Assembly: GCA_963971405.1 (NCBI GenBank)
Contig: OZ020484.1
Coordinates: 25,854,001 to 25,918,000, forward strand
Reading direction: 5' to 3'
Origin: Psococerastis gibbosa
Lineage: Eukaryota; Arthropoda; Insecta; Psocodea; Psocidae
Length of the DNA stretch: 64,000 nucleotides
A program made the translations under genes and the position numbers. The notes under the pieces are model-generated. The model had not been told where the DNA came from. It did not search any database and was given only the letters and a program-made list of their open reading frames with translations. Every line of letters begins with the position of its first letter. Position 1 is the first letter of the stretch. Shown here piece by piece: positions 1 through 64,000 of the stretch.

Positions 1-130
1 ACTCTTCTCACTTTTACCCGAAAGGTACATTATCTGGCCATGCTTCGGAGGGCATGTAAAGCAGGACGTGTGTAAGAACGTACCTGTAGTAATAGAACAA
101 AAAGTCAAAATGTGTTTATTTGTGTGTGCC
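1..130 (+). repeat. SINE-A fragment, cut by window start
   Basis: This matches the body of the SINE-A family seen whole near 4.4 kb: the end of the tRNA-like head (ACCCGAAAGGT), the block CTGGCCATGCTTCGGAGGGC, then the 3' tail AGTAATAGAACAAAAAGTC. The middle (the CCCGGG block and the GGCTT/AGCCC hairpin) is missing, so this copy has an internal deletion. Its 5' end lies at or beyond the window edge. Confidence 0.8.
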
Positions 131-239
131 AATGGAAAATTCTTATTTTATCTTCCATTTTGTGATGACTTAAACCAACTAAACATTACCATAAAAAACC
201 ATAAGAATAAAAATCGAAGACCTATTGTCATACGAACGA

Positions 240-660
240 CTCACGTTTACCATCCAAAGATAGTCAATCAACCACTCAGATGGAAAGACAGGTGTGGTGT
301 CCCCGTAGCCTTTTCTGCGGACTCACGACACGCTTCCAGTCAGAGATCTCCAGCCTGGAAGTACAACGATCGCGGCGATCAGCCGTGCGTGAAGCTCACT
401 CGAGTTTACTATCTGGCTATACAAATTCCAGACATTCTCCAGCCCAATCTTCCGCATGGCTCCCAAAGGCGAAAAGCAGCCACAACAAAAGTCAAATTAG
501 GCTTCAACTCGTAGGTATGAATAAGTCAACAGTCGAGAGAAGCAACATGGACCGATGCAAGAAGCGCCGACAGGTTGGCGGTGTAGCAGTGGAAACTCCA
601 CTACCGTTGACTCCCATTTTCGAAGTTCCATCCGGAGGTAGCCGCCATGCGTTGCGATAG
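240..660 (+). other. GC-richer island, possible 5' exon or unidentified repeat
   Basis: This stretch is less AT-rich than its surroundings. A short frame starts ATGGCTCCCAAAGGCGAAAA at 456 and stops at 500, giving 14 residues (MAPKGEKQPQQKSN). It could be the start of a gene whose first exon ends near 490, but the possible donor (AAAAGTCAAA) is weak. Two other frames stay open for 60-150 codons without any motif I recognise. A repeat fragment is just as likely. Confidence 0.15.
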
Positions 661-2274
661 GAAGAAATATAGGGGTTTCCTTCAGATTCAACTTCCCATA
701 GCTTTACCACCTTAGGGTGGGTCCAGTTCCCAGCAGCAACTTCAGGTTATCCTAGATTTCTATATAGGGGACATTAAATTTCCCCCTAAAAGATTTTTTT
801 TAATTCCAGGGGCCACCTGCCACGTTATGACTGGTCATAGGAGACGTGGCAATTAATATACATATTAAGCGAATGTCCTATGTATTCAACATAGGTTGTC
901 CTACTGTAAATGGAATACAAAACATACTGCACTCCGGTCTACAAAATATTTTTATGTTTATGTGCTACACTGTTTTCCAATGTATAGCGAAATACTTCAG
1001 TTTTATTTCAGTAATATTTGCCAAATTTACTAGTAAAACGACAAAGTTATTTTATTATACTTCAATTGTTCAGTATCCGTTGGATTCCACTTGCCCCAAG
1101 AAAACCCTTACCAACTGAGAAGTCGTACGTTCGGATTCCATCCTTAAACTATCATAGACTCAAATTTTGCGGCAAAATATTCACGTGTACAGAAAATTTC
1201 CCGACGCATTTGCCAGAGTTCGCCGCTTTTTTCCAACAGGCACTACTAACTTTCTTTATCTTTACTTCACTGATAGGTATAACGCGGCAACAGGGCATTC
1301 AAAGTCCTCAAGGAGAATCCTCTGAACTATTGTTCTTCGTTGCCATTGATCTTCGTTATCATTGTAAAAGATAATTTTTCTTCATGAGCTAGCTAAATGT
1401 TTTACGTACAATAGTTGGTTGTTGGTTACATTTACGTAAAAGTGAAATTAATCGAACATCCCACAGCCCCATGAAGAAAATAATCCTCCGTGGTGAAAAC
1501 AGCCATGAATGTTTTACACACAACAAATACACTAGCTTGTCCAAATTCAAAAATAATCTTGTGTTTACGCTTGCAAACAATAGATATAATTTACACAGCA
1601 ATAATTTGTGCGCAACAACAACAATTAAAATGTTATACGCAAGGCGATGACAAAAAATATGTTCATGAAGCATTAAAGATGAGTAATCTTCGGGAATAAT
1701 AATATGATGATTACAGACATGAAGCAATTAACAAACTGCATTAACCCGGTTGCTCCCAGCTTACAAGATTCAATCTCATAGCAGAAACCATTAGTTATCC
1801 ATAAACGAAAGGAAATGCATATGACCTTGAGGGAATCAACAGAAAAAAGGCCCATCACTCTCTACATGGCTTGGTGTAGCGCATTCGACTTGTCATTAAT
1901 TTTCGAGATGCACATTAGAGATCAATGAATGGGGAGGGGTTAGAAGAATAAGGCGGGAAAAATTGCCATACTGTCAACTCTTAATTACACAAAGTAACCA
2001 AATGGCTTCATAACGACGAATAATATTAGGAGATTTTTCGTATAGGAACCCATACAGAAATTACGTCAGATGTTTTGAATGACTGCGCCCATGATTAGAA
2101 TGATCTGATTGGTTGGGAGCAAGCATACGAAGGCTTTCCATTTAATGCACGCGCTATGGTTTTTGACAATTTAACCAAAGGGGAAAAACCTTATAAGGGT
2201 AAAAAATCAAACTTTACAGGAAATGTCTGTATGTAAACTGTAGAAATTAACACTCTCTATATCGTACAGTCACC
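661..2274. other. No gene recognised
   Basis: This is AT-rich sequence with frames of up to about 118 codons that carry no recognisable motif. I see no inverted repeat, tRNA-like box pair or LINE tail in it. Confidence 0.5.
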
Positions 2275-2480
2275 ATGATGAAGCAGTAGAATTTGGGATG
2301 ATAGACCGTGGTCGTTCAGAAAGCGTGCTTCCAAACGTTTCCTCCGTATCTGCGGTCAACATCCTCAGCGGAACCGCGTAGACTTTTAATATTGTATCTT
2401 GGAGGCTCATCGCACCAACTGTTGCTGCGGTTTCTGGTTCTGCGGTTGGTGGAATCCACGCCTTAAAACGTGGTGGTGTT
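2275..2480 (-). repeat. Dispersed repeat R1, copy 1
   Basis: The segment is clearly similar to 26150-26300: both share CAGTAGAA, GGTCGTTC.GAAAGC, CAAACGTTTC, TCTGCGGTC and the GGAGGCTCA end. In copy 2 the minus strand is open for 72 codons (S-T-A-D-V-D-E-T-F-E-S-M-L-S-E-R), so the family may derive from a transposon protein. Copy 1 is not open in that frame. Function unknown. Confidence 0.5.
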
Positions 2481-2741
2481 CAAATGAAGGCATTAGATAC
2501 ATAATGAACTATGAACAGTCAATGTTGATGACAGTCATGTATATCAAAATGTAGGGGAACACATCTTATATTTACAGAATCCTCAATGATAGGTCTAACA
2601 TCGATATTCTCTGTGACATTGGACGAAGTGAAAAGAAAACGGATAGTGGGGCGGTGGATGTCAGTTTGTTTCCTAATTAATACATAGTCGATCAGGAAAC
2701 AGGTGTACTATTGGTATACTGAAAAAAAGTTATTTAGGCTT

Positions 2742-2915
2742 AAATGTTGGTTCGAGTTCCACACTGGCTACATTTTCTGGCCATGCCTTGGAGGGCGTGT
2801 AAAACAGGCGGTCCCGGGTCATCCTAGTCCAGTGTAAAAGAGGGCTTTATCGCCCTAACTCTGTTAGTTTGGCTTAGTAATAGAACAAAAAAAGTCAATG
2901 TTTAGTTATTTTTTT
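2742..2915 (+). repeat. SINE-A, 5'-truncated copy
   Basis: The copy starts inside the tRNA-like head. It has a good B box (GGTTCGAGTTCC at about 2749), then the CTGGCCATGCC, GGTCCCGGGTCATCCTAG and AGGGCTTTATCGCCCT hairpin blocks, and ends in AGTAATAGAACAAAAAAAGTC followed by an AT-rich tail. The A-box half is lost. Confidence 0.85.
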
Positions 2916-2952
2916 ATTTTTTATTATATATATATTTTTTTTATTTTTAAGA

Positions 2953-3115
2953 AAAAGATTGGTCACATACAAACAATTTAATGAATGTATCCAATTGACC
3001 TCTTCAGTCGCCTCTGTAGGTTAGTACCCGTGTTGAGTTACGACACGTCTCCGATCGCATGGCGTGTAAAGACTCGCACATGTGCAAGCATGTCACCACC
3101 TGGCCATCGAAGTCG
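2953..3115 (-). repeat. SINE-B copy
   Basis: On the minus strand it begins CGACTTCGATGGCCAGGTGG, whose TGGCCAGGTGG resembles a Pol III A box. It continues with TGCACATGTGCGAGTC and CGATCGGAGACGTGTCGTAA, and ends with CAGAGGCGACTGAAGAGGTC and TAAATTGTTTGTATGTG. Other copies lie at 7.5, 8.4, 28.1, 37.8 and 46.8 kb. Confidence 0.8.
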
Positions 3116-3244
3116 TCAACGAATGGTTTGATATTTTCCCAATTACGCTTTTTTTCGAAGAGGTATGTCACATGATTTTTCTTTCTCTAATATGGGTAAA
3201 AATCGGAGGAATCGATGGGATAAATTAAAAGTTTCTTCTCTTTT

Positions 3245-3322
3245 TAATTTTAGGCAGACTTTATAGTCTTATTGCTAGTTTTTTTTTCAATAAAGTCGTT
3301 CTCAATTCAATTCAATTCAACT
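3245..3322 (+). repeat. Retroelement-like 3' tail with (TTCAA)n
   Basis: TTTTTTTTCAATAAAGTCGT is followed by about four units of the pentamer TTCAA. A polyadenylation-like AATAAA next to a short tandem repeat is typical of SINE or LINE 3' ends. The body upstream is not recognised. Confidence 0.4.
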
Positions 3323-4410
3323 GCTCTAGACAGTGTTTAAAGAGAGTACCTATAATTCAAGATTAATAAAAGCCAAACATTACACCGTACCACGGCGCCA
3401 GTGATCTCACACGGTAAATTTATATTTACCCCTGAGTGATGACAAGTCTCTCTCCTTGGGCTGCTCTACAATAATGATACTAAGCGCAGGATAGCTCCCG
3501 TAAACGCAGACGACGATTAACCAAAGGTATTAAGGCCCGCGCGCATTCAAACGGATAAGGCTGCGCTAAGTATGTTGAAATTATAGGGCAGAGCTCGCAG
3601 TAATGAGGTACACACTGTGAGTAGACATTACTTTGATTTCAATTTAATTACCAACTGCCGATTTCTGAAGCACTTAGACCCGTTTTTTTTTTATTCTTTA
3701 TGGTTTCCCAGAGTGCCAAGACTAGACTCCCACACTGGCTCTATTAAATTTAGTACAATAAACCGAAAATCAACCAGTAGCAGTATTTCTGGTGGCTGGT
3801 GCCAGCGTCTATTTTATTTATTTATTTGGTCATGGCTATAATACATAAAATCTCGACTCTTGGTTTTTTTCACAGAACTACTGCATTGGAAATCACAGAA
3901 TAATTAGAGGCAAAATTCTGCTCTACGCTACTATTTGAAGCAACATGAGTTGTGGAATAATAGTCTAGATACTTTGATTTGTCAATGGCAGGTACCCTTA
4001 TTAGTATTGGGGAGACTAGGACCCGAACTTGGTTAAGTCTATAAGTCACGCCTATTATAATGTGTCAATGATACAGGTATGTATAACTCAGCTTGCCCAT
4101 TGACGCTTGCAGTCGTTTTCAGATGTCAGCAGGCAGCAGCATCTTCATATGCAGACAAGCGTAACTCTGTACTTCTTTGCAAACTTCTCTTCAGTTTTGT
4201 AACCTTACCTGAAAATCAGAATAAAATTATCTATTAAATATGTATAGTACAATAAAAATGCTTTATTATTTGAGCAATACGCTCATTATTAAATGATACA
4301 CCAATTTTGTGCAATAGGCGGCTTGACAAATCTTTAAAATCTATTTTTATGTACTACAGTAGTAGATTTATTTCATGCCCCTTTAAAATTGTTTCTACAG
4401 TAAGCCGTAG
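3323..4410. other. No gene recognised
   Basis: AT-rich sequence with only short random frames and no element boundaries that I can see. Confidence 0.5.
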
Positions 4411-4628
4411 TAGGACATGTAGCGTAGTGGTACGGACTCTGACGTTCACCCGAGAGGTTGTTGGCTCCAGTCGCACACTAGCTACATTTTCTGGCTATGC
4501 TTCGGAGGGCATGTAAAGCAGGCGGTCTCGGGCCTTCCTAGTTGAGTATAAGAGAGGGCTTTATAGCCCTAACTCCGCTAGGTTGGCTTAGTAATTAAAA
4601 CAACAAAAAGTCCTTATTTATTTATTGA
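4411..4628 (+). repeat. SINE-A, full-length reference copy
   Basis: This is the most complete plus-strand copy, about 218 bp. The head resembles a tRNA: A box TAGCGTAGTGG at 4420-4430, and B box GTTGTTGGCTCC at 4457-4468, which reads GGTTCGAGTTCC in another copy. The body holds CTGGCTATGCTTCGGAGGGC, a CGGTCTCGGGCC block and the hairpin AGGGCTTTATAGCCCT. The tail is CTCCGCTAGGTTGGCTTAGT followed by AAAAAGTC and (TTAT)n. Family knowledge: SINEs are transcribed by Pol III and mobilised by a LINE. No partner LINE sharing this tail is visible in the window. Confidence 0.88.
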
Positions 4629-5439
4629 AAATGTAGAGAAGTCAAAACAACAACAAAAAGCATGGACTCCACAACTCCACTCCGGCACTTATAGCTGCAT
4701 ACTTGCTACTTGCAATTTTAATTCATGATGGAACTCTGTCAAGTAGATTGTAGCCATACTAAGCTTGAGAACGGTCTTAGGCAGACGTGGTTACACCCTG
4801 CCAAGACAAAACACACAAATAACAGTATATACTGAAATTTTATGAAAATAAAATATTTCACAAACGTAAAGAAATCAAAATTATCGACAGCTGCGCTGAT
4901 TGTCAGTGACAAAAACAGATATTTCAAACATAAGCAACGGTCATAAAGTGTATTTATGAGCGAGGTGAAGTGATGTGGTCGCGCAATTATCACACCCCAT
5001 TTGAGGCTCTGTTATTTGCTAATTACACCAATTATGCCATCATTTTTCCGAATCTTTCGGCTTGCCAATTTCAAGTAATTGCTTATGTAATTTTTATGAA
5101 TATTATTAACATTACTTGTTTAATATAGTCTCGTTTGGAAAATGAGTTTCTTGTTAATTTGTGTGCGAGTGTATAATTTTCGGGGCTATGGTTGTTTGTA
5201 GATAGAGGTTGGTATTAATAACTGATATAATAATATATTATGTTGTTAGTATACGGCAAGTTACATAAGCGAAAAATTATGTGACGCCACCAACCGAGAA
5301 GGGTTCAGAGTATCTTCTTTAACGACACGATTTTGTTTGTTGTGTTCAGCAACATGCCAGACAGCCGTATTTTCGCCTGCCGTAGAGGAAGGAAAAGGCA
5401 AAAAAACTTTGAAGGTCTTGGTGTGAAGAAACATGGAAA
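4629..5439. other. No gene recognised
   Basis: AT-rich sequence. The minus frame at 4739-4993 (84 codons) is rich in F, L, C and V, as expected of AT-rich antisense DNA, and shows no family motif. Confidence 0.5.
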
Positions 5440-5643
5440 TAAATAATGACTTTCTGTTCTATTACTAAGCCAATCTAACGGAGTTACGGCTATAAAGGCC
5501 TCTGTTAAACTCAACTAAGAAGGCCCGGGACCGCCTGTTTTACATGCCCTCCGAAGCATGGCCAGAAAATGAAGCTAGCGTGGGACTCGAAACAACAACC
5601 TTTCGGGTGAAAGTCAGCGTCCGTACCTACATGTCCTGACTTC
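5440..5643 (-). repeat. SINE-A, near full-length copy
   Basis: On the minus strand all blocks are present: the head (GGACATGTAGGTACGGACGC, with the A box damaged by a small deletion), a B-box region altered to GTTGTTTCGAGTCCC, the CTTCGGAGGGCATGTAAAAC block, the CCCGGG block and the AGTAATAGAA tail. Confidence 0.85.
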
Positions 5644-6518
5644 CAGTGTAATTACGGCAGCTCCCACCAAATGTAGATAAACTGAGCAGCTGGAATCCAC
5701 TGGAATCCTTTGGAGTTTGGAGTCACACTTGCACGACGAACTTCGCAGAGCCTTGGGGTTATTCAGCGCTCGCTTTAGGGTGTCCCAGTCTGTTTGATGT
5801 CACCCCCCTGGAGACTCGAAGCCTGCCGGGATAGGTTGTGGGTGTAGGGCGCGGATGTTGCGGTCAGCGAACGTTCCCCCGAGTATCACCCTTGAATCGA
5901 TTCCCTTTGCGGTTTTCCTTCCTCCTTACTAGTTATGTCGCTGTCTTCAAGACACCTTGCTTCCCATTTGACTGCTCATGCCCGGGAGGCTATGATATTG
6001 ATCGCGGTTGCCTAAACTTGATAACACTTTGAGCAATTCGGATTAATAGGCATACATGTCTTTATTAAATCTCAGCAGTATGTACTGTATATCATTTAAT
6101 TGTTGGTTTGTTTCAAGCACAGCTAACAGGGAAGAACAAGGGTGTCGGATAGTACGGTGCCCAATGCAGTTGAGTGGCATCGTCCATGAATTTCAAAAAT
6201 TAAAGACAAATCGATTAAAGATATTAAAGAATCATTAAAAAATATGTAACAAAGCAGACAATAGGTTACATGACAATTGAACAATAAAATATAAAATATG
6301 CTAGATAAGGTAGCTTATAGGTTAACAATAATAATTTTTAATTAAAAAGTTAAAAATAAATAAATAAATGCTGGCCAAAACGCCTGTAGACATTGGTGAC
6401 AAGAAAATGACGTCACTGCCAATACAACTGGTAGTTTACCCCAACTGGCAGCTACTACCCGGCATCGCAAATGACGTCACATTCTGTGTCGTAACTCAAC
6501 AAAAAAAATAATCGCAAA
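5644..6518. other. No gene recognised
   Basis: Around 5680-6000 the sequence is GC-richer with open plus frames (5838-6032) but no domain. From 6240 on it is A-rich low-complexity DNA. TGTGTCGTAACTCAACA at about 6486 resembles a short piece of SINE-B. Confidence 0.4.
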
Positions 6519-6683
6519 CTAGCGGTGTTAGGGCTGCAAAGCCCTCTCTTACACTAAACTAGGAAGGCCCAGGACCGCCTGTCTCCGAAGCATGACCAGA
6601 AAATGTAGCAAGTGTGGGACTCGAACCAACAACCTATCAAGTGTAAGTCGGAGTCCGCACCACTCATCTACATTTCCAGGCCT
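6519..6683 (-). repeat. SINE-A copy with internal deletion
   Basis: The minus strand shows the B box GTTGGTTCGAGTCCC, the block TTCTGGTCATGCTTCGGAGA, then GGCGGTCCTGGGCCTTCC and TAGTGTAAGAGAGGGCTTTG. About 12 bp around ATGTAAAGC are missing. The A box (TAGATGAGTGG) is close to consensus. Confidence 0.8.
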
Positions 6684-7507
6684 GGTTAAACTGTGCTATG
6701 TTAGTGATGAAGGATCGTTTACATCCTCCATGCAGGACTACTTTAAAAAGAAATAACACCTGGCCTAGTTCTCAAATTATGCCTAAAAAAAAATAAAGAA
6801 ACAAAATCTGGAAACATAATTTACCGCACTTTTACCCATTCATTTACATTCAAACAAAAACATGATCTTTTCCTTTTCGAGGGGACCCCCGTAAAGGTGG
6901 CTGTATATCCAATTTAAAAACCCATCTGCCAACCAAATAAAGTCAAATTTGGGGGAAAATAACGCGCGGAGCTAGTAGTGAAATAAGCCAGCCACCCCAC
7001 GTTTGTGCGTAGCTTCATTAAAAATACAACGTATGCATGCGGCAGATCTTGGGTTTCTTATTAATGGCCCATGTACTGGCAGTCTGCAAAGAGGAATGGT
7101 TTCCGAAAATAAAGGATTAAAAATCAGCCTTCTCTCGGGTGCTCCCATTTGTTATGCGATAATGGGACAGAGTAATACTTGCTGAGGGTAATGAAGATGC
7201 TGCCGAACTTGATCACACATTTTAGAGCTGGGGAGGGGAGGCCTCAGGGAGGGGGGAGGTGTTAAGTATCACCTCCTTGGCGATGTTCACTTACCTGGAA
7301 TGCTTTCTCAGTGCTCTAGAGTTCGAGATAGTTTAAGACGAGCTTTTACACTTAATTAAGTAATTGAGTAGGTGAAAGAGATATGTAGTCCCGCCGGTGC
7401 ACATCGTATAAGTATCAATAGTATAGGATTTATTACGTGTATTTAGAGCTTCACTGCTTACTACTACCACTGCTAGTATTAGGATATGTAACGCATTAGA
7501 TTTAGGA
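6684..7507. other. No gene recognised
   Basis: Mixed AT-rich sequence with a purine-rich patch near 7225-7260. No repeat family is recognised. Confidence 0.4.
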
Positions 7508-7662
7508 CTTCGATGGCATAATGGTAACTTGTTCGTACTTGTACGTGTAGACATCATGCGATCGGTGACCTGTCGTAACTCAACACAAGTATTACCTACA
7601 GAGGCGACTGAAGAGGTTATTCGGATACATTAATTGAATTGTTTGTATGCGAATAATTTAAA
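7508..7662 (+). repeat. SINE-B copy
   Basis: A plus-strand copy: CTTCGATGGCATAATGGTAA (A-box half), CGATCGGTGACCTGTCGTAA, CAGAGGCGACTGAAGAGG and GAATTGTTTGTATGCGAATA. It is diverged from the 8.4-kb copy, so probably old. Confidence 0.75.
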
Positions 7663-8369
7663 AAAAGTGCTACTTGTAGTTGCATTCTACCTCACTTTAA
7701 CCCTCAATAAAGAATAAACAATTGCCAATAGGGAGAATCTCAAATTTGGATTATTTAGCCGAAACCCTCCTGAAACTAAAAACCTGCATTAGTTCCTTGC
7801 CAAGAGCATATGAATCACTTTTCAGAGCAGAAGTCTCCATAATATTATCCAGAAGAGGCACACAAAGAAGAAGAAGAAGCACGTCGAGAGTTCAAACAAA
7901 TTGTTTGACCACAAAAATTTCCAAAAACAATCTCCTTTCATAAGCACACCCCACCAACCAGACAATAGGCAGCTTTCACTAATCATGCCCCACCTCCTGG
8001 TTATCCCCGGTACCTGAATCAGATTTGTCTGATAACGACAATCAGTGGCAGCGCATGCATCAAGGGCCCAACTCAATTTGAATGACATAAGCACAAGAGA
8101 GATTACAAACAGGGCCAGCCTTTCACCCATAACTGCAGTAGAACGACACCAGAAACTCCTCCTACGCTAGTGCTGACCCCCTGCAGGCAGACCATTTATG
8201 TATGGCCCCTGGATGGTGAGACAGGGAGGAGTATCTTTGACGAGATAACGAAAACAAATAAAGTGTTTTAACTATAGGAAAGGGCCGGAAGTTATAGTCT
8301 TTTCTGTTGGCAACTTTCGAGTCACGATTTTTCAAACTGCAGTATGTGGTGGTAATTTGATGCGGATAT
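7663..8369. other. No gene recognised
   Basis: Overlapping open frames on both strands (plus 7722-7943, minus 7822-8130, minus 8162-8422) carry no recognised domain. The minus frame at 7822-8130 starts with a hydrophobic stretch but ends in a poly-F run that comes from an AAG-rich tract. Confidence 0.4.
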
Positions 8370-8525
8370 TCGACTTCGATGGCCAGGTGGTAACGTGCTT
8401 GCACTTGTGCGAGTCTTAACACGCCATGTGTCGTAGCTCAACACAGGTACTAACCTACAGAGGCGACTGAAGAGGTCAATCGGATACATTCATTAAATTG
8501 TTTGTATGCGATTAATCTTTTTATA
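8370..8525 (+). repeat. SINE-B, best plus-strand copy
   Basis: About 156 bp. It starts CGACTTCGATGGCCAGGTGG (A-box-like TGGCCAGGTGG), then TAACGTGCTTGCACTTGTGC, TGTCGTAGCTCAACACAGG, CTACAGAGGCGACTGAAGAG, and a tail TTAAATTGTTTGTATGCGAT running into A/T. An 11-bp gap removes the GATCGGAGACG block seen in other copies. No clean B box is visible, so the tRNA origin is an inference. Confidence 0.8.
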
Positions 8526-9179
8526 AATAAATAAAAAATATATAGGGCAATATAATTATTTTCCTATTATAACATTGAAATTTGAACATTCAACTTAAAT
8601 AAGAAAGAAGCCTTGTCTCGTACTTTGTCAAGGAGTCATAGTAAATTCCGTCTTTATTGAGTGATACTCGTACAAAAATGCAATAAGGTTTTAGCCATGT
8701 ATTTGCTTCATTATAGCCCGGGTATCATTTGGACACTCAACAATCGTCTCACAAACCTGCCAACTCATATCAGACTTGCAAGTGTATTTTATTTATATTC
8801 TGACATTGTCAAAGCTCCACATAATGAAGCAATCTGTTCTGGGGTCAGCTACGAATTGTTGAATTTAGGCTACTATTGTACAGTAAACTATAATTCGCTG
8901 TTGTGTAAAAATTAAATGGGCGGAAGCGGATGGGTAAACCCTTGCATTAAGCAGCTTAAATTATCATGTTATTTTGGAACAACTCCTCATGTTGACCTAT
9001 TGAAGGGTTGTTAGACCTAGAAAGGGGGTTGTTTCATTAGTATAACACAACTGTCGTTTTTATGGGCTTACTCGATATTTTTTTACCCTGCTTTTGTCGC
9101 CTGTGAAATAACAGGTTGATAGGGCGTTGTCAAACATAACCTCACCAAAAGAAGAAAAAATAACTTAGGGAAATATACG
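8526..9179. other. No gene recognised
   Basis: AT-rich. The frame at 8661-8915 (84 codons) has no motif I recognise. Confidence 0.5.
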
Positions 9180-9290
9180 TGTATTTATCCGGAAAAAGTA
9201 TTCTTTAGATCTCTCTATACAGGTCACTAATCTTGTCGGTAAAGTGTTCTATAACTTGTAAAATCTGCCATTTCAACTTACGTAAACACT
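9180..9290 (-). repeat. Dispersed repeat R2, copy 1
   Basis: It pairs with 47485-47595: both contain AAAGTATTCTTTAGATC, CTCTNTACNGGTCACTAA and AAAGTGTTCTNTAACTT. The second copy is open on the minus strand for 64 codons. The family is unidentified. Confidence 0.5.
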
Positions 9291-10170
9291 TACTGGCCAC
9301 TCTAACCATGTATTTAGTAGCAAATTAATAAAATAATAAAGGAAAGACGCTACGAACCCAATATAAATATCGTTAAAAATATTTTTTTAAATGGCTTTTA
9401 ATGGCAGCCAGTGCAAAAGTACCCGAGTAATGTATTCATTAGCGTTATAGGGAGCATAAAATTTGGGCGACGATTTGTTGGTTGGCCGATTTACCCTGTC
9501 TCAAAGCATGCGCTATCGGATATCATCAATATCCAGGCTGTTTTAATGGTCACACCATTAAGGCTAACATGCTGTATATATAAATAAAACTATTTTTCCT
9601 ACATGAATGGCATTCCGGTAAAATTAAGCTTGACCGGAGACCGTACGTGGTGTACTCATACGTGACGACACAATTTGTTCACCTATAGCACCTCGGTATG
9701 TCTAGAATAATTCAAACTCATAACATAGCGTAGCAACTGAATGTAGCCTCAGTATGAAGACGCATCATGCACCACAATATTTAGAATTTGGAATGAAATT
9801 CCAAAAAAAAACAACAATGAATTAAAGAAATTTAGGACGGGTTAAAAGGGTTGAAACAATCTGCGAACTCTGGTATTTATTTTAACAAAACGTATTTTTA
9901 ATCAAAAGCAAATCAAATGTATTCTTTCCTTCACACAATAACAGAGGCGTAAAGTTTTAGAATGATGGCGGGGGCAAAACTAAGTAGACCTTATGACGTC
10001 ATCAGGCAGGATAAGGAAAAATTTAAAATATAAGAGATAAAAACAGTAGGGTTTTACGCATTTTAATAGTTGTAAAGTATAGCTGTAGATTTTACAAAGC
10101 TAAAAAAGGAATGCTTATATTCATATTGCTGCAAAGGGGACCATGAAGTATTATGAACCACGTCTTACAA
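9291..10170. other. No gene recognised
   Basis: AT-rich sequence. A short palindrome-like AATGGTCACACCATTAAGG lies near 9545. Nothing else can be supported. Confidence 0.4.
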
Positions 10171-10225
10171 TGCTCGAGGCGGGGGGGGGGGGCGGCAAGT
10201 TGGAACGTGCCCCCCCCCCCCCCAA
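10171..10225. repeat. Facing G- and C-homopolymers
   Basis: A run of G (about 10178-10191) and a run of C (about 10209-10223) are separated by GCGGCAAGTTGGAACGTG. This can form a G:C hairpin and makes the local assembly uncertain. The flank reads like the ...TTGGGGGGG end of a common arthropod repeat. Confidence 0.7.
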
Positions 10226-10464
10226 CTTTACGCCCTGCACAATACAACAAAAAGAAAAAAACATACCCTTCCCCAAACCCCAAATTTTCATGTCTCACAA
10301 AATGTTTTCAAACGTTCGTTTCCTGATTGAAGTACGACGTTACGTCGTACCTACCTTACGTTATTTCTGCCTTTATGGTCAACCTAACAATAATATTGCT
10401 TGATGAATCTTTCGGTTATTTAACATTTTTGAATCTAATATAGCTTCAATATTACATTATATTG

Positions 10465-10532
10465 CATATAGCCCTAACTCCGCTAGGTTGGCTTAGTAAT
10501 AGAACAAAAAAGTCGACATTTATTTATTTACA
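10465..10532 (+). repeat. SINE-A 3' fragment
   Basis: Only the last ~65 bp of SINE-A are present: AGCCCTAACTCCGCTAGGTT, GGCTTAGTAATAGAAC, AAAAAAGTCG and TTTATTTATTTA. It is either a heavily 5'-truncated insertion or a remnant. Confidence 0.85.
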
Positions 10533-13500
10533 ATTGGGCCACTATAAGTGGGCCTAGGTTCATAAAGAGTCCTTCAGAACATTATTATTAATATTATTCT
10601 TTTCCGTTGGTGCTAGGGCTGCTGTACAACAAGATAATTACTTGATGAACTACGGGACACTGCTGTACAATATACCATCGACCGTAATGGGATAATATCG
10701 AGGAAAGTAACAGACAACTTTCCGGTTTGAAAGCTTCCTGTACACGCTAGCCAAGTTAGGGATGCCCAATTATGAAGTTTATACCTACCCAACTTTATGT
10801 ACTTCTAGGATGCTGCGGAACCACAAGCGCTGTGGCATCCCTCATAGTTTTAGGTACGGGCCCTTATAGTCAGTCGGAGAGCATTACACTCCACGGTAAA
10901 GTTTCAAGAATGACCGAGGCATCCATTCATTTCCAGGTGAATTATGTATAAACCTTACCTACGTCTGTTATCAGCAGGACTTGTGACCGATGCAGTCATC
11001 AGGGGTGGCTGCTACGGCAGATTTACGAGCTAATGGGAAAGGCTGTCGAGGATGTAATATCCAGATATCCTCTATACCTACAGCGAAGATTGAAGCTAAT
11101 TCTGACATGGAATTCATTGCATGCACAGAAATTGAAAAGATTTCAACATGAAATTGGCTGGCTGAATATAAATAGGCAACACAATTCTTACAGTACCTAT
11201 GAAAAACAATTTTTGATTAATGGACGTGATTTGTGCCAGACAATTTTGACAGAGATGAACAAAGTTTCCATTCAACGCTATTAAGCAATGTGATAGGGAA
11301 AGAAAAGCGGAATTGCCAAAGAATTAATCATAACGACAATTTGCAATCTATATACATACATTATACCTACCCAATACATAACATTACATTATGAAAGGGG
11401 GGCAGTTTTAGGCTCAGGGGGTCACAGGCGCCGACTTCCATAAAACCGGTATGGCGCGGGCCTTAACAATTTGAAAGTTGGCATGACTGGGACACATACC
11501 AATAACCTCCCCCCAATCCAGCCTTGGACATATCAAAATTTGAACAAGTAGGGGGTCATGAAATGAAAAGTTATGAAAAATTTTCCGAAAGTCGTCTCAA
11601 TCAAAATCTCCATAAAAATACTAGAGAGGATACTAGGGAGTACGATACGTTCAAGCCCATAATTATTAACATTAAGAGAGGCAAATTAAAATAAGGAAAA
11701 CGAGAAATATAACTCGAACATGAAATTTTCTAAAAGCATTTTTTTAACAGGCAATTTCATACCTTTATCCAAAACCCGCGATTGCAGCGAACAGCGAGCA
11801 CCCAACTTTTAAAAGGAAAAACAAACATAAACTAGCAAGCGGAGCAAGTATAGCCCGAAAGTAAGCAAATAATACGGCAACTCCCATAAACTACATTAAA
11901 ACAAACAAAATACTGGCCGAAACTCAGCAATAATAACCCTTGTGCATTGGAACTCATTTTGCGAACAACAAAGCACTGTCAGCCCTGCTGCGAAATATTT
12001 CCAAAGTTTTCGACAAACAGTTAAATAACGGATATTAGAGTTTTTTTTTGTTTATTCCAGTATCCGCGAGGAACGTGCTAAAGCATGAAAATACTGGATC
12101 GCGGAAACCTCCCCCCCCCCCTCAAATTCCATGAGCTATAACCGCAGCTGAATGTATTGAAAGGCGAAAACCAATTGGTTCGCTAATCAGTTTTGAATTT
12201 CAGGTATCGCACTGAATAAATAGAGGAAATTAAACTGACCTGTCTTGAGTAAACAAGCAATTTAATCAGAAATCAATTTTGATTTGTTGGAAAATGAACT
12301 TGCTCCCAACTATTGTGTAGCTAAACTGTCTGAATGGGTTCCCGCTTCCTACCTAGCTGACATTTCAATTTTAGGAGGGAGCAAATATTTTTTTGGGGGG
12401 TCTCGTGAATCACCATGTTGTTAAATTAACAGTGACTGCATGTTGTGCAGTTTAGTTAAGACCCGGTCGCCTAGACCTCATAGGGTTTTTGTGCCACAGT
12501 GTTTTATTTTAGATACAGTATGTACATATGTCTCACTTCAGTCTCCAAAAATTTAGTTTCTTCATAATACAAATTGACCCATTACATAACGTTTTCTGCT
12601 GTGATTGAGCGGGCATCAGGTCAATGACGAGCGGTCTTTCCACATTAGCAGCCCGATCACAGCTATTTGGAATTATTGTAATGGTGGCATTGTTTAATAA
12701 TTTAAAATATACTAATAAAACGTAAAATGTACAGGTAGAATTTTCAAATATAATAAGAATATTAATTAATGCGTCTACATCTAAGGGAGAAAAATTGAAA
12801 ACTCCCAAAAAATACTAATTTAACAACTTGAATTTCCCGCGCATTTCGCACTCATTTGTTTAAAACAATTGAATAAGCCCGGTATTATAATCCAAATCGC
12901 CATGATCCGGCTTCAGACAGCATACAGCACTAAATGTGGAAAATGCATTCAATACTCCAAATATTGGTGTGGCTCGCCGCAGAAACATGCTTGTCAATAT
13001 ACCCTGAAGTTCCAGAGAGGAGGCAGCTTAATGAAAAAAAGAAATGAGAATGTGAAGAAATGAAAGTTGTAACGATAGTACGGGGAAAGAGACGATAGGA
13101 GCGTTGAGTTGTCGGCCGAGGAGCAAGACCGAAGCATCACTTACTGTCTTTAAATTTCAATTTATTGCTTTATTTACTCGTTTTTCTGGCAGCATGAATT
13201 GCCAGTTTTCCGAGAGATTTTTTGTTGGTTCCACCGTTCCAGCCGTTTTTGGCTTGAAATCAATCTATTGTTTTTCATTTCCGTAGAAAATGCATTAGGC
13301 ATTACTATTCCGTCGACTTTTCGCCGTTATCGCCATCGAAGCTGTTTCATTGCAGCGTTATTTATTAGGAGAAAGATTTATTTTCGTTTTATAGGCCTCT
13401 TAAAAAAGATAAATATTCCGACGATGTGTAAAATATTTGCGGTTTGAGCGTGATTGAAATTAATTTCAGTGGTTTAGACCATGTTCTTATATGATTATCT

Positions 13501-13689
13501 GTGGTTTAGTGATGTAGTGTTGTACGGGTCTTTTATAAACAGGTACGCCAGCTTTGGCAGTAGGAAAAATTCCCGTAAGTAACGAAGAGATTTTATTGCA
13601 GATTTGACAATACTTAGCATATGGACATGAGTGTCAGTCATTTCTATGGTCATTCCTAGCATCCTAGACCATCAGAAAATTGGAATTAC
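10533..13689. other. Long stretch with no recognised gene
   Basis: The plus frame 11033-11284 (83 codons) has even amino-acid use but no motif I know and no splice context I trust. Short poly-C runs occur near 12112. The rest is AT-rich without visible inverted repeats. Confidence 0.4.
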
Positions 13690-13821
13690 ATTAAGGCCCG
13701 TTCCCACCATTGCTTGATAGGTATTGCCGTATTGGTAATAAAGCCAGGGCGGCACCACCATGTTCAAATGCAGTATTCATTACCGGGTATTTTCAAGCGA
13801 TGATGGGACCAACCTTTTGAG
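13690..13821. mobile_element. MITE-like element, ~130 bp
   Basis: Imperfect inverted ends: left AAGGCCCGTTCCCACCATTG CTTGA; the reverse complement of the right end reads AAGGTTGGTCCCATCATCGC TTGAA. The (G)GC..GTTCCCACC terminus resembles the TTCCACC termini of the MITEs at 15.2 and 29.2 kb. No coding capacity. The target duplication is not clear. Confidence 0.5.
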
Positions 13822-15169
13822 CAAAACGGAGTACCTCACTACGCGTTGTTTGTGCAAAGTCGATTTTCACAGGAAATATCGATCGTATAGCCGTCAAAAA
13901 TAACCGTTAAATGAGCAGAAATGCCCCTCTACATTTCGATATATGTGACATGTGGCCTTCACTACAACAATGGACCACAGATCTTGAACGGACTAACACG
14001 ACAATAGTTTTTGGTGCAAATCAAATTCAAAATTGACAATTTTTGATAACCTATTTTAATGCATTAGTAGAGTCATTCGTAACGCGGCGGAGCCAGTACT
14101 AGTATTACTAGTAGTATGGGTGGTATACAAAATGTGACGTCATTTTCATGTCATCCATGCTTGCCGACGTTTTTTCTCTTGTAATTCTTAGCTAAAAACA
14201 GCAACATTTCTTAATTTCTTAATATTTACAATTCGTACTACAAAAAATTTATAACTCTAAGCCGTTACCATAAATTCAAACAAGATATACCAGTAATTGT
14301 GTACTGGCTGCTGAACTTTATTTTACTATTACATTTACTAAATTTGCTCAACCTAGCTTTTTGCATAACGTTACTTATTATAATTTTAAATTTATATATA
14401 CTGTATATATATATAATTTTTTAATATTTAAACTAACTTACTGTAAGTAACTGTTGAAATTGTCTTTGCATTACTTTACTGTTATATTAAAATTTCCCCA
14501 GCGATACAAGTCTCTCAGAGTACTTAGTGCTGGGGTAGCCAATGTAAACTGTGCTTGTAAACTTAAAAAAGTACACGGCTGAACCGAAATAAATACAGTA
14601 GGTAATATGGAGAAGATACACAAGAAATCCGTCCTCTAAAATGACATAATATACTTTCCAGATATGTATGAGACTACATAACTGCACGATTCCACCGTCC
14701 ACGGCACTTCCCAGAAAACCAGAGCCACGGTGATGTGTCGCATTATTCCAAACTCACCGTCTTCTAGACTCTTACTTTTCTTATCATTCCCCGCCTATCA
14801 GTCATCTACTTATGACTGGTCCCCCGTCCAGCACGTAAGCTGCTGCCCTGTATCGCGTACGGCCATCTTCTGACCTCCGCTCCCCTTTGTCTCTAACTCT
14901 CACTCTGTATATGTCTCACGTTGCGCTCATTCCGATAAACGCATACGTATATGATCTTCGGAGGCAGAATAATACACAGGTAGAGGGAGGTCAAGAGAGT
15001 TCATAACGACGCTTATTATACATCGCCCTATATTCTGAATGTATCGGTTCTGTCATCGGATATCGGCTAGTTTTCCCACACGGTGCTGCTATCGCAGACG
15101 TTGGCTGGCTCGAAGGAACCGAAAGCGGTATGGAAACAACTAGCCAGCAGCCTATATTATGTACAATAG
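13822..15169. other. No gene recognised
   Basis: AT-rich to 14700, then more mixed. Minus frame 14991-15233 overlaps the left end of the next element and shows no domain. Confidence 0.4.
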
Positions 15170-15566
15170 TTAGGCGCGGTTTCCACCGACCGGCTAGGGC
15201 TAAATACAAAAACGGTGACGTGGTAGCAGACATTCAAGACTTAGGCGGGGTTTCCACCGACCTCACATTGCAGAATGCAAATGACATTGACGGAAATTAG
15301 AATTTTTCTTTTTATAGAAATCTATTAAAATGTTTGTACTTAACATATCCCATGACGCCATTTTTTAATTTTAGTTTGTTTGTGATTTTACTGTATGATC
15401 ATTGATCAATTTTAACTATGGCATAGAGGAAAACAAACATTTCCGTCTATGTCATTTGCATTCTGCAATGCGAGGTCGGTGGAAGCCCCACCTAAGTCTT
15501 GAATGTCTGCTACCACGTCACCGTATTTGTTTTTAGCCCTAGCCGGTTGGTGGAAACCCCGCCTTA
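15170..15566. mobile_element. Outer MITE of a nested pair
   Basis: Without its insertion this is a near-perfect palindrome. The left arm (15173-15240) reads GGCGCGGTTTCCACCGACC then GGCTAGGGCTAAATACAAA and GACGTGGTAGCAGACATTC. The right arm (15496-15563) is its inverse. Both sides are bordered by TTA (15170-15172 and 15564-15566), a plausible 3-bp target duplication. This fits PIF/Harbinger-like or TA-targeting elements, which I cannot distinguish here. It has no coding capacity. Confidence 0.82.
15241..15495. mobile_element. Inner MITE inserted at the outer MITE's centre
   Basis: About 249 bp with ~58-bp inverted ends: left GGCGGGGTTTCCACCGACC then TCACATTGCAGAATGCAAAT; the right end is its inverse with a few changes. 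It starts at 15244 and ends at 15492. The flanks read GACTTA before and TAAGTC after, so the empty site was probably the palindrome GACTTAAGTC at the exact centre of the outer element, cut at TA. The outermost GGCG.GGTTTCCACCGACC is shared with the outer element, so both may use the same transposase. Confidence 0.82.
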
Positions 15567-15621
15567 GCTACGCAGAAGACATTAGCCTACGGATTATCAA
15601 ATCGCGCAATGCCCAAGATGG

Positions 15622-15861
15622 TTGGGGCACGTCGTAAGAATGTCAAACGACCGCATCCCGAACAAGATTTACAAAGCAAGCATGACAAGAAGACGACTGG
15701 CGGGACGTCCTCGAAAACGCTGGAAGGATGAGTTGGATACTGACCTTCGCGAGTTGGGAGTCCGTAGATGGTGCAGCGTTCTATAAAACCGAGATGACTG
15801 GAGGAGTGTTGTCGACCAGGCCAAAGCCCATCAAGGGCTATAGAGCCAGAAGAAGAAGTAG
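15622..15861 (+). pseudogene. LINE ORF2 C-terminal tail (LINE-1 type here)
   Basis: The plus frame reads LGHVVRMSNDRIPNKIYKAS, then RRRLAGRPRKRWKDELDTDL, then RELGVRRWCSVL, a stop (taa at about 15786), NRDDWRSVVDQAKAHQGL, a stop and SQKKK. Established knowledge: GH(V)xRM...GRPxxRW.D...DL...W...A is the C-terminal region downstream of the reverse transcriptase of many arthropod non-LTR elements. Only this tail is present and the internal stop makes it dead. The 3' end runs into an (AAG) tail. The same tail is found on the minus strand at 62498-62632. Confidence 0.85.
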
Positions 15862-17252
15862 TTAGCAATGTTGTCATTTTCTGGTTGGCGATATAGGGAT
15901 GTTCATATCCTTTGGATTCCGGCATATAAGAGCATTCCGGGTAATGAGAGGACTGACAACCTAACAGTCGGCCTGGGGGGAGACCCCCACACTTGGACGT
16001 GCCAGCCATACTACAGGCAGAAAGCATGCAGGAATTGCAGATAGGTTGGCGTGCGGAAAAACACTGCCTTGTCCCGTATTCAGCCTAATGTGAGGAAACG
16101 CGCATGGTTCCATAGCTACGGTTCTATAAAAAATTGAATTTTTGTCCGGAAGCGACTGTCTCTAAAACTAAAACTCTACACTTTTCCTTCATTGCACATC
16201 GACAGAATACCTCTCATAGAGTTTTGCCTTTGCATCACCACCACGAAGGCTACACCTGTCAATCACTATTGCATCGGAAATGAGCTTGCTTATTTTAGGA
16301 TCATTATTGACCATATGTCTGGCAGGAGGTGAAGCCCCCCATACTACTCCAAGAAGGCCGCACACTCTTTTGCAACGGGTCCTTTTACGATGACTCCAAT
16401 TCGACACGGTCCCTTACCAAACAATATTTCTTTTGTTTGCTTTAATTAAGATATGGTATGAAGACTAATGAGGGCTGAAATTATGCCATAGTATAAGTGC
16501 CACTATGTCGAAAGTGTCAGCCCGCGTCGCTACAGTCAGTGTCCTTTCGCTTTCTGTAGTCACTGGGCAGGCCCCCGTATTGTTCCCCTGCGCATTTCAT
16601 CATCCACTCGACATTATAATGATAGATGCTATCGAATTTTTAATGAAACTCGGTCGGTTTCGGGAGTACATATCATTAACTGGATTCTTATTAGTTGTAA
16701 GTAATAATTATCGAGTCTCAGAGAGCGGTTATGGAGGTTTCGGGGGGTTTTATAGGTATGGGAGTGGCTCAACAATGATCCGTTGACAGAGTTATGCTCC
16801 TTTTGGCCTAAAAGCGGGTTTGATTGTCTTCTAACTGGACCTCCTTGGGCTACTGAGACCTATTTTTGAACTATGAATGAAATATTTAAATCTTGTCCAT
16901 TAACTCTCTCTGTTTATTAGTTTGTATCAGATTTTTTTTTTTTTAAAGAAAAATGACCTTCGAATTACTGTACAAAGCCTACGCACATTCTATTAGACCA
17001 CCAGTTAAGATCTACGAAATTGTGGATACTGAACATACAAGCTTTCACGGCACCAATTATTGATTTGGTGGAATATACTTAACAACATAACAATATTCTG
17101 GTCTAAGCTACTTTTGAGTACTGCGCATGGCAATGGCAAAATGGACTGCTACATAACTCATAAGGCTACTATAATTTTTTTTTAAATAATAATCATAACC
17201 CAACGCCCTTTGGGGCTTACGCGTTTTATGTTTATGTGTTACAATGTTGTGG
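15862..17252. other. No gene recognised
   Basis: Minus frame 16189-16407 (72 codons) and plus frame 16505-16786 (93 codons) have ordinary amino-acid composition but no motif or splice support. A T-run lies at 16931. Confidence 0.4.
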
Positions 17253-17420
17253 TTCAGCAGCCTGATCGGGGCGTTTATAATACCGGTATTTATTTAATCC
17301 ACTGGTAAACAAGATAATTTTATAATGGAAAGTGCTATTCAAAATTTGTTTGTTTACAGTTATAATCCTAGGGTATTTATTTAACCCCGGTATTATAAAC
17401 GCCTCGATCAGACTGCTGAA
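17253..17420. mobile_element. MITE of the CAGCCTGATCG family, simple copy
   Basis: 168 bp with inverted ends: left TTCAGCAGCCTGATCGGGGC GTTTATAATACCGG; right CCGGTATTATAAACGCCTCG ATCAGACTGCTGAA. The inner unit (AAGATAATTTTATAATGGAA through TTTGTTTACAGTTATAATCC) occurs once here and twice in the 58.2-kb copy. Non-coding. Confidence 0.75.
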
Positions 17421-18005
17421 TGGGGTTGGTGTGGTGTGCACTATTGTTTTTTTGGCAAACTGCTATAAGCGCGCTGGACAACGAGTTGCCCAGGTACCGT
17501 CTACAACAGTTTGTCTTTGTCTATTGTTCGATTTTTTGGTTTAATGGGTTAAGGGTTTTCACATATTTTTAAAGATAGTTGACAGGAATAGAAACGGGAG
17601 CGTGTGTTGGCGTAAAGTAGTTACATCTGTAAGAATATTGCTCATAGAGGAGTTATTAGGCAAAGTGCGGTAGCAAACATACGTAGGACAGACAAGGAAC
17701 AGGTGTTGTACATCCAGTAGTACTATAAAATATATATACGTTCAGCAGTAGGTCCAGTGACGTCACATTTTCATTTGTAAGAAGGCCAGCATAGGATCCT
17801 AGAATAACTCATGAAAAGTCTTTTGCAAGTAAATGTCGGCACGCTATCTCTTACCATGCTTCTGCATGCCTTCAGCGCTTCACGCGGGGTTCACTCTTTT
17901 AAGGATAGCAATTACCCGTGTTTTTGCAGTCAAATTAAAAATAAGTACGCTTAGCACCAATAGGTACAATTTTCAATTGTAACCACGGTCTAGGGTTTGG
18001 AAAAC
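17421..18005. other. No gene recognised
   Basis: Mixed sequence with no open frame of note beyond a 70-codon frame overlapping the MITE. Confidence 0.4.
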
Positions 18006-18996
18006 TACTACCCGACCACGATAGGATGACATTCCCATTCGGAATACTTTGTTTCCGGAACTTGCATAAGCGGAGCACCCGAGTTTATTCCTTTTTGCTT
18101 TCCAATTTATACGTAGTATAAGGAAAGCTTTGTGACGGTCGAAATTTTCGATTCTGAGATTTCAACGGATTTACACGTTTTGAGGTCCCAGGAACCCAAA
18201 AAAGTGATTTTTACGAAATGTCTGTCTATCTGTCTGTCTGTGCGTCGATTTCCGGGCAAACTACTCGGTCGATCTTGATGAAATTCGGCATGTAGGTTCA
18301 CAAAAATCATACCTCGGAACCATTTGTTTTATTTGGGGCTAACTTAATTGGGGGGGGGGGGGTTATTCTCAAAAAACTCTAAAAAAACGTCAAAAAAATT
18401 ATTTCTCAAAAACGGCTCCAACGATTTCTTTTAAATTCACACACATTGTAGTCGTTATTAATATTAACGAAATGCGTGGGGTCGCTTGACCCTTGAAGGG
18501 TTGCTTCTGGGGGTAAAAAAATGAAAATAACTAAATTTTAATGAAAAATGACTAAAAAATAATTTTTCTGCGAAACCTTTCTATCGATGATTTCTACCTT
18601 CAGGCATGTTTTAGGTGTTAAATTGAGTAACGAAACCGGACAGGTTGCTTTCCCAAAAAAGTATTTGGTTTTGTAAAAAAAAATGTTTTTTTGAAAAAAA
18701 TATAGAAAATTCACGCTCAAATGCATTGCGTGCCCTGCCAGTATTGCTGTGTGGTAATGTGTTGGTCTGACCTATCTAGAATTTACCTCACCTCCAGTGA
18801 CGTCAGGTGGACAACCCCCCTCCCCCCCCCCCCCGAGATATCGGAAATTTATCCATAGGAAAATTATTTACCATGAAATTACTCATTTTCTCTATCTAAT
18901 AATTTTGATAAATTGGAAAGCATGTTCGAGTAAACTCGGACCGGTTCTTTTTTAAGTTTTCCAAATCTCATCCTATCGTGGTTGGGTAGCAATATG
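18004..18996. mobile_element. ACTACCCGACC MITE split by an insertion
   Basis: The left half (18004-18094) has CTACCCGACCACGATAGGAT GACATT and runs to CACCCGAGTTTATTC. The right half (about 18950-18996) has TTCCAAATCTCATCCTATCG TGGTTGGGTAG. Together they match the intact 127-bp copy at 34673-34799. The ~855-bp element between them entered just after GAGTTTATTC. Confidence 0.65.
18095..18949 (+). mobile_element. E850 repeat element, full copy
   Basis: About 855 bp with the same ends as 32932-33780 (inverse) and 60627-61476. The left end is a 32-bp hairpin: GCTTTCC, AATTTATACGTAGTATAA, GGAAAGC. The right end is AATTGGAAAGC then ATGTTCGAGTAAACTCGGAC CGGTTCTT. Inside are a CTGTCTGTCTGTCTGTG stretch, a G-run (~18351) and a C-run (~18818). 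There are no coding frames. The phrase running from CCCAGGAACC through the CTGTCTGT run is common in arthropod genomes. The class is unknown: terminal hairpin and sharp ends suggest a non-autonomous DNA element. Confidence 0.75.
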
Positions 18997-19200
18997 TAAG
19001 CACTAGTCCCGAAACCATTAATAAAGTGTAAATCTGTTAATTTGGTTTCGGAACTTGAAGAGCGGAACACCCGAGTTTATTCGATATTTATATGTGTTCC
19101 AAATGTCATCCTATCATGGTTGGGTAGTATATATATATTGGGTATGTTTATATGTAAGCACTAGTCCCGAAACCATTAAAAACTGTAAATCTGTTAATTA
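18960..19200. repeat. Tandem partial copies of the ACTACCCGACC MITE region
   Basis: ATGTAAGCACTAGTCCCGAA ACCATTAA, AAATCTGTTAATT and CATCCTATCNTGGTTGGGTA G each occur twice about 165 bp apart. It looks like a local duplication of the MITE's right end plus flank, with TATATATATATT between. Confidence 0.6.
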
Positions 19201-20520
19201 ATTGATTAAGCAGCATTAATTCTAAATAAGAAATACTGTACTAACCGGAGGTGGCCAATGAACGGCAAATAAAAACATCATAATAAGCACAAAGAAAAAA
19301 AACTGAAGACAGCACTAAACGTAAACTGCCCTACATAAAAATTTATTAGCCTCCCAACTTTCTCGAACTCAAGGCCTCATTAATGCAGTAAATATTATTG
19401 AAAACGACTCGCCATTGCACAATAACAAAACCTGCTGCAATTCATTGTACCTTCGCGACATAAATCCCGACCAAATGCCCACTCCACTAACCCTGAAAAC
19501 CCCGGGTATGCTCATGCCTAAGACAACAAACAATGTTCACATTTGTTATTACTTTGTACGGCTGTCGAGGTCTCAGGAAAAGGCGGTCTTGTGAAATGTC
19601 TGTCAGTAGGTCTGAGACCGGATCGCTTTTTTTTTCACTTTGAACCTTGTTGTACGTTTGTGCTCCCTTTTCCGTAGCTGCGGTACTCCTCGGCAGCCTT
19701 GATGTGACATGTCTTGCCCGGGATCGTGTTGAGCAGAGTCAGTTTGACCTTATTGATGACTTGGAGCATATTTATACTGTTATTCAATACTGCATGTTGT
19801 TGGAGGAGTCACCTTGTAACACTGTCACTCGACTTGAAGGGATTAGGTACCATGCGAAACCGCGGGCTTTCATGTCAAATTATTGTGATCTATGGGGCTG
19901 ATATTGAGCGGAATTAATGAAAACTTTTTCCGTCTCAAATTTGAAGCAAATCCATCACTAAATAGTGCTAATATTGTAGTTTTTTCTTCTATTTTATAAC
20001 AGTTCAAAGAAGAATATATCCGTATATAGTCTCTTCAGTTGGCCCTATTAATAATAATAGAGATCCCGATGAGTTAATAATAAATCTATATATTTGATAC
20101 GCGATACTAGTAATTCGGAGAAGCCCCTCAAAAGTAAGTAAGTAAGTTAGTAAGTAAGTAAACGTGCATTGAAAATAAAACAAATACACAATAATTGCCT
20201 AGGTAGACCATTGCATTAAATTAATTTAATAAGCTTGCCCTAAAATAAAATAAATAAACAAATAAAAATTAAACATGCAACTTAAGTTAGGAGAGTTCTT
20301 CGATAGCACGGTGTGTAGAACCTCGCACAAGCTACCAACTCTAAGACGAGGCAGGGGTCCGGTTTTCCCTCATTTTTCTCTGTTAGCGCTCTAAGCTGAC
20401 AAAGTTCATGGATCCACCCCATATAACTCAAACTCCGCTTGGCTAATGCAGTAATACAACTATTTACTATCCAATTTCAAACTCTATCGGTAAAGGTTAA
20501 TGGCAATGATGTGATACTAA
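19201..20520. other. No gene recognised
   Basis: A frame at 19647-19901 (84 codons, TTG start) has balanced composition (D, E, C, L) but no motif I know. A short microsatellite (AGTA)n lies at 20133-20162. Confidence 0.4.
20133..20162. repeat. (AGTA)n microsatellite
   Basis: About seven units of AGTA/AGTT. Confidence 0.9.
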
Positions 20521-20822
20521 CAAAGGGTTAGTTGGACTTACACGGCGAGGACAGTTGTCGAGTGGTTACAGAGTTTGCATTTCAATAGGGAGAGCGGTAG
20601 TTCGAATCCTCAAGGAGAACGGATTTACTCAATAATTCAGAGTAGAATAGAAGAGGAACCATCAGTCCTTCTCAGGACTTAGCCTAGTGATGGGAGTAGC
20701 GCCCACTCCCGAAATGTCACCCCGTACCCTGACAATGCCGCCCTAATTGTTCGATGACTATGAAGCCCATGCCTCTAATGACTATTAACACAACAGGCAA
20801 TGTAAGTCCAACTAACCCTTTG
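20521..20822 (+). mobile_element. Chimera: tRNA-like Pol III head inside perfect inverted repeats
   Basis: A 302-bp unit bounded by a perfect 22-bp inverted repeat (20521-20542 and 20801-20822; core GGGTTAGTTGGACTTAC). Directly inside the left repeat is a tRNA-like region: A box TTGTCGAGTGG at 20555-20565 and B box AGTTCGAATCC at 20599-20609, both near consensus and correctly spaced for a Ser/Leu-type tRNA. The rest (about 190 bp, GTCACCCCGTACCCTGACAA) is of unknown origin. It has both SINE and TIR-transposon hallmarks. How it moves is unknown. Confidence 0.7.
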
Positions 20823-21415
20823 TCCAGTAATATTTCATCCATTTTAAGGTTTAGGTAGCACCTACTACAGTACTAGAAGTGTACCAGGAAAGGAACAATG
20901 GCCCTTTACATCCAGTTATGGCTACTGCAACATTTCCTCATTGCAAACAAGACGCGCCAGTTCTGAGAATAGTTTGGCGGGCTCCCGATGATTAATAGGG
21001 ATCATCATCATCGTCATCAAGGCGAAGTGTCCGCAACGCTTTTCACAGTAAACCCCGTTAGTTGCGGTTGCTTCGTCGTCTAGACATGACACTTGATAAT
21101 AAAGCTCCCCGCTTACGCTTATTATTACCCAAATTGTATTACTCAGGATTTGCTGACGGTAACCCACGTGTCGTTTATAAACTCTTTTGTTTTTTACAGG
21201 TGCCTTTTTTTTAATTTTCCGTCGGATTTGGGTGCACTTGAGCAACCTTGTATCTTGGCATTTCCACAAAAAAATTCAACCCTTAGAGGGTCTAGGCCCA
21301 AGGACTGGTATCTCTTTTGACCACGGTTCTACTTGAGATGTTGTGGTCAGCAACATGCCCGCGTTTTTCCCCTACCGGTGAAGGTAAGGGTACTCAGCTT
21401 CCCAATCCATAGAGC
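20823..21415. other. No gene recognised
   Basis: A minus frame at 20922-21269 (115 codons) covers part of it. It is basic at its start and has no recognised domain. Confidence 0.4.
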
Positions 21416-21810
21416 GTCACCCTACAGTCAGAAGGGCGTACCATAAAAAACGAAAAACGAAATAATAGCTTCTAAAGACGCTTTTGCTCATAACTAACAG
21501 TCAGAAACGTCCTCCAAATCGAAAATTTCAGCCTTATATGTTACAATTGATTTTTGCTACATTTTCTGGCCATGCTTTGGAGGGCATGTAAAGCAGGCGA
21601 CCCCGGGTCATCCTAGTTGAGTGTAAGAGTGGGCTGTGTAGCCCTAACTCCGCTAGGTTGGCTTATTAATAGAAACAATACAAAGTCCTTATTTATTTAT
21701 TTATTTTTTCGGTCTGTTCAAAGGAAGAGCTCATGAAAATGGCACTAAATTTCATCATAACTAAATTTCGCCAAAAAATGTTGGTTACGCCCTTCTGACT
21801 TTAAGGTGAC
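21416..21810. mobile_element. TIR element carrying a SINE-A insertion
   Basis: Inverted ends: left GTCACCCTACAGTCAGAAGG GCGTACC; the reverse complement of the right is GTCACCTTAAAGTCAGAAGG GCGTAACC. Removing the SINE (21555-21715) leaves about 235 bp of non-coding interior. No clear target duplication is seen. Confidence 0.65.
21555..21715 (+). repeat. SINE-A, 5'-truncated, nested
   Basis: Begins at GCTACATTTTCTGGCCATGC and runs through CGACCCCGGGTCATCCTAGT, CTCCGCTAGGTTGGCTTATT to (TTAT)n. The tRNA-like head is missing, as expected from incomplete reverse transcription. Confidence 0.88.
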
Positions 21811-23244
21811 GTAGTACAGTAATCAGTCTGTACCGAAGGAATACGAGTAAGCGAACTCTTCCTATACGACTCTGGAATTTGAGGATCCGGCTATAATAAC
21901 ACAATTTAAATTAATTGTATAGTCAATTCAAGAATTATTGTCTTAGTACCTAATAGTCCAGATGGCAGACACATAGACGGTAAAAGGGAAGATCGAAGTT
22001 CAAGACTCAACATAAAAGGAAATTTGTATGGTTCCCCACAACCCTAATGGGTGCTTTATCTTCTTCGGTAAGGGGAAAACTCGGCTGCCGGGCTTGCTGA
22101 CCCCAACAAATAGAGCAGTGTTAAAGGGAGGAAGAAGTGAGAGCGCTCTCAGTCAGCAGGCTTACACATGGAATTGGCGCGTTTTTAAAATTTTATTTTT
22201 GTATATCTTTTCGGACTTTTAGATGTTTTGTGTTGGATTATCCTATAGTACACAATAGGAGAACGAGCCGGAGCTGTCTTCCGTGGCTATTTTTTTCAAA
22301 GTTCAGAACTGGCTTATTAAAAAGAGATAGGCCTCAACAAGGTACTGGCAAGTGGCTTCGTGGTCTTTCACGGTACTTAACTTAACAACTTAACGGCACA
22401 AGCACTAAATTTTCCTATCTAAGCCATTGCTTGAAGACTTTATAACACAAACCTACACAACAATCTGTTAAAGAGGCTACTAATGATTAAAGGGCATATG
22501 AATTTCACCAAGCATAAAGGAATACAAACGATGGGATGGGATATAAAAGTGAAAATAAACCTTTCACCAACTCCTTGAGTCTGCAGAAAGGTCCTCTTGT
22601 TTCTATATGATATAGTACGCATACAGTACACATATAACAACGCTGCTGTAAAACGCCGTGAGTAATTGAAACTCTTTCGAGGCAGAGTTCAAGTCAATTG
22701 AATAAGAATCCATTCTCCTCATAACTCACAAAGATGTACAAGAAGCCGAGCAAAAAGTGTGAGTACTAAAGTACAGATCATGTTGAAACATTGAAAGTAA
22801 AAGTGTCGGCATAACGAGAGATGATTTAAATGCAGTCTACTTACAATCAGCATAATACTCGTAATAATAAATAAAATTAATGAGACTAAGTGAAAGTAAA
22901 ACCTCAATGAAGCTTTCCCAAGGGAATATAGCACACATAAGTACAGAAATCAATATCCTTTCATTCATTGTTCAGTATGCGGTAGGCAATTCCCAGCAGA
23001 AAATTCAGTAAATATTGATCATACATTAATTTCTGTATTAACTAATACGGTCACCACAACGAGAATACTGTACACCCATACATGCTTTCCTATCAAATAA
23101 GTAAATAATTGTCCTAGGGCTAAATTTCGGTTGCTTCAAGTTTCCCTATCTCAAAGCACTGAATCTATCAGATGGGACGATTGCATAGTCTAGAACGATA
23201 CAATACAATACAGTAATAATGGCAGGGTATGCCATTTCAATAAT
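21811..23244. other. No gene recognised
   Basis: AT-rich. Frames at 22028-22385 lack motifs. Minus frames at 22440-22934 are L/F/I-rich, as expected from AT-rich DNA. Confidence 0.4.
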
Positions 23245-23500
23245 GAATTATTCATAATTTCTTCAAAAAATAATTTTAGGGTAAAACCCCCTAAATTCTG
23301 TTAGCCCAAAATAAAACAAAATGAGATATGGTTTTTGTGAACCGACACGCCAAATTTCAGCAAAATCCACCGGGTAGATTGCCTATAAATCGGCGAGCAG
23401 ACAGAAATTTCGTAAAAAAAACCGCTTTTTTTGGTACCTGGACCTCAAAACATTTCGACCATGACACAGCTTTCCTTATACTAGCGTATAAATAAGAAAG
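23245..23500 (-). repeat. E850 partial copy
   Basis: Matches the hairpin-end third of E850: TTTTTGTGAACCGACACGCC, GAGCAGACAGAAATTTCG, GGTACCTGGACCTCAAAAC and CACAGCTTTCCTTATACTAG CGTATAAATAAGAAAGC. Diverged; the other two thirds are absent. Confidence 0.7.
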
Positions 23501-24059
23501 CAAAAATAATATTTCTCCCAGAATTGTACCGGCTTTGAAAGCTCTCGGCTTGGTTTTAATAATGATATGGTAGTTCAGTTGGGCATATCGTCTAATCTGT
23601 TGCCCGAATGCATAACAACATTTCTGCAGGTGGATTGGAGGCAGCAATACCTCAAATTCAAAGATCTAGAATCGACCAATCGGGAATTGAATACAATTAC
23701 CAGATCAAGCTCTAGGTACGCATCTTGTAATTATTTCAACATGGCATTGCGAATGCCACTTACTAAAATACCTAGGTATACCATAAAAACTCAAAATACA
23801 AATAACTTCAAAGAAGAATTATAGGCTGATAAAAGCTAAACAGGTCTTTACTTACATTACAGTGCCTACGTAGTATTGTTAAATAAATACGGCCAGTCGA
23901 GTGGAATATCGTTGATGGATCTAATAACTATTAAGTTTCCTTGAAAATTATATAACGCTGATCTATCAGTTCATATATGATGATACGCAAATTTTGGTAG
24001 TTATGATAACTAGCCTAGGCACGACTTGGAGGCATAAGAGAGAGAAAACTTTTTTTATT
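23501..24059. other. No gene recognised
   Basis: AT-rich; nothing supported beyond an 85-codon frame without motif. Confidence 0.4.
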
Positions 24060-24345
24060 TTTATAGAATCAACGGGAAATAGCCAAAGTGCCAGATAGGG
24101 AGTCGGCAGCTAGAAAAGTCACCAATTTATGGAAACCTATTTTAGTTTTTGGTAGTTTGAAGGTTTCTGGTGCTGATAATTTTTTTCTTTTTATAAAACT
24201 TAGATGTAACTTAAATTAGTTTTAATTTAAAAGGACTTAGAGGTTTACGAGAAAATTTATTTTTAGAATAAGCGGAAAAATAGCCAAAGTGCCAGATAGG
24301 GAGTCTGCAGCGCGAAAAGTCACCAAGCGGATGCCCACCAGGTTG
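24060..24345 (+). repeat. Duplicated segment with a conserved reading frame
   Basis: Two copies ~201 bp apart (about 24078-24125 and 24279-24326) share ATAGCCAAAGTGCCAGATAG GGAGTC. In the plus frame both encode IAKVPDRESAARKVT. The three base differences inside this block (tcg/tct, gct/gcg, aga/cga) are all synonymous. Each copy follows a pyrimidine-rich run ending in AG (TTTTTATAG, TTTATTTTTAG). This resembles duplicated exons, but the antisense strand is also open and the sample is tiny. A duplicated repeat fragment is the alternative. Confidence 0.4.
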
Positions 24346-26069
24346 AACTTCTTCACGTTGACGCGCCCCTGTCCATCAAGCAAGCTAAAGGCACGAAATT
24401 CAGATCGATCCTAAAATGGAAATGGGTGGGCCAGGTCAATTGCCAGAGCTACACAATGTTTCACCCAAATATTACCACGGAACAACCATAACAAAAATGT
24501 GCACCTGCGCCCAAACAAGCAGTGAACCAGATTACTCGCCATTGCACAATAAACAAACGAGCCAAAGGTACGGCCTTGAAGCGGTGCAACAAATCGGTAC
24601 CTACCGAGACATAATTCAGAGATATGCGGACGCACATAAACGGGTACTTAATCATACCGGTCCGAGAAGTTTCATTTTCAATTTTCCATTCTAACAAGCA
24701 GACAATTATCGGTATAAAGAACTTCATTCTACGCTTTTTATTTTTTTCTTCTGCTCGGAAATTACACAATCGTGTTTGGCTGTCTTCAGAATCTTCATAT
24801 GAAGCAAAAACATGGTCATACTAAGGCTCTTCACGCGGAAAACCAGTAGGACTACAGGTACCCTCGTCACCTTCATCAACTCTCCACTATGTCTTCGACA
24901 AGCTGGTACGACATCTACTTAATAGTAACTAGTAGGCAGTTCGATATAATCGACCTTCACAACCCTGTTATTATCTTATAGTTTATGATAAGCAGGATTA
25001 CTATCAGTTGACACAGTTTTCCTATAAGGACAGGTACAGTGATTACCCTGATCCGAAACAAAAAAAAGGGATATCAATGCTCAAGACCTTTTAAGTAGAA
25101 TGGACGGTATTAGAAGTGGAGGTCGTTAGCGAAAGGTGTAAAGATGGCTGAAGGGTCAGACATGATATCCATGCTGCAAGATTTCAATAAATCAATGTTG
25201 AGTGCTAGATGCAGGATGCTACACTTACAAGGAAATTAAAGGCAACTGCTGATAAGTAATGTGATTTCGAAGTCATGCAATTAATGAAACTGGTGGAGGT
25301 TGTACTGCAGTATCTTAGAAAAAGCAACAGGGTAGCCTAAGTATGTTATTTATTTACTGCGACAAACGGCACGAACTAACTCAGGGTTTCAATTGCACAC
25401 AAATGCAAGTTTAAACCTACCGTGTGGCACAAAATGGATAAGGCACCCTAAGGGTGGTTCCTGCCACCGTTCGCAAAGCAACGCGAATCCAAAGGCAGTG
25501 TATGAGAATAGAAGAAAAAAAAAACGCGGCGGGTTCCACATTCTGTAGCTTTACTAATGATAGTACATTTTAAGCAAAGCCTAATGTCGCTTATACAGCT
25601 CTGAACTAGCCAAATGTAACGGCAGCGTCGTAACCAGACATCAAAATACGGAACAGTGAAAATATGAGCAAGTTGGGGCTAAGGCTCTGACAGCCTCGCT
25701 AAGCCTATCCAGATTGATATGTACTGTATAACGAATGAAAGCGAATGTCACCTCTGAATAATTCTTAAGGAGGGCCTGTCCCCCTTAGCACCAACCTAAG
25801 TTAAGCAACAACCAGGAATCAGCGTGTATTTTCTGTATATCAACGTCTTTCTAAGCACACTTGCAATGTCAACAACTATAGAGGCTGTCAACTGTCACCC
25901 GCGCGGCATGAGTCCTGCGGGTGGAATTACGCCATCGCTGAAAGGTGAGGGCCAGCTATGCTTTGTTGGCGATTGGTCGGCAAATAGTATAGCAGAGTGA
26001 TGTAACCCTGGTTACATGCCAGCCAGGCACCTAATGGACCAGTCACCCCAAGTGGCATGCCGTTCAAAC
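24346..26069. other. No gene recognised
   Basis: Plus frame 24416-24694 and minus frame 24461-24769 overlap and neither has a motif. A poly-A run at 25516 and AT-rich DNA follow. ACCCTAAGGGTGGTTCC near 25448 hints at a MITE end without a partner. Confidence 0.35.
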
Positions 26070-26345
26070 CTACCCCCAGGTAATGTTTTCAATCAATTTA
26101 AACCAGTATATAGTCTCTCTATAAGTGTCAATAAATACATTTTCAAACTTCATCTGGGAACGTGACGAAGCAGTAGAAACCGGTCGTTCTGAAAGCATAC
26201 TTTCAAACGTTTCGTCAACATCTGCGGTCGACATCTTCAATGGAACTGCGTAGACTGCTGAGATTATATCTCGGAGGCTCAGCAGCAACTCGGCCTATCA
26301 TCCCGGATTCTACTTCTTCGTCACATAACTCCGGCCGTGAAAGCC
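26070..26345 (-). repeat. Dispersed repeat R1, copy 2, open on the minus strand
   Basis: The minus frame 26288-26070 reads 72 residues (LRDIISAVYAVPLKM, STADVDETFESMLSERPV). The sequence is shared with 2275-2480 on the same strand. It may be a fragment of a transposon-encoded protein; no domain is recognised and there is no start context. Confidence 0.4.
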
Positions 26346-26740
26346 TTTGTAATCATCCGGGAACGGCAGATGAGACAGGAAGAGTTGGAATACTTATAAT
26401 AGTGGTTTGACTTAGACTGTTCGTTATGTGAGATTAATATGTAAATTTAGTTGTAATAGTGGTTTGTTTATTTAATTTTTTTTAAATTTTATTTCATGGT
26501 GGGGAAACCTTACAATTATTGAGTATTTATTTCATGTTTCGATACACGTTTACTTCTATACAATAGATAACCTCTCTATATCGTACGAACTTGATACGAA
26601 GTTCATTGACAAATAGTATCGCCCCATACATTGCTTCTTCCTAACTCTATATAGTCACAATGAGAAAGCTACATTAAGAAAAAAAATAAACAAATAAAAC
26701 ATTCCAGTTGCTTCTGTGGGCATATACCATGCCATTTAAA

Positions 26741-26833
26741 GAATAACTTATTGTGGAGTTAAAAATGTAAAGGAAATGTACGGCTATTCTGAAATTGTTT
26801 TCTTTAGATTTTTAACCCAACAATAAGTTATTT
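26741..26833. mobile_element. Small hairpin MITE, ~93 bp
   Basis: Left GAATAACTTATTGTGGAGTT AAAAATGTAAAG; right CTTTAGATTTTTAACCCAAC AATAAGTTATTTTC, its near inverse. Loop of ~30 bp. Non-coding. Confidence 0.55.
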
Positions 26834-28131
26834 TCTTAACGGGATGATAGACCCGCAGAGTTACATGGGACCATTGGACTTTCACCCCATAAGAAAAAAA
26901 TGGACATGGTTAATGGATATGCCGCAGCAATCCTTTCTCCTTTTCCCAAGATAAGAGGCATCAAATGAGTCCAGATTTTCTAAAACGCGTGCAGACGGTT
27001 TAGGGAAATTTTGGAAATTAAGTTATTATGTTTTAGATGAAGATGGATTAGTAATGTAAAATTTCTTTACCGATATCCGAATGACCGGACCCACCTACTT
27101 GTGGGTGGCATTACTCGTATCAACAACCACCAGCGGTCAAATGGCAAATCACCAAGGAATGGCCTGATCCAGATACGAACCTCTGACCCAATTGCTATAA
27201 AATAGTAACACTCTACTCATGACTATGACATTAAGTACCTATCGCATAGTAAACTAACAACATTGTTAAGGAAGCAAAACGGATGAGATAACAGTGAAAA
27301 GGCGTGGGCGTATGTGACACTCGTGTGCACATATGTGAAGGCCTCGTTGACATTTAATAAGTAGTAGCATATTACAACATGGCCGGTCATTGGTAGGTAT
27401 CATGCCGAATTAAAATGTGTGATATCATCTTAAGCTGTTGACCGTGCCTACAGGCGATAGGTCAAGAAGCCTAAATAGGTTCAGTCAATAGAGTGATGAT
27501 AGGCAAGAAAGAAGAGTCAAAGCTTTGCCAAGACCTGACCCATAAATAGGCAATAGTTTTGTATGCAAGTAGATGGATTGAAAATAAAACTCCTAGTCAA
27601 ACTATAGCAATGGATTTTATGTTTAAAAATTTCCAAACCACTTTATCAGGCATTGGAAAGGAAGACCATACGGATTAGGATCTAGCAGGTTCATCAGTAC
27701 TGCTGAGTGCTAGCTTACTCAAAGTTAAAAAATATTAATACTAACAATAATAAATTGTGACTAAACAAATTTAAAAAAAATCATGTCCAACTTGATTGGT
27801 TTGATAGTGACTAATATTACTTCTTAAACATCCAAACAAAACAGTTTTTCAATGTTAAAAATATTTTTTTTTTGGCATTTTTAGCTTCAGAATAAGTTAT
27901 TATTTAACGGCTTGACCCTTAAGAAGACTTCTTTGCGCTGGCGGGGAAGATTTGAACGCCTTCCGCGAAGCTTTGGAAAAAGTTGTGAATGCAGAGATTA
28001 TGCAGAGGCAGCGATGGACCGTTCGAAGGATCAAGTCCGAGGTATTCAAGAGTTTTAATTCAGGGGTCACTACAAAAAATAACCGGTGCGAGTGAATCCG
28101 TACATACATTCCTATTATTATTATTATTATA
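26834..28131. other. No gene recognised
   Basis: TACCAGATACGAACCTCTGAC-type sequence at about 27169-27182 contains, on the minus strand, a possible B box (GAGGTTCGTATCTGG), perhaps a tRNA-derived remnant. At about 27925-28100 a plus frame reads GEDLNAFREALEKVVNAEIM with helix-like composition but no known family. Confidence 0.3.
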
Positions 28132-28293
28132 AAAGATTAATCGCATACAAACAATTTAATGAATGTATCCGATTGACCTATTCAGTCGCCTCTGTAGGTT
28201 GGTACCTGTGTTGAGCTACGACACGTCTCCGATCGCATGGCGTGTAAAGACTCGCACAAGTGCAAGCACGTTACCACCTGGCCATCGAAGTCG
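28132..28293 (-). repeat. SINE-B, near full-length copy
   Basis: Minus strand: CGACTTCGATGGCCAGGTGG, TAACGTGCTTGCACTTGTGC, GCGATCGGAGACGTGTCGTA, CTACAGAGGCGACTGAATAG, TTAAATTGTTTGTATGCGAT TAATC, followed by an (ATA)n-type tail. It is the most complete copy in the window and keeps the GATCGGAGACG block. Confidence 0.85.
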
Positions 28294-28379
28294 ATATATA
28301 AGCATCGGCACCGTAATTACAGATAGAATAGTTCCATAGAATCTAGATTTCCCCTATGGTTATGTTCCGGAACCTTTCC

Positions 28380-28655
28380 GATTTTTTTGTAGGGTTAAAC
28401 TCCCAAAATTGAGTTAGCCAAAAAGAGATATGATTTTTATAAAGCTACATGTTGAGTTACGTTGAAATCCAGAGAGCAGTATGACCACAAATCGATGCAC
28501 AGACCGACCGACCGACAGGCATTTTGTATATGCCACATTTTTTGTTCACTGGGGTCTGAGATCTCAAAATGTGTAATTCCGTTGAAATCTATGAGTCAAA
28601 ATTTTCGACCATCACAAAGCTTTCCTTATGCTATAAAATAGGAAATCAACAATAC
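28380..28655 (-). repeat. E850 partial copy
   Basis: Shares AAAATTGAGTTAGCC, the ACAGACCGACCGACCGACAG run, AAAATGTGTAATTCCGTTGA and ACCATCACAAAGCTTTCCTT ATGCTATAAAATAGGAAA. Diverged copy of the hairpin-end third. Confidence 0.7.
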
Positions 28656-29175
28656 TAGGTAAAAATGTCCAAAAGGTGATTCAATACTCGGAAGACGCAG
28701 TGGGCAAAACTTCTACCAATTCTGAGGAATGGTCAGGCGCAGTGACCCTAAGTAGCCTGACATTCCCCTTGACGAAACAACCTGTTGTAAAGGGGCATTC
28801 AGGGTATATGAATGCATATAAAAGCCCTAGTTAATGTCGTCACTGTTATTTATAAAAGTTAGAACAGAAGCAGGCATGTCTCTCTGTGTCCGATGAATGG
28901 CTGTGAAAGAAAAGATGAAGTGCATGACTTGAATGGCCATAATGCCTTCCACTCGACTGATTAATGAACCTGCCCATTCGAAGAGGAAAGGGAAACCGAA
29001 ATGAAGAGAAGGGACGAAACTGAGAGTCATTTCAAATCAACAGGAATTGCACGCAGTGATTTTTCAGGCGCCGATAAGGGTTGTGAACACTGTGTTTCGT
29101 AACTCGAGTGTAAAACATCTCATTTTGCTGATAATTAATTTACTGGTAAATAATGACATTTGAGGAAGACGTAGC
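28656..29175. other. No gene recognised
   Basis: A 67-codon minus frame at 28827-29030 has no motif. Nothing else is seen. Confidence 0.4.
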
Positions 29176-29285
29176 TAAGGCTGCGATTCCACAGACGTCG
29201 TTTTTCATTGTGCATGTGCATGACGTGGTAGCAGACATCATTAATAAGTCCCTGCCATATTTTAAGGAGACTATAAATGTAGATA

Positions 29286-30990
29286 CTGTTCGCCCAGAAA
29301 AGTTTGCAAATGTCCATGAAAATATCCCTTAATGCTTTACCAAGTCGAGGTCAAGCCCCGCCTCTCCATGGAAATTCCCTATGCTGCATTTTCAAATCAG
29401 ATAGAACTACTTTGCATGTGTTTGTATACACAAAACTTACGGGGGTTCCATTCCAAATTTAATGCATTAAGGTCACAAGTGGACATTGCTTATTTTTTTA
29501 GCTAAAATTGTCGATCTGTTGCACTTTTTACGAATTCACGACTCCAATGTCAAAATTAAAATTAAAATTTTCTGAATGTTAGTTAATTGTCTTCAACTAC
29601 TGTAGGAACGTTAGTGGAACGGTTTTAGGATCATCATAGAACAAAATCAAAGCAATTTTTATTGTTATAAATATTATTAGTGGTGCGTTTCTTGAATTTG
29701 AGAAATTTGAGAAATTTTCATGTTACCATACTGTGTTATAAAATAGATCAACTTGACAGTTAATATCGAAGTTAAGGGCATTCAGACCACAGAAAAGGAA
29801 GCAGGCCTAGTAAGAGGAAGCAACTGATGCAACATTTCCGCATGAACCGTTTGGTAAGGCAAGCAAATTCACTAGGAGGCATGAATGATGATCTTAAACC
29901 TTTGCGAAGAACTATTTAAGGAAGTTGAAAGTTATATTTAAGATATTTATTATATATATACAGAGTCTAGGAGTCCGTCGAGGTATAAAATCAACAAAAA
30001 TATAAAGGAAAGAAGACGTCAAAAATACTACAATAATCTCGACAAATGTGATGAAAGTATGATAAGGAACCCCATAATTATGTATATTCATCCTAAGATG
30101 ATTGCTGACTGTTAAGCTTGGACACCCTGCGACAAGAAAATATATTAGAGCTTGATGGTCGTTACCAGCAAATGCCCAAGGAGAGCCTCAACGTATTTAT
30201 CACAAGGCGTCTTCATTTCAGGTAAAATAAAAAACACAACCAGTCGGTTGAGGAGACTATTATAAATAAACGCATCAGAAGTGCAGCAGAAACAAAGAAG
30301 TCACAATTTAAATGCTGTGCAGATTTAAGATGTTTGACAAGATTCAACGTCTTGGTCGAGTCGCCACGCACGCTTTCTTGGCGTTATAGGTATTTACAAG
30401 GAATCCGAAACGCCAGGTCTGAAGGAAATCGCATTGTATACCTTGACGAGACCCTTATTGGTGTGATACACAGAAACTCTATTCTGTGGCCTGAACGCTC
30501 TTAAGTTAACTTTCTACTTTCAAGTTGATCCATTTTATAACACAGTATGGTAATATGCAAATTTTAAAAATTTCTCAAATTCAAGAAACGCATCACTAAT
30601 AATATTTATAACAATAAATATTGCTTTGATTTTGTTCTATGATGATCCTAAAACCGTTCCACTAACGTTCCTACAGTAGTTGAAGACAATTAACTAACAT
30701 TCAGAAAATTTTAATTTTAATTTTGACATTGGAGTCGTGAATTCGTAAAAAGTGCAACAGATCGACAATTTTAGCTAAAAAAATAAGCAATGTCCACTTG
30801 TGACCTTAATGCATTAAATTTGGAATGGAACCCCCGTAAGTTTTGTGTATACAAACGCATGCAAAGTAGTTCTATCTGATTTGAAAATGCAGCATAGGGA
30901 ATTTCCATGGAGAGGCGGGGCTTGTCCCCGACTTGGTAAAGCATTAAGGGATATTTTCATGGACATTTGCAAACTTTTCTGGGCGAACAG
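29286..30990 (+). mobile_element. Tc1/mariner-type element with 471-bp terminal inverted repeats
   Basis: A 1705-bp element flanked by TA (29284-29285, 30991-30992). Ends are CTGTTCGCCCAGAAAAGTTT GCAAATGTCCATG and its inverse. The inverted repeats run 29286-29756 and 30520-30990, 471 bp each, highly similar. The 763-bp middle holds a decayed transposase frame at 30226-30504. TA duplication, TIRs and the YLDET motif place it in the IS630-Tc1-mariner superfamily. Such long TIRs are at the high end for the group. The element looks defective, as only the first part of the catalytic domain remains. Confidence 0.88.
30226..30504 (+). pseudogene. Tc1/mariner transposase remnant
   Basis: An open plus frame of 93 codons after a TAA at 30223. 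Near its end it reads SWRYRYLQGIRNARSEG then NRIVYLDETLIGVIHRNSIL and stops at 30502-30504. Family knowledge: W+.+YL..I+..R.EGR.I.Y.DET is the region around the first catalytic aspartate of DDE/DDD transposases in this superfamily. The second and third catalytic acidic residues are not present, because the right TIR starts 15 bp after the stop. The N-terminal DNA-binding part is not readable between 29757 and 30222, where stops interrupt all frames. Non-functional. Confidence 0.8.
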
Positions 30991-31107
30991 TACTTAACTT
31001 ATCTTTTCTAAATTAAGTTATAATATGGTAGAGACTTATTAATGATGTCTGTTACCACGTCATGCACATGCACAATGAAAAACGACGTCGGTGGAATAGC
31101 CGCCTTA

Positions 31108-31546
31108 AGAATTAATGAAAAATGGCCGACTGAAGTATTTTTTTCTTAATTATTCAATGTACTAACTGATGTTCATTGCACTATACAAAGGGCTTCTTTA
31201 CCTTACTTTAACAGCGCCTTATTTAACCCTCCCACGGGGTCGACGGCACGGACCTAAATTCCGCAAGCATCTTCTAGTGGCAGAGCTCAGGTCCTCCCTC
31301 AGTATTGTTTCTACAAACATCCTTGGTCGTCATTGTGGCCACGGCACGGCTTATAATTCAATACAGCACTTCTATGTACTGTTCAGTAGAATAATGTCCT
31401 GATGGAATTAACTTAAGCCTACTTATCCCTTATACTTTTGTCCAATGTCTACGACCCCATGGAATTTCGAACAACATTGACATTGCTTCCGTATGAATTG
31501 TTGGCCATTGGCAAACCGGTACACTGGCACGAAAACAGAAGTCATA
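31108..31546. other. No gene recognised
   Basis: Plus frame 31169-31402 (77 codons) lacks any motif. Confidence 0.4.
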
Positions 31547-31755
31547 AAAAAGGGAGACTGGCTGGGTCATGTCGAGAGAATAAATGAAATTAGAGTGCAT
31601 AAGCAGGTGTTGAACTAATCCATGGGGAGACCGAAGAAGAGGTGGATGAATGACGATAGAGACGACCTCCTGAAGGTAAAGGAGGGGAAAGGCGGCTTCG
31701 CGAGACGAGTGGCTGGATGAAGTGGTTGCAGCGACCAAGGTACTTAACGGACTAT
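31547..31755 (+). pseudogene. LINE ORF2 C-terminal tail, second family
   Basis: Plus frame: KGDWLGHVERINEIRVHKQV LN, a stop, SMGRPKKRWMNDDRDDLLKV, KEGKGGFARRVAG, a stop. It shows the GHV.RI and GRPKKRW.ND motifs of the region after the reverse transcriptase. In-frame stops make it dead. It ends in AAAGTAAGTAAGGTAAAA, next to a second tail in the opposite orientation. Confidence 0.75.
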
Positions 31756-32000
31756 AGAGTAAAGTAAGTAAGGTAAAATTTCTTCTTTTTCTTCCCCCTT
31801 AGTGCCGCATGCGCTGTGTGGGGGGGGGGTCGCCCCCTGACCAATTTCCTGAGCTCGGACGCTAACGCCTTGAGCTCGGCCATTGTTCTCCCTCTTGCTC
31901 CGGCGAGTTGTTCAATCCTTTCCTCAAGGGTTGTCCTCGGTCTGCCGATAGGTCTTCTTCCTCGTGGCCTTGCTTCCGCCATCCATTCTTTGGTAAAAAG
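31756..32000 (-). pseudogene. LINE ORF2 C-terminal tail, third family
   Basis: Minus frame: EWMAEARPRGRRPIGRPRTT, LEERIEQLAGARGRTMAEL, KALASELRKLVRGR then a C-run and GKKKKK. The RPRGRRP.GRPRT motif is typical of arthropod LINE tails of the jockey/RTE-like kind. The frame is open for 115 codons, but only the last ~75 look like LINE protein. Confidence 0.75.
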
Positions 32001-32789
32001 TAAAATATGTATGGGCACAAACTCAAACCACCCAATAACTCTTGAATGCACCTTCCGTATTCCTAGACGTATCGCACCGTATGGCTGTAACGAGCGCACC
32101 AGTAAGCTATAGCAGATAACGTTTAAAATGAGCGCATTAAGAAACTGGTAACCAAAATGAGAATTGAAATACGATCATAGGAGTTTAAACCACAGCTGGC
32201 GTTATCAACCAATGATAATTCTAACGCCACCTTTAATTAACAACATCGGTGATATCGGTGCATTAGTGACACATAACCACAAGGGAAGGTGAAAAGTGAG
32301 CACGATAATTATGCAGGCAAGTGTAAGCAGGTACAGTACGGGGTGTGGCGTACTTCAGATTACCATTAGCACGTAATTACTGAAGGCTGTATGTAAAACT
32401 CTGGACGGGAGCCTGTTGACATTTTGTAACACCGATCCCATCAGGTACGGCAAGGTAAAGCTACTATCCAATGCATCTGGTTTCTACGGTAGTATAGCCA
32501 TTATTATTCCATTTTCGGTATAACATTACTTAATATCTAGATTTCTTTTGTAAAGTATACATCTTTTGAATACTAGATTTAAACAGATAGATTAAGCATT
32601 AAATAATTTATGAATACTAGAGATGTAGGGTTCTAATTTTCTTTGATAACAAGTACTTGCAGAGGTTTGCAGCAAGTTTTCAACCTGCGATACGATACAT
32701 TGGTCCGGCAATTTACAGTATTTACACTATGACTAATATTCGGTTTGAATGTAGTTTACTACATACAAATATTTTAATTAAACAATCGT
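32001..32789. other. No gene recognised
   Basis: AT-rich; no element ends seen. Confidence 0.4.
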
Positions 32790-32865
32790 TAATATGTATA
32801 GTTACAGGTGTAAGAGAGGGCCAGAGGCCTTAATCTCGCTGTGTCAACATTTTTTCAATAAAGAC

Positions 32866-32897
<32 letters not shown>

Positions 32898-32900
32898 AGC
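32790..32900 (+). repeat. Retroelement 3' tail with (ATT)n, family E
   Basis: GTAAGAGAGGGCCAGAGGCC TTAATCTCGCTGTGTCAAC, then TTTTTTCAATAAAGACTTTA TTATT and a run of ATT (32868-32896). A related tail is at 54140-54210. The AATAAAG plus ATT-microsatellite ending is usual for arthropod SINE/LINE insertions. Confidence 0.7.
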
Positions 32901-32931
32901 GTCGAAACAAACAATAGGTACAAGAACCGGT

Positions 32932-33780
32932 CCGAGTTTAGTCGAACATGCTTTCCAATTTTTCAAAATTATTAGATAGAGAAAATGAGTAATTTCATGG
33001 TAAATAATTTTCCTATGGATAAATTTCCGATATCTCGGGGGGGGGGGGGAGTTGTCCACCTGACGACACTGGAGGTGAGGTAAATTCGAGATAGGTCAGA
33101 CCAACACATTAACACACAGCAATACTGGCAGGGCACGCAATGCATTTGAGCGTGAATTTTCTATCATTTTTTCAAAAAAACATTTTTTTTTTACAAAACC
33201 AAATGCTTTTCTGGGAAAGCAACCTATCCAGTTTCGTTACTCAATTTAACACCTAAAACATGCCTGAAGGTAGAAATCATCGATAGAAAGGTATCGCAGA
33301 AAAATTATTTCTTAGTCATTTTTCATTAAAATTTAGTTATTTTTATTTTTTTACCCCCAGAAGCAACCTATCAATGGGCAAGCGACCCCACGCATTTCGT
33401 TAACTTTAATAACGACTACAATACATGTGAATTTAAAAGAAATCGTTGGAGCCGTTTTTGAGAAATAATGTTTTTAGACGTTTTTTGGAGTTTTTTGAGA
33501 ATAAAAACCCCCCCCAAAATTAAGTTAGCCCCAAATAAAAAAAATTGTTTCGAGGTATTATTTTTGCAAACCTACATGCAAAATTTCATCAAAATCGACC
33601 GAGTAGTTTGCCCGGAAATCGACGCACAGACAGACAGACAGAGCGACTGACAGACATTTCGTAAAAACCACTTTTTTGGGTTCCTGGGACCTCAAAACGT
33701 GTAAATCCGTTGAAATTTCGGAATCGAAAATTTCGACCATCACAAAGCTTTCCTTATACTACGTATAAATTGGAAAGCAA
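32932..33780 (-). mobile_element. E850 repeat element, full copy
   Basis: 849 bp, inverse of the 18.1-kb copy with the same two ends: AAGAACCGGTCCGAGTTTAG TCGAACATGCTTTCC on the left and ACGTATAAATTGGAAAGCAA on the right. G-run at 33038-33050 and C-run near 33510 sit at the same relative positions as in the other full copies. No frames. Confidence 0.8.
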
Positions 33781-33789
33781 TAATAACTG

Positions 33790-33915
33790 CAATATAAACA
33801 GAAAGGCTTTCGCGGCCATGAGAACTTCGCTGATCCGGAATGATGGGCCGTGGATTACAGAAAGTTGAAGAGAAACGTTCCGGCGTCAGTTCCCTTGGAC
33901 CACGGCCCAATAGCT
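33790..33915 (-). repeat. Dispersed repeat, GGGCCGTGGTCC family
   Basis: Minus strand: GGGCCGTGGTCCAAGGGAAC TGACGCCGGAACGTTTCTCT, then CGGCCCATCATTCCGGATCA GCGAAGTTCTCATGGCCGCG AAAGCC. This phrase resembles a sequence I associate with insect repeats. Short related pieces occur at 26290-26345 and 44020-44170. Class unknown. Confidence 0.4.
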
Positions 33916-34672
33916 CAGACATAAGTAGTTTTCAGCAATAGCTGCATTTAGATTAAAACTAAAAAAAACTTCATAGGCTCGACCTCGTTCTACTAGTAAA
34001 CTAAAATTTTCGACAACGTCAGAAATGACAAATCGATGGGAGCCTAAATAAGGCTCGCTCTCGTGCAATATAATAACAGTGTAGGGCAATTTTTTACAGG
34101 TACGAATATAGAGAATTATCTGTGGCAAGGTCAAGATTCCATATAGATATCAAGGAACTAATTAACCAGGAGCAAAGATAATGGCCATGCATATAGGGGC
34201 GTGGTTATCATTGCTTGATAAGAGATTGGGGGATAGTATGGAACCGAGGAGAATGCTGACAGGCCTAAATCCTCCATTTCAGAGGGGCCCTCTCCAACAA
34301 GGCAACCCGAATGTTGTGCGACGATTCTATCTATGAATTAAAAATGTTTTCCAAATTATTCTTCTTTTGTCGGGACAGTAGTTTGCACAAGTACTAACAC
34401 AAACCCTACTAATGGAATTTGTTGGGTTAAAATATTATATTTTCAGCATTGTCTAGCAAAATTTTTGAAACATTCAATTTAGACGCTTCCTACCTAAAAT
34501 ATAAATAGTACGAAGTGCTTACCAGAGTCCTACTAATGGAATTCATTGTGTTATTATACTTATAATACTTCACCATTGTCTAACAAAAATGATGAAGCAT
34601 CGTTAGAAATCGAAAAAAAAATTTGACTCCATTTCGTCATTTGGCACAGTGCCAATTCTGGCATCAACATGT
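33916..34672. repeat. Imperfect direct repeat in AT-rich DNA
   Basis: CCTACTAATGGAATT followed by TT.AGCATTGTCTAGCAAAA-like sequence occurs at about 34408-34470 and again at about 34530-34600, ~122 bp apart. No genes. Confidence 0.45.
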
Positions 34673-34799
34673 ACTACGCAACCATGATAGGGTGACATTT
34701 GGAACACTTTGTTTATTCGAAAACTGGCATAAACGGAACACCGAGTTTATTCAATTTTTAAAAATGTTCCAAATGTCATCCTATCGTGGTCGGGTAGTA
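34673..34799. mobile_element. ACTACCCGACC MITE, intact copy
   Basis: 127 bp. Left ACTACGCAACCATGATAGGG TGACATTTGGAACAC; right TGTTCCAAATGTCATCCTAT CGTGGTCGGGTAGT. Flanked by TA on both sides if the element begins at C of CTAC. Same family as 18004-18996. Confidence 0.75.
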
Positions 34800-35649
34800 T
34801 GACAACTTTGAATCCACACAGCTTGCAGGAAGCCACTTAAAAATCCACCTACTCGACCAGCCAGGCGAAAGGAAGGCAACACTCGCTAAACAGTCCGACA
34901 TTGCTTAGTAGCGGATAGCAAAAAAGAGCCAGCTGCATATCACGCAGGTTTATGAAAACCATAAAAGTGTAACAGATACCAAGAACTTATGAAAAAATTA
35001 AATCAACTAACACTTATCACAGCAATTAGAAAAATATACAGGTGAAGATTACGGTCATACAAGAAGCGTTAAAAGTTACATCATAAAAAATTATTCAAGG
35101 CGTAATTAAAAGACACGCCAACACCCGCCCAAGTCGGGACTCACAAAATAATTTACTGTAAATTCTCACTAGTCCGCATAATAAAACAATAAAAGGTTGA
35201 AAAGTGTTACGTATAATGTCAAGCGGTTGAGATTGAAAGTGTATATTTAGAACCTGAATGATATAGATTCCGTCACCGAGATACTGTAGGCTACGTTCAC
35301 GCGTAGAGGACATTACAGACTACCAGAAGGCAGGGCGTTGTCCCCTTTTCCTTTTTTATGCTGCTTTGTCACAAAGGGCAATCAACTTACGGAAGTTAGT
35401 CTTATACGAGAAAAGCAGATATCTCGTAAAAACATCGTGTCACCTTGTCGTGAAATCGGTTTTGGTATTTTGGTTTTTCTACAACCATCCATTTTTATAT
35501 TTAAAAAATTTTTAGTGTTGCATAAACGAAAAAAAAAATAATAATAAAGTAAAGAAACAATTTTCAAACAACTTGCGTTACTGCGTGAGCCTCTAAACTC
35601 ACCTGTCAGAATATGCAGTTACTTGTTTGGTCCTATAGGTGTTGGCAAG
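34800..35649. other. No gene recognised
   Basis: AT-rich; an A-run at 35530. Confidence 0.4.
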
Positions 35650-35712
35650 TTTGCGGGACGGTTGTTGAGTGGCTACGCTACGGAGTCTCGGACTATGGCA
35701 AAGGAAAAACAG
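35650..35712 (+). repeat. tRNA-like fragment (possible SINE head)
   Basis: CGGGACGGTTGTTGAGTGGC TACGC has an A box (GTTGTTGAGTGG) like that of the 20.5-kb chimera. The B-box region (GTCTCGGACTATGG) is poor. Confidence 0.3.
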
Positions 35713-35884
35713 GACGGCTGACACAGCTACAGCTATAGATTTACAGTTTATTTATTTAAAAAAAGACAAAAAAAAATCAAATTTTTCAAAAATGACGTCA
35801 TACATGCATAATTTTCAATATGATCACTGCAGCCCACGTGCTTGGCCTAGCTATTAATATTTAGCTAAGGCGGCCATCTTGGAA

Positions 35885-36005
35885 ATTATGCTTTCCCAAG
35901 CAAAGTTTTGGTTTTGAATAAAACGTTATTTTTGAAAAAAATATTGTTAATTCAATACAATACATGCTCTGCCATTATTACTGTGTTGCATTATATTGGT
36001 CGGCA
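35885..36005 (+). repeat. E850 partial copy
   Basis: Shares GCTTTCCCAAGCAAA, TTTTGAAAAAAATATTGTTA ATTCA, GCTCTGCCATTATTACTGTG TTG with the E850 interior. Strongly diverged. Confidence 0.5.
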
Positions 36006-36053
36006 GGTTCTTATTATTATGTCTATGCATTTGATAATCTACGCTATATATTA

Positions 36054-36275
36054 AATAAATAAATAAATAAGGACTTTTTATTGTTTCTGTTACTAAACCA
36101 ACCTAGCGGAGTTAGGGCTATAAGCCCTCTCTTACACTCAACTAGGAAAGCCCGGGACCACTTGCTTTACATGCCCTCCGAAGCATGGCCAGAAAATGTA
36201 GCCAGTGTGGGACTAGAACCAACAACCTTTCGGGTGAAAGTCAGAGTCCGTACCACTATGCTACATGTCTTGACA
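36054..36275 (-). repeat. SINE-A, full-length minus-strand copy
   Basis: Minus strand: GACATGTAGCATAGTGGTAC (A box TAGCATAGTGG), GACTTTCACCCGAAAGGTTG TTGGTTCTAGTCCC (B box), then all body blocks, the AGGGCTTATAGCCCT hairpin and (TTAT)n at 36054-36070. One of two copies with both promoter boxes. Confidence 0.88.
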
Positions 36276-36606
36276 TATATTACTAGTATATTATTCTATA
36301 TAGATCTATCTACCGATTATATCTAGGCAGGCTTTGCGCACCCTGGTCTCAACCCTCAATCTGACAAGTAGCAAGAATTAAAATTTCAATAAATTCCATA
36401 GTATACCTTCCGTCTTCGTGAAATCAACCTAGCTGGGGCCGAGAATAGCCGATAGAGTTTCCCCTCAGAAAATCGGAAAAGGAAACAATACCAATGTCTA
36501 AAAATCCATGGGGTAATGGGATTCAATGGGTCACTATATACTGTATGTAAGTATGCCTACGTCCATAAAAAGCTCTTCAAATAATAATAAAACGTAGAAT
36601 TTACAG
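36276..36606. other. No gene recognised; flank of the candidate exon
   Basis: AT-rich, intron-like. It ends in ATAATAATAAAACGTAGAAT TTACAG, a plausible 3' splice site, although the pyrimidine tract is short. Confidence 0.3.
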
Positions 36607-36934
36607 TCTGTGGTGTGTTTACGTGGAAATAAGCAGGCCAATAAAAAAAAAACACTCGTTAGCAAAAGCATCGCGTGACCATAAACAAAGCATCTGTGGG
36701 GTTAGAGTCATTATCATCCCCAACGAGACAGCTGTCGATGGACCCAAGCGACCACCTATGAAGAGGTCAAAAAGTGCGGAACCCAGAAGGCGCCCACCGG
36801 AGCCAAACATGTGGGTGACGCCCCTCGAGAGTGAGCAACGGCCGTCGGATACACCGGGTGACACAGTGACCGACCTGTCGCCCCAATCTGACATCTCTTA
36901 TTACACCTGGGCCACAACCGTCAGAAGGCTGTGA
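36607..36934 (+). CDS. Candidate terminal coding exon of an unidentified host gene
   Basis: Plus frame, phase one base after a TTTACAG acceptor at 36606. It reads LWCVYVEISRPIKKKHSLAK, ASRDHKQSICGVRVIIIPNE, TAVDGPKRPPMKRSKSAEPR, RRPPEPNMWVTPLESEQRPS, DTPGDTVTDLSPQSD and ISYYTWATTVRRL, then TGA at 36932-36934. The composition (basic PIKKK patch, KRSKSAEPRRRPPEP as a possible kinase site, Ser/Pro/Asp-rich end) is like a cytoplasmic tail or linker. GC at third positions is higher than in the surroundings. AATAAA follows 131 bp downstream. I do not recognise the protein. The opposite strand is also open for 91 codons but gives a less natural protein. It could still be an old transposon frame. Confidence 0.45.
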
Positions 36935-37064
36935 CAAATACGTTTTTACGTGCTACAACAGCGCCCCAATCCCAAAATTGATATCAAGATACCCAAGTGA
37001 ATGTAGAAAAATTTAAGGAACAACGGGGTACTTGTTAAAACTACCCCAAGTTTTTAATTTGTAG

Positions 37065-37070
37065 AATAAA
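37065..37070 (+). promoter_or_regulatory. Possible polyadenylation signal
   Basis: AATAAA, 131 bases after the stop of the candidate exon, in AT-rich DNA where the hexamer is also expected by chance. Confidence 0.3.
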
Positions 37071-37827
37071 TTAAAATACAACTTTGCATATAAGTTCTGT
37101 TTAAAGCAGAAGAGGCTATCATTACGAGGGAGTCGCCATAGTCTCATGTCTGTAGCACACCCCAAGCCTTCTGTCAGCTCGCAGCTGGGTGAGGTCCGTA
37201 AGATTCTTCTAGTTTGATGAGTTTACATGATGCAAATTCGGGTTATAAATCTCAGTGTGGGGTCCGCTTATAGCTTGACTTAGTTTTTAAGCGCGTTTCT
37301 ATTTTGATAGCCAGGTGCTTTTAAAAGTTATTGCGCACTTTACGCCTGGAAACATAATCACAGCCATATAACGCCATCGTCTGTGTAAGTAGCCCTTTAT
37401 GTGTCCTTCCTTATACGATACAGCTAGGCGACGGTGGATTCATTAATACTGGGCTTATGGGTTGCAAGTTGCAACAGCAGCAAGATAAGCAAAATTTCCG
37501 GCAAAAAGTGGTGATCGAGATTGAGCTTGTAGGTTCTCGTCATAAGCTAATCACAGTTATAATCAAGCTATTTAGAATGGGACTAAAGTGCGCAGAAACA
37601 TACCGCGAAAGTTCTCTTGGCAAACTTACCCGCTGGATTGTACATTTCTTCTTCATTTGCCGCTATTTTATATGTTGGAACCCTACAAACTCGGTCACGT
37701 ATAACCTTTCATTTCCCCGCATTTCCCCCTACGTGTCACAGCTAACACTAACAGCCTTACTTGGCTTCGGCGCCATCTATTCTAAATCTTTGGAGACAAC
37801 TATTATTAATACTATTTAATTATTTTA
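37071..37827. other. No gene recognised
   Basis: Plus frame 37457-37819 (120 codons) has no motif. ACTCGGTCAC...CATTTCCCC.TACGT at 37693-37735 resembles 57178-57240, suggesting an old dispersed repeat. Confidence 0.4.
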
Positions 37828-38005
37828 AAGGTTAATCGCAAACAAACAATTTAATGAATACCTAAACAGTATATATATCCGATTGACATGTCTCACTAAG
37901 TTACCTACTAGAATTTTGTGTAGAGTTACGACATGTCTTCGATTGCAAGGTGTGTAGAGACTCGCACAAGTACAAGCACCCTACCACCATGCCACAGATG
38001 TCGAA
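37828..38005 (-). repeat. SINE-B, diverged copy with insertion
   Basis: Minus strand: TCGACATCTGTGGCATGGTG, GTGCTTGTACTTGTGCGAGT CTCTACACACC, GAAGACATGTCGTAACTC, TTAAATTGTTTGTTTGCGAT TAACC. A ~20-bp AT insertion (CAGTATATATAT) breaks the 3' part. Confidence 0.75.
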
Positions 38006-38217
38006 TTTTTTTCCTGTGTAATTGAGTAAACTAATTTACCCAGAACACGACTATCGACCTACTGAGAAGGGCTGATCATATTCATAACCCAAGCTTTGGA
38101 TTTATCAACAACAACAAAACATTGTTTACTATACTCCATGTAGGGGCCAATACATACGTGGAGCTGTCACGATGTCACGTCATGTTGCTGCCAACCAGCC
38201 AGCCGGCGGTAACTTGA

Positions 38218-38242
38218 AGAAGAAGAAGAAGAAGAAGAAGAT
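38218..38242 (+). repeat. (GAA)n microsatellite
   Basis: About eight AAG/GAA units after GGCGGTAACTT. It may be the (AAG) tail of a LINE, as at 15850, but no LINE protein is readable upstream. Confidence 0.8.
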
Positions 38243-38604
38243 ACTCCAGTTCTTAGGGGCTGGGGTTAGTATTAGAACTATTACTCCTCTACATTAAAGT
38301 TGATCACCATAGAAGAAACGCCTACCGCCCTGCTCTTTTTCAGCCGGACGTCAATGGTAATGAGCCGACTGGGTCATCAGCCCGAAAGGTTGCCACCTGC
38401 AGCCCACATGGGCCGTCCGAGACTCGCGGCCAGCAAATGAGGAAACACTGCGTAGACAAGAGAATGTGTGGACGGCTTTCCTATTTTAGTAAAGTTAGCG
38501 GCTCCATGTTTGCACAACTGTCTGCCATGTACACAATCAACATGATGATCCGGGCAAACTGGTAGAGTCCACATGTTCGCAGACACACCAATTTGGTTCC
38601 AACT
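38243..38604. other. No gene recognised
   Basis: A minus frame of 117 codons spans 38377-38730 and overlaps the tRNA-like segment; no motif. Confidence 0.4.
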
Positions 38605-38692
38605 ACAGTGGGTTAAATAGCCAAGCTGGTGGAGAACTGGGCTAGTAACCGTAAAGTCGACGGTTCTAAGCTGAAGCCATTTTTTTTCCGCC
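38605..38692 (+). repeat. tRNA-Thr-like SINE head
   Basis: AATAGCCAAGCTGGTGGAGA ACTGG has a good A box (TAGCCAAGCTGGTGGAG). GGGCTAGTAACC holds CTAGTAA, the usual anticodon loop of tRNA-Thr(AGT). GACGGTTCTAAGCTG is a near B box. The anticodon stem and acceptor do not pair well, so it is a tRNA-derived retroelement head or pseudogene and not a functional tRNA. Confidence 0.5.
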
Positions 38693-39100
38693 GGAGAAAA
38701 AATTGGATCGGAGTAATCGGACACCCCCACTACGCGTATTTTGTACTTTTCTCTTGAAATATTGATCGTAGAGCCATAAATGTCATTATACCTGTATCAT
38801 AAAGTAGAAGAAATATTCCGTAACATTTTTATACACATTATGTTACCGATCGGCTGCAGTTACTGAACTTGATTCGTAAACAATAACGGACACTGAGGAT
38901 GTGAGCACGTCAGGTCGAAGGAGTTCAAAAACTTATTGGCCGATTCCTTAGTACAATATAAACTTAATGCGAATCCAAGTGACACCGTCTAGGTGTTAAA
39001 AGAGAGTGATCAAATTGGCGTACTGGATAGGGAGCCAAATGTGGGCTCTTGTAATATTCAAAAGTAAGCGTAGGACATTTTGAACACTTTTGAGAGTTCC
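38693..39100. other. No gene recognised
   Basis: Body of the possible SINE continues for an unknown distance; nothing else seen. Confidence 0.3.
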
Positions 39101-39314
39101 TTAGGCGACGTCCTTTTTTAATGTGAATGTGCATGACGTGGTAGCAGACATCATTAATAAGTCTCTGCCATATTTTAAGGAGACTATAATGTAGATACTT
39201 AACTTGTCTATTATAAATTAAGTTATAATATGGTAGAGACTTATAAATGATGTTTGCTACCAGCACGTCATGCACATTCACATTGAAAAACGACGCCAGT
39301 GGAATAGCCGCCTT
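39101..39314. mobile_element. MITE of the GACGTGGTAGCAGACAT family, uninterrupted
   Basis: 214 bp. The arms carry CATGACGTGGTAGCAGACAT CATTAATAAGTCTCTGCCAT and its inverse; the centre reads ATACTTAACTTGTCTATTAT AAATTAAGTTATAATATGG. The left end has lost ~12 bp (TTAGGC joined to GACGTCC) relative to the right end AACGACGCCAGTGGAATAGC CGCC. It is the empty-site reference for the 29.2-kb nest. Confidence 0.82.
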
Positions 39315-41681
39315 TGAAGGCACTTAAGAGTTTAGTGTGTCAAGTTGCCACATGAGTGACGTGACATACCCAGCAGCGAGTTATCTGTAAAACCTCTTGC
39401 CGTACTTGCTTACGTGCTATTCACCCATGCCTTCAGTGCTTACATAAATTAATCAAATTATCATAAAGCGACATTTACGCAAAATACGGCAAACCGTGAG
39501 CTGACACAATTTGAACAGTGCCGTAGCCAGCTCTCAATAAATCCGCGTCATTTGTCGCAATCTTATGAATTATTAACACCAAAAGCAAACAATTCTCCGT
39601 CCTTTCATCCCCCCCCCCCTCTTCTCACTTCACGTCTACTTTATTTACTTACTTCCCAAACAGTTTATCTTCCTCACAAGGATGTATTTGATCTGGGTTA
39701 GCAGCATGTGCTCCTTGTTTAGCTCCTTGATTGTTTGCTGTTGCGTCGTGGTGTTTCTTTTGAATGGGGGCTCGTCTGTTTTGATGGTTTTCAAATTGCG
39801 GTTAACTGACTTGACTACCATTTCCTTGAGTTTACACTAATTCAGCTTTGGGTCTACTATGCCGTTTAGTACAAACTTCACGCGGGATTACAAATAATCG
39901 CCATGGTAGCCCTGCTGTGGTACTATACAGTATATATATATATAGATTGCGTCTTCCTTTATAGTTGTGGTTTAAAAAGTACTGAAGTGTGAGAGGTCGA
40001 ATAATAATATAACCATAAAAAACAGACTATCCCAAAATTTGATTTTTTATGTATTTCAAAATTACTAGATACCTGCTAGTCTAATTTTGTACCTCAAAAC
40101 ACGTAAGGGCGAGTCGAAGACATGAAATTCACCCAGTGTGAAAATAAAGACAATAATTTTCTCTCTTTCTTCATCTTCCAATATCATTATCCATTTTCAT
40201 GCCATATTAAACGTTTAAGCGCCCTCCATTCATTTGCCATGAAAACTGCTTCACACTTGGCTTGACACCACGACACCTACTTAGAACAAATCCAAAAGCG
40301 GAAAAAAATCAGAAACAAGATTGCCATTTAAAAAGCACTTTAACCAAGAAATGGACAATGAGCCAAAAAAGCCGGTACAGTGGCAAAAAGGAAATGACTC
40401 CGCAAACCTACAGTGCAGCCCGAAAGCAACTTACAATGGGGAAGAATACAAAAAATTGTAATAAGTAGAAAAACTGGGTGTTGTATTAGAAATGGAATTT
40501 CTAGGAAATGTGGAGGCCCTAAGATTGGAGGCGGAAATAAGGGAGATATTCCAATTACACGATTAGCGGCCATAAATAAACACAGTGAGGCCCGTGTCAA
40601 ATCCCCGCCATTGTGTAAACAATGTCTCATAGTGTGAGGAAGGATACACGCACTAATAGGTCTCGCATTACAAAAACTACGCTGGAAGCCCCAAGCTCAC
40701 GGCGGGGGGCGCTCCCCTGTCAAATCATTGTCACTTTCTTTGGATTACAGGGGGGAGTGGAAGCCCGTTTTAAGCTTGTAATAGCAGCTTTTTCTCAAAG
40801 TGTCAGATGATGAGCCCCTAGTATAGTAGTCTTTGAGATGACACAAGGAGTCTTTTATGAAAAGGGTATATGAATGCAAAATTATTTTTTAAATAATAAA
40901 TTTAAATTTTGAAAATAAATTCAAAACATGAACAGAGTACAAAATACAGTACGTTTTTTGAAGGACTTTTTTTATATACATATATACTGTATATTAATTT
41001 TTAAAATAATTTGTAAACCAAAAAAGGTTAGCCATTTTCATATCATTTCACTGTTCACACGTTACGTTGCATAGTAAAATGTAAGTGTTAATGTTAAAAC
41101 ATTTACCCAAGCCTCAACCCACTACTGTACAATAACGACCGAATGAATTACTACAAACGCCAACCTACATCGGAAAAACGGCCAAAGCTAAGCCTACCAT
41201 AAATTTTCCATAATTAAATATTAATTGGCAATTCCAATAAACGATACCAATACATAATAAAAATGACTTGTTCTAAATACAGCCTCGTTATCCATTTTTC
41301 TTTCCTTTGTAGATGGAATCGCGAGTTTATTATTCACGAAGCCGCAGTATTTGAACGCCCATCGCGGGTTGCTGGCAGCGGCTAAAATGGTTCCAGCTAA
41401 AAGAGATTCCAATTTGTTTACCAGCGCCGTGTGAGTGCGTCTCACAGCCATAGAATGACTAGACTGCCACGAAACTTTGCCAGCTGCCTCAGAACATTGC
41501 AAGGATAATTTTTTTCCTACACATTTGTAGCGGCTATACCAATTCCAGGAAAAAAGGATTTCATTTGCCATCAATCTTAGCCATAGAATACCAATACCTA
41601 AATTGCAATGAGGCCATGGCACTCATTATTTTGAATTAACTAAATGGAAATTCATCCTACCTGCAACGGTTTGCCCGATTG
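39315..41681. other. No gene recognised
   Basis: A C-run at 39610, TATATATATATA at 39930, and overlapping frames at 40262-40810 (basic, K/Q-rich, no motif). Minus frame 41221-41622 is 133 codons long, the longest open in this region, without any recognised domain. Confidence 0.4.
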
Positions 41682-41859
41682 GATCTGAAGTCATTTGTTG
41701 ATAAATCGATAAGAAGACTGGGGTTCGTTTTCCCTCGCAACTGCAGTAGGGTTCTACTTATTGGCAACGAGACGAATTAATAGGATAAATCCACTTCCAT
41801 AACAAGGGACAACCAAGTTCAGTCATCTTATCGATTTATAAGCAAATGACGTCAGATTC
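41682..41859. mobile_element. MITE-like element, ~178 bp
   Basis: Left GATCTGAAGTCATTTGTTGA TAAATCGATAAGAAGACTG; the reverse complement of the right end is GAATCTGACGTCATTTGCTT ATAAATCGATAAGATGACTG. About 39-bp inverted ends, non-coding centre. Confidence 0.65.
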
Positions 41860-41934
41860 AAGTAAAAGAACATGTACTGTTGATGCTTTTCTATTTACAT
41901 ATTAGTGTAGCCTATCATGCAGGGCTTATGGGCA

Positions 41935-42260
41935 CTTAAATTTTCATTTTTTTTTTCAAATAATAATTTTTTTTTATGAACCTGTTTGAGAAAGCAACCT
42001 GTGAGATTTTGTTACTGTATACACTCCATTGACTGAAGTTGAAAATAAGAATAATAATATTGTATGTATCGTCCCCAGAACCAAACTCTTCGGGGGAAGC
42101 GATCTAGTGAGTTTTGTATAAGAGTAATGACTACAACATGCAACAAGCGTCGGCCATAATTTTCGTCACCTGCACGCCAAATTTCATCAAATTCTGTTGT
42201 GTAATTTGACCGCGAATCGCTGAATGACGCGACACTCCGTAAAAACACACAAGGACGTTC
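41935..42260 (-). repeat. E850, degenerate copy
   Basis: GAGAAAGCAACCTGTGAGAT TTTGTTACT, a CCCCAGAACC block, ACGACTACA-like TAATGACTACAACATG, CACGCCAAATTTCATCAAAT TCTG and ACTCCGTAAAAACAC follow the order of E850 on the minus strand. Many changes; ends lost. Confidence 0.55.
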
Positions 42261-43200
42261 AAACGCTGGTGATAAGCGGTGAAATGGGAGCAAAACTTCA
42301 GCAGATTTTTGTCGTTGGCTTATCACAAGAGCATGGGACTCCCCTCAACACGCCAGCAACCTAGAAATCTTCGAAAGTGCGTTCAGGAATAGACTGTTGT
42401 ACCAACCAATCACCAGCCCATTTGCCACCATGACAAATTTCGCAGTGGAACACAGGGCCGGTGCCGGGCCTAACAGGTCTAGGTATTCGATGGCAATGGT
42501 GCGTTCTGGAGCAATCTCCTGGATAAACATCTCCCGAGCGCTAACCCAGTGTCTGGACTAATGTTATTGCCCATCTCAACTGCATATAATAGTTGGTTGT
42601 ATGCTGTGTATTTGAGCCCGGACTTATGATAACTAGAAGGAGATGACCTCGCCTGTAATTATTTTACCGGACTTGGAAAATTACATACATGTATAGGAAA
42701 CACGACGCAAACGTAATAATTAGGTCCATCCGTATACTTGCAGCACAAGAGAATCGAATTTCAAAGCATGACGGGATGAAACGGAAAAGTTGTTGGAATA
42801 TAGCAATATATAGTACAACCTGTAAAATACTACAGATTGCAGGAACCAATTATCGTCAATTGGTTTCAAAATCATAATCGGTAAAGAGCTACTACTAATA
42901 TTTCTTGCGTACAACTACCATTATTTTTAGTTCCGGTACAGGGGTTTTTCTTTGAAACTGAAGCAGAAATTTATCGAATTATCAAATTCATGGAAACATT
43001 ATAACAACAAAAATGAAATACACCTTATAAAATGGTACATGAGATATCCCTCAACCAATGGAGGAGACAAAATATTTATAACTTACTCGTAAGTATTAAA
43101 TTAAAAAATATAAACTAACCAATTTGGGGTGATCCATGGGTAGCAAATGTCAACGGTAAGTTTCCTCAAAAGGGAAAGCAGAAGGGGAAAACCTAACCAT
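42261..43200. other. No gene recognised
   Basis: No element ends or domains seen; short frames on both strands at 42664-42914. Confidence 0.4.
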
Positions 43201-43343
43201 GGCCGTGCCCAGGGGGGCGGTCCGGACCCCCCCCCCTCCCCGAAATAAATTTTTGTATGTAAACCTGTATGGTTCATTAATAAATTACGTACAAACATTT
43301 TTTTGGACCCCCCCCCCTCCGAAATTAAAACCTGGGCACGGCC
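43201..43343. repeat. Unit with GGCCGTGCCCAGG inverted ends and two C-runs
   Basis: Left end GGCCGTGCCCAGGGGGGCGG TCCGGACC then a C-run; right end a second GGACC C-run, TCCGAAATTAAAACCTGGGC ACGGCC. The two C-runs are in direct orientation while the tips are inverted. Similar AGGGGCGGTCCGGACC occurs at 62879. Confidence 0.5.
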
Positions 43344-43566
43344 TTGAACCTAACCAACACATCGCACGAAAACCCATTAAAGGACTGAGATCTGGTTGAG
43401 GGTCACGTATCTTGACTACAGGGGGAGAACATTATACGTGTACAAATGAAAAAAGTCCAGAAAATATCGATATTACAGCTAAAAAAAACAGTGTCCTGTT
43501 GAAATAGTGAACTGTGATATTGTGCAAAAAACCTGGATAGTAGGGGGGGGGGGGTTTCCCGGCTGG

Positions 43567-43915
43567 CTCTTAATTTCTACGAAATGTATTTTTCCCACAT
43601 TGCTTACATTCAAAACGGTATAAAGGAAAATAAGTGCCAGCCTATACAATTGGCATTTAAAGATGTCCGCTGATGTGTCGGCTGCCAGTTTCCAAAACAA
43701 GGTTCCAGTTGACCGAATCGTCCGAAAACTGACTCGAGAGCTCTCAATTTCTACGAAATGTATTTTCCCACATTGCTTACAATCAAAACGGTATAAAGGA
43801 AATCTCCAGCCAATACAATTGGCAGTAAAGATGTCCGCTGATGTGTCGGCTGCCAGTTTCCAAAACAGGGTTCCAGTTGACCGAATCCACTGAAAACTGA
43901 CTGGAGAGCCACACC
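43567..43915 (+). repeat. Tandem duplication, 174-bp unit, two copies
   Basis: TCTACGAAATGTATTT, AAAACGGTATAAAGGAAA, AAGATGTCCGCTGATGTGTC GGCTGCCAGTTTCCAAAAC and TCCAGTTGACCGAATC recur with period 174 (starts 43567 and 43741). The period is a multiple of three, and one plus frame (43663-43893) stays open across the junction with the repeated peptide MSADVSAASFQN.VPVDRI. Coding is not otherwise supported. Confidence 0.75.
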
Positions 43916-45500
43916 ATAAACGGCGACTTATCTCATTGCGGAGAGTGCGAAACTTGGTGTTGTATAGTCAGATAATATGGGGAATATGCAGTCGCGGTGC
44001 AAGACTTGTAATCAGCGAAAGCCCCCCGGCCGCTGGTTATCTATTAACGGGACCGTAGCTGCAACAAGGGCGTTAACACCCGTGCCGTGTTGAACGGTTG
44101 TTAAAAGGTGTAATACAAGCTGAAATGGGTGACTAATTCCGGCTGTTGGGCCGTGGTCTTCGCCTCTCTCTTCGTAGTACGTGCTTGCATTATCCCAACG
44201 TCGCTGTCGTGGTGCTGGTAGCCTCTGAGTGTACTATTAATGAATAATGAATAAAGTCAAAAGGTATCTCAAAAGCTACAACAGATGATTTAAGATCTGT
44301 GTGATTACACACCGGTAAATCTTTAAATAACCTATCTGTCAGTTTTGAAATTGGGACTAGCGACATCTCTTAATCTGCTTTTCAGAATCAGAATATATTA
44401 TATTGATTGATTGATAAAATGAAAATATATTGTAATTGCTTAAGGGGCGCTTATTTCAAGCGCACACGAATTAAGGCTGCTTGATCGTGGTCTTTGTCAT
44501 AGGGAGGGTCATTACTTGAAAAGTCTCAGTAAGGGTTTCTGTAACCGTCGCCGTTACTTTTCAAATGAAGCTGAGAACCGCCGTAAATTCCACCTGTGCA
44601 GTTTTACTTTGCCCTGTCACAGATGCTTCTTTACTGGGTTGGGACTCCTTTCGGACGTCAACAGCCGTGTCGCCTTGGGCGGTTTGTACAAAGTGTGAAA
44701 AAGCTGAAACATGAGACTAAAGGTAGCCGGTGTTGTATTGTAATTTTCTATCCACCCATTCTCACTTACTGTAATAAATTGTAAACGTTTCAAAATGAGC
44801 ACAAATTGAAGTATTGGTCAACCAAAAAACTCATACAAATGCAGACTTATAGACTTATAGAGTGCGCATATTCAAAATTCATTCAGGTTCCACATTCAGT
44901 ATATTCTCTCCTACAACTGTTCACTGATGCAGAGCGAACGAACAGAGCTCTAACGAGGGGAAAAAGTTTCGAGAGCAACATTTTTTCCGGTAATATATTC
45001 AGACTGTGTGGCTCATCAGGCATCATTCATACCTGTGTAAGGTACACACAATAGGACGATGTAATCTCGACTGACTGACTAGTATGCCGCCTCTCTATTG
45101 TTACCGACATTCTGTCCTTTGCGCGCATATAGCGCGACAATTATTGTCCAAGTGAAAAAAGAAATTCCGGCGGATTTTATAGAACATTGTTCACTCGGAT
45201 ATGCCTTAAATAGGATAGAAATGAGGTCGCCCTTGAAGTGCATTGAAGCTGTCACTGTATTGGGCGTAGCAGGTTGATTGATTCCGAGCCTGACTATATA
45301 TGGCCCACCGGTATTTTTTCTCACTAGAAAATAAATAGAGGATTCCCAGCTATTTTTCACGAAGCACAGGCAATTTGAAGTGAAGCGTTTAATCGGTCAG
45401 AGACCTAAGACGTCTGCGCCTAGTGGAAAAACTCAATAAAATACCTGGCATGGGACTTAAAATAGAAGAATGGCTATTAGTAGCGTATATATTGGACATC
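43916..45500. other. No gene recognised
   Basis: A weak match to the GGGCCGTGG repeat at 44145-44165. Frames at 44516-45054 lack motifs. Region 45360-45500 leads into the LINE tail and may be its decayed upstream part. Confidence 0.35.
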
Positions 45501-45719
45501 AGGTGGCTAGGGTACGTGGAACGAATCAGCCTTACAAAAGGTGTCCCAAGGGAGAAGACGAGTGGACCACGGATGCGATGCTTGGACGACGTCAAGTAGG
45601 ATCTGACGACCTTTGGCGTCGATGACTGGCGAATTAGAGCGCAGGACCGCGCAGGCTGGGACGAGCAGATGTGGCAGAACAGACCAAGGCACTTCACGGG
45701 CAGTAGCGCCAAGAAGTAA
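45501..45719 (+). pseudogene. LINE ORF2 C-terminal tail, fourth family
   Basis: Plus frame: RWLGYVERISLTKGVPREKT, SGPRMRCLDDVK, a stop (tag), DLTTFGVDDWRIRAQDRAGW, DEQMWQNRPRHFTGSSAKK, stop. The RWLG(H/Y)VERI...(W)LDDV..DL..FGV.DWR..AQDR..W pattern is the classic tail of arthropod LINE ORF2. One internal stop and damage to the GRPR(K/R)W motif show it is dead. Confidence 0.85.
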
Positions 45720-46807
45720 TGGTAACAGTGTCCGACTTTGGTCGGAGCTGCCTCAACTTACATAGTTGCAGAAAGATAGTCCGCAGCTTACTGAACGAGA
45801 TACATACAGTGCTCGTCTCACCGAAATATGAAAACATTAGCAGCATGTAAATAAAATGTATCAGCAGTAGAAACATTAGCTGACAGTGTTGCACCAAGTT
45901 TAGAGTTTTGTAATATTTTGGCCGGACAGTCACCATAACATTTGGGAGACTACTCTACGTAGGTAAACACGAAATATTACTTTCAATTTGCCAACTGCCA
46001 AAATGCCAAACCCGGGGGAAACTCATATTGTTTATCGAAGCCCGTTAAAGGCGTCCCAATTAAATTCGTCATAGTCAAGATTCAACGTTCTTCGTAGAAA
46101 GTCCATTGTACGAGACGAGCTCTAAACGGAGTCAATATAAAAATTTCATATTTCGCGACAGTGAATTTGATCCAATTCCGGAGAACAAATAGCCAATTAC
46201 ATGGTGATTCCCCCATTTCTTCTCTCTCTCTCTCTCACTGAGAATAAGATTGTTGTTTTTTTCACCGCTTTCACATATTTGAGAGGTGATGCGCGAACTC
46301 GACATTTTCCTAAAAACCACCGTCTTGCCCTGCTGATCCACATTTCGTCTGTTTCGGCCTGACAACCCTTTCTTCGCCTTAAATAGAGTTGTCTGGAGTC
46401 CCACTAACTCCTAGTTCCGTTGAAAATTTCGCAGTCGTCTCGTTGCATGCTCTTGGCGAATATATATCATTATTTTTCTATGGCATGAAGTGTAAGAAAA
46501 AAAAACTAGATCTTAAGAAATAAAAAGAAGTTTTGTAATCCATGTGGGAGAAGTAGGTGAAGACTCAATGAAAGAATGCCTTTGACACATTACACTTGAA
46601 AATATAGGGCTAAATAGTGGGGTTTCAAGCATTTTGATAACGGTAAGGTTTCGATTTTACATTTTCACCGACATAAAACTGCAAACAAGGAGGCCTGGGG
46701 AAACGGCTTTGATACAGGTGTACAAAATCAAGTCATAACTAATTAAAAAAAATAACTTACTCTGAATTCGGGGAGATTATTTATTTGGTCAAAACCAAAA
46801 CTCAATT
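45720..46807. other. No gene recognised
   Basis: A (TC)n run at 46218-46239. Minus frame 46132-46404 carries its R/E repeat only because of that run. Confidence 0.5.
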
Positions 46808-46905
46808 TGCCGTAACTCAACACGGGTACCAACCTACAGAGGCGACTGACGAAGTCAATGGGATACATTCTTTAAATTATTTTTATCCAATTAATCTTTA
46901 TAAAA
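46808..46905 (+). repeat. SINE-B 3' half
   Basis: GCCGTAACTCAACACGGGTA CCAACCTACAGAGGCGACTG, then GGGATACATTCTTTAAATTA and CAATTAATCTTTATAAAAAA. The head is missing. Confidence 0.75.
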
Positions 46906-47484
46906 AAAATATTTTGCAATTTGTAATACGAATTTCTTTCCTTCTGACCATCCAAGCGCATAGTCCATGTTAGATAACCCAACTAAAAGCCAGAAAAAAT
47001 AAATAAATAAAATTCATGAAACCGTCCGTGATTGAATGCGTGCGGATAAATTTCACTAATCAGACAAGTGCCACAACACTATTACAGGCACAATGGCAAG
47101 GTTTGCATATTTCTCCGGTGAAGAGGAACATAAGGGGAAAGTGTTGAGATAGCCTTTGACTTGGCCTGCCAATCATCTGTTTCCAGAAACATGAGTGCAC
47201 GATCTGGAGCCTTCACATCCAGGCTTTAACTAGCGGTGAAAGTTACAACGCTCATTCCAATCAATCAATCAATTTTTACTAGTTTATTGACTAGGAAATA
47301 TGCTCGACTGTTATTACATGGGCATTATGGAAATTTCTTTTAACTGATGTGCGGGCGGCGCTATGGAGATGCAGGGAAGCAGGTCAAGAGTCTCTTGTGT
47401 ATTGTAAAGGTGATGTCATCTTTAACCGGCAGTGGTATGTTTTGAAGTCAATTGCCAGCATAATGGTACGCTAAGGGCGGGTTC
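46906..47484. other. No gene recognised
   Basis: A short (AATC)n at 47261; no other structure. Confidence 0.4.
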
Positions 47485-47600
47485 AGGAATTTGTCCAGCA
47501 AAGTATTCTTTAGATCCCTCTGTACGGGTCACTAAACTTGTCTGCAAAGTGTTCTTTAACTTATACAATTTGCTGCCTCCCTGCTGACATATTTCACCGA
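47485..47600 (-). repeat. Dispersed repeat R2, copy 2
   Basis: Shares AAAGTATTCTTTAGATC and GGTCACTAA.CTTGTC with 9180-9290. The minus frame reads KLKNTLQTSLVTRTEGSKEY FAGQIPEPA, possibly from a transposon ORF; no family assigned. Confidence 0.45.
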
Positions 47601-48503
47601 TTCTTAAATTTAGCATATGTTTATTTATTTAGTAAATATTTTTTTATATTGGATATTAAATTAGGACTGTTCTAAGGGTATTTTTGTATTATTTTTATAA
47701 CGACGTCGAAAACCGTTGATTGAATTGAATGACTGATTAAAGTATTGTCTTTTGTCTAGTGCCTTCCCTATAACACTACGGGCACTCTTACCTTGAACAA
47801 AGCGTATGTATTTAACTGAAAATGTAAAAAAATTATATTCCCCTTATAAATAAATAAATAATCATTTATTTGCAAACAGACCTAACAGTCCACTAAAATA
47901 CAAATCTTACAGAGATTAGAGTATTGTAACACGAACATATTTCTTTTTATTAGTTTATTTATGCACAACATATCACTTATTGGTCTTTTTTACCATATCT
48001 TCCACCTTTTTACTTATTTTTTGGGGGACTAACATTTGCCTCACACACACATTATTATTATTACTTCGGGATCCATTATTTATTATTGCAACGATAACAT
48101 ATTATTCAACTAATTATAATATAAATAAATAAGCAGTCGCTTCCAAAATGCCGGTGGCGCGAATTTTAAGGTAGTCTGCACGGCTAGAGTCTAGGTACTT
48201 AAATTCAATTTATGGAGATAGCCCTTCGCGTTAATGTTACCGTCGTCGGCCATAATGAGACGAAGGTTCGTATTTATGATGGGAGGTTGCATGCAAATTA
48301 TGAGCTATGCTGACTAGTTCCTGGGCTATCAATTGCCATACAGGTATGCCCAGTGCTTAATCAACGAGTTCGACGTGTGTGAATAGAAATGCACGCGGGA
48401 TCAGCGGATTTTTCTCCGGGACGAGGCAAGGGATGGGACGAGCGAAAAGTGGGACAGGACGAGCGAGAAGCGGGACGACAACGGGGTTCATTATTCCCGT
48501 CCC
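47601..48503. other. No gene recognised
   Basis: AT-rich with ATTATTATTATT at 48051. A GC-rich patch at 48400-48500 (GGGACGAG repeats) is open on the minus strand but gives only the simple peptide ARPVPLFARPIP. Confidence 0.4.
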
Positions 48504-48663
48504 GTTGTCCCCTAGAATAGGAGAGAACGGCATTCCAATGCTCAAATGAAAAAGTGAAGTTGAGTTAAGCAATTTTGACTCACGTTGTCCCCTAGCTTAG
48601 GAGAGAACGGCATTCCCTTGCTTCAATGAAAAAGTGAAGTTGAGTTAAGCAATTTTGACTCAC
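48504..48663. repeat. Tandem duplication, 80-bp unit, two copies
   Basis: GTTGTCCCCTAG..TAGGAGA through TGAGTTAAGCAATTTTGACT CAC repeats head to tail at 48504 and 48584 with few changes, so it is fairly recent. Confidence 0.85.
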
Positions 48664-48726
48664 GTTCAGAAACCAGATTACTCAGGATATCTTAGCCAAA
48701 TTTCTTCTTACATTAAACAGTATGAT

Positions 48727-49111
48727 TTAAGAGTATACAGCCCGTAGGAAATTGGCAGCCCGAAATTGAATATTTTTTATTTAATTAACTAAGCATGTTA
48801 TTAAAGATTTGGCTCATCAAAGTTGTAGAAGACTACTTCATGCATAATATTATAAGATATTTTTAATTTTCGAAATTGTAGTTTTTTCAGAAAAATGTAA
48901 ATATTTTATAAACAATAACTTTTCACGTATTATCGATTTTATGAAAAAACTACAATTATGAAAACTAAAAATACTTTATTATATGATGCATGAAGTAGTC
49001 TTCTACAACTTTGATGAGCCAAATCGTTAATAACATGCTTAGTTAATTAAATAAAAAATAAAAAGTATTAAATTTCGGACTGCCACTTTCCTACGGGCAG
49101 TACACTCTTAA
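48727..49111. mobile_element. TTAA-flanked MITE with long inverted arms
   Basis: A 377-bp interior (48731-49107) between TTAA and TTAA. Ends GAGTATACAGCCCGTAGGAA A and its inverse; arms of ~170 bp (CTTCATGCATAATATTATAA versus its inverse) around a short centre. TTAA borders suggest piggyBac-type mobilisation, though TTAA could instead be part of the terminal repeat. No coding. Confidence 0.78.
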
Positions 49112-49338
49112 GACTGGCAAATCATACGCTCCTGTTAATTGCCCTAACAGATAGCAGGTCCAGTGAAACAATCTTGAATTTTATTGTGGATTGGTGCATC
49201 CACAGACCCTCAGCTTGAAATAAAGAATCACAATGAACTAGAGCCCTTGCCGCTTAGGTACCGATTTTATCAATCAAGAGTTCATGCAAATCAGAGTTGA
49301 AATAATTCTACGCATATAGACGATAATCGAAAAAGCAG

Positions 49339-49455
49339 CAGTGGGCCTATTCTGCCGTTTAGTATTAATATAATCCTGGGTTTAAAAATGTAAACAGAAC
49401 AATTTTGAATAGCACTTACCATTACAAAATTATCTTGTTTACATTTTTAAGATTT
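49339..49455. mobile_element. MITE related to the 58.2-kb outer element, short copy
   Basis: GTGGGCCTATTCTGCCGTTT AGTATTAAT, then AAAAATGTAAACAGAACAAT TTTGAATAGCACTTACCATT and the inverse AAAATTATCTTGTTTACATT TTTAAG. Left end matches GCGGGCCTACTATGCCGTTT at 58171; the right terminus is lost. Confidence 0.6.
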
Positions 49456-49629
49456 CGAGATGAAGATTAAAACTAATAGTAGGGCTATAAACTAAGCATA
49501 ACGAATTGGGGATGTACGCAGCATTCATTGTATGTTAAATTTTTTATAGTAGTAGTAGTGTTCGTCGGGTTCATAACGACTTAGGCCTCAAATTTGGGCC
49601 CATAGAGCGACCCCGACTTGACTGCCCTA

Positions 49630-49765
49630 CGCCAGCCCATAGGACAGTGGACCTCCTGATTATAGTGGATTCCGAACCACTTGGGAAACACAGTGAAGTC
49701 ACACGATTAGTTCGGAGGTGACCAGGACAAGTCCTACCAGGTTTCCCTACCGGCACTGTGCACAC
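49630..49765 (+). repeat. Dispersed repeat D, copy 1
   Basis: GTGGACCTCCTGATTATAGT GGATTCCGAACCACTTGGG, then GTCACACGATTAGTTCGGAG GTGACCAGGAC. A near-identical copy is at 63890-63975 and a partial one at 52424-52460. On the minus strand TGGTTCGGAATCCAC resembles a Pol III B box, so it may be a SINE. Confidence 0.65.
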
Positions 49766-49889
49766 GACCAAGTTATCTGCAGCTTTGAACCTGCTCTGGT
49801 CCGCTGGATTCAACTTGGTTTGGCGGCCGGCTAAATTTTTTATAAGGCAGTACAAGCATATTTCACCACAATTTTTCCCACGTAATATC

Positions 49890-49965
49890 GTAACTGGGTT
49901 TCGAACTCAAGGTCTCTGCGTATTATGCTCATAATTAGCCACGCTGTGTACCTAGCTACTGGAGC
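49890..49965 (-). repeat. tRNA-like segment
   Basis: The minus strand reads CAGCGTGGCTAATTATGAGC then ACCTTGAGTTCGAAACCCAG, with a good B box (GAGTTCGAAACCC). The A box is only partly like consensus. Probably a SINE head or tRNA pseudogene. Confidence 0.3.
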
Positions 49966-50559
49966 CTCCAGGGCACACTCATACCATTTCCATAGTTTTA
50001 CTTGCGATGCGGACCTGACCTATGAATGAGGTGGATAAATATTGTTATACGGTGAAGCTACACTTTAGCCTTAGGTTATGCCCGGCTCGATTTATGGCTA
50101 CGCATAAGTTTCGGTTTAACGCGATGCGTGATTACCTAGCATAATTGATTTTGTGTCCAGAGGTGTGGGGTTTGAATAGCTAAGCAGATGTAGTTAGTCA
50201 TAGCAGTCGTCGGTTTTTCAGCCATTACTATAATTTTATTGCTTTTTCCCCATCATTTAATACAAAAGAGTTTTCAGACGTTAAAGTTTAGTAGTTTGCA
50301 CCCTTGCGATAACTTGCTAGTAACTTTGTTCTAAAAATTTGTCAGGTGCAATAGCTGTGTCGAAAAATGACATTGTCATCACTAATTTTCAGTCTTTGAA
50401 AGAAAATGACAACTAACTTCATGGCACCAATTGTTTTTGGAATAAGTCATATATATTGAACAATTATTGATGAATCTAAAATTCTAAAACAATACACTGC
50501 CTAATTTCCCTTATCCGAACTTGGCGGAGTCATGCTGTTAGGTAGCCGAGTTGCTGCTG

Positions 50560-50830
50560 ATGGTTAAATACGGAAAATAACATACTTCGGCCATGTGATG
50601 ACTGATGAGGAACGAAAAGTATCGCCTTCTGCACGTAATAGTCTAAGGGAAGATAGAAGGACAGAAGGTTCCCGGCAGAAGAAGAACATCCTGGTTGAAA
50701 AACCTGAGGCAGTGGTTTGGCACGAGCGCGACTGCCCTTTTCAAAGCAGCAGCCTCCAATGTTCGTATCGCCATGATGATCACCAATCTTCGATACAAGA
50801 AGCATTTAAAGGAGAAGAAGGAAGTCGTGT
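50560..50830 (+). pseudogene. LINE ORF2 C-terminal tail, fifth family
   Basis: Plus strand: RKITYFGHVMTDEE in one frame, then after a shift KIEGQKVPGRRRTSWLKNLR, QWFGTSATALFKAAASNVRI, AMMITNLRYKKHLKEKKEV from 50650. GRRR(T)SWL.NLR.WF..S...LF.AA..+V.IA.MI.NLR is a very common end of insect LINE ORF2 proteins. The frame change between FGHVM and GRRR makes it a pseudogene. Confidence 0.85.
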
Positions 50831-52423
50831 GTCAATCGAAAATTCAGAACGTCCAGCGGTCAAATGAAGTAGCGTTCCAAGTTTTGTTTAAGGCTAAACT
50901 CCATTTTCTAACGTTTTGGAAGTCAACAGATTATGAATAACCCCCCTTATGACTCACAAACGTTCAATCGGAATGTTTGATTCTGCGTCATGCGCTCGTT
51001 GGTTTTTATGTGCGCTCATTATTTTTATGGGACATCATTAGGAGAGAACTGACGTAGAAAAACAAGCAAAGTCGAGGGGCAAGCGTTCTGACCCTATGGA
51101 CTAACTACACATCTGATTTTATTTTAATAATTATCTTTATGTACAACGCCATTACCCTAACAAAGAGGAAAACGCTTGTAACTTCAAAGTATAATGCACG
51201 CATATTATACCAAACAAATTAGTCTTTATTTGTTGTAATTAACATTTTATTGGTTTTGAGCCATATTTGTTGAAAAACTAATTGCGGCAGGAATAAATGG
51301 TAATCAGCAGTGATTCAGCACTTGGCATAAACTAGCCGACTTTAAGTACCACTTACAAGTGAATATTATATGATATTAGTCTTAATAATTTATAATAACA
51401 TCCAAGTTAAGCCTTCTTACGTATCTACAGATTCTAATTGTTAATTTATAAACTTACTTCACATTCACCAACACCTTTTAGTTTTATAGGCCATCAAAAC
51501 TATGTTGGACATTAGGTGGCGTCTAAAACGACTGCAGACTGTAGTGGTAACTGTCTTGGAGACGGTAAACTACTAAAAATAAGTAATACCTTGAATTTTC
51601 TATAATGAAATAGCAGCTGCACCAAGAAATTCTAACTATGCTGTACTTCTAAATTTTCCTCAGGGAAAGCGCCTTCGATAGGTGCGGTTATCTCATTGCA
51701 TTTTGTCTGAAACAATTTTCACCTTGCTAAAGTACATTATCTAGACGTGTTCATCTGTGGAGGGGGGGGGGGGGGGCGGAAAAGACATGAGCGCAAAATG
51801 GTAAATCCACGCATTTTTATCAATTCTTAAATGAATGCACAGCAAATAATATTGGAAGCCGTGTGAAATAACTTCTAATACCTGGTTCATTTTCGTATGT
51901 CTACGATTCGCGAGAGACGTTGCACTACTGTACTAAAAATATTTAAAAAGGCATTGAATAATAATAATTTGTGATGTAAGGTTCTGCCAAAATGTTGAAA
52001 ACTAAGCCTCAAACAGGGAAAGTGTCGATAGATCATTAAAGGCAATTTTTCAGGTGAACTTTGCCCTCGGACGATACTTATTTCGTAATAGGTCAGGTCA
52101 AACCTGAATGCCTTGGTAATCTCATTTGCTCTAGTAAATTGAATATTTCTTTTCAGGACAATGGTATTTGTAGATTCAGGGTGTCCAGGAACTTTGAATT
52201 TATGCATAACACATACCAAGCCATTTAAACAAACTAGTAACAAAAACAAAATAATAAACTAATGCATCGACAGACGCAAGAAAGAGTCCCGCGCGTTAAT
52301 AAAAATAAAACATAAAAAATAACACAACCTCGGTCGTTTGCAAGATTTTACCTTGGGCAGTGCAACGTTGGAACTTACATAGCGCCAAGTCTTCGTATCT
52401 GAACTTGCTATGATATGAATGAG
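50831..52423. other. No gene recognised
   Basis: A 16-base G-run at about 51763-51778. Minus frame 51887-52249 (120 codons) is basic with no motif. Confidence 0.4.
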
Positions 52424-52460
52424 GGGACCTCCTGATTATGGTGGATTGCGCACCACTAAT
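52424..52460 (+). repeat. Dispersed repeat D, partial copy
   Basis: GGGACCTCCTGATTATGGTG GATTGCGCACCAC matches the start of the copies at 49.6 and 63.9 kb. Confidence 0.55.
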
Positions 52461-54139
52461 ACAATAGAGGCGAAAGTTCAGATCGTTATACACTAGGCTT
52501 TCGCCAGAAACTACATAACCACTTCCCACAATTGCCAAATCCCATCAGACCATAAGCAAGTCTGAGAAGGCTGTTAGGTTACTAGGCACTAACAGATCGA
52601 AATATTTAAAAAAATTCTCGTTCTAGCTCAGTTACTTAACCAAGTTATTGCAAAGGGACACAGGTGTGATCAGAGCCGAGATTTAACAAACTTCTAGCCG
52701 TAAGGCTCGCCAAAGATGACGGAACTGACTTACTGATGAACCGGAATTAGTGCTGACAATGCGCCGGATACGCCAACTATTTTACTAAGTTAAGACACAA
52801 AGGGAAGTTAATTAACAAGAACTTGAGTTTCCCAACGGAGCGGCAACTGAACACAGCAACGCAATATGCTGACACCTTTGTCAGACAACTCAAATAAGTT
52901 CGGAAAAGACGTAAGCTAATAAGGAAATTGAGCTCAAGAGCAAAAGGGATTACTTAAGGTCCATTTAAGTGATTCCTTGTATCAACATACCAATTCTTGA
53001 AGATACTGTATACAAGATAACTTACGTCGTGAGGCAGAGGGCTTCCTTCGGGCGTATACCAAGTATTCAGTAATATTTTCTGTTGTCCTTTGTTCTCGGA
53101 GAAGAATTACAATACGTTACTGTTTGAAGGGTTTCATATGCCCATTGACCTTGCTGCCATATGCCAACGGCCCCATGGATTTTCGGACATTTCGGTATTG
53201 TTTCAAACTCCGTTTGCAATCTGGAACACATCCTCGATGTCAACCTACACCGGCTACAAGTGATAATTTACAAGATGAGACAAGCTCACCATTGACACAA
53301 TGGAACAGGTATAAGCATGATTTAACCAAGTTAGAGTAAGAGTCTATTGCATTAGACAGAACTACAAGCCTCCAAGCTCCTGTGGCTAGTGTCTATGAGT
53401 GTCATTTTTTTTTCTCCAGAAAACACGACTTTTTAGCGTCCCTAGCCACTCTTCAGTCATCATAGAGTTAAGAGACAACAAAAATCATCATTATATGACA
53501 CACATGAAAGTAGCAACATAAAATGCATTGACCGTGTGGGCCTTAAGACGTTGTGTAGGCCAGCACACAATGGCTACGTAAGTCAGTGATCCGGTGCAGA
53601 GAGGCGTAGCCTCAGCGTCTTCTGGTAATAGGCTACAGTTTGTTAATGTCGTATGGCCAATCGTTAATGCTCCAGTCCCCCCCACAGCACGGGGAAAACT
53701 CAAAGGCAGGTCCATCTTAGTTTTCTACGGTTCTGACAACGTAACCTATTAAAAAGTCGAAGCCTCTCCCGAACAATACAATTTATGATTTAACCGTGGC
53801 AATTAAATTGACGATTCGGACTTCTTTACAGCTTTTCCCGCCTACCTGTCGATGGGAGAAGAGATTTTGAAGGCTATGGGACACGATATAAGAAACAACG
53901 ATTGACAGATTTGTCAAAAGAGTTGGGTAAGGAACAGGTAAAACACTTTGAACTGCTATAGTGGCCAACTGGCCACCATCGCCATGAAGTGTGAGTGATA
54001 GTCAATAACTTTAAGGCCATCATGAACAAATGAATGTGCGATTGGAAAATAAAATTGTGGCCGCTTTTTTCTACTAAATGTACTACTGTACCTTTGAATA
54101 TATATTACTGTAATCGCCATAATCATCAGCTGGGTGGCA
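52461..54139. other. No gene recognised
   Basis: Frames at 53124-53339 (plus) and 53491-53715 (minus) have no motif. No inverted repeats seen. Confidence 0.4.
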
Positions 54140-54210
54140 GAGAGGGTCCCAGGCCCTAATCTCGCGGTCTCTGTACTCAATTTTTTCAAGTAAGATTTTT
54201 ATTATTCTTA
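54140..54210 (+). repeat. Retroelement 3' tail, family E
   Basis: GCAGAGAGGGTCCCAGGCCC TAATCTCGCGGTC, then TTTTTTCAAGTAAGATTTTT ATTATTCTT. Same layout as 32790-32900. Confidence 0.55.
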
Positions 54211-55687
54211 TGCATAATAATTTAATCTTCATTACTGATCCAGAAACTGATTTTATAATAGGAAGAAGTGTACTATACTGTTTCGGCATGTTTTGACCGG
54301 CAAGCAGGCAATTTACTCACCAAGCCGCGTACGGACCCAAAATGGGTCTACATGTCGGCACGAGCTGATAAAATGTCTAAATGATGGCGACGACTTATTT
54401 ATATTTCTTTTTCTTTATTTTATACTGGATAATGTAACGTAACTTAACTAATTATATCTGTATTTTTTTTCTCTTGTAATAATGTAGTAGTACATACTCC
54501 CTATAAACGGAAGGTAATAATTAATCGTTAGTAGCTTTTGGGCCAATCCTGCCACAAGCCTCCCCAATGGGACTTACACGAAGTACTCCGGTGTGTGAAT
54601 GTATTATATTGTATTACCCTATCCTATATACTGTATATTACATGCTCCCATTACTGGGGGTACCGGCTGGGAAAAAAAAAATTAATGCAACGGATAAAAC
54701 CAGTCCCGTTTGGATGAAATTTCTGAAATCAATTACTGAATATTCCCTCTTACATTTTTCTTTTAATTCCATCCCTATATTATGTGTAGCATTAGTTAAG
54801 TACTCAATAAGATTAATTTTATTTAACAAACAAGAAATCAGTGTTATATTAAAAATAGTGTAAAATCCAAATAAACGATAAAAAAAATTAACTACAGGTA
54901 TGTAGAAGAAACCCAATAATTTTGGTCAAGAAAACCTTAGTTTTAAGAATTATATGCAATATCAATTTCCTACTTGGTGAGCCATGGCAAACGGTAAGTA
55001 GGCAACGTCCCTTACGAAAATATGAAAAAAAAACTTTTAAAAAAACTCATAAAACAAATCTAGGTATACTACAATAATTAAAAGAATTCTTACAGCCCTT
55101 ACACCCCTTTCAATTATTAATTCATTGTCAGGGGAACATTGTAGTCAAGCAAAAACTGAATTTACCATCTTAAAGGTCAGACTAGGTATTAGTGTTCCAC
55201 TGAATAATAAACCACGCCTAAAAAGCACACATCACACTTCAAGAGGAAAACTTCAGGCAAAAAGCAATTCACCCATTCGGGGCCAACAATCAATCACAGC
55301 GACCTAGAAATGGGTGCTACCATTTCACTCGAGGTTATAGGCGCAATAAACCCAAGAAACGCAACCTGTTAGGCGCAAAGAATAATAGGAGAATAAGTAG
55401 ATGATGACAATCTGGCAACACCTCGATTCAAGTGCGCCCTTGGGGCGCTGACCGCTCACATAAATTTGCTCGGTAATTTGTACTCTGGATATTTGCAAAT
55501 CTTCTTCCCCGCAAACCCATAACGGACAGACCGGTCTTGGGAGCGCGATGGCCAAGGCCGATTCACGCACCCGCACGACATTCCCTGTTTACATTAATTG
55601 CTTTCTTCTATTTCCGCTGATAGCTTGCGTGGTCTCACCTTTATGCCGTTGAAATCGGATTAGATGAGGTTGTGGGCTGATGAGGGC
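54211..55687. other. No gene recognised
   Basis: AT-rich; minus frame 54638-54916 is rich in F, I and L as expected of low-GC DNA. Confidence 0.4.
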
Positions 55688-56070
55688 ATCAGTTGCAAGA
55701 AAGTCAAGGTACACGGTGGGAATTGCTATTTTGTTTGCGAAGGAGCAAGGCTGATGTGGAACAGGTATGCTCTGCCCCCCACCGGCCCATTTAGCAGGAG
55801 GAAGAATTCACAGTTCACATTCACCACATACACGCTGTCGGTTGGGGTACTGGGTAGGGTTGACGATAGTTCACATATTTTAGCTGATCAGTTGCATGAA
55901 AGTCAAGGTACACGGTGGGAATTGCTATTTTGTTTGCGAACGAGCAAGGCTGATGTGGAACAGGTATGTTTGTGCCCTGCCCCGTTCTCGCGCATTGAGC
56001 AGGAGAAAGAATTCACAGTTGACACTCACCACAAACACGCTGTCGGTTAGGGTACTGGGTACTTTTTTCC
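55688..56070 (+). repeat. Tandem duplication, 199-bp unit, two copies
   Basis: GTCAAGGTACACGGTGGGAA TTGCTATTTTGTTTGCGAA, GCAAGGCTGATGTGGAACAG GTATG and CACGCTGTCGGTT recur with period 199 (55688 and 55887). Both copies are open in the homologous frame (VKVHGGNCYFVCE.ARLMWN RY), but the period is not a multiple of three, so one continuous protein is not implied. Confidence 0.8.
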
Positions 56071-58169
56071 CCAAAACTTTGTGATTTTAAAATGAATTTT
56101 ATTCATAAACTGAGCATGCTACAGTTATGCTGATTATACCTCTAAAATAGATAACTTCTTCAGGAAGGCCATGGAGCAGTTATTTAAAAATAAAAATAAA
56201 TGCAGTTATACACACGCTTTGACTTGTATTTAATTCAATAGTTTTTCAAGTACGCAATCACGCTTCCTTCCCTAGGTCGTCAGGTTCAAATCTACTGGAT
56301 TTGCACTACTTTTGAATATTGATGTTAATTATAATATGTACTGTGTAAGCAATGCAGTGACCAACGGCAAAATATAATAGAAATACAGTTAAAAAGAATT
56401 CACAATACATTTTATGATAACATATTGTATTAGTACAATGGCTTCAAGGTAGACGTAATAAATAGCAGGCAATTTGCAACGCCAAACCGAGCTCGGAAAA
56501 CTAATAATAGTTAAGCAAATTATACGCAAACAACAAGACGCTCCACTTATTTTTTCCCCGCAACTATAGAAGCACTTGAGGCGAAATCTGAAGAAACAAG
56601 AACTGAATATTCGATGAAATATGGTAATTAGCAATTTCTATGATGATGAGCTGCTGAAAAAGGCAGTGTAAAAACTAAAGCTCTACACCTTCATGCTTCT
56701 CAACTACCTTCTCTTTCAGAATAACAAGAAGGCACCAAGATGGTGACGTTATAACCAGCGTGGTGGTAATGAATGATAATGCTACAAATTTTGCAAAGTT
56801 GCCTTAAAGGTAGCACAAGACGGCTTAAAACTTGGTTATAACGTGTTCACAACGATAGGGACGATCGGCTCAATGGCATACTAAACTTGTATGTATAGTA
56901 ATAAACAAATAAACTGTAATTTCATTTTTATTTACATCCACGGAAAGAAAGAAGACTCAGATTAGGAGGATCAGATGATCCGCAGCTCAGTCAATCAAGT
57001 TGTGAGCGAGATTCTTAAAGTTAAACATAGTCACAAGTAAGCTAGTAAGACCGCTAGGGACCCCAGTTCAGGTGCGCAGAACTTTTGCTCTTCCGCTTCT
57101 GGTGTCAGACCAGCCTGTTGAATTGTTAATTTGTGCACTGTTTTCTAATATTTTCTTTTTTTGAGTAACAACCCTTCAACTCGGTCACATATCATTTGAC
57201 CACCTTCGCCATTACCTAGGGCATTTCCCCCCTACGTTTTACCGCTATCAGCCTTAGTTAGCATATGGTTAGGATCATCTATTTTATTATTGTTGACTCA
57301 GACCAACTGAGTAATAATAATCACAACGGTTCCCGAGTTTTCAATAGTGTATTCAATATTTAGTAGGACTAACATTTTCCGTGCTGGGGAATTAGGGCCT
57401 ATGATAGAACTAGACTATTATTGACAGCTAGTGAATGAAAGAAGTCATAACTCGTTTAACATTCCGAAAATAAAATTGCACGTCAATATTAAGCTGCTGA
57501 GTACAGTAGTAGATTCCACGTTTCACTAAAATGCACTAAATCAACCCCAGACAACGGGAACACCGGAACCAGCAACCAACTCTTCCTTCCAGAAAGGGTG
57601 TGTTTAGTTTTGATTATAAACCACGCAGAATGATCGCACAATGCATCCACTTGGATAATTAGCATATGGCACGTTGCTCCAAGGTGTGGGAACTTTGCTT
57701 AGGTTCATCAGCGTCTGAAATATGATTGCGCTGAAGCGTGGTTGTTCCTCCTCCTGCGTTGATCCTATCGACAAAGTTATGGCACATGCATCTGCACGTT
57801 CTGCGCAGTGCAGACATGCACCCTTAATTGGGCCCAAGTGTCACTGGGCTGGCCACTCCTTCATGTTCAGATCCTAGCAGTGATGGTTACGCTCAATCAT
57901 TCATTCACGACCACTATAGGCTTACGTAGCACGGTACCATTTTGTGCTGTTGAACATGGCATACCTGTAAATGTCAACGGACCTGAACTATCATCAATAA
58001 TAATAAGTTCCAGTTGCCCTGGTGTGATACGTGAGCCTCCTTCACTCCCTCCTGTCTGATTATAAATCACCAGTACCACTTTTCCGAGATCGAATTATTA
58101 GCGGCCACTTTAAGTCGACTCTGCAAGCACAACCACTTCTACAGTCAGGTTAAACACGATCACAACACA
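56071..58169. other. No gene recognised; weak coding-like patch at 57600-58080
   Basis: Between 57600 and 58080 three overlapping frames are open on both strands (minus 57604-57837, plus 57808-58059, minus 57897-58079) with balanced composition but no motif and no splice evidence. TCAGGTTCAAATCTACTGG at 56280 resembles a lone B box. The rest is AT-rich. Confidence 0.35.
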
Positions 58170-58609
58170 AGCGGGCCTACTATGCCGTTTCGTATTAACT
58201 TATTCCTGCAGCCTGATCGAGGCGATTATAATACCGGTATTTATTTAATCCGCCGGTATTAAAAATGTAAGCAAGATAATTTTATAATGGAAAGTGCTAT
58301 TCAAAATTTGTTTGTTTACAGTTATAAACCTAGGGTATTTATTTAACCCCGGTATTTATTTAATCCCCTGCTATTAAAAATGTAAACAAGATAATTTTGT
58401 AATGGAAAGTGCTATTCAAAATTTGTTTGTTTACAGTTATAATCCTAGGGTATTTATTTAACCCCGGTATTATAAACGCCTCGATCAGGCTGCAGGGGGT
58501 TAAAAATGTAAACAAAGCAATTTTTAATAGCACTTTCCATTGTATATTCGTCTTGTTTACATTTTTAATCCCGGATTAAAATTTAAAATAATCGCCAAAG
58601 TAGGCCCGC
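58170..58609. mobile_element. Outer MITE (GCGGGCCTAC ends) carrying a nested MITE
   Basis: Left AGCGGGCCTACTATGCCGTT TCGTATTAA; the reverse complement of the right end reads AGCGGGCCTACTTTGGCGAT TATTTTAAA. It is interrupted at 58206-58495 by the CAGCCTGATCG element. Non-coding. Confidence 0.7.
58206..58495. mobile_element. Nested CAGCCTGATCG MITE with duplicated core
   Basis: Inverted ends CTGCAGCCTGATCGAGGCG ATTATAATACCGG and CCGGTATTATAAACGCCTCG ATCAGGCTGCAG. The core (AAGATAATTTTNTAATGGAA to CCTAGGGTATTTATTTAACC CCGGTAT) is present twice in tandem, ~115 bp per unit; the 17.25-kb copy has it once. Confidence 0.75.
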
Positions 58610-58785
58610 TGATGCAAAGATGGAATACCACTCAATATACCTTAACCAAACACAACTAGAACTACAAAATCGGCAAAATATGCGGCTCTTAATGCCTATA
58701 ATAAAAATAAAGTCATTATTTATTTATTTATTAACAGACACCTAAACATTAAATTAAAAGTAATAGTATTACACATTACCATTAC
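58610..58785. other. No gene recognised
   Basis: AT-rich with (TTTA)n at 58721. Confidence 0.4.
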
Positions 58786-58890
58786 GGCCCCGAGTCTTCC
58801 TAGTTGAGTGTAAGAGAGGGCTTTATAGCCCTAACTCCGCTAGGTTGGCTTAGTAATAGAACAAAAAAGTCAATATTTATTTCTTTATAG
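58786..58890 (+). repeat. SINE-A 3' half
   Basis: GGCCCCGAGTCTTCCTAGTT GAGTGTAAGAG, AGGGCTTTATAGCCCT, CTCCGCTAGGTTGGCTTAGT, AATAGAACAAAAAAGTC. 5'-truncated at the CCCGGG block. Confidence 0.88.
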
Positions 58891-60626
58891 AATAATTATG
58901 CGTAGGGCAATTTCTTATACCACAACATTTATTTTATTTTAGGAATTTCCGTCCACCTATAGCAACCCTCCAAGTCCAAATTTAAAACTATAAAACATAG
59001 GTAGTTGCAGTCACGAATAAGCCAGGCGGCTCTATACCACCTCCTGAAAAATCGCCTCACTTCCAACACTGACGGAGCTGAGCCACTAAACCTTGGGTTC
59101 TGTGTTGACACTGCCCACTATATTACACGTACTGTCAGGCTTAAGTAAGTTACGATACTTTCTTCTATTTTTTTAGTTTCAAGGAACTGTTTTTCCCAAG
59201 TTCACAAACATAAAGTCGCCTTACATTCCAGTAGACTAAATTCCCTCCCGCCGATTATGTATCGCGAAAAGGGAGACTTTGGTACGTGTCCAGAATGGAC
59301 AAGTTATGAGGCAACCCCGATCAATTGACAGTATCACTCACACGAGCCATTCACATTCTATCCCTCTCCCAGGCATTCATTCACAAAAATTACTGGACCG
59401 AGGGCAATTTCCACGGCTTCTTCGTCCATTTTCCCGGCCCCCCAATGAGTCAAAGCCGCACGTGTTCCTACAGAATGATCGGTTCCCTTAAAAGGATTGC
59501 TGCGGGAGAAGTGTTTGAATATATCATTTGAAGTGAAGCCCACAGACATTTCAAGGAGGAAAATATAAATTTGTAAGTTTACGAACGACAGTTTGAGCTA
59601 CATTAGGATGGACGACGGTCATATTTTGACTTTCAGATTGAAAAAAAAGCCGCATCCCTGATCAAAATCCGTTTGGTCCATGCAAACAGGCTTACTCACC
59701 CCTCCCCTCCCCCGGGCAATAGAATAATAATATATTTTCTCTTAGTCTGCACATCGCATAAAATAACCCCCCCCCCCCTCGTTCGGTTTTCAAAAAGGCT
59801 TATTGAAACCAAATAGAATTTTTTATAAAATTAAAAAAAAAAAAAAACTAAGTGAAGCGAAGGCAGAATAAAGCTGCCAATACCACTACGGCTATTACAT
59901 TTTTTTTTTTTTAGGAATTTTCAAAGGAAGAGGAATTTTCAATTATATTTGGACATTGGTATGCTTAGGAGTAAGGCAATTCTTTTAGACTGATTGCATT
60001 ATCTTCTTCTATCTTACCCTCTCGTCCTTCTTAAATTAAGTTATGGAAAAAGGGTTTGTCGAAGAATTCAAAACAAGAAAATAGAGGGGATTTACAATAC
60101 GATACAAATAACGATTTAACTCATTCTTGTGCTGTGTAATGTTAGTATGTTGACTTTGCAAGAGGTATTGATAGCTCGTAAATATATTATGGCTCCTATA
60201 TATTCTATGTATACGTCAAAATATAAACCAAATAACTAATAGAGAACATAAGACCGCCTGTGTGGTCGGCTCCCCAAATAAAAAGAGTTGATGAACCAAC
60301 CATGAAATCCCCATAGAACAAGCAACGTTACAGGGTTTTAGGGTTTCAATCAGAATTGACATTGTATTTGTGTTGCCAATTTAAATGTTGGTCGTAAAAT
60401 GTTAGCTGAAGATTAGATTTAGTTTAAGATCCTTGGAAGAGAGATGCGTCGTTTATTTCCTAATGGCTGCAGAGAACCTAAGAGGCGCTGTGACATTCAT
60501 TACAGAGTCCTTGCTTTTATCATACAGTAGTGGGTCTGTGGACCTGGGCGAACTTCGTATTTCCAACTCCCCCGTTCTGTTTGTTAAATTTTTTATTTGT
60601 TACCTAAACGCTCACTGCCAAAATTA
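58891..60626. other. No gene recognised
   Basis: C-run at 59767-59779 and A-run at 59832. Overlapping frames at 59279-59549 lack motifs. Confidence 0.4.
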
Positions 60627-61476
60627 TTGCTTTCCAATTTATACGTAGTATAAGGAAAGCCTTGTGATGGTCGAAATTTCCGATTCCGAGATTTCAACGG
60701 ATTTACACGTTTTGAGGTCCCAGGAACCCAAAAAAGTGGTTTTTACAAAATGTCTGTCTGTCGGTCTGTCTGTCTGTTCGTCGATTTCCGGGCAAACTAC
60801 TCAGTGGATTTGAGTGAAATTTGGCATGTAGGTTCACAAAAATCATACCTCGGGACCATTTTTTTTTTTTTTTGGGCTAACTCAATTTGGGGGGTTTTTA
60901 TTTTCAAAAAACTCCAAAAAAACGTCTAAAAAAATTATTTCTCAAAAACGGCTCCAACGATTTCTTTTAAATTCTCGTAGATTGTAGTCGTTATTAATGT
61001 TGACAAAATGCGGGGGGTCGCTTGCCCCTTGATAGTTTGCTTCTGGGGGTAAAAAAATAAAAATAACTAAAATTTAATGAAAAAATGACTAAAAAATGCG
61101 AAACCTTTCTATCGATGATTTCTACCTTCAAGCATGTTTTAGGTGTTAAATTGAGTAACGAAACCGGATAGGTTGCTTTCCCAAAAAAATATTTGGTTTT
61201 GCCCAAAAAATTATTTTTTGAAAAAAATGATAGAAAATTCGCGCTCAAATGCATTGCATGCCCTGCCATTATTGCTGTGTGGTAATTAATGTGTTTGTTT
61301 GACCTATCGAGAATTTACCTCACTTCCAGTGACGTCAGGTGGACAACCCCCCCCCCCCCCCGAGATATCGGAAATTTAACCATAGGAAAAATATTTGCCA
61401 TAAAATTACTAATTTCCTCTATCTAATAATTTTGATAAATTGGAAAGCATGTTCGAGTGAACTCGGACCGGTTCTT
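60627..61476 (+). mobile_element. E850 repeat element, full copy
   Basis: 850 bp in the orientation of the 18.1-kb copy and very similar along its length, including the terminal hairpin TTTCCAATTTATACGTAGTA and the right end GAACTCGGACCGGTTCTT. The C-run (~61350) is kept, while the first homopolymer is a T-run with GGGG. No frames. Confidence 0.8.
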
Positions 61477-61929
61477 TTAATTTAATTTCATACGTAGACT
61501 TACGTATTTATGTATTAAGTATTTATGCAGGCGGTTGGTTTCGGTATCGAACACAAAAAAAACTGGGGCCATTTAAAAATTAAAGTTTTCTGGAGTCACA
61601 TGAATTTTTTGCTTAAAAAAAAAAACTGTCTTTAGAACAAACGCTCGCCACGGAAGAAAACTAAAATTTCGCTTCGCCAGCTAGGTAAGACCTCCATATG
61701 TAATAATATTAACCAATGCAGGCTGTTATTCTGACAAATAAGTTCACTGTATTAAACACATAGGTTTCATTGATAGTTTGACATTTCCTCCGAAGAACCT
61801 CTTCACCGAATTAAACCAAAATGTGCATAACCTGGCACTGTTTGAGGCATAGCACCAGAGGCGGACACAGCGACCGGCACTGAGGGCAATTGCCCCCCCC
61901 CCCTTTGGCCAGCAGTTATTTTCTTTGCC
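61477..61929. other. No gene recognised
   Basis: A-runs at 61553 and 61614, C-run at 61893. Confidence 0.4.
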
Positions 61930-62255
61930 TCTAAAATCTAAGTGTTACTGCACTCAAAATGCGAAAAACCTCACAATTTCAGCCCTATTTTTCAAACATT
62001 TTCCCCTGGGGGAGACCCCCGGGCCCCCTTGCCCGCCACTACATTGATTCTTTGTAGTATATAAGCCTTATTGCTCTCAAAATGCACAAAACCTCACTAT
62101 TTCAGCCCTAATTTTTCAAAAACTTTCTCCCGGGGGAGACCCCCGGGCCCCCCGTGTCCATAATTATGTTGATTCTTTGTAATACATAGGCCTTATTGCT
62201 CTCAAAATGCGTAAAACCCCAATATTCCAGCCCTCTGGCTCCCGAGCAACTTTTA
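61930..62255. repeat. ~124-bp tandem repeat, about three units
   Basis: CTCTCAAAATGC, AAAACCTCAC.ATTTCAGCCC TA, TTTTTCAAA, then GGGGGAGACCCCCGGGCCCC and CATTGATTCTTTGTAGTATA. Units begin near 61951, 62074 and 62199. Each has a self-complementary GGGGGAGACCCCC core. It resembles a GC-tipped repeat found widely in invertebrates. Confidence 0.75.
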
Positions 62256-62497
62256 TGAAAGTGGGTGGAGAGGCGCCAAATTATACACCCTTGAAAACCT
62301 ATCGTTACGCCACTGAAAAGTGCCTCCCACTTTTATGAGGTCTGGGACCGCCCTGCATAGCACAACTAAAAACAACAATAAATATTAATATTCTTAATAT
62401 ATTATAGCATCTAGAAACTGAGCAAAAATATACGAACGGTAGATCTACTAGTACATCTAATATCTAACATGAATTAAAATATATAATAATATACTAT
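62256..62497. other. No gene recognised
   Basis: Mixed then AT-rich. Confidence 0.4.
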
Positions 62498-62632
62498 TTT
62501 TCTTCTTCTGGCTCTATAGCCCTTGATAGGTTTTGGCCTGCTCGACAATACTACTCCATTCATCTCGGTTTTAAGCAGCGCTCCACCACGTACGGACTCC
62601 CAACTCGCGAAAGTCAGTTTCCAACTAATTTT
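62498..62632 (-). pseudogene. LINE ORF2 C-terminal tail, second copy of the 15.6-kb family
   Basis: The minus strand reads DFRELGVRTWWSAA, stop, NRDEWSSIVEQAKTYQGL, stop, SQKKK, against RELGVRRWCSVL, stop, NRDDWRSVVDQAKAHQGL at 15.6 kb. Both copies share the stop before NRD and the GGCTATAGAGCCAGAAGAAG tail, so the stop may come from a shared, already dead source or from convergent decay. Confidence 0.82.
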
Positions 62633-63209
62633 CAAGGAATTAATATAGTATTATAAAAACTAATATCTGATATCAAAATCTGTTAGTCTCGAAATGAATT
62701 TCAGAGGCTGTAGCTGGCGTCTAAAGTCCCGTCCTCCAAGTACAGCCCAGTATGTCACTTCCCTCAAACTGAAGGACTCTATGAGGAGATTAGAAATTCT
62801 TCTGCAAATAATGTTGCGTCTAGTTTAGGTACGGAGGTCGGAGGAGCTTCCCCTTTGAGTAGGCACGCCGCGTAGACAGGGGCGGTCCGGACCGGGCCCG
62901 GGACTTAATGAGACCGTGTTGAGGAAGGAGGCAGGAGTGTGTCCAACCCATCTGCACGCCGCCTGTGTGGTCTGCGTTGCCCCGCGATCTGTTGTGGTTC
63001 GCAGAAATTTAGCAACAAAACCAGAGGACACAAAGACAGAGGAAACCGGTGAATAGATTAGTTCCAGGCATGAACCCTTGTTAGCAGCAAATGAGAATGC
63101 AGGGCGGTGTGCCTGCAGACTATAGGATACAAAAATAATAGTAGTTATACTGTACTCGATAGACAGAAGGACTCAGAAGTGGCTCAGAACTTACTTTTCC
63201 CGCGTCTTA
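62633..63209. other. No gene recognised
   Basis: A GC-rich patch (62820-63030) contains AGGGGCGGTCCGGACC, also seen at 43208. The minus frame there (68 codons) has no motif. Confidence 0.4.
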
Positions 63210-63450
63210 TCCTTATGGTGGCAGGACAGCAGCGTTTCAACACAGTCCTGTTCGGTGCGTCCTCGGTTGAGAGCCCCAAACTTCTCATATCTCCGGCGAT
63301 CTTTCTTTTCAGTGTAACTTTCGGCCTCCCTGGTGGTATTCATCTACGTATCCCGGTTCATTACTCTTTTGACTAGGTGGTTTTCGTCTCTGCGTAGTAC
63401 GTGTCTCTCTTTCAGCCTCATTTCTCTAAGTTCCTCTTCAGGATCTTCCT
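63210..63450 (-). pseudogene. LINE ORF2 C-terminal tail, sixth family
   Basis: Minus strand: ELREMRLKERHVLRRDENHL VKRVMNRDT, stop, then in the next frame PPGRPKVTLKRKIAGDMRSL GLSTEDAPNRT. The (E)GRRxxGRPK.T.K..I..DM..LGL..EDA.(D/N)R motif matches another common LINE tail. Frameshifted and dead. Confidence 0.65.
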
Positions 63451-63556
63451 AGCAATCGCATTTCTGTGGCTCAGAACTTAAATTCAATATATTGTATGAG
63501 GCGAACTGTCGCAGTAGGGGTTCAACGCTTTTCATTAAGTCTGTCGCTACAAGAAA

Positions 63557-63749
63557 AAGAACCGGTCCGAGTTTACTCGAACATGCTTTCCAATTTATCA
63601 ATTAGTAGATGGGAAAATGAGTAATTTCATGGTAAATAATTTTCCTATGGTTAAATTGCGGATATAAGATATATCGGGGGTGTCCACCTGACGTCACTGG
63701 AGGTGAGGTAAATTATAGATAGGCCAGACCAACACATTACCACACAGTA
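63557..63749 (-). repeat. E850 truncated copy
   Basis: AAGAACCGGTCCGAGTTTAC TCGAACATGCTTTCC, TTCATGGTAAATAATTTTCC, CCACCTGACGTCACTGGAGG TGAGGTAAATT, ending at CACATTACCACACAGTAA. Only the first ~190 bp remain. Confidence 0.8.
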
Positions 63750-63884
63750 ACTATGTTGTTTCTAACGCCTGCTTTCAGCATTTCTGCTTTTTAAGCAACC
63801 CTGTCAGCCTGGCGGGGGGAGTGAGTCTGTTTGTTAACTTGAGGCACCCTAAGGGCAGACTCACCTCGGGGAAAGGGGAGTTGA

Positions 63885-63985
63885 CCGACAGGGTGGACCT
63901 CCTGATTATAGTGGATTCCGAACCACTTGGGGAACATGGTAAAGTCACACGATTAAATCGGAGGTGACCAGGACTCGACTTATAC
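63885..63985 (+). repeat. Dispersed repeat D, copy 2
   Basis: Nearly identical to 49650-49740 over GTGGACCTCCTGATTATAGT GGATTCCGAACCACTTGGG and CACACGATTAAATCGGAGGT GACCAGGAC. Confidence 0.65.
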
Positions 63986-64000
63986 TGCCAAAGCGCGTTA

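Follow-up and report, generated by a model that had tools for sequence, protein, structure and literature searches.

A non-autonomous TA-site transposon family with long inverted repeats, seen through an insertion in an abundant MITE of Psococerastis gibbosa

In a stretch of the genome of the insect Psococerastis gibbosa, a short palindromic repeat is split by a much longer sequence with extensive inverted arms, which raises the question of what this insert is and how it came to lie there. The stretch, hereafter the window, comprises 64,000 nucleotides (C1:25854001-25918000, contig OZ020484.1) of a 409-Mb assembly with 68 contigs (GCA_963971405.1). We regard it as very probable that the insert is an internal-deletion derivative of the IS630-Tc1-mariner group, with arms of about 485 bp, that was mobilised in trans into the central TA of an older palindromic MITE and duplicated this TA. 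The anatomy of the element, the 2-bp duplication at two empty sites, the ends common to its family and the family-wide deletion are all directly observed. By the proposed mechanism, an autonomous relative would supply the transposase in trans, and this enzyme would bind the element ends and then excise the element through the cut-and-paste chemistry established for the group. The element would then integrate at the TA in the centre of the MITE, duplicating the TA.

Table 1. Features of the interrupted MITE, its insert and the empty-site reference (window positions)
Feature	Position	Strand	Remarks
Left half of interrupted host MITE	29179..29283	+	GGC... end; TAA at 29176-29178 outside
Left TA of target-site duplication	29284..29285	.	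one TA in uninterrupted MITE copies
Non-autonomous TA-site transposon	29286..30990	+ (sense of transposase remnants)	1,705 bp; family consensus 1,723 bp
Left terminal inverted repeat	29286..29797	.	family consensus about 485 bp
Remnant of transposase start	29743..29904	+	ATG at consensus 458, ATA at 29743 in window copy
Remnant of transposase middle	30118..30222	+	LDTLRQ...FITRRLHFR; ends CAG/GTAA
Remnant around first catalytic D	30325..30498	+	remaining catalytic domain absent
Right terminal inverted repeat	30479..30990	.	
Right TA of target-site duplication	30991..30992	.	
Right half of interrupted host MITE	30993..31104	+	...GCC end; TTA at 31105-31107 outside
Uninterrupted host-MITE relative, empty-site reference	39107..39314	+	

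The first-pass annotation of this locus described a precise 1705-bp insertion between duplicated TA bases, located within a MITE whose empty site can be read, and both points are confirmed (Table 1). The insert begins with CTGTTCGCCC... and ends with ...GGGCGAACAG. The uninterrupted relative elsewhere in the window carries a single TA and reads GTAGATACTTAAC across the junction, as does another MITE copy in the genome (L057) that has a separate deletion in its left half. The two arms of the insert are identical at 489 of 512 positions without gaps (95.5%; E = 0 when aligned by BLAST), with 11 of the 23 mismatches falling in the first 471 bp. The first-pass annotation gave an arm length of 471 bp, and arms of about 0.5 kb are confirmed; those of the family measure about 485 bp. 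A 7-bp deletion in the left arm of the window copy, at consensus position 470, probably explains the earlier value. Overall, 28 substitutions and five indels separate the window copy from the family consensus.

The host MITE has outer arms of 90 bp that are 92% complementary (29176-29265 and 31018-31107). Its uninterrupted central 17-mer, ATGTAGATACTTAACTT, yields 4,356 string matches genome-wide (2,169 + 2,187), compared to none for the reversed control. Given this abundance and the copies with one TA, the empty site most likely represents how this very abundant MITE normally looks. The MITE appears PIF/Harbinger-like in its GGC-type ends, short palindrome and high copy number, and TTA lies on both sides of one copy only, L057. 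In a genome search with the MITE, the best 40 of 1,708 candidates were scored. The insertion in the window is younger than the MITE that it interrupts.

The insert belongs to a large family. Its terminal 30 bp match the genome 644 times (313 + 331) when up to three mismatches are allowed, with no matches for the control, and the positions of 100 of these 644 termini were listed. A search with the arm gave 881 candidates, of which the best 40 were scored; a relative with an intact transposase, which the first-pass annotation had proposed to look for, was not found among the scored copies. A consensus of 1,723 bp was built from 23 of 30 loci, each with one full-length alignment, and its arms agree up to position 485 apart from two mismatches (175 and 479). 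These 23 copies differ from the consensus by 0.87-2.2%, and 22 of them have TA at both ends. For 41 distinct full-length copies with a single alignment, pairwise divergence averages 3.06% (1.65-5.55) and the arms within one copy differ by 2.3%; divergence is biased low because the loci were taken from the best-scoring matches.

TA flanks are general but not universal. Ends that agreed in their outer 40 bp were merged and those with less than 60 bp outside were dropped, which left 137 distinct ends; TA lies directly outside 131 of these, compared to a TA frequency of 8.1% in the window. The other six ends (L053, L036, L010, L047, L070 and L065) lack TA, which qualifies the outcome of the check on copies without TA duplication that the first-pass annotation had named. 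The flanks also show a preference for A at -5, C or T at -4, and A or G at -3. The four bases TATA are found outside only 20 of the 137 ends. Once identical flanks are merged, identity rises above 70% in only one of 9,316 flank pairs, and the flanks are otherwise unrelated.

A longer subfamily, represented by L046, L047 and L065, carries 205 bp of additional sequence at about consensus position 956 and is older. In the search for this subfamily the best 40 of 154 candidates were scored. All six frames of the additional stretch were translated for L046, L047 and L065, and L070-L077 were compared by alignment only.

A second empty site was found for the family copy at locus L062, whose flanks are found again at C3:10.517 Mb (L089) with no element between them. 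In L089, positions 34-258 correspond to the left flank (98.7%) and positions 257-351 to the right flank (97.9%), such that the two matches overlap by exactly 2 bp, and these are TA. Either L089 was never occupied, or the element left it again and no footprint remained. Together with the empty site of the window MITE, this establishes that the duplication is exactly TA in two cases.

The L062 locus also revealed a setting in which homology continues beyond the element ends, an outcome that the first-pass annotation would have counted against its boundaries. Eleven places, L062 included, match the L062 element at 99-100% among the best 40 of 663 candidates, and in the same 11 places the 1,061-bp right flank of L062 is preserved at 99-100% (best 40 of 1,974 candidates). 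The ten places besides L062 lie on contigs C2, C3, C12, C13, C14, C15 and C19, and 6 of the 11 are less than 1.5 Mb from a contig end. A young burst of transposition was rejected for these places since the right flank was duplicated along with the element. The shared flank instead indicates a larger duplicated unit of at least 2.8 kb in which the element is a passenger. Because the right flank was duplicated with the element, and because the L062 flanks exist at L089 without it, the element ends stand. Part of the right flank (195-558) is a dispersed repeat in its own right.

The centre of the element retains only part of a transposase, as the first-pass annotation had stated: the start, the middle and the region of the first catalytic D. 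Within the window copy, residues 26-63 of the 63-residue start query match at 29791-29904, and the sequence RIVYLDET is encoded at 30430-30453. In the consensus, the start piece (MDQLES...) opens inside the arm, and the start, middle (ending LHFR) and RIVYLDET pieces all have one orientation before the frame stops in the right arm. Catalytic sequence beyond the first D is absent from the 23-copy consensus and from every copy read. Searches of Pfam with the transposase pieces, and of NCBIfam with the catalytic piece, gave no match. The CAG/GTAA that closes the middle piece is perhaps a former 5' splice site. In the older copies the extra 205 bp follow this point, and one further locus (L088) has a longer start frame. 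Judging from these sequences, the parent gene would have contained an intron at CAG/GTAA. All copies read are non-autonomous deletion derivatives.

Several searches were directed at an autonomous partner. Using the catalytic piece, no autonomous copy was present in the best 150 of 348 candidates, where the longest open frame was 129 amino acids and belonged to a normal copy (L069). Likewise, the start piece revealed no autonomous copy in the best 150 of 424 candidates; the longest frame, of 144 amino acids, is that of L088, which was read and is not intact. A search with the DDE_3 family (best 150 of 656) yielded, at L078-L082, only short chance matches to the family. A generic C-terminal probe gave nine matches among 33 candidates, and these are Sailor-like transposase fragments. 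The best of them, which reads as a transposase in two pieces (L083 and L086), was rejected as the partner because it shows none of the family ends. Only weak matches to these ends were seen, with 3-4 mismatches in 14, and a script search of the locus found no exact inverted repeat of at least 13 bp except A/T runs. The longer Sailor-like protein of L083 likewise lacks a Pfam, NCBIfam or PDB match, and BLASTP of two joined pieces against it gave E = 0.20.

Other candidates were set aside on reading. A 5,145-bp pair of ends (L087; C2:31305400-31310800) that might have been a long autonomous copy is interrupted by what appears to be an LTR retrotransposon. L067 abuts a sequence that has the look of a pogo-like element, and a palindromic repeat in L065 is also present in L023, L031 and L033. 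Among the end pairs longer than 2 kb in the 100 listed termini, L087 is the one that was read through. A less-deleted copy is possible at the long pairs outside this reading, namely C2:42592551-42595220, C3:24213581-24215701 and C3:6351616-6358569. In the first of these, a 2,670-bp pair, the distance from the start piece to the catalytic piece is about 960 bp above the usual value; the locus either acquired a later insertion or is deleted to a lesser extent.

Two other histories could in principle account for the insert and its relatives. The insert might be the degraded remains of an autonomous Tc1/mariner copy, a lone relic rather than a member of a non-autonomous family, and the stop-broken transposase pieces and altered start codon of the window copy fit this idea. 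Nonetheless, we consider it extremely unlikely, given that the same 1.7-kb deletion structure is common to the 41 distinct full-length copies, which are about 3% apart, so the deletion predates amplification. Nor did all copies arise by one large duplication, which is contradicted by the single similar pair among the 9,316 flank pairs. It is also very unlikely, if slightly less so, that the family spread mainly as a passenger of larger duplications and not by transposition. Such spread did occur in the 11 places where the element and its 1,061-bp right flank travelled together, six of them near contig ends. Beyond these places, however, the scored copies match the L062 element at 97% or less, their flanks are unrelated and TA flanks are general. 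Among scored copies, passenger spread is therefore limited to the 11-place set. A trans-mobilised, non-autonomous family accordingly remains our preferred reading, and the question becomes which kind of transposase served it.

The first-pass annotation assigned the element to Tc1/mariner, which is safe in the wide sense of the IS630-Tc1-mariner group. The TA target duplication of the group is present at both empty sites and at 131 of 137 ends. Inverted repeats are present as well, and of the transposase gene that they bracket in the group, with its HTH and DDE/D domains, only the start, the middle and the first D remain. The D-to-E spacing, DD34-41E/D for Tc1/mariner in the narrow sense and DD78-111E for Sailor, falls in the region that is missing from the 23-copy consensus and from every copy read. 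The context of the first D is given as I/VVYLDET for Sailor (DD82E) and VLWSDES for Tc1/mariner (PMC8533490). The IVYLDET of the family, which was noticed before the published consensus was met, equals the former and is unlike the latter, so 'Tc1/mariner' can be used with safety in no narrower sense. We therefore use the name IS630-Tc1-mariner group, an assignment that would follow from the TA target and the IVYLDET motif. That the partner belongs to the Sailor superfamily proper is possible but doubtful. The motif favours it, as do the further Sailor-like transposase fragments recovered with the C-terminal probe. According to the same source, however, most Sailor members duplicate TATA, and their terminal inverted repeats, which range from 18 to 1,362 bp, usually start with GT or CC (PMC8533490). 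By contrast, the duplication at both empty sites of the family is the 2-bp TA, TATA is uncommon outside its ends, the ends start with CT, and the best Sailor-like fragment lacks the family ends. Sailor has been reported in 206 invertebrate species, as stated there (PMC8533490). Less likely still is an undescribed IS630-Tc1-mariner lineage as the source, one that would bridge Sailor and Tc1/mariner by combining the IVYLDET context with a TA target of 2 bp, a probable intron and arms that run past the start codon. Because the inverted repeats extend past the transposase start codon, both ends of the element carry the 5' region of the gene.

Long arms are not exceptional for this superfamily, and the contrary claim in the first-pass annotation is not supported. 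Tc3 of C. elegans, an autonomous nematode element with a Tc1-type transposase and a TA target, probably has terminal inverted repeats of about 462 bp. Nested insertions are likewise ordinary, as are non-autonomous derivatives present in high copy number. The terminal inverted repeats of Minos and Frog Prince are given as 254 and 214 bp (PMC2874221), and those of Sailor reach the length given above. Also close are the LTIR-like elements of aphids, which are described as Tc1/mariner elements (DD40-41D) with inverted repeats of about 460 bp, a TA duplication and internal-deletion or MITE derivatives (PMC5490172). Compared on that description, both families combine long arms (about 485 and about 460 bp), TA and deletion derivatives. 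The aphid elements are also related to rosa and maT, with D as the final catalytic residue (PMC5490172), and the region that would correspond to these features is missing from our family.

Because two independent empty sites define where the elements of a high-copy family end and which target they use, this case can serve both repeat annotation and the relative dating of insertions. An autonomous partner that proved to be Sailor-like and yet used TA would have a bearing on the origin of the TATA preference of Sailor.

Additional repeats were noticed during this work. A repeat of about 850 bp occurs three times in the window, at 18092-18949, 32919-33784 (inverted relative to the others) and 60623-61479. 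Further palindromic stretches lie at 48771-49060 (133-bp arms) and 15172-15564 (126-bp arms). Copies of the DDE_3 transposase family (e.g. L079) often carry TAG stops only, perhaps because they derive from one defective ancestor. A DDE_3 match on a small contig (L082; C62, 178.5 kb) lies in sequence that reads as bacterial, with insertion-sequence-like transposases, and is perhaps from an endosymbiont or a contaminant in the assembly. Finally, the DDE_3 search led to a locus (L061) that reads by eye as a Ty3/gypsy-type pol, with dozens of equal-scoring places that have open frames of 1,129 amino acids, which suggests a very young LTR retrotransposon family.
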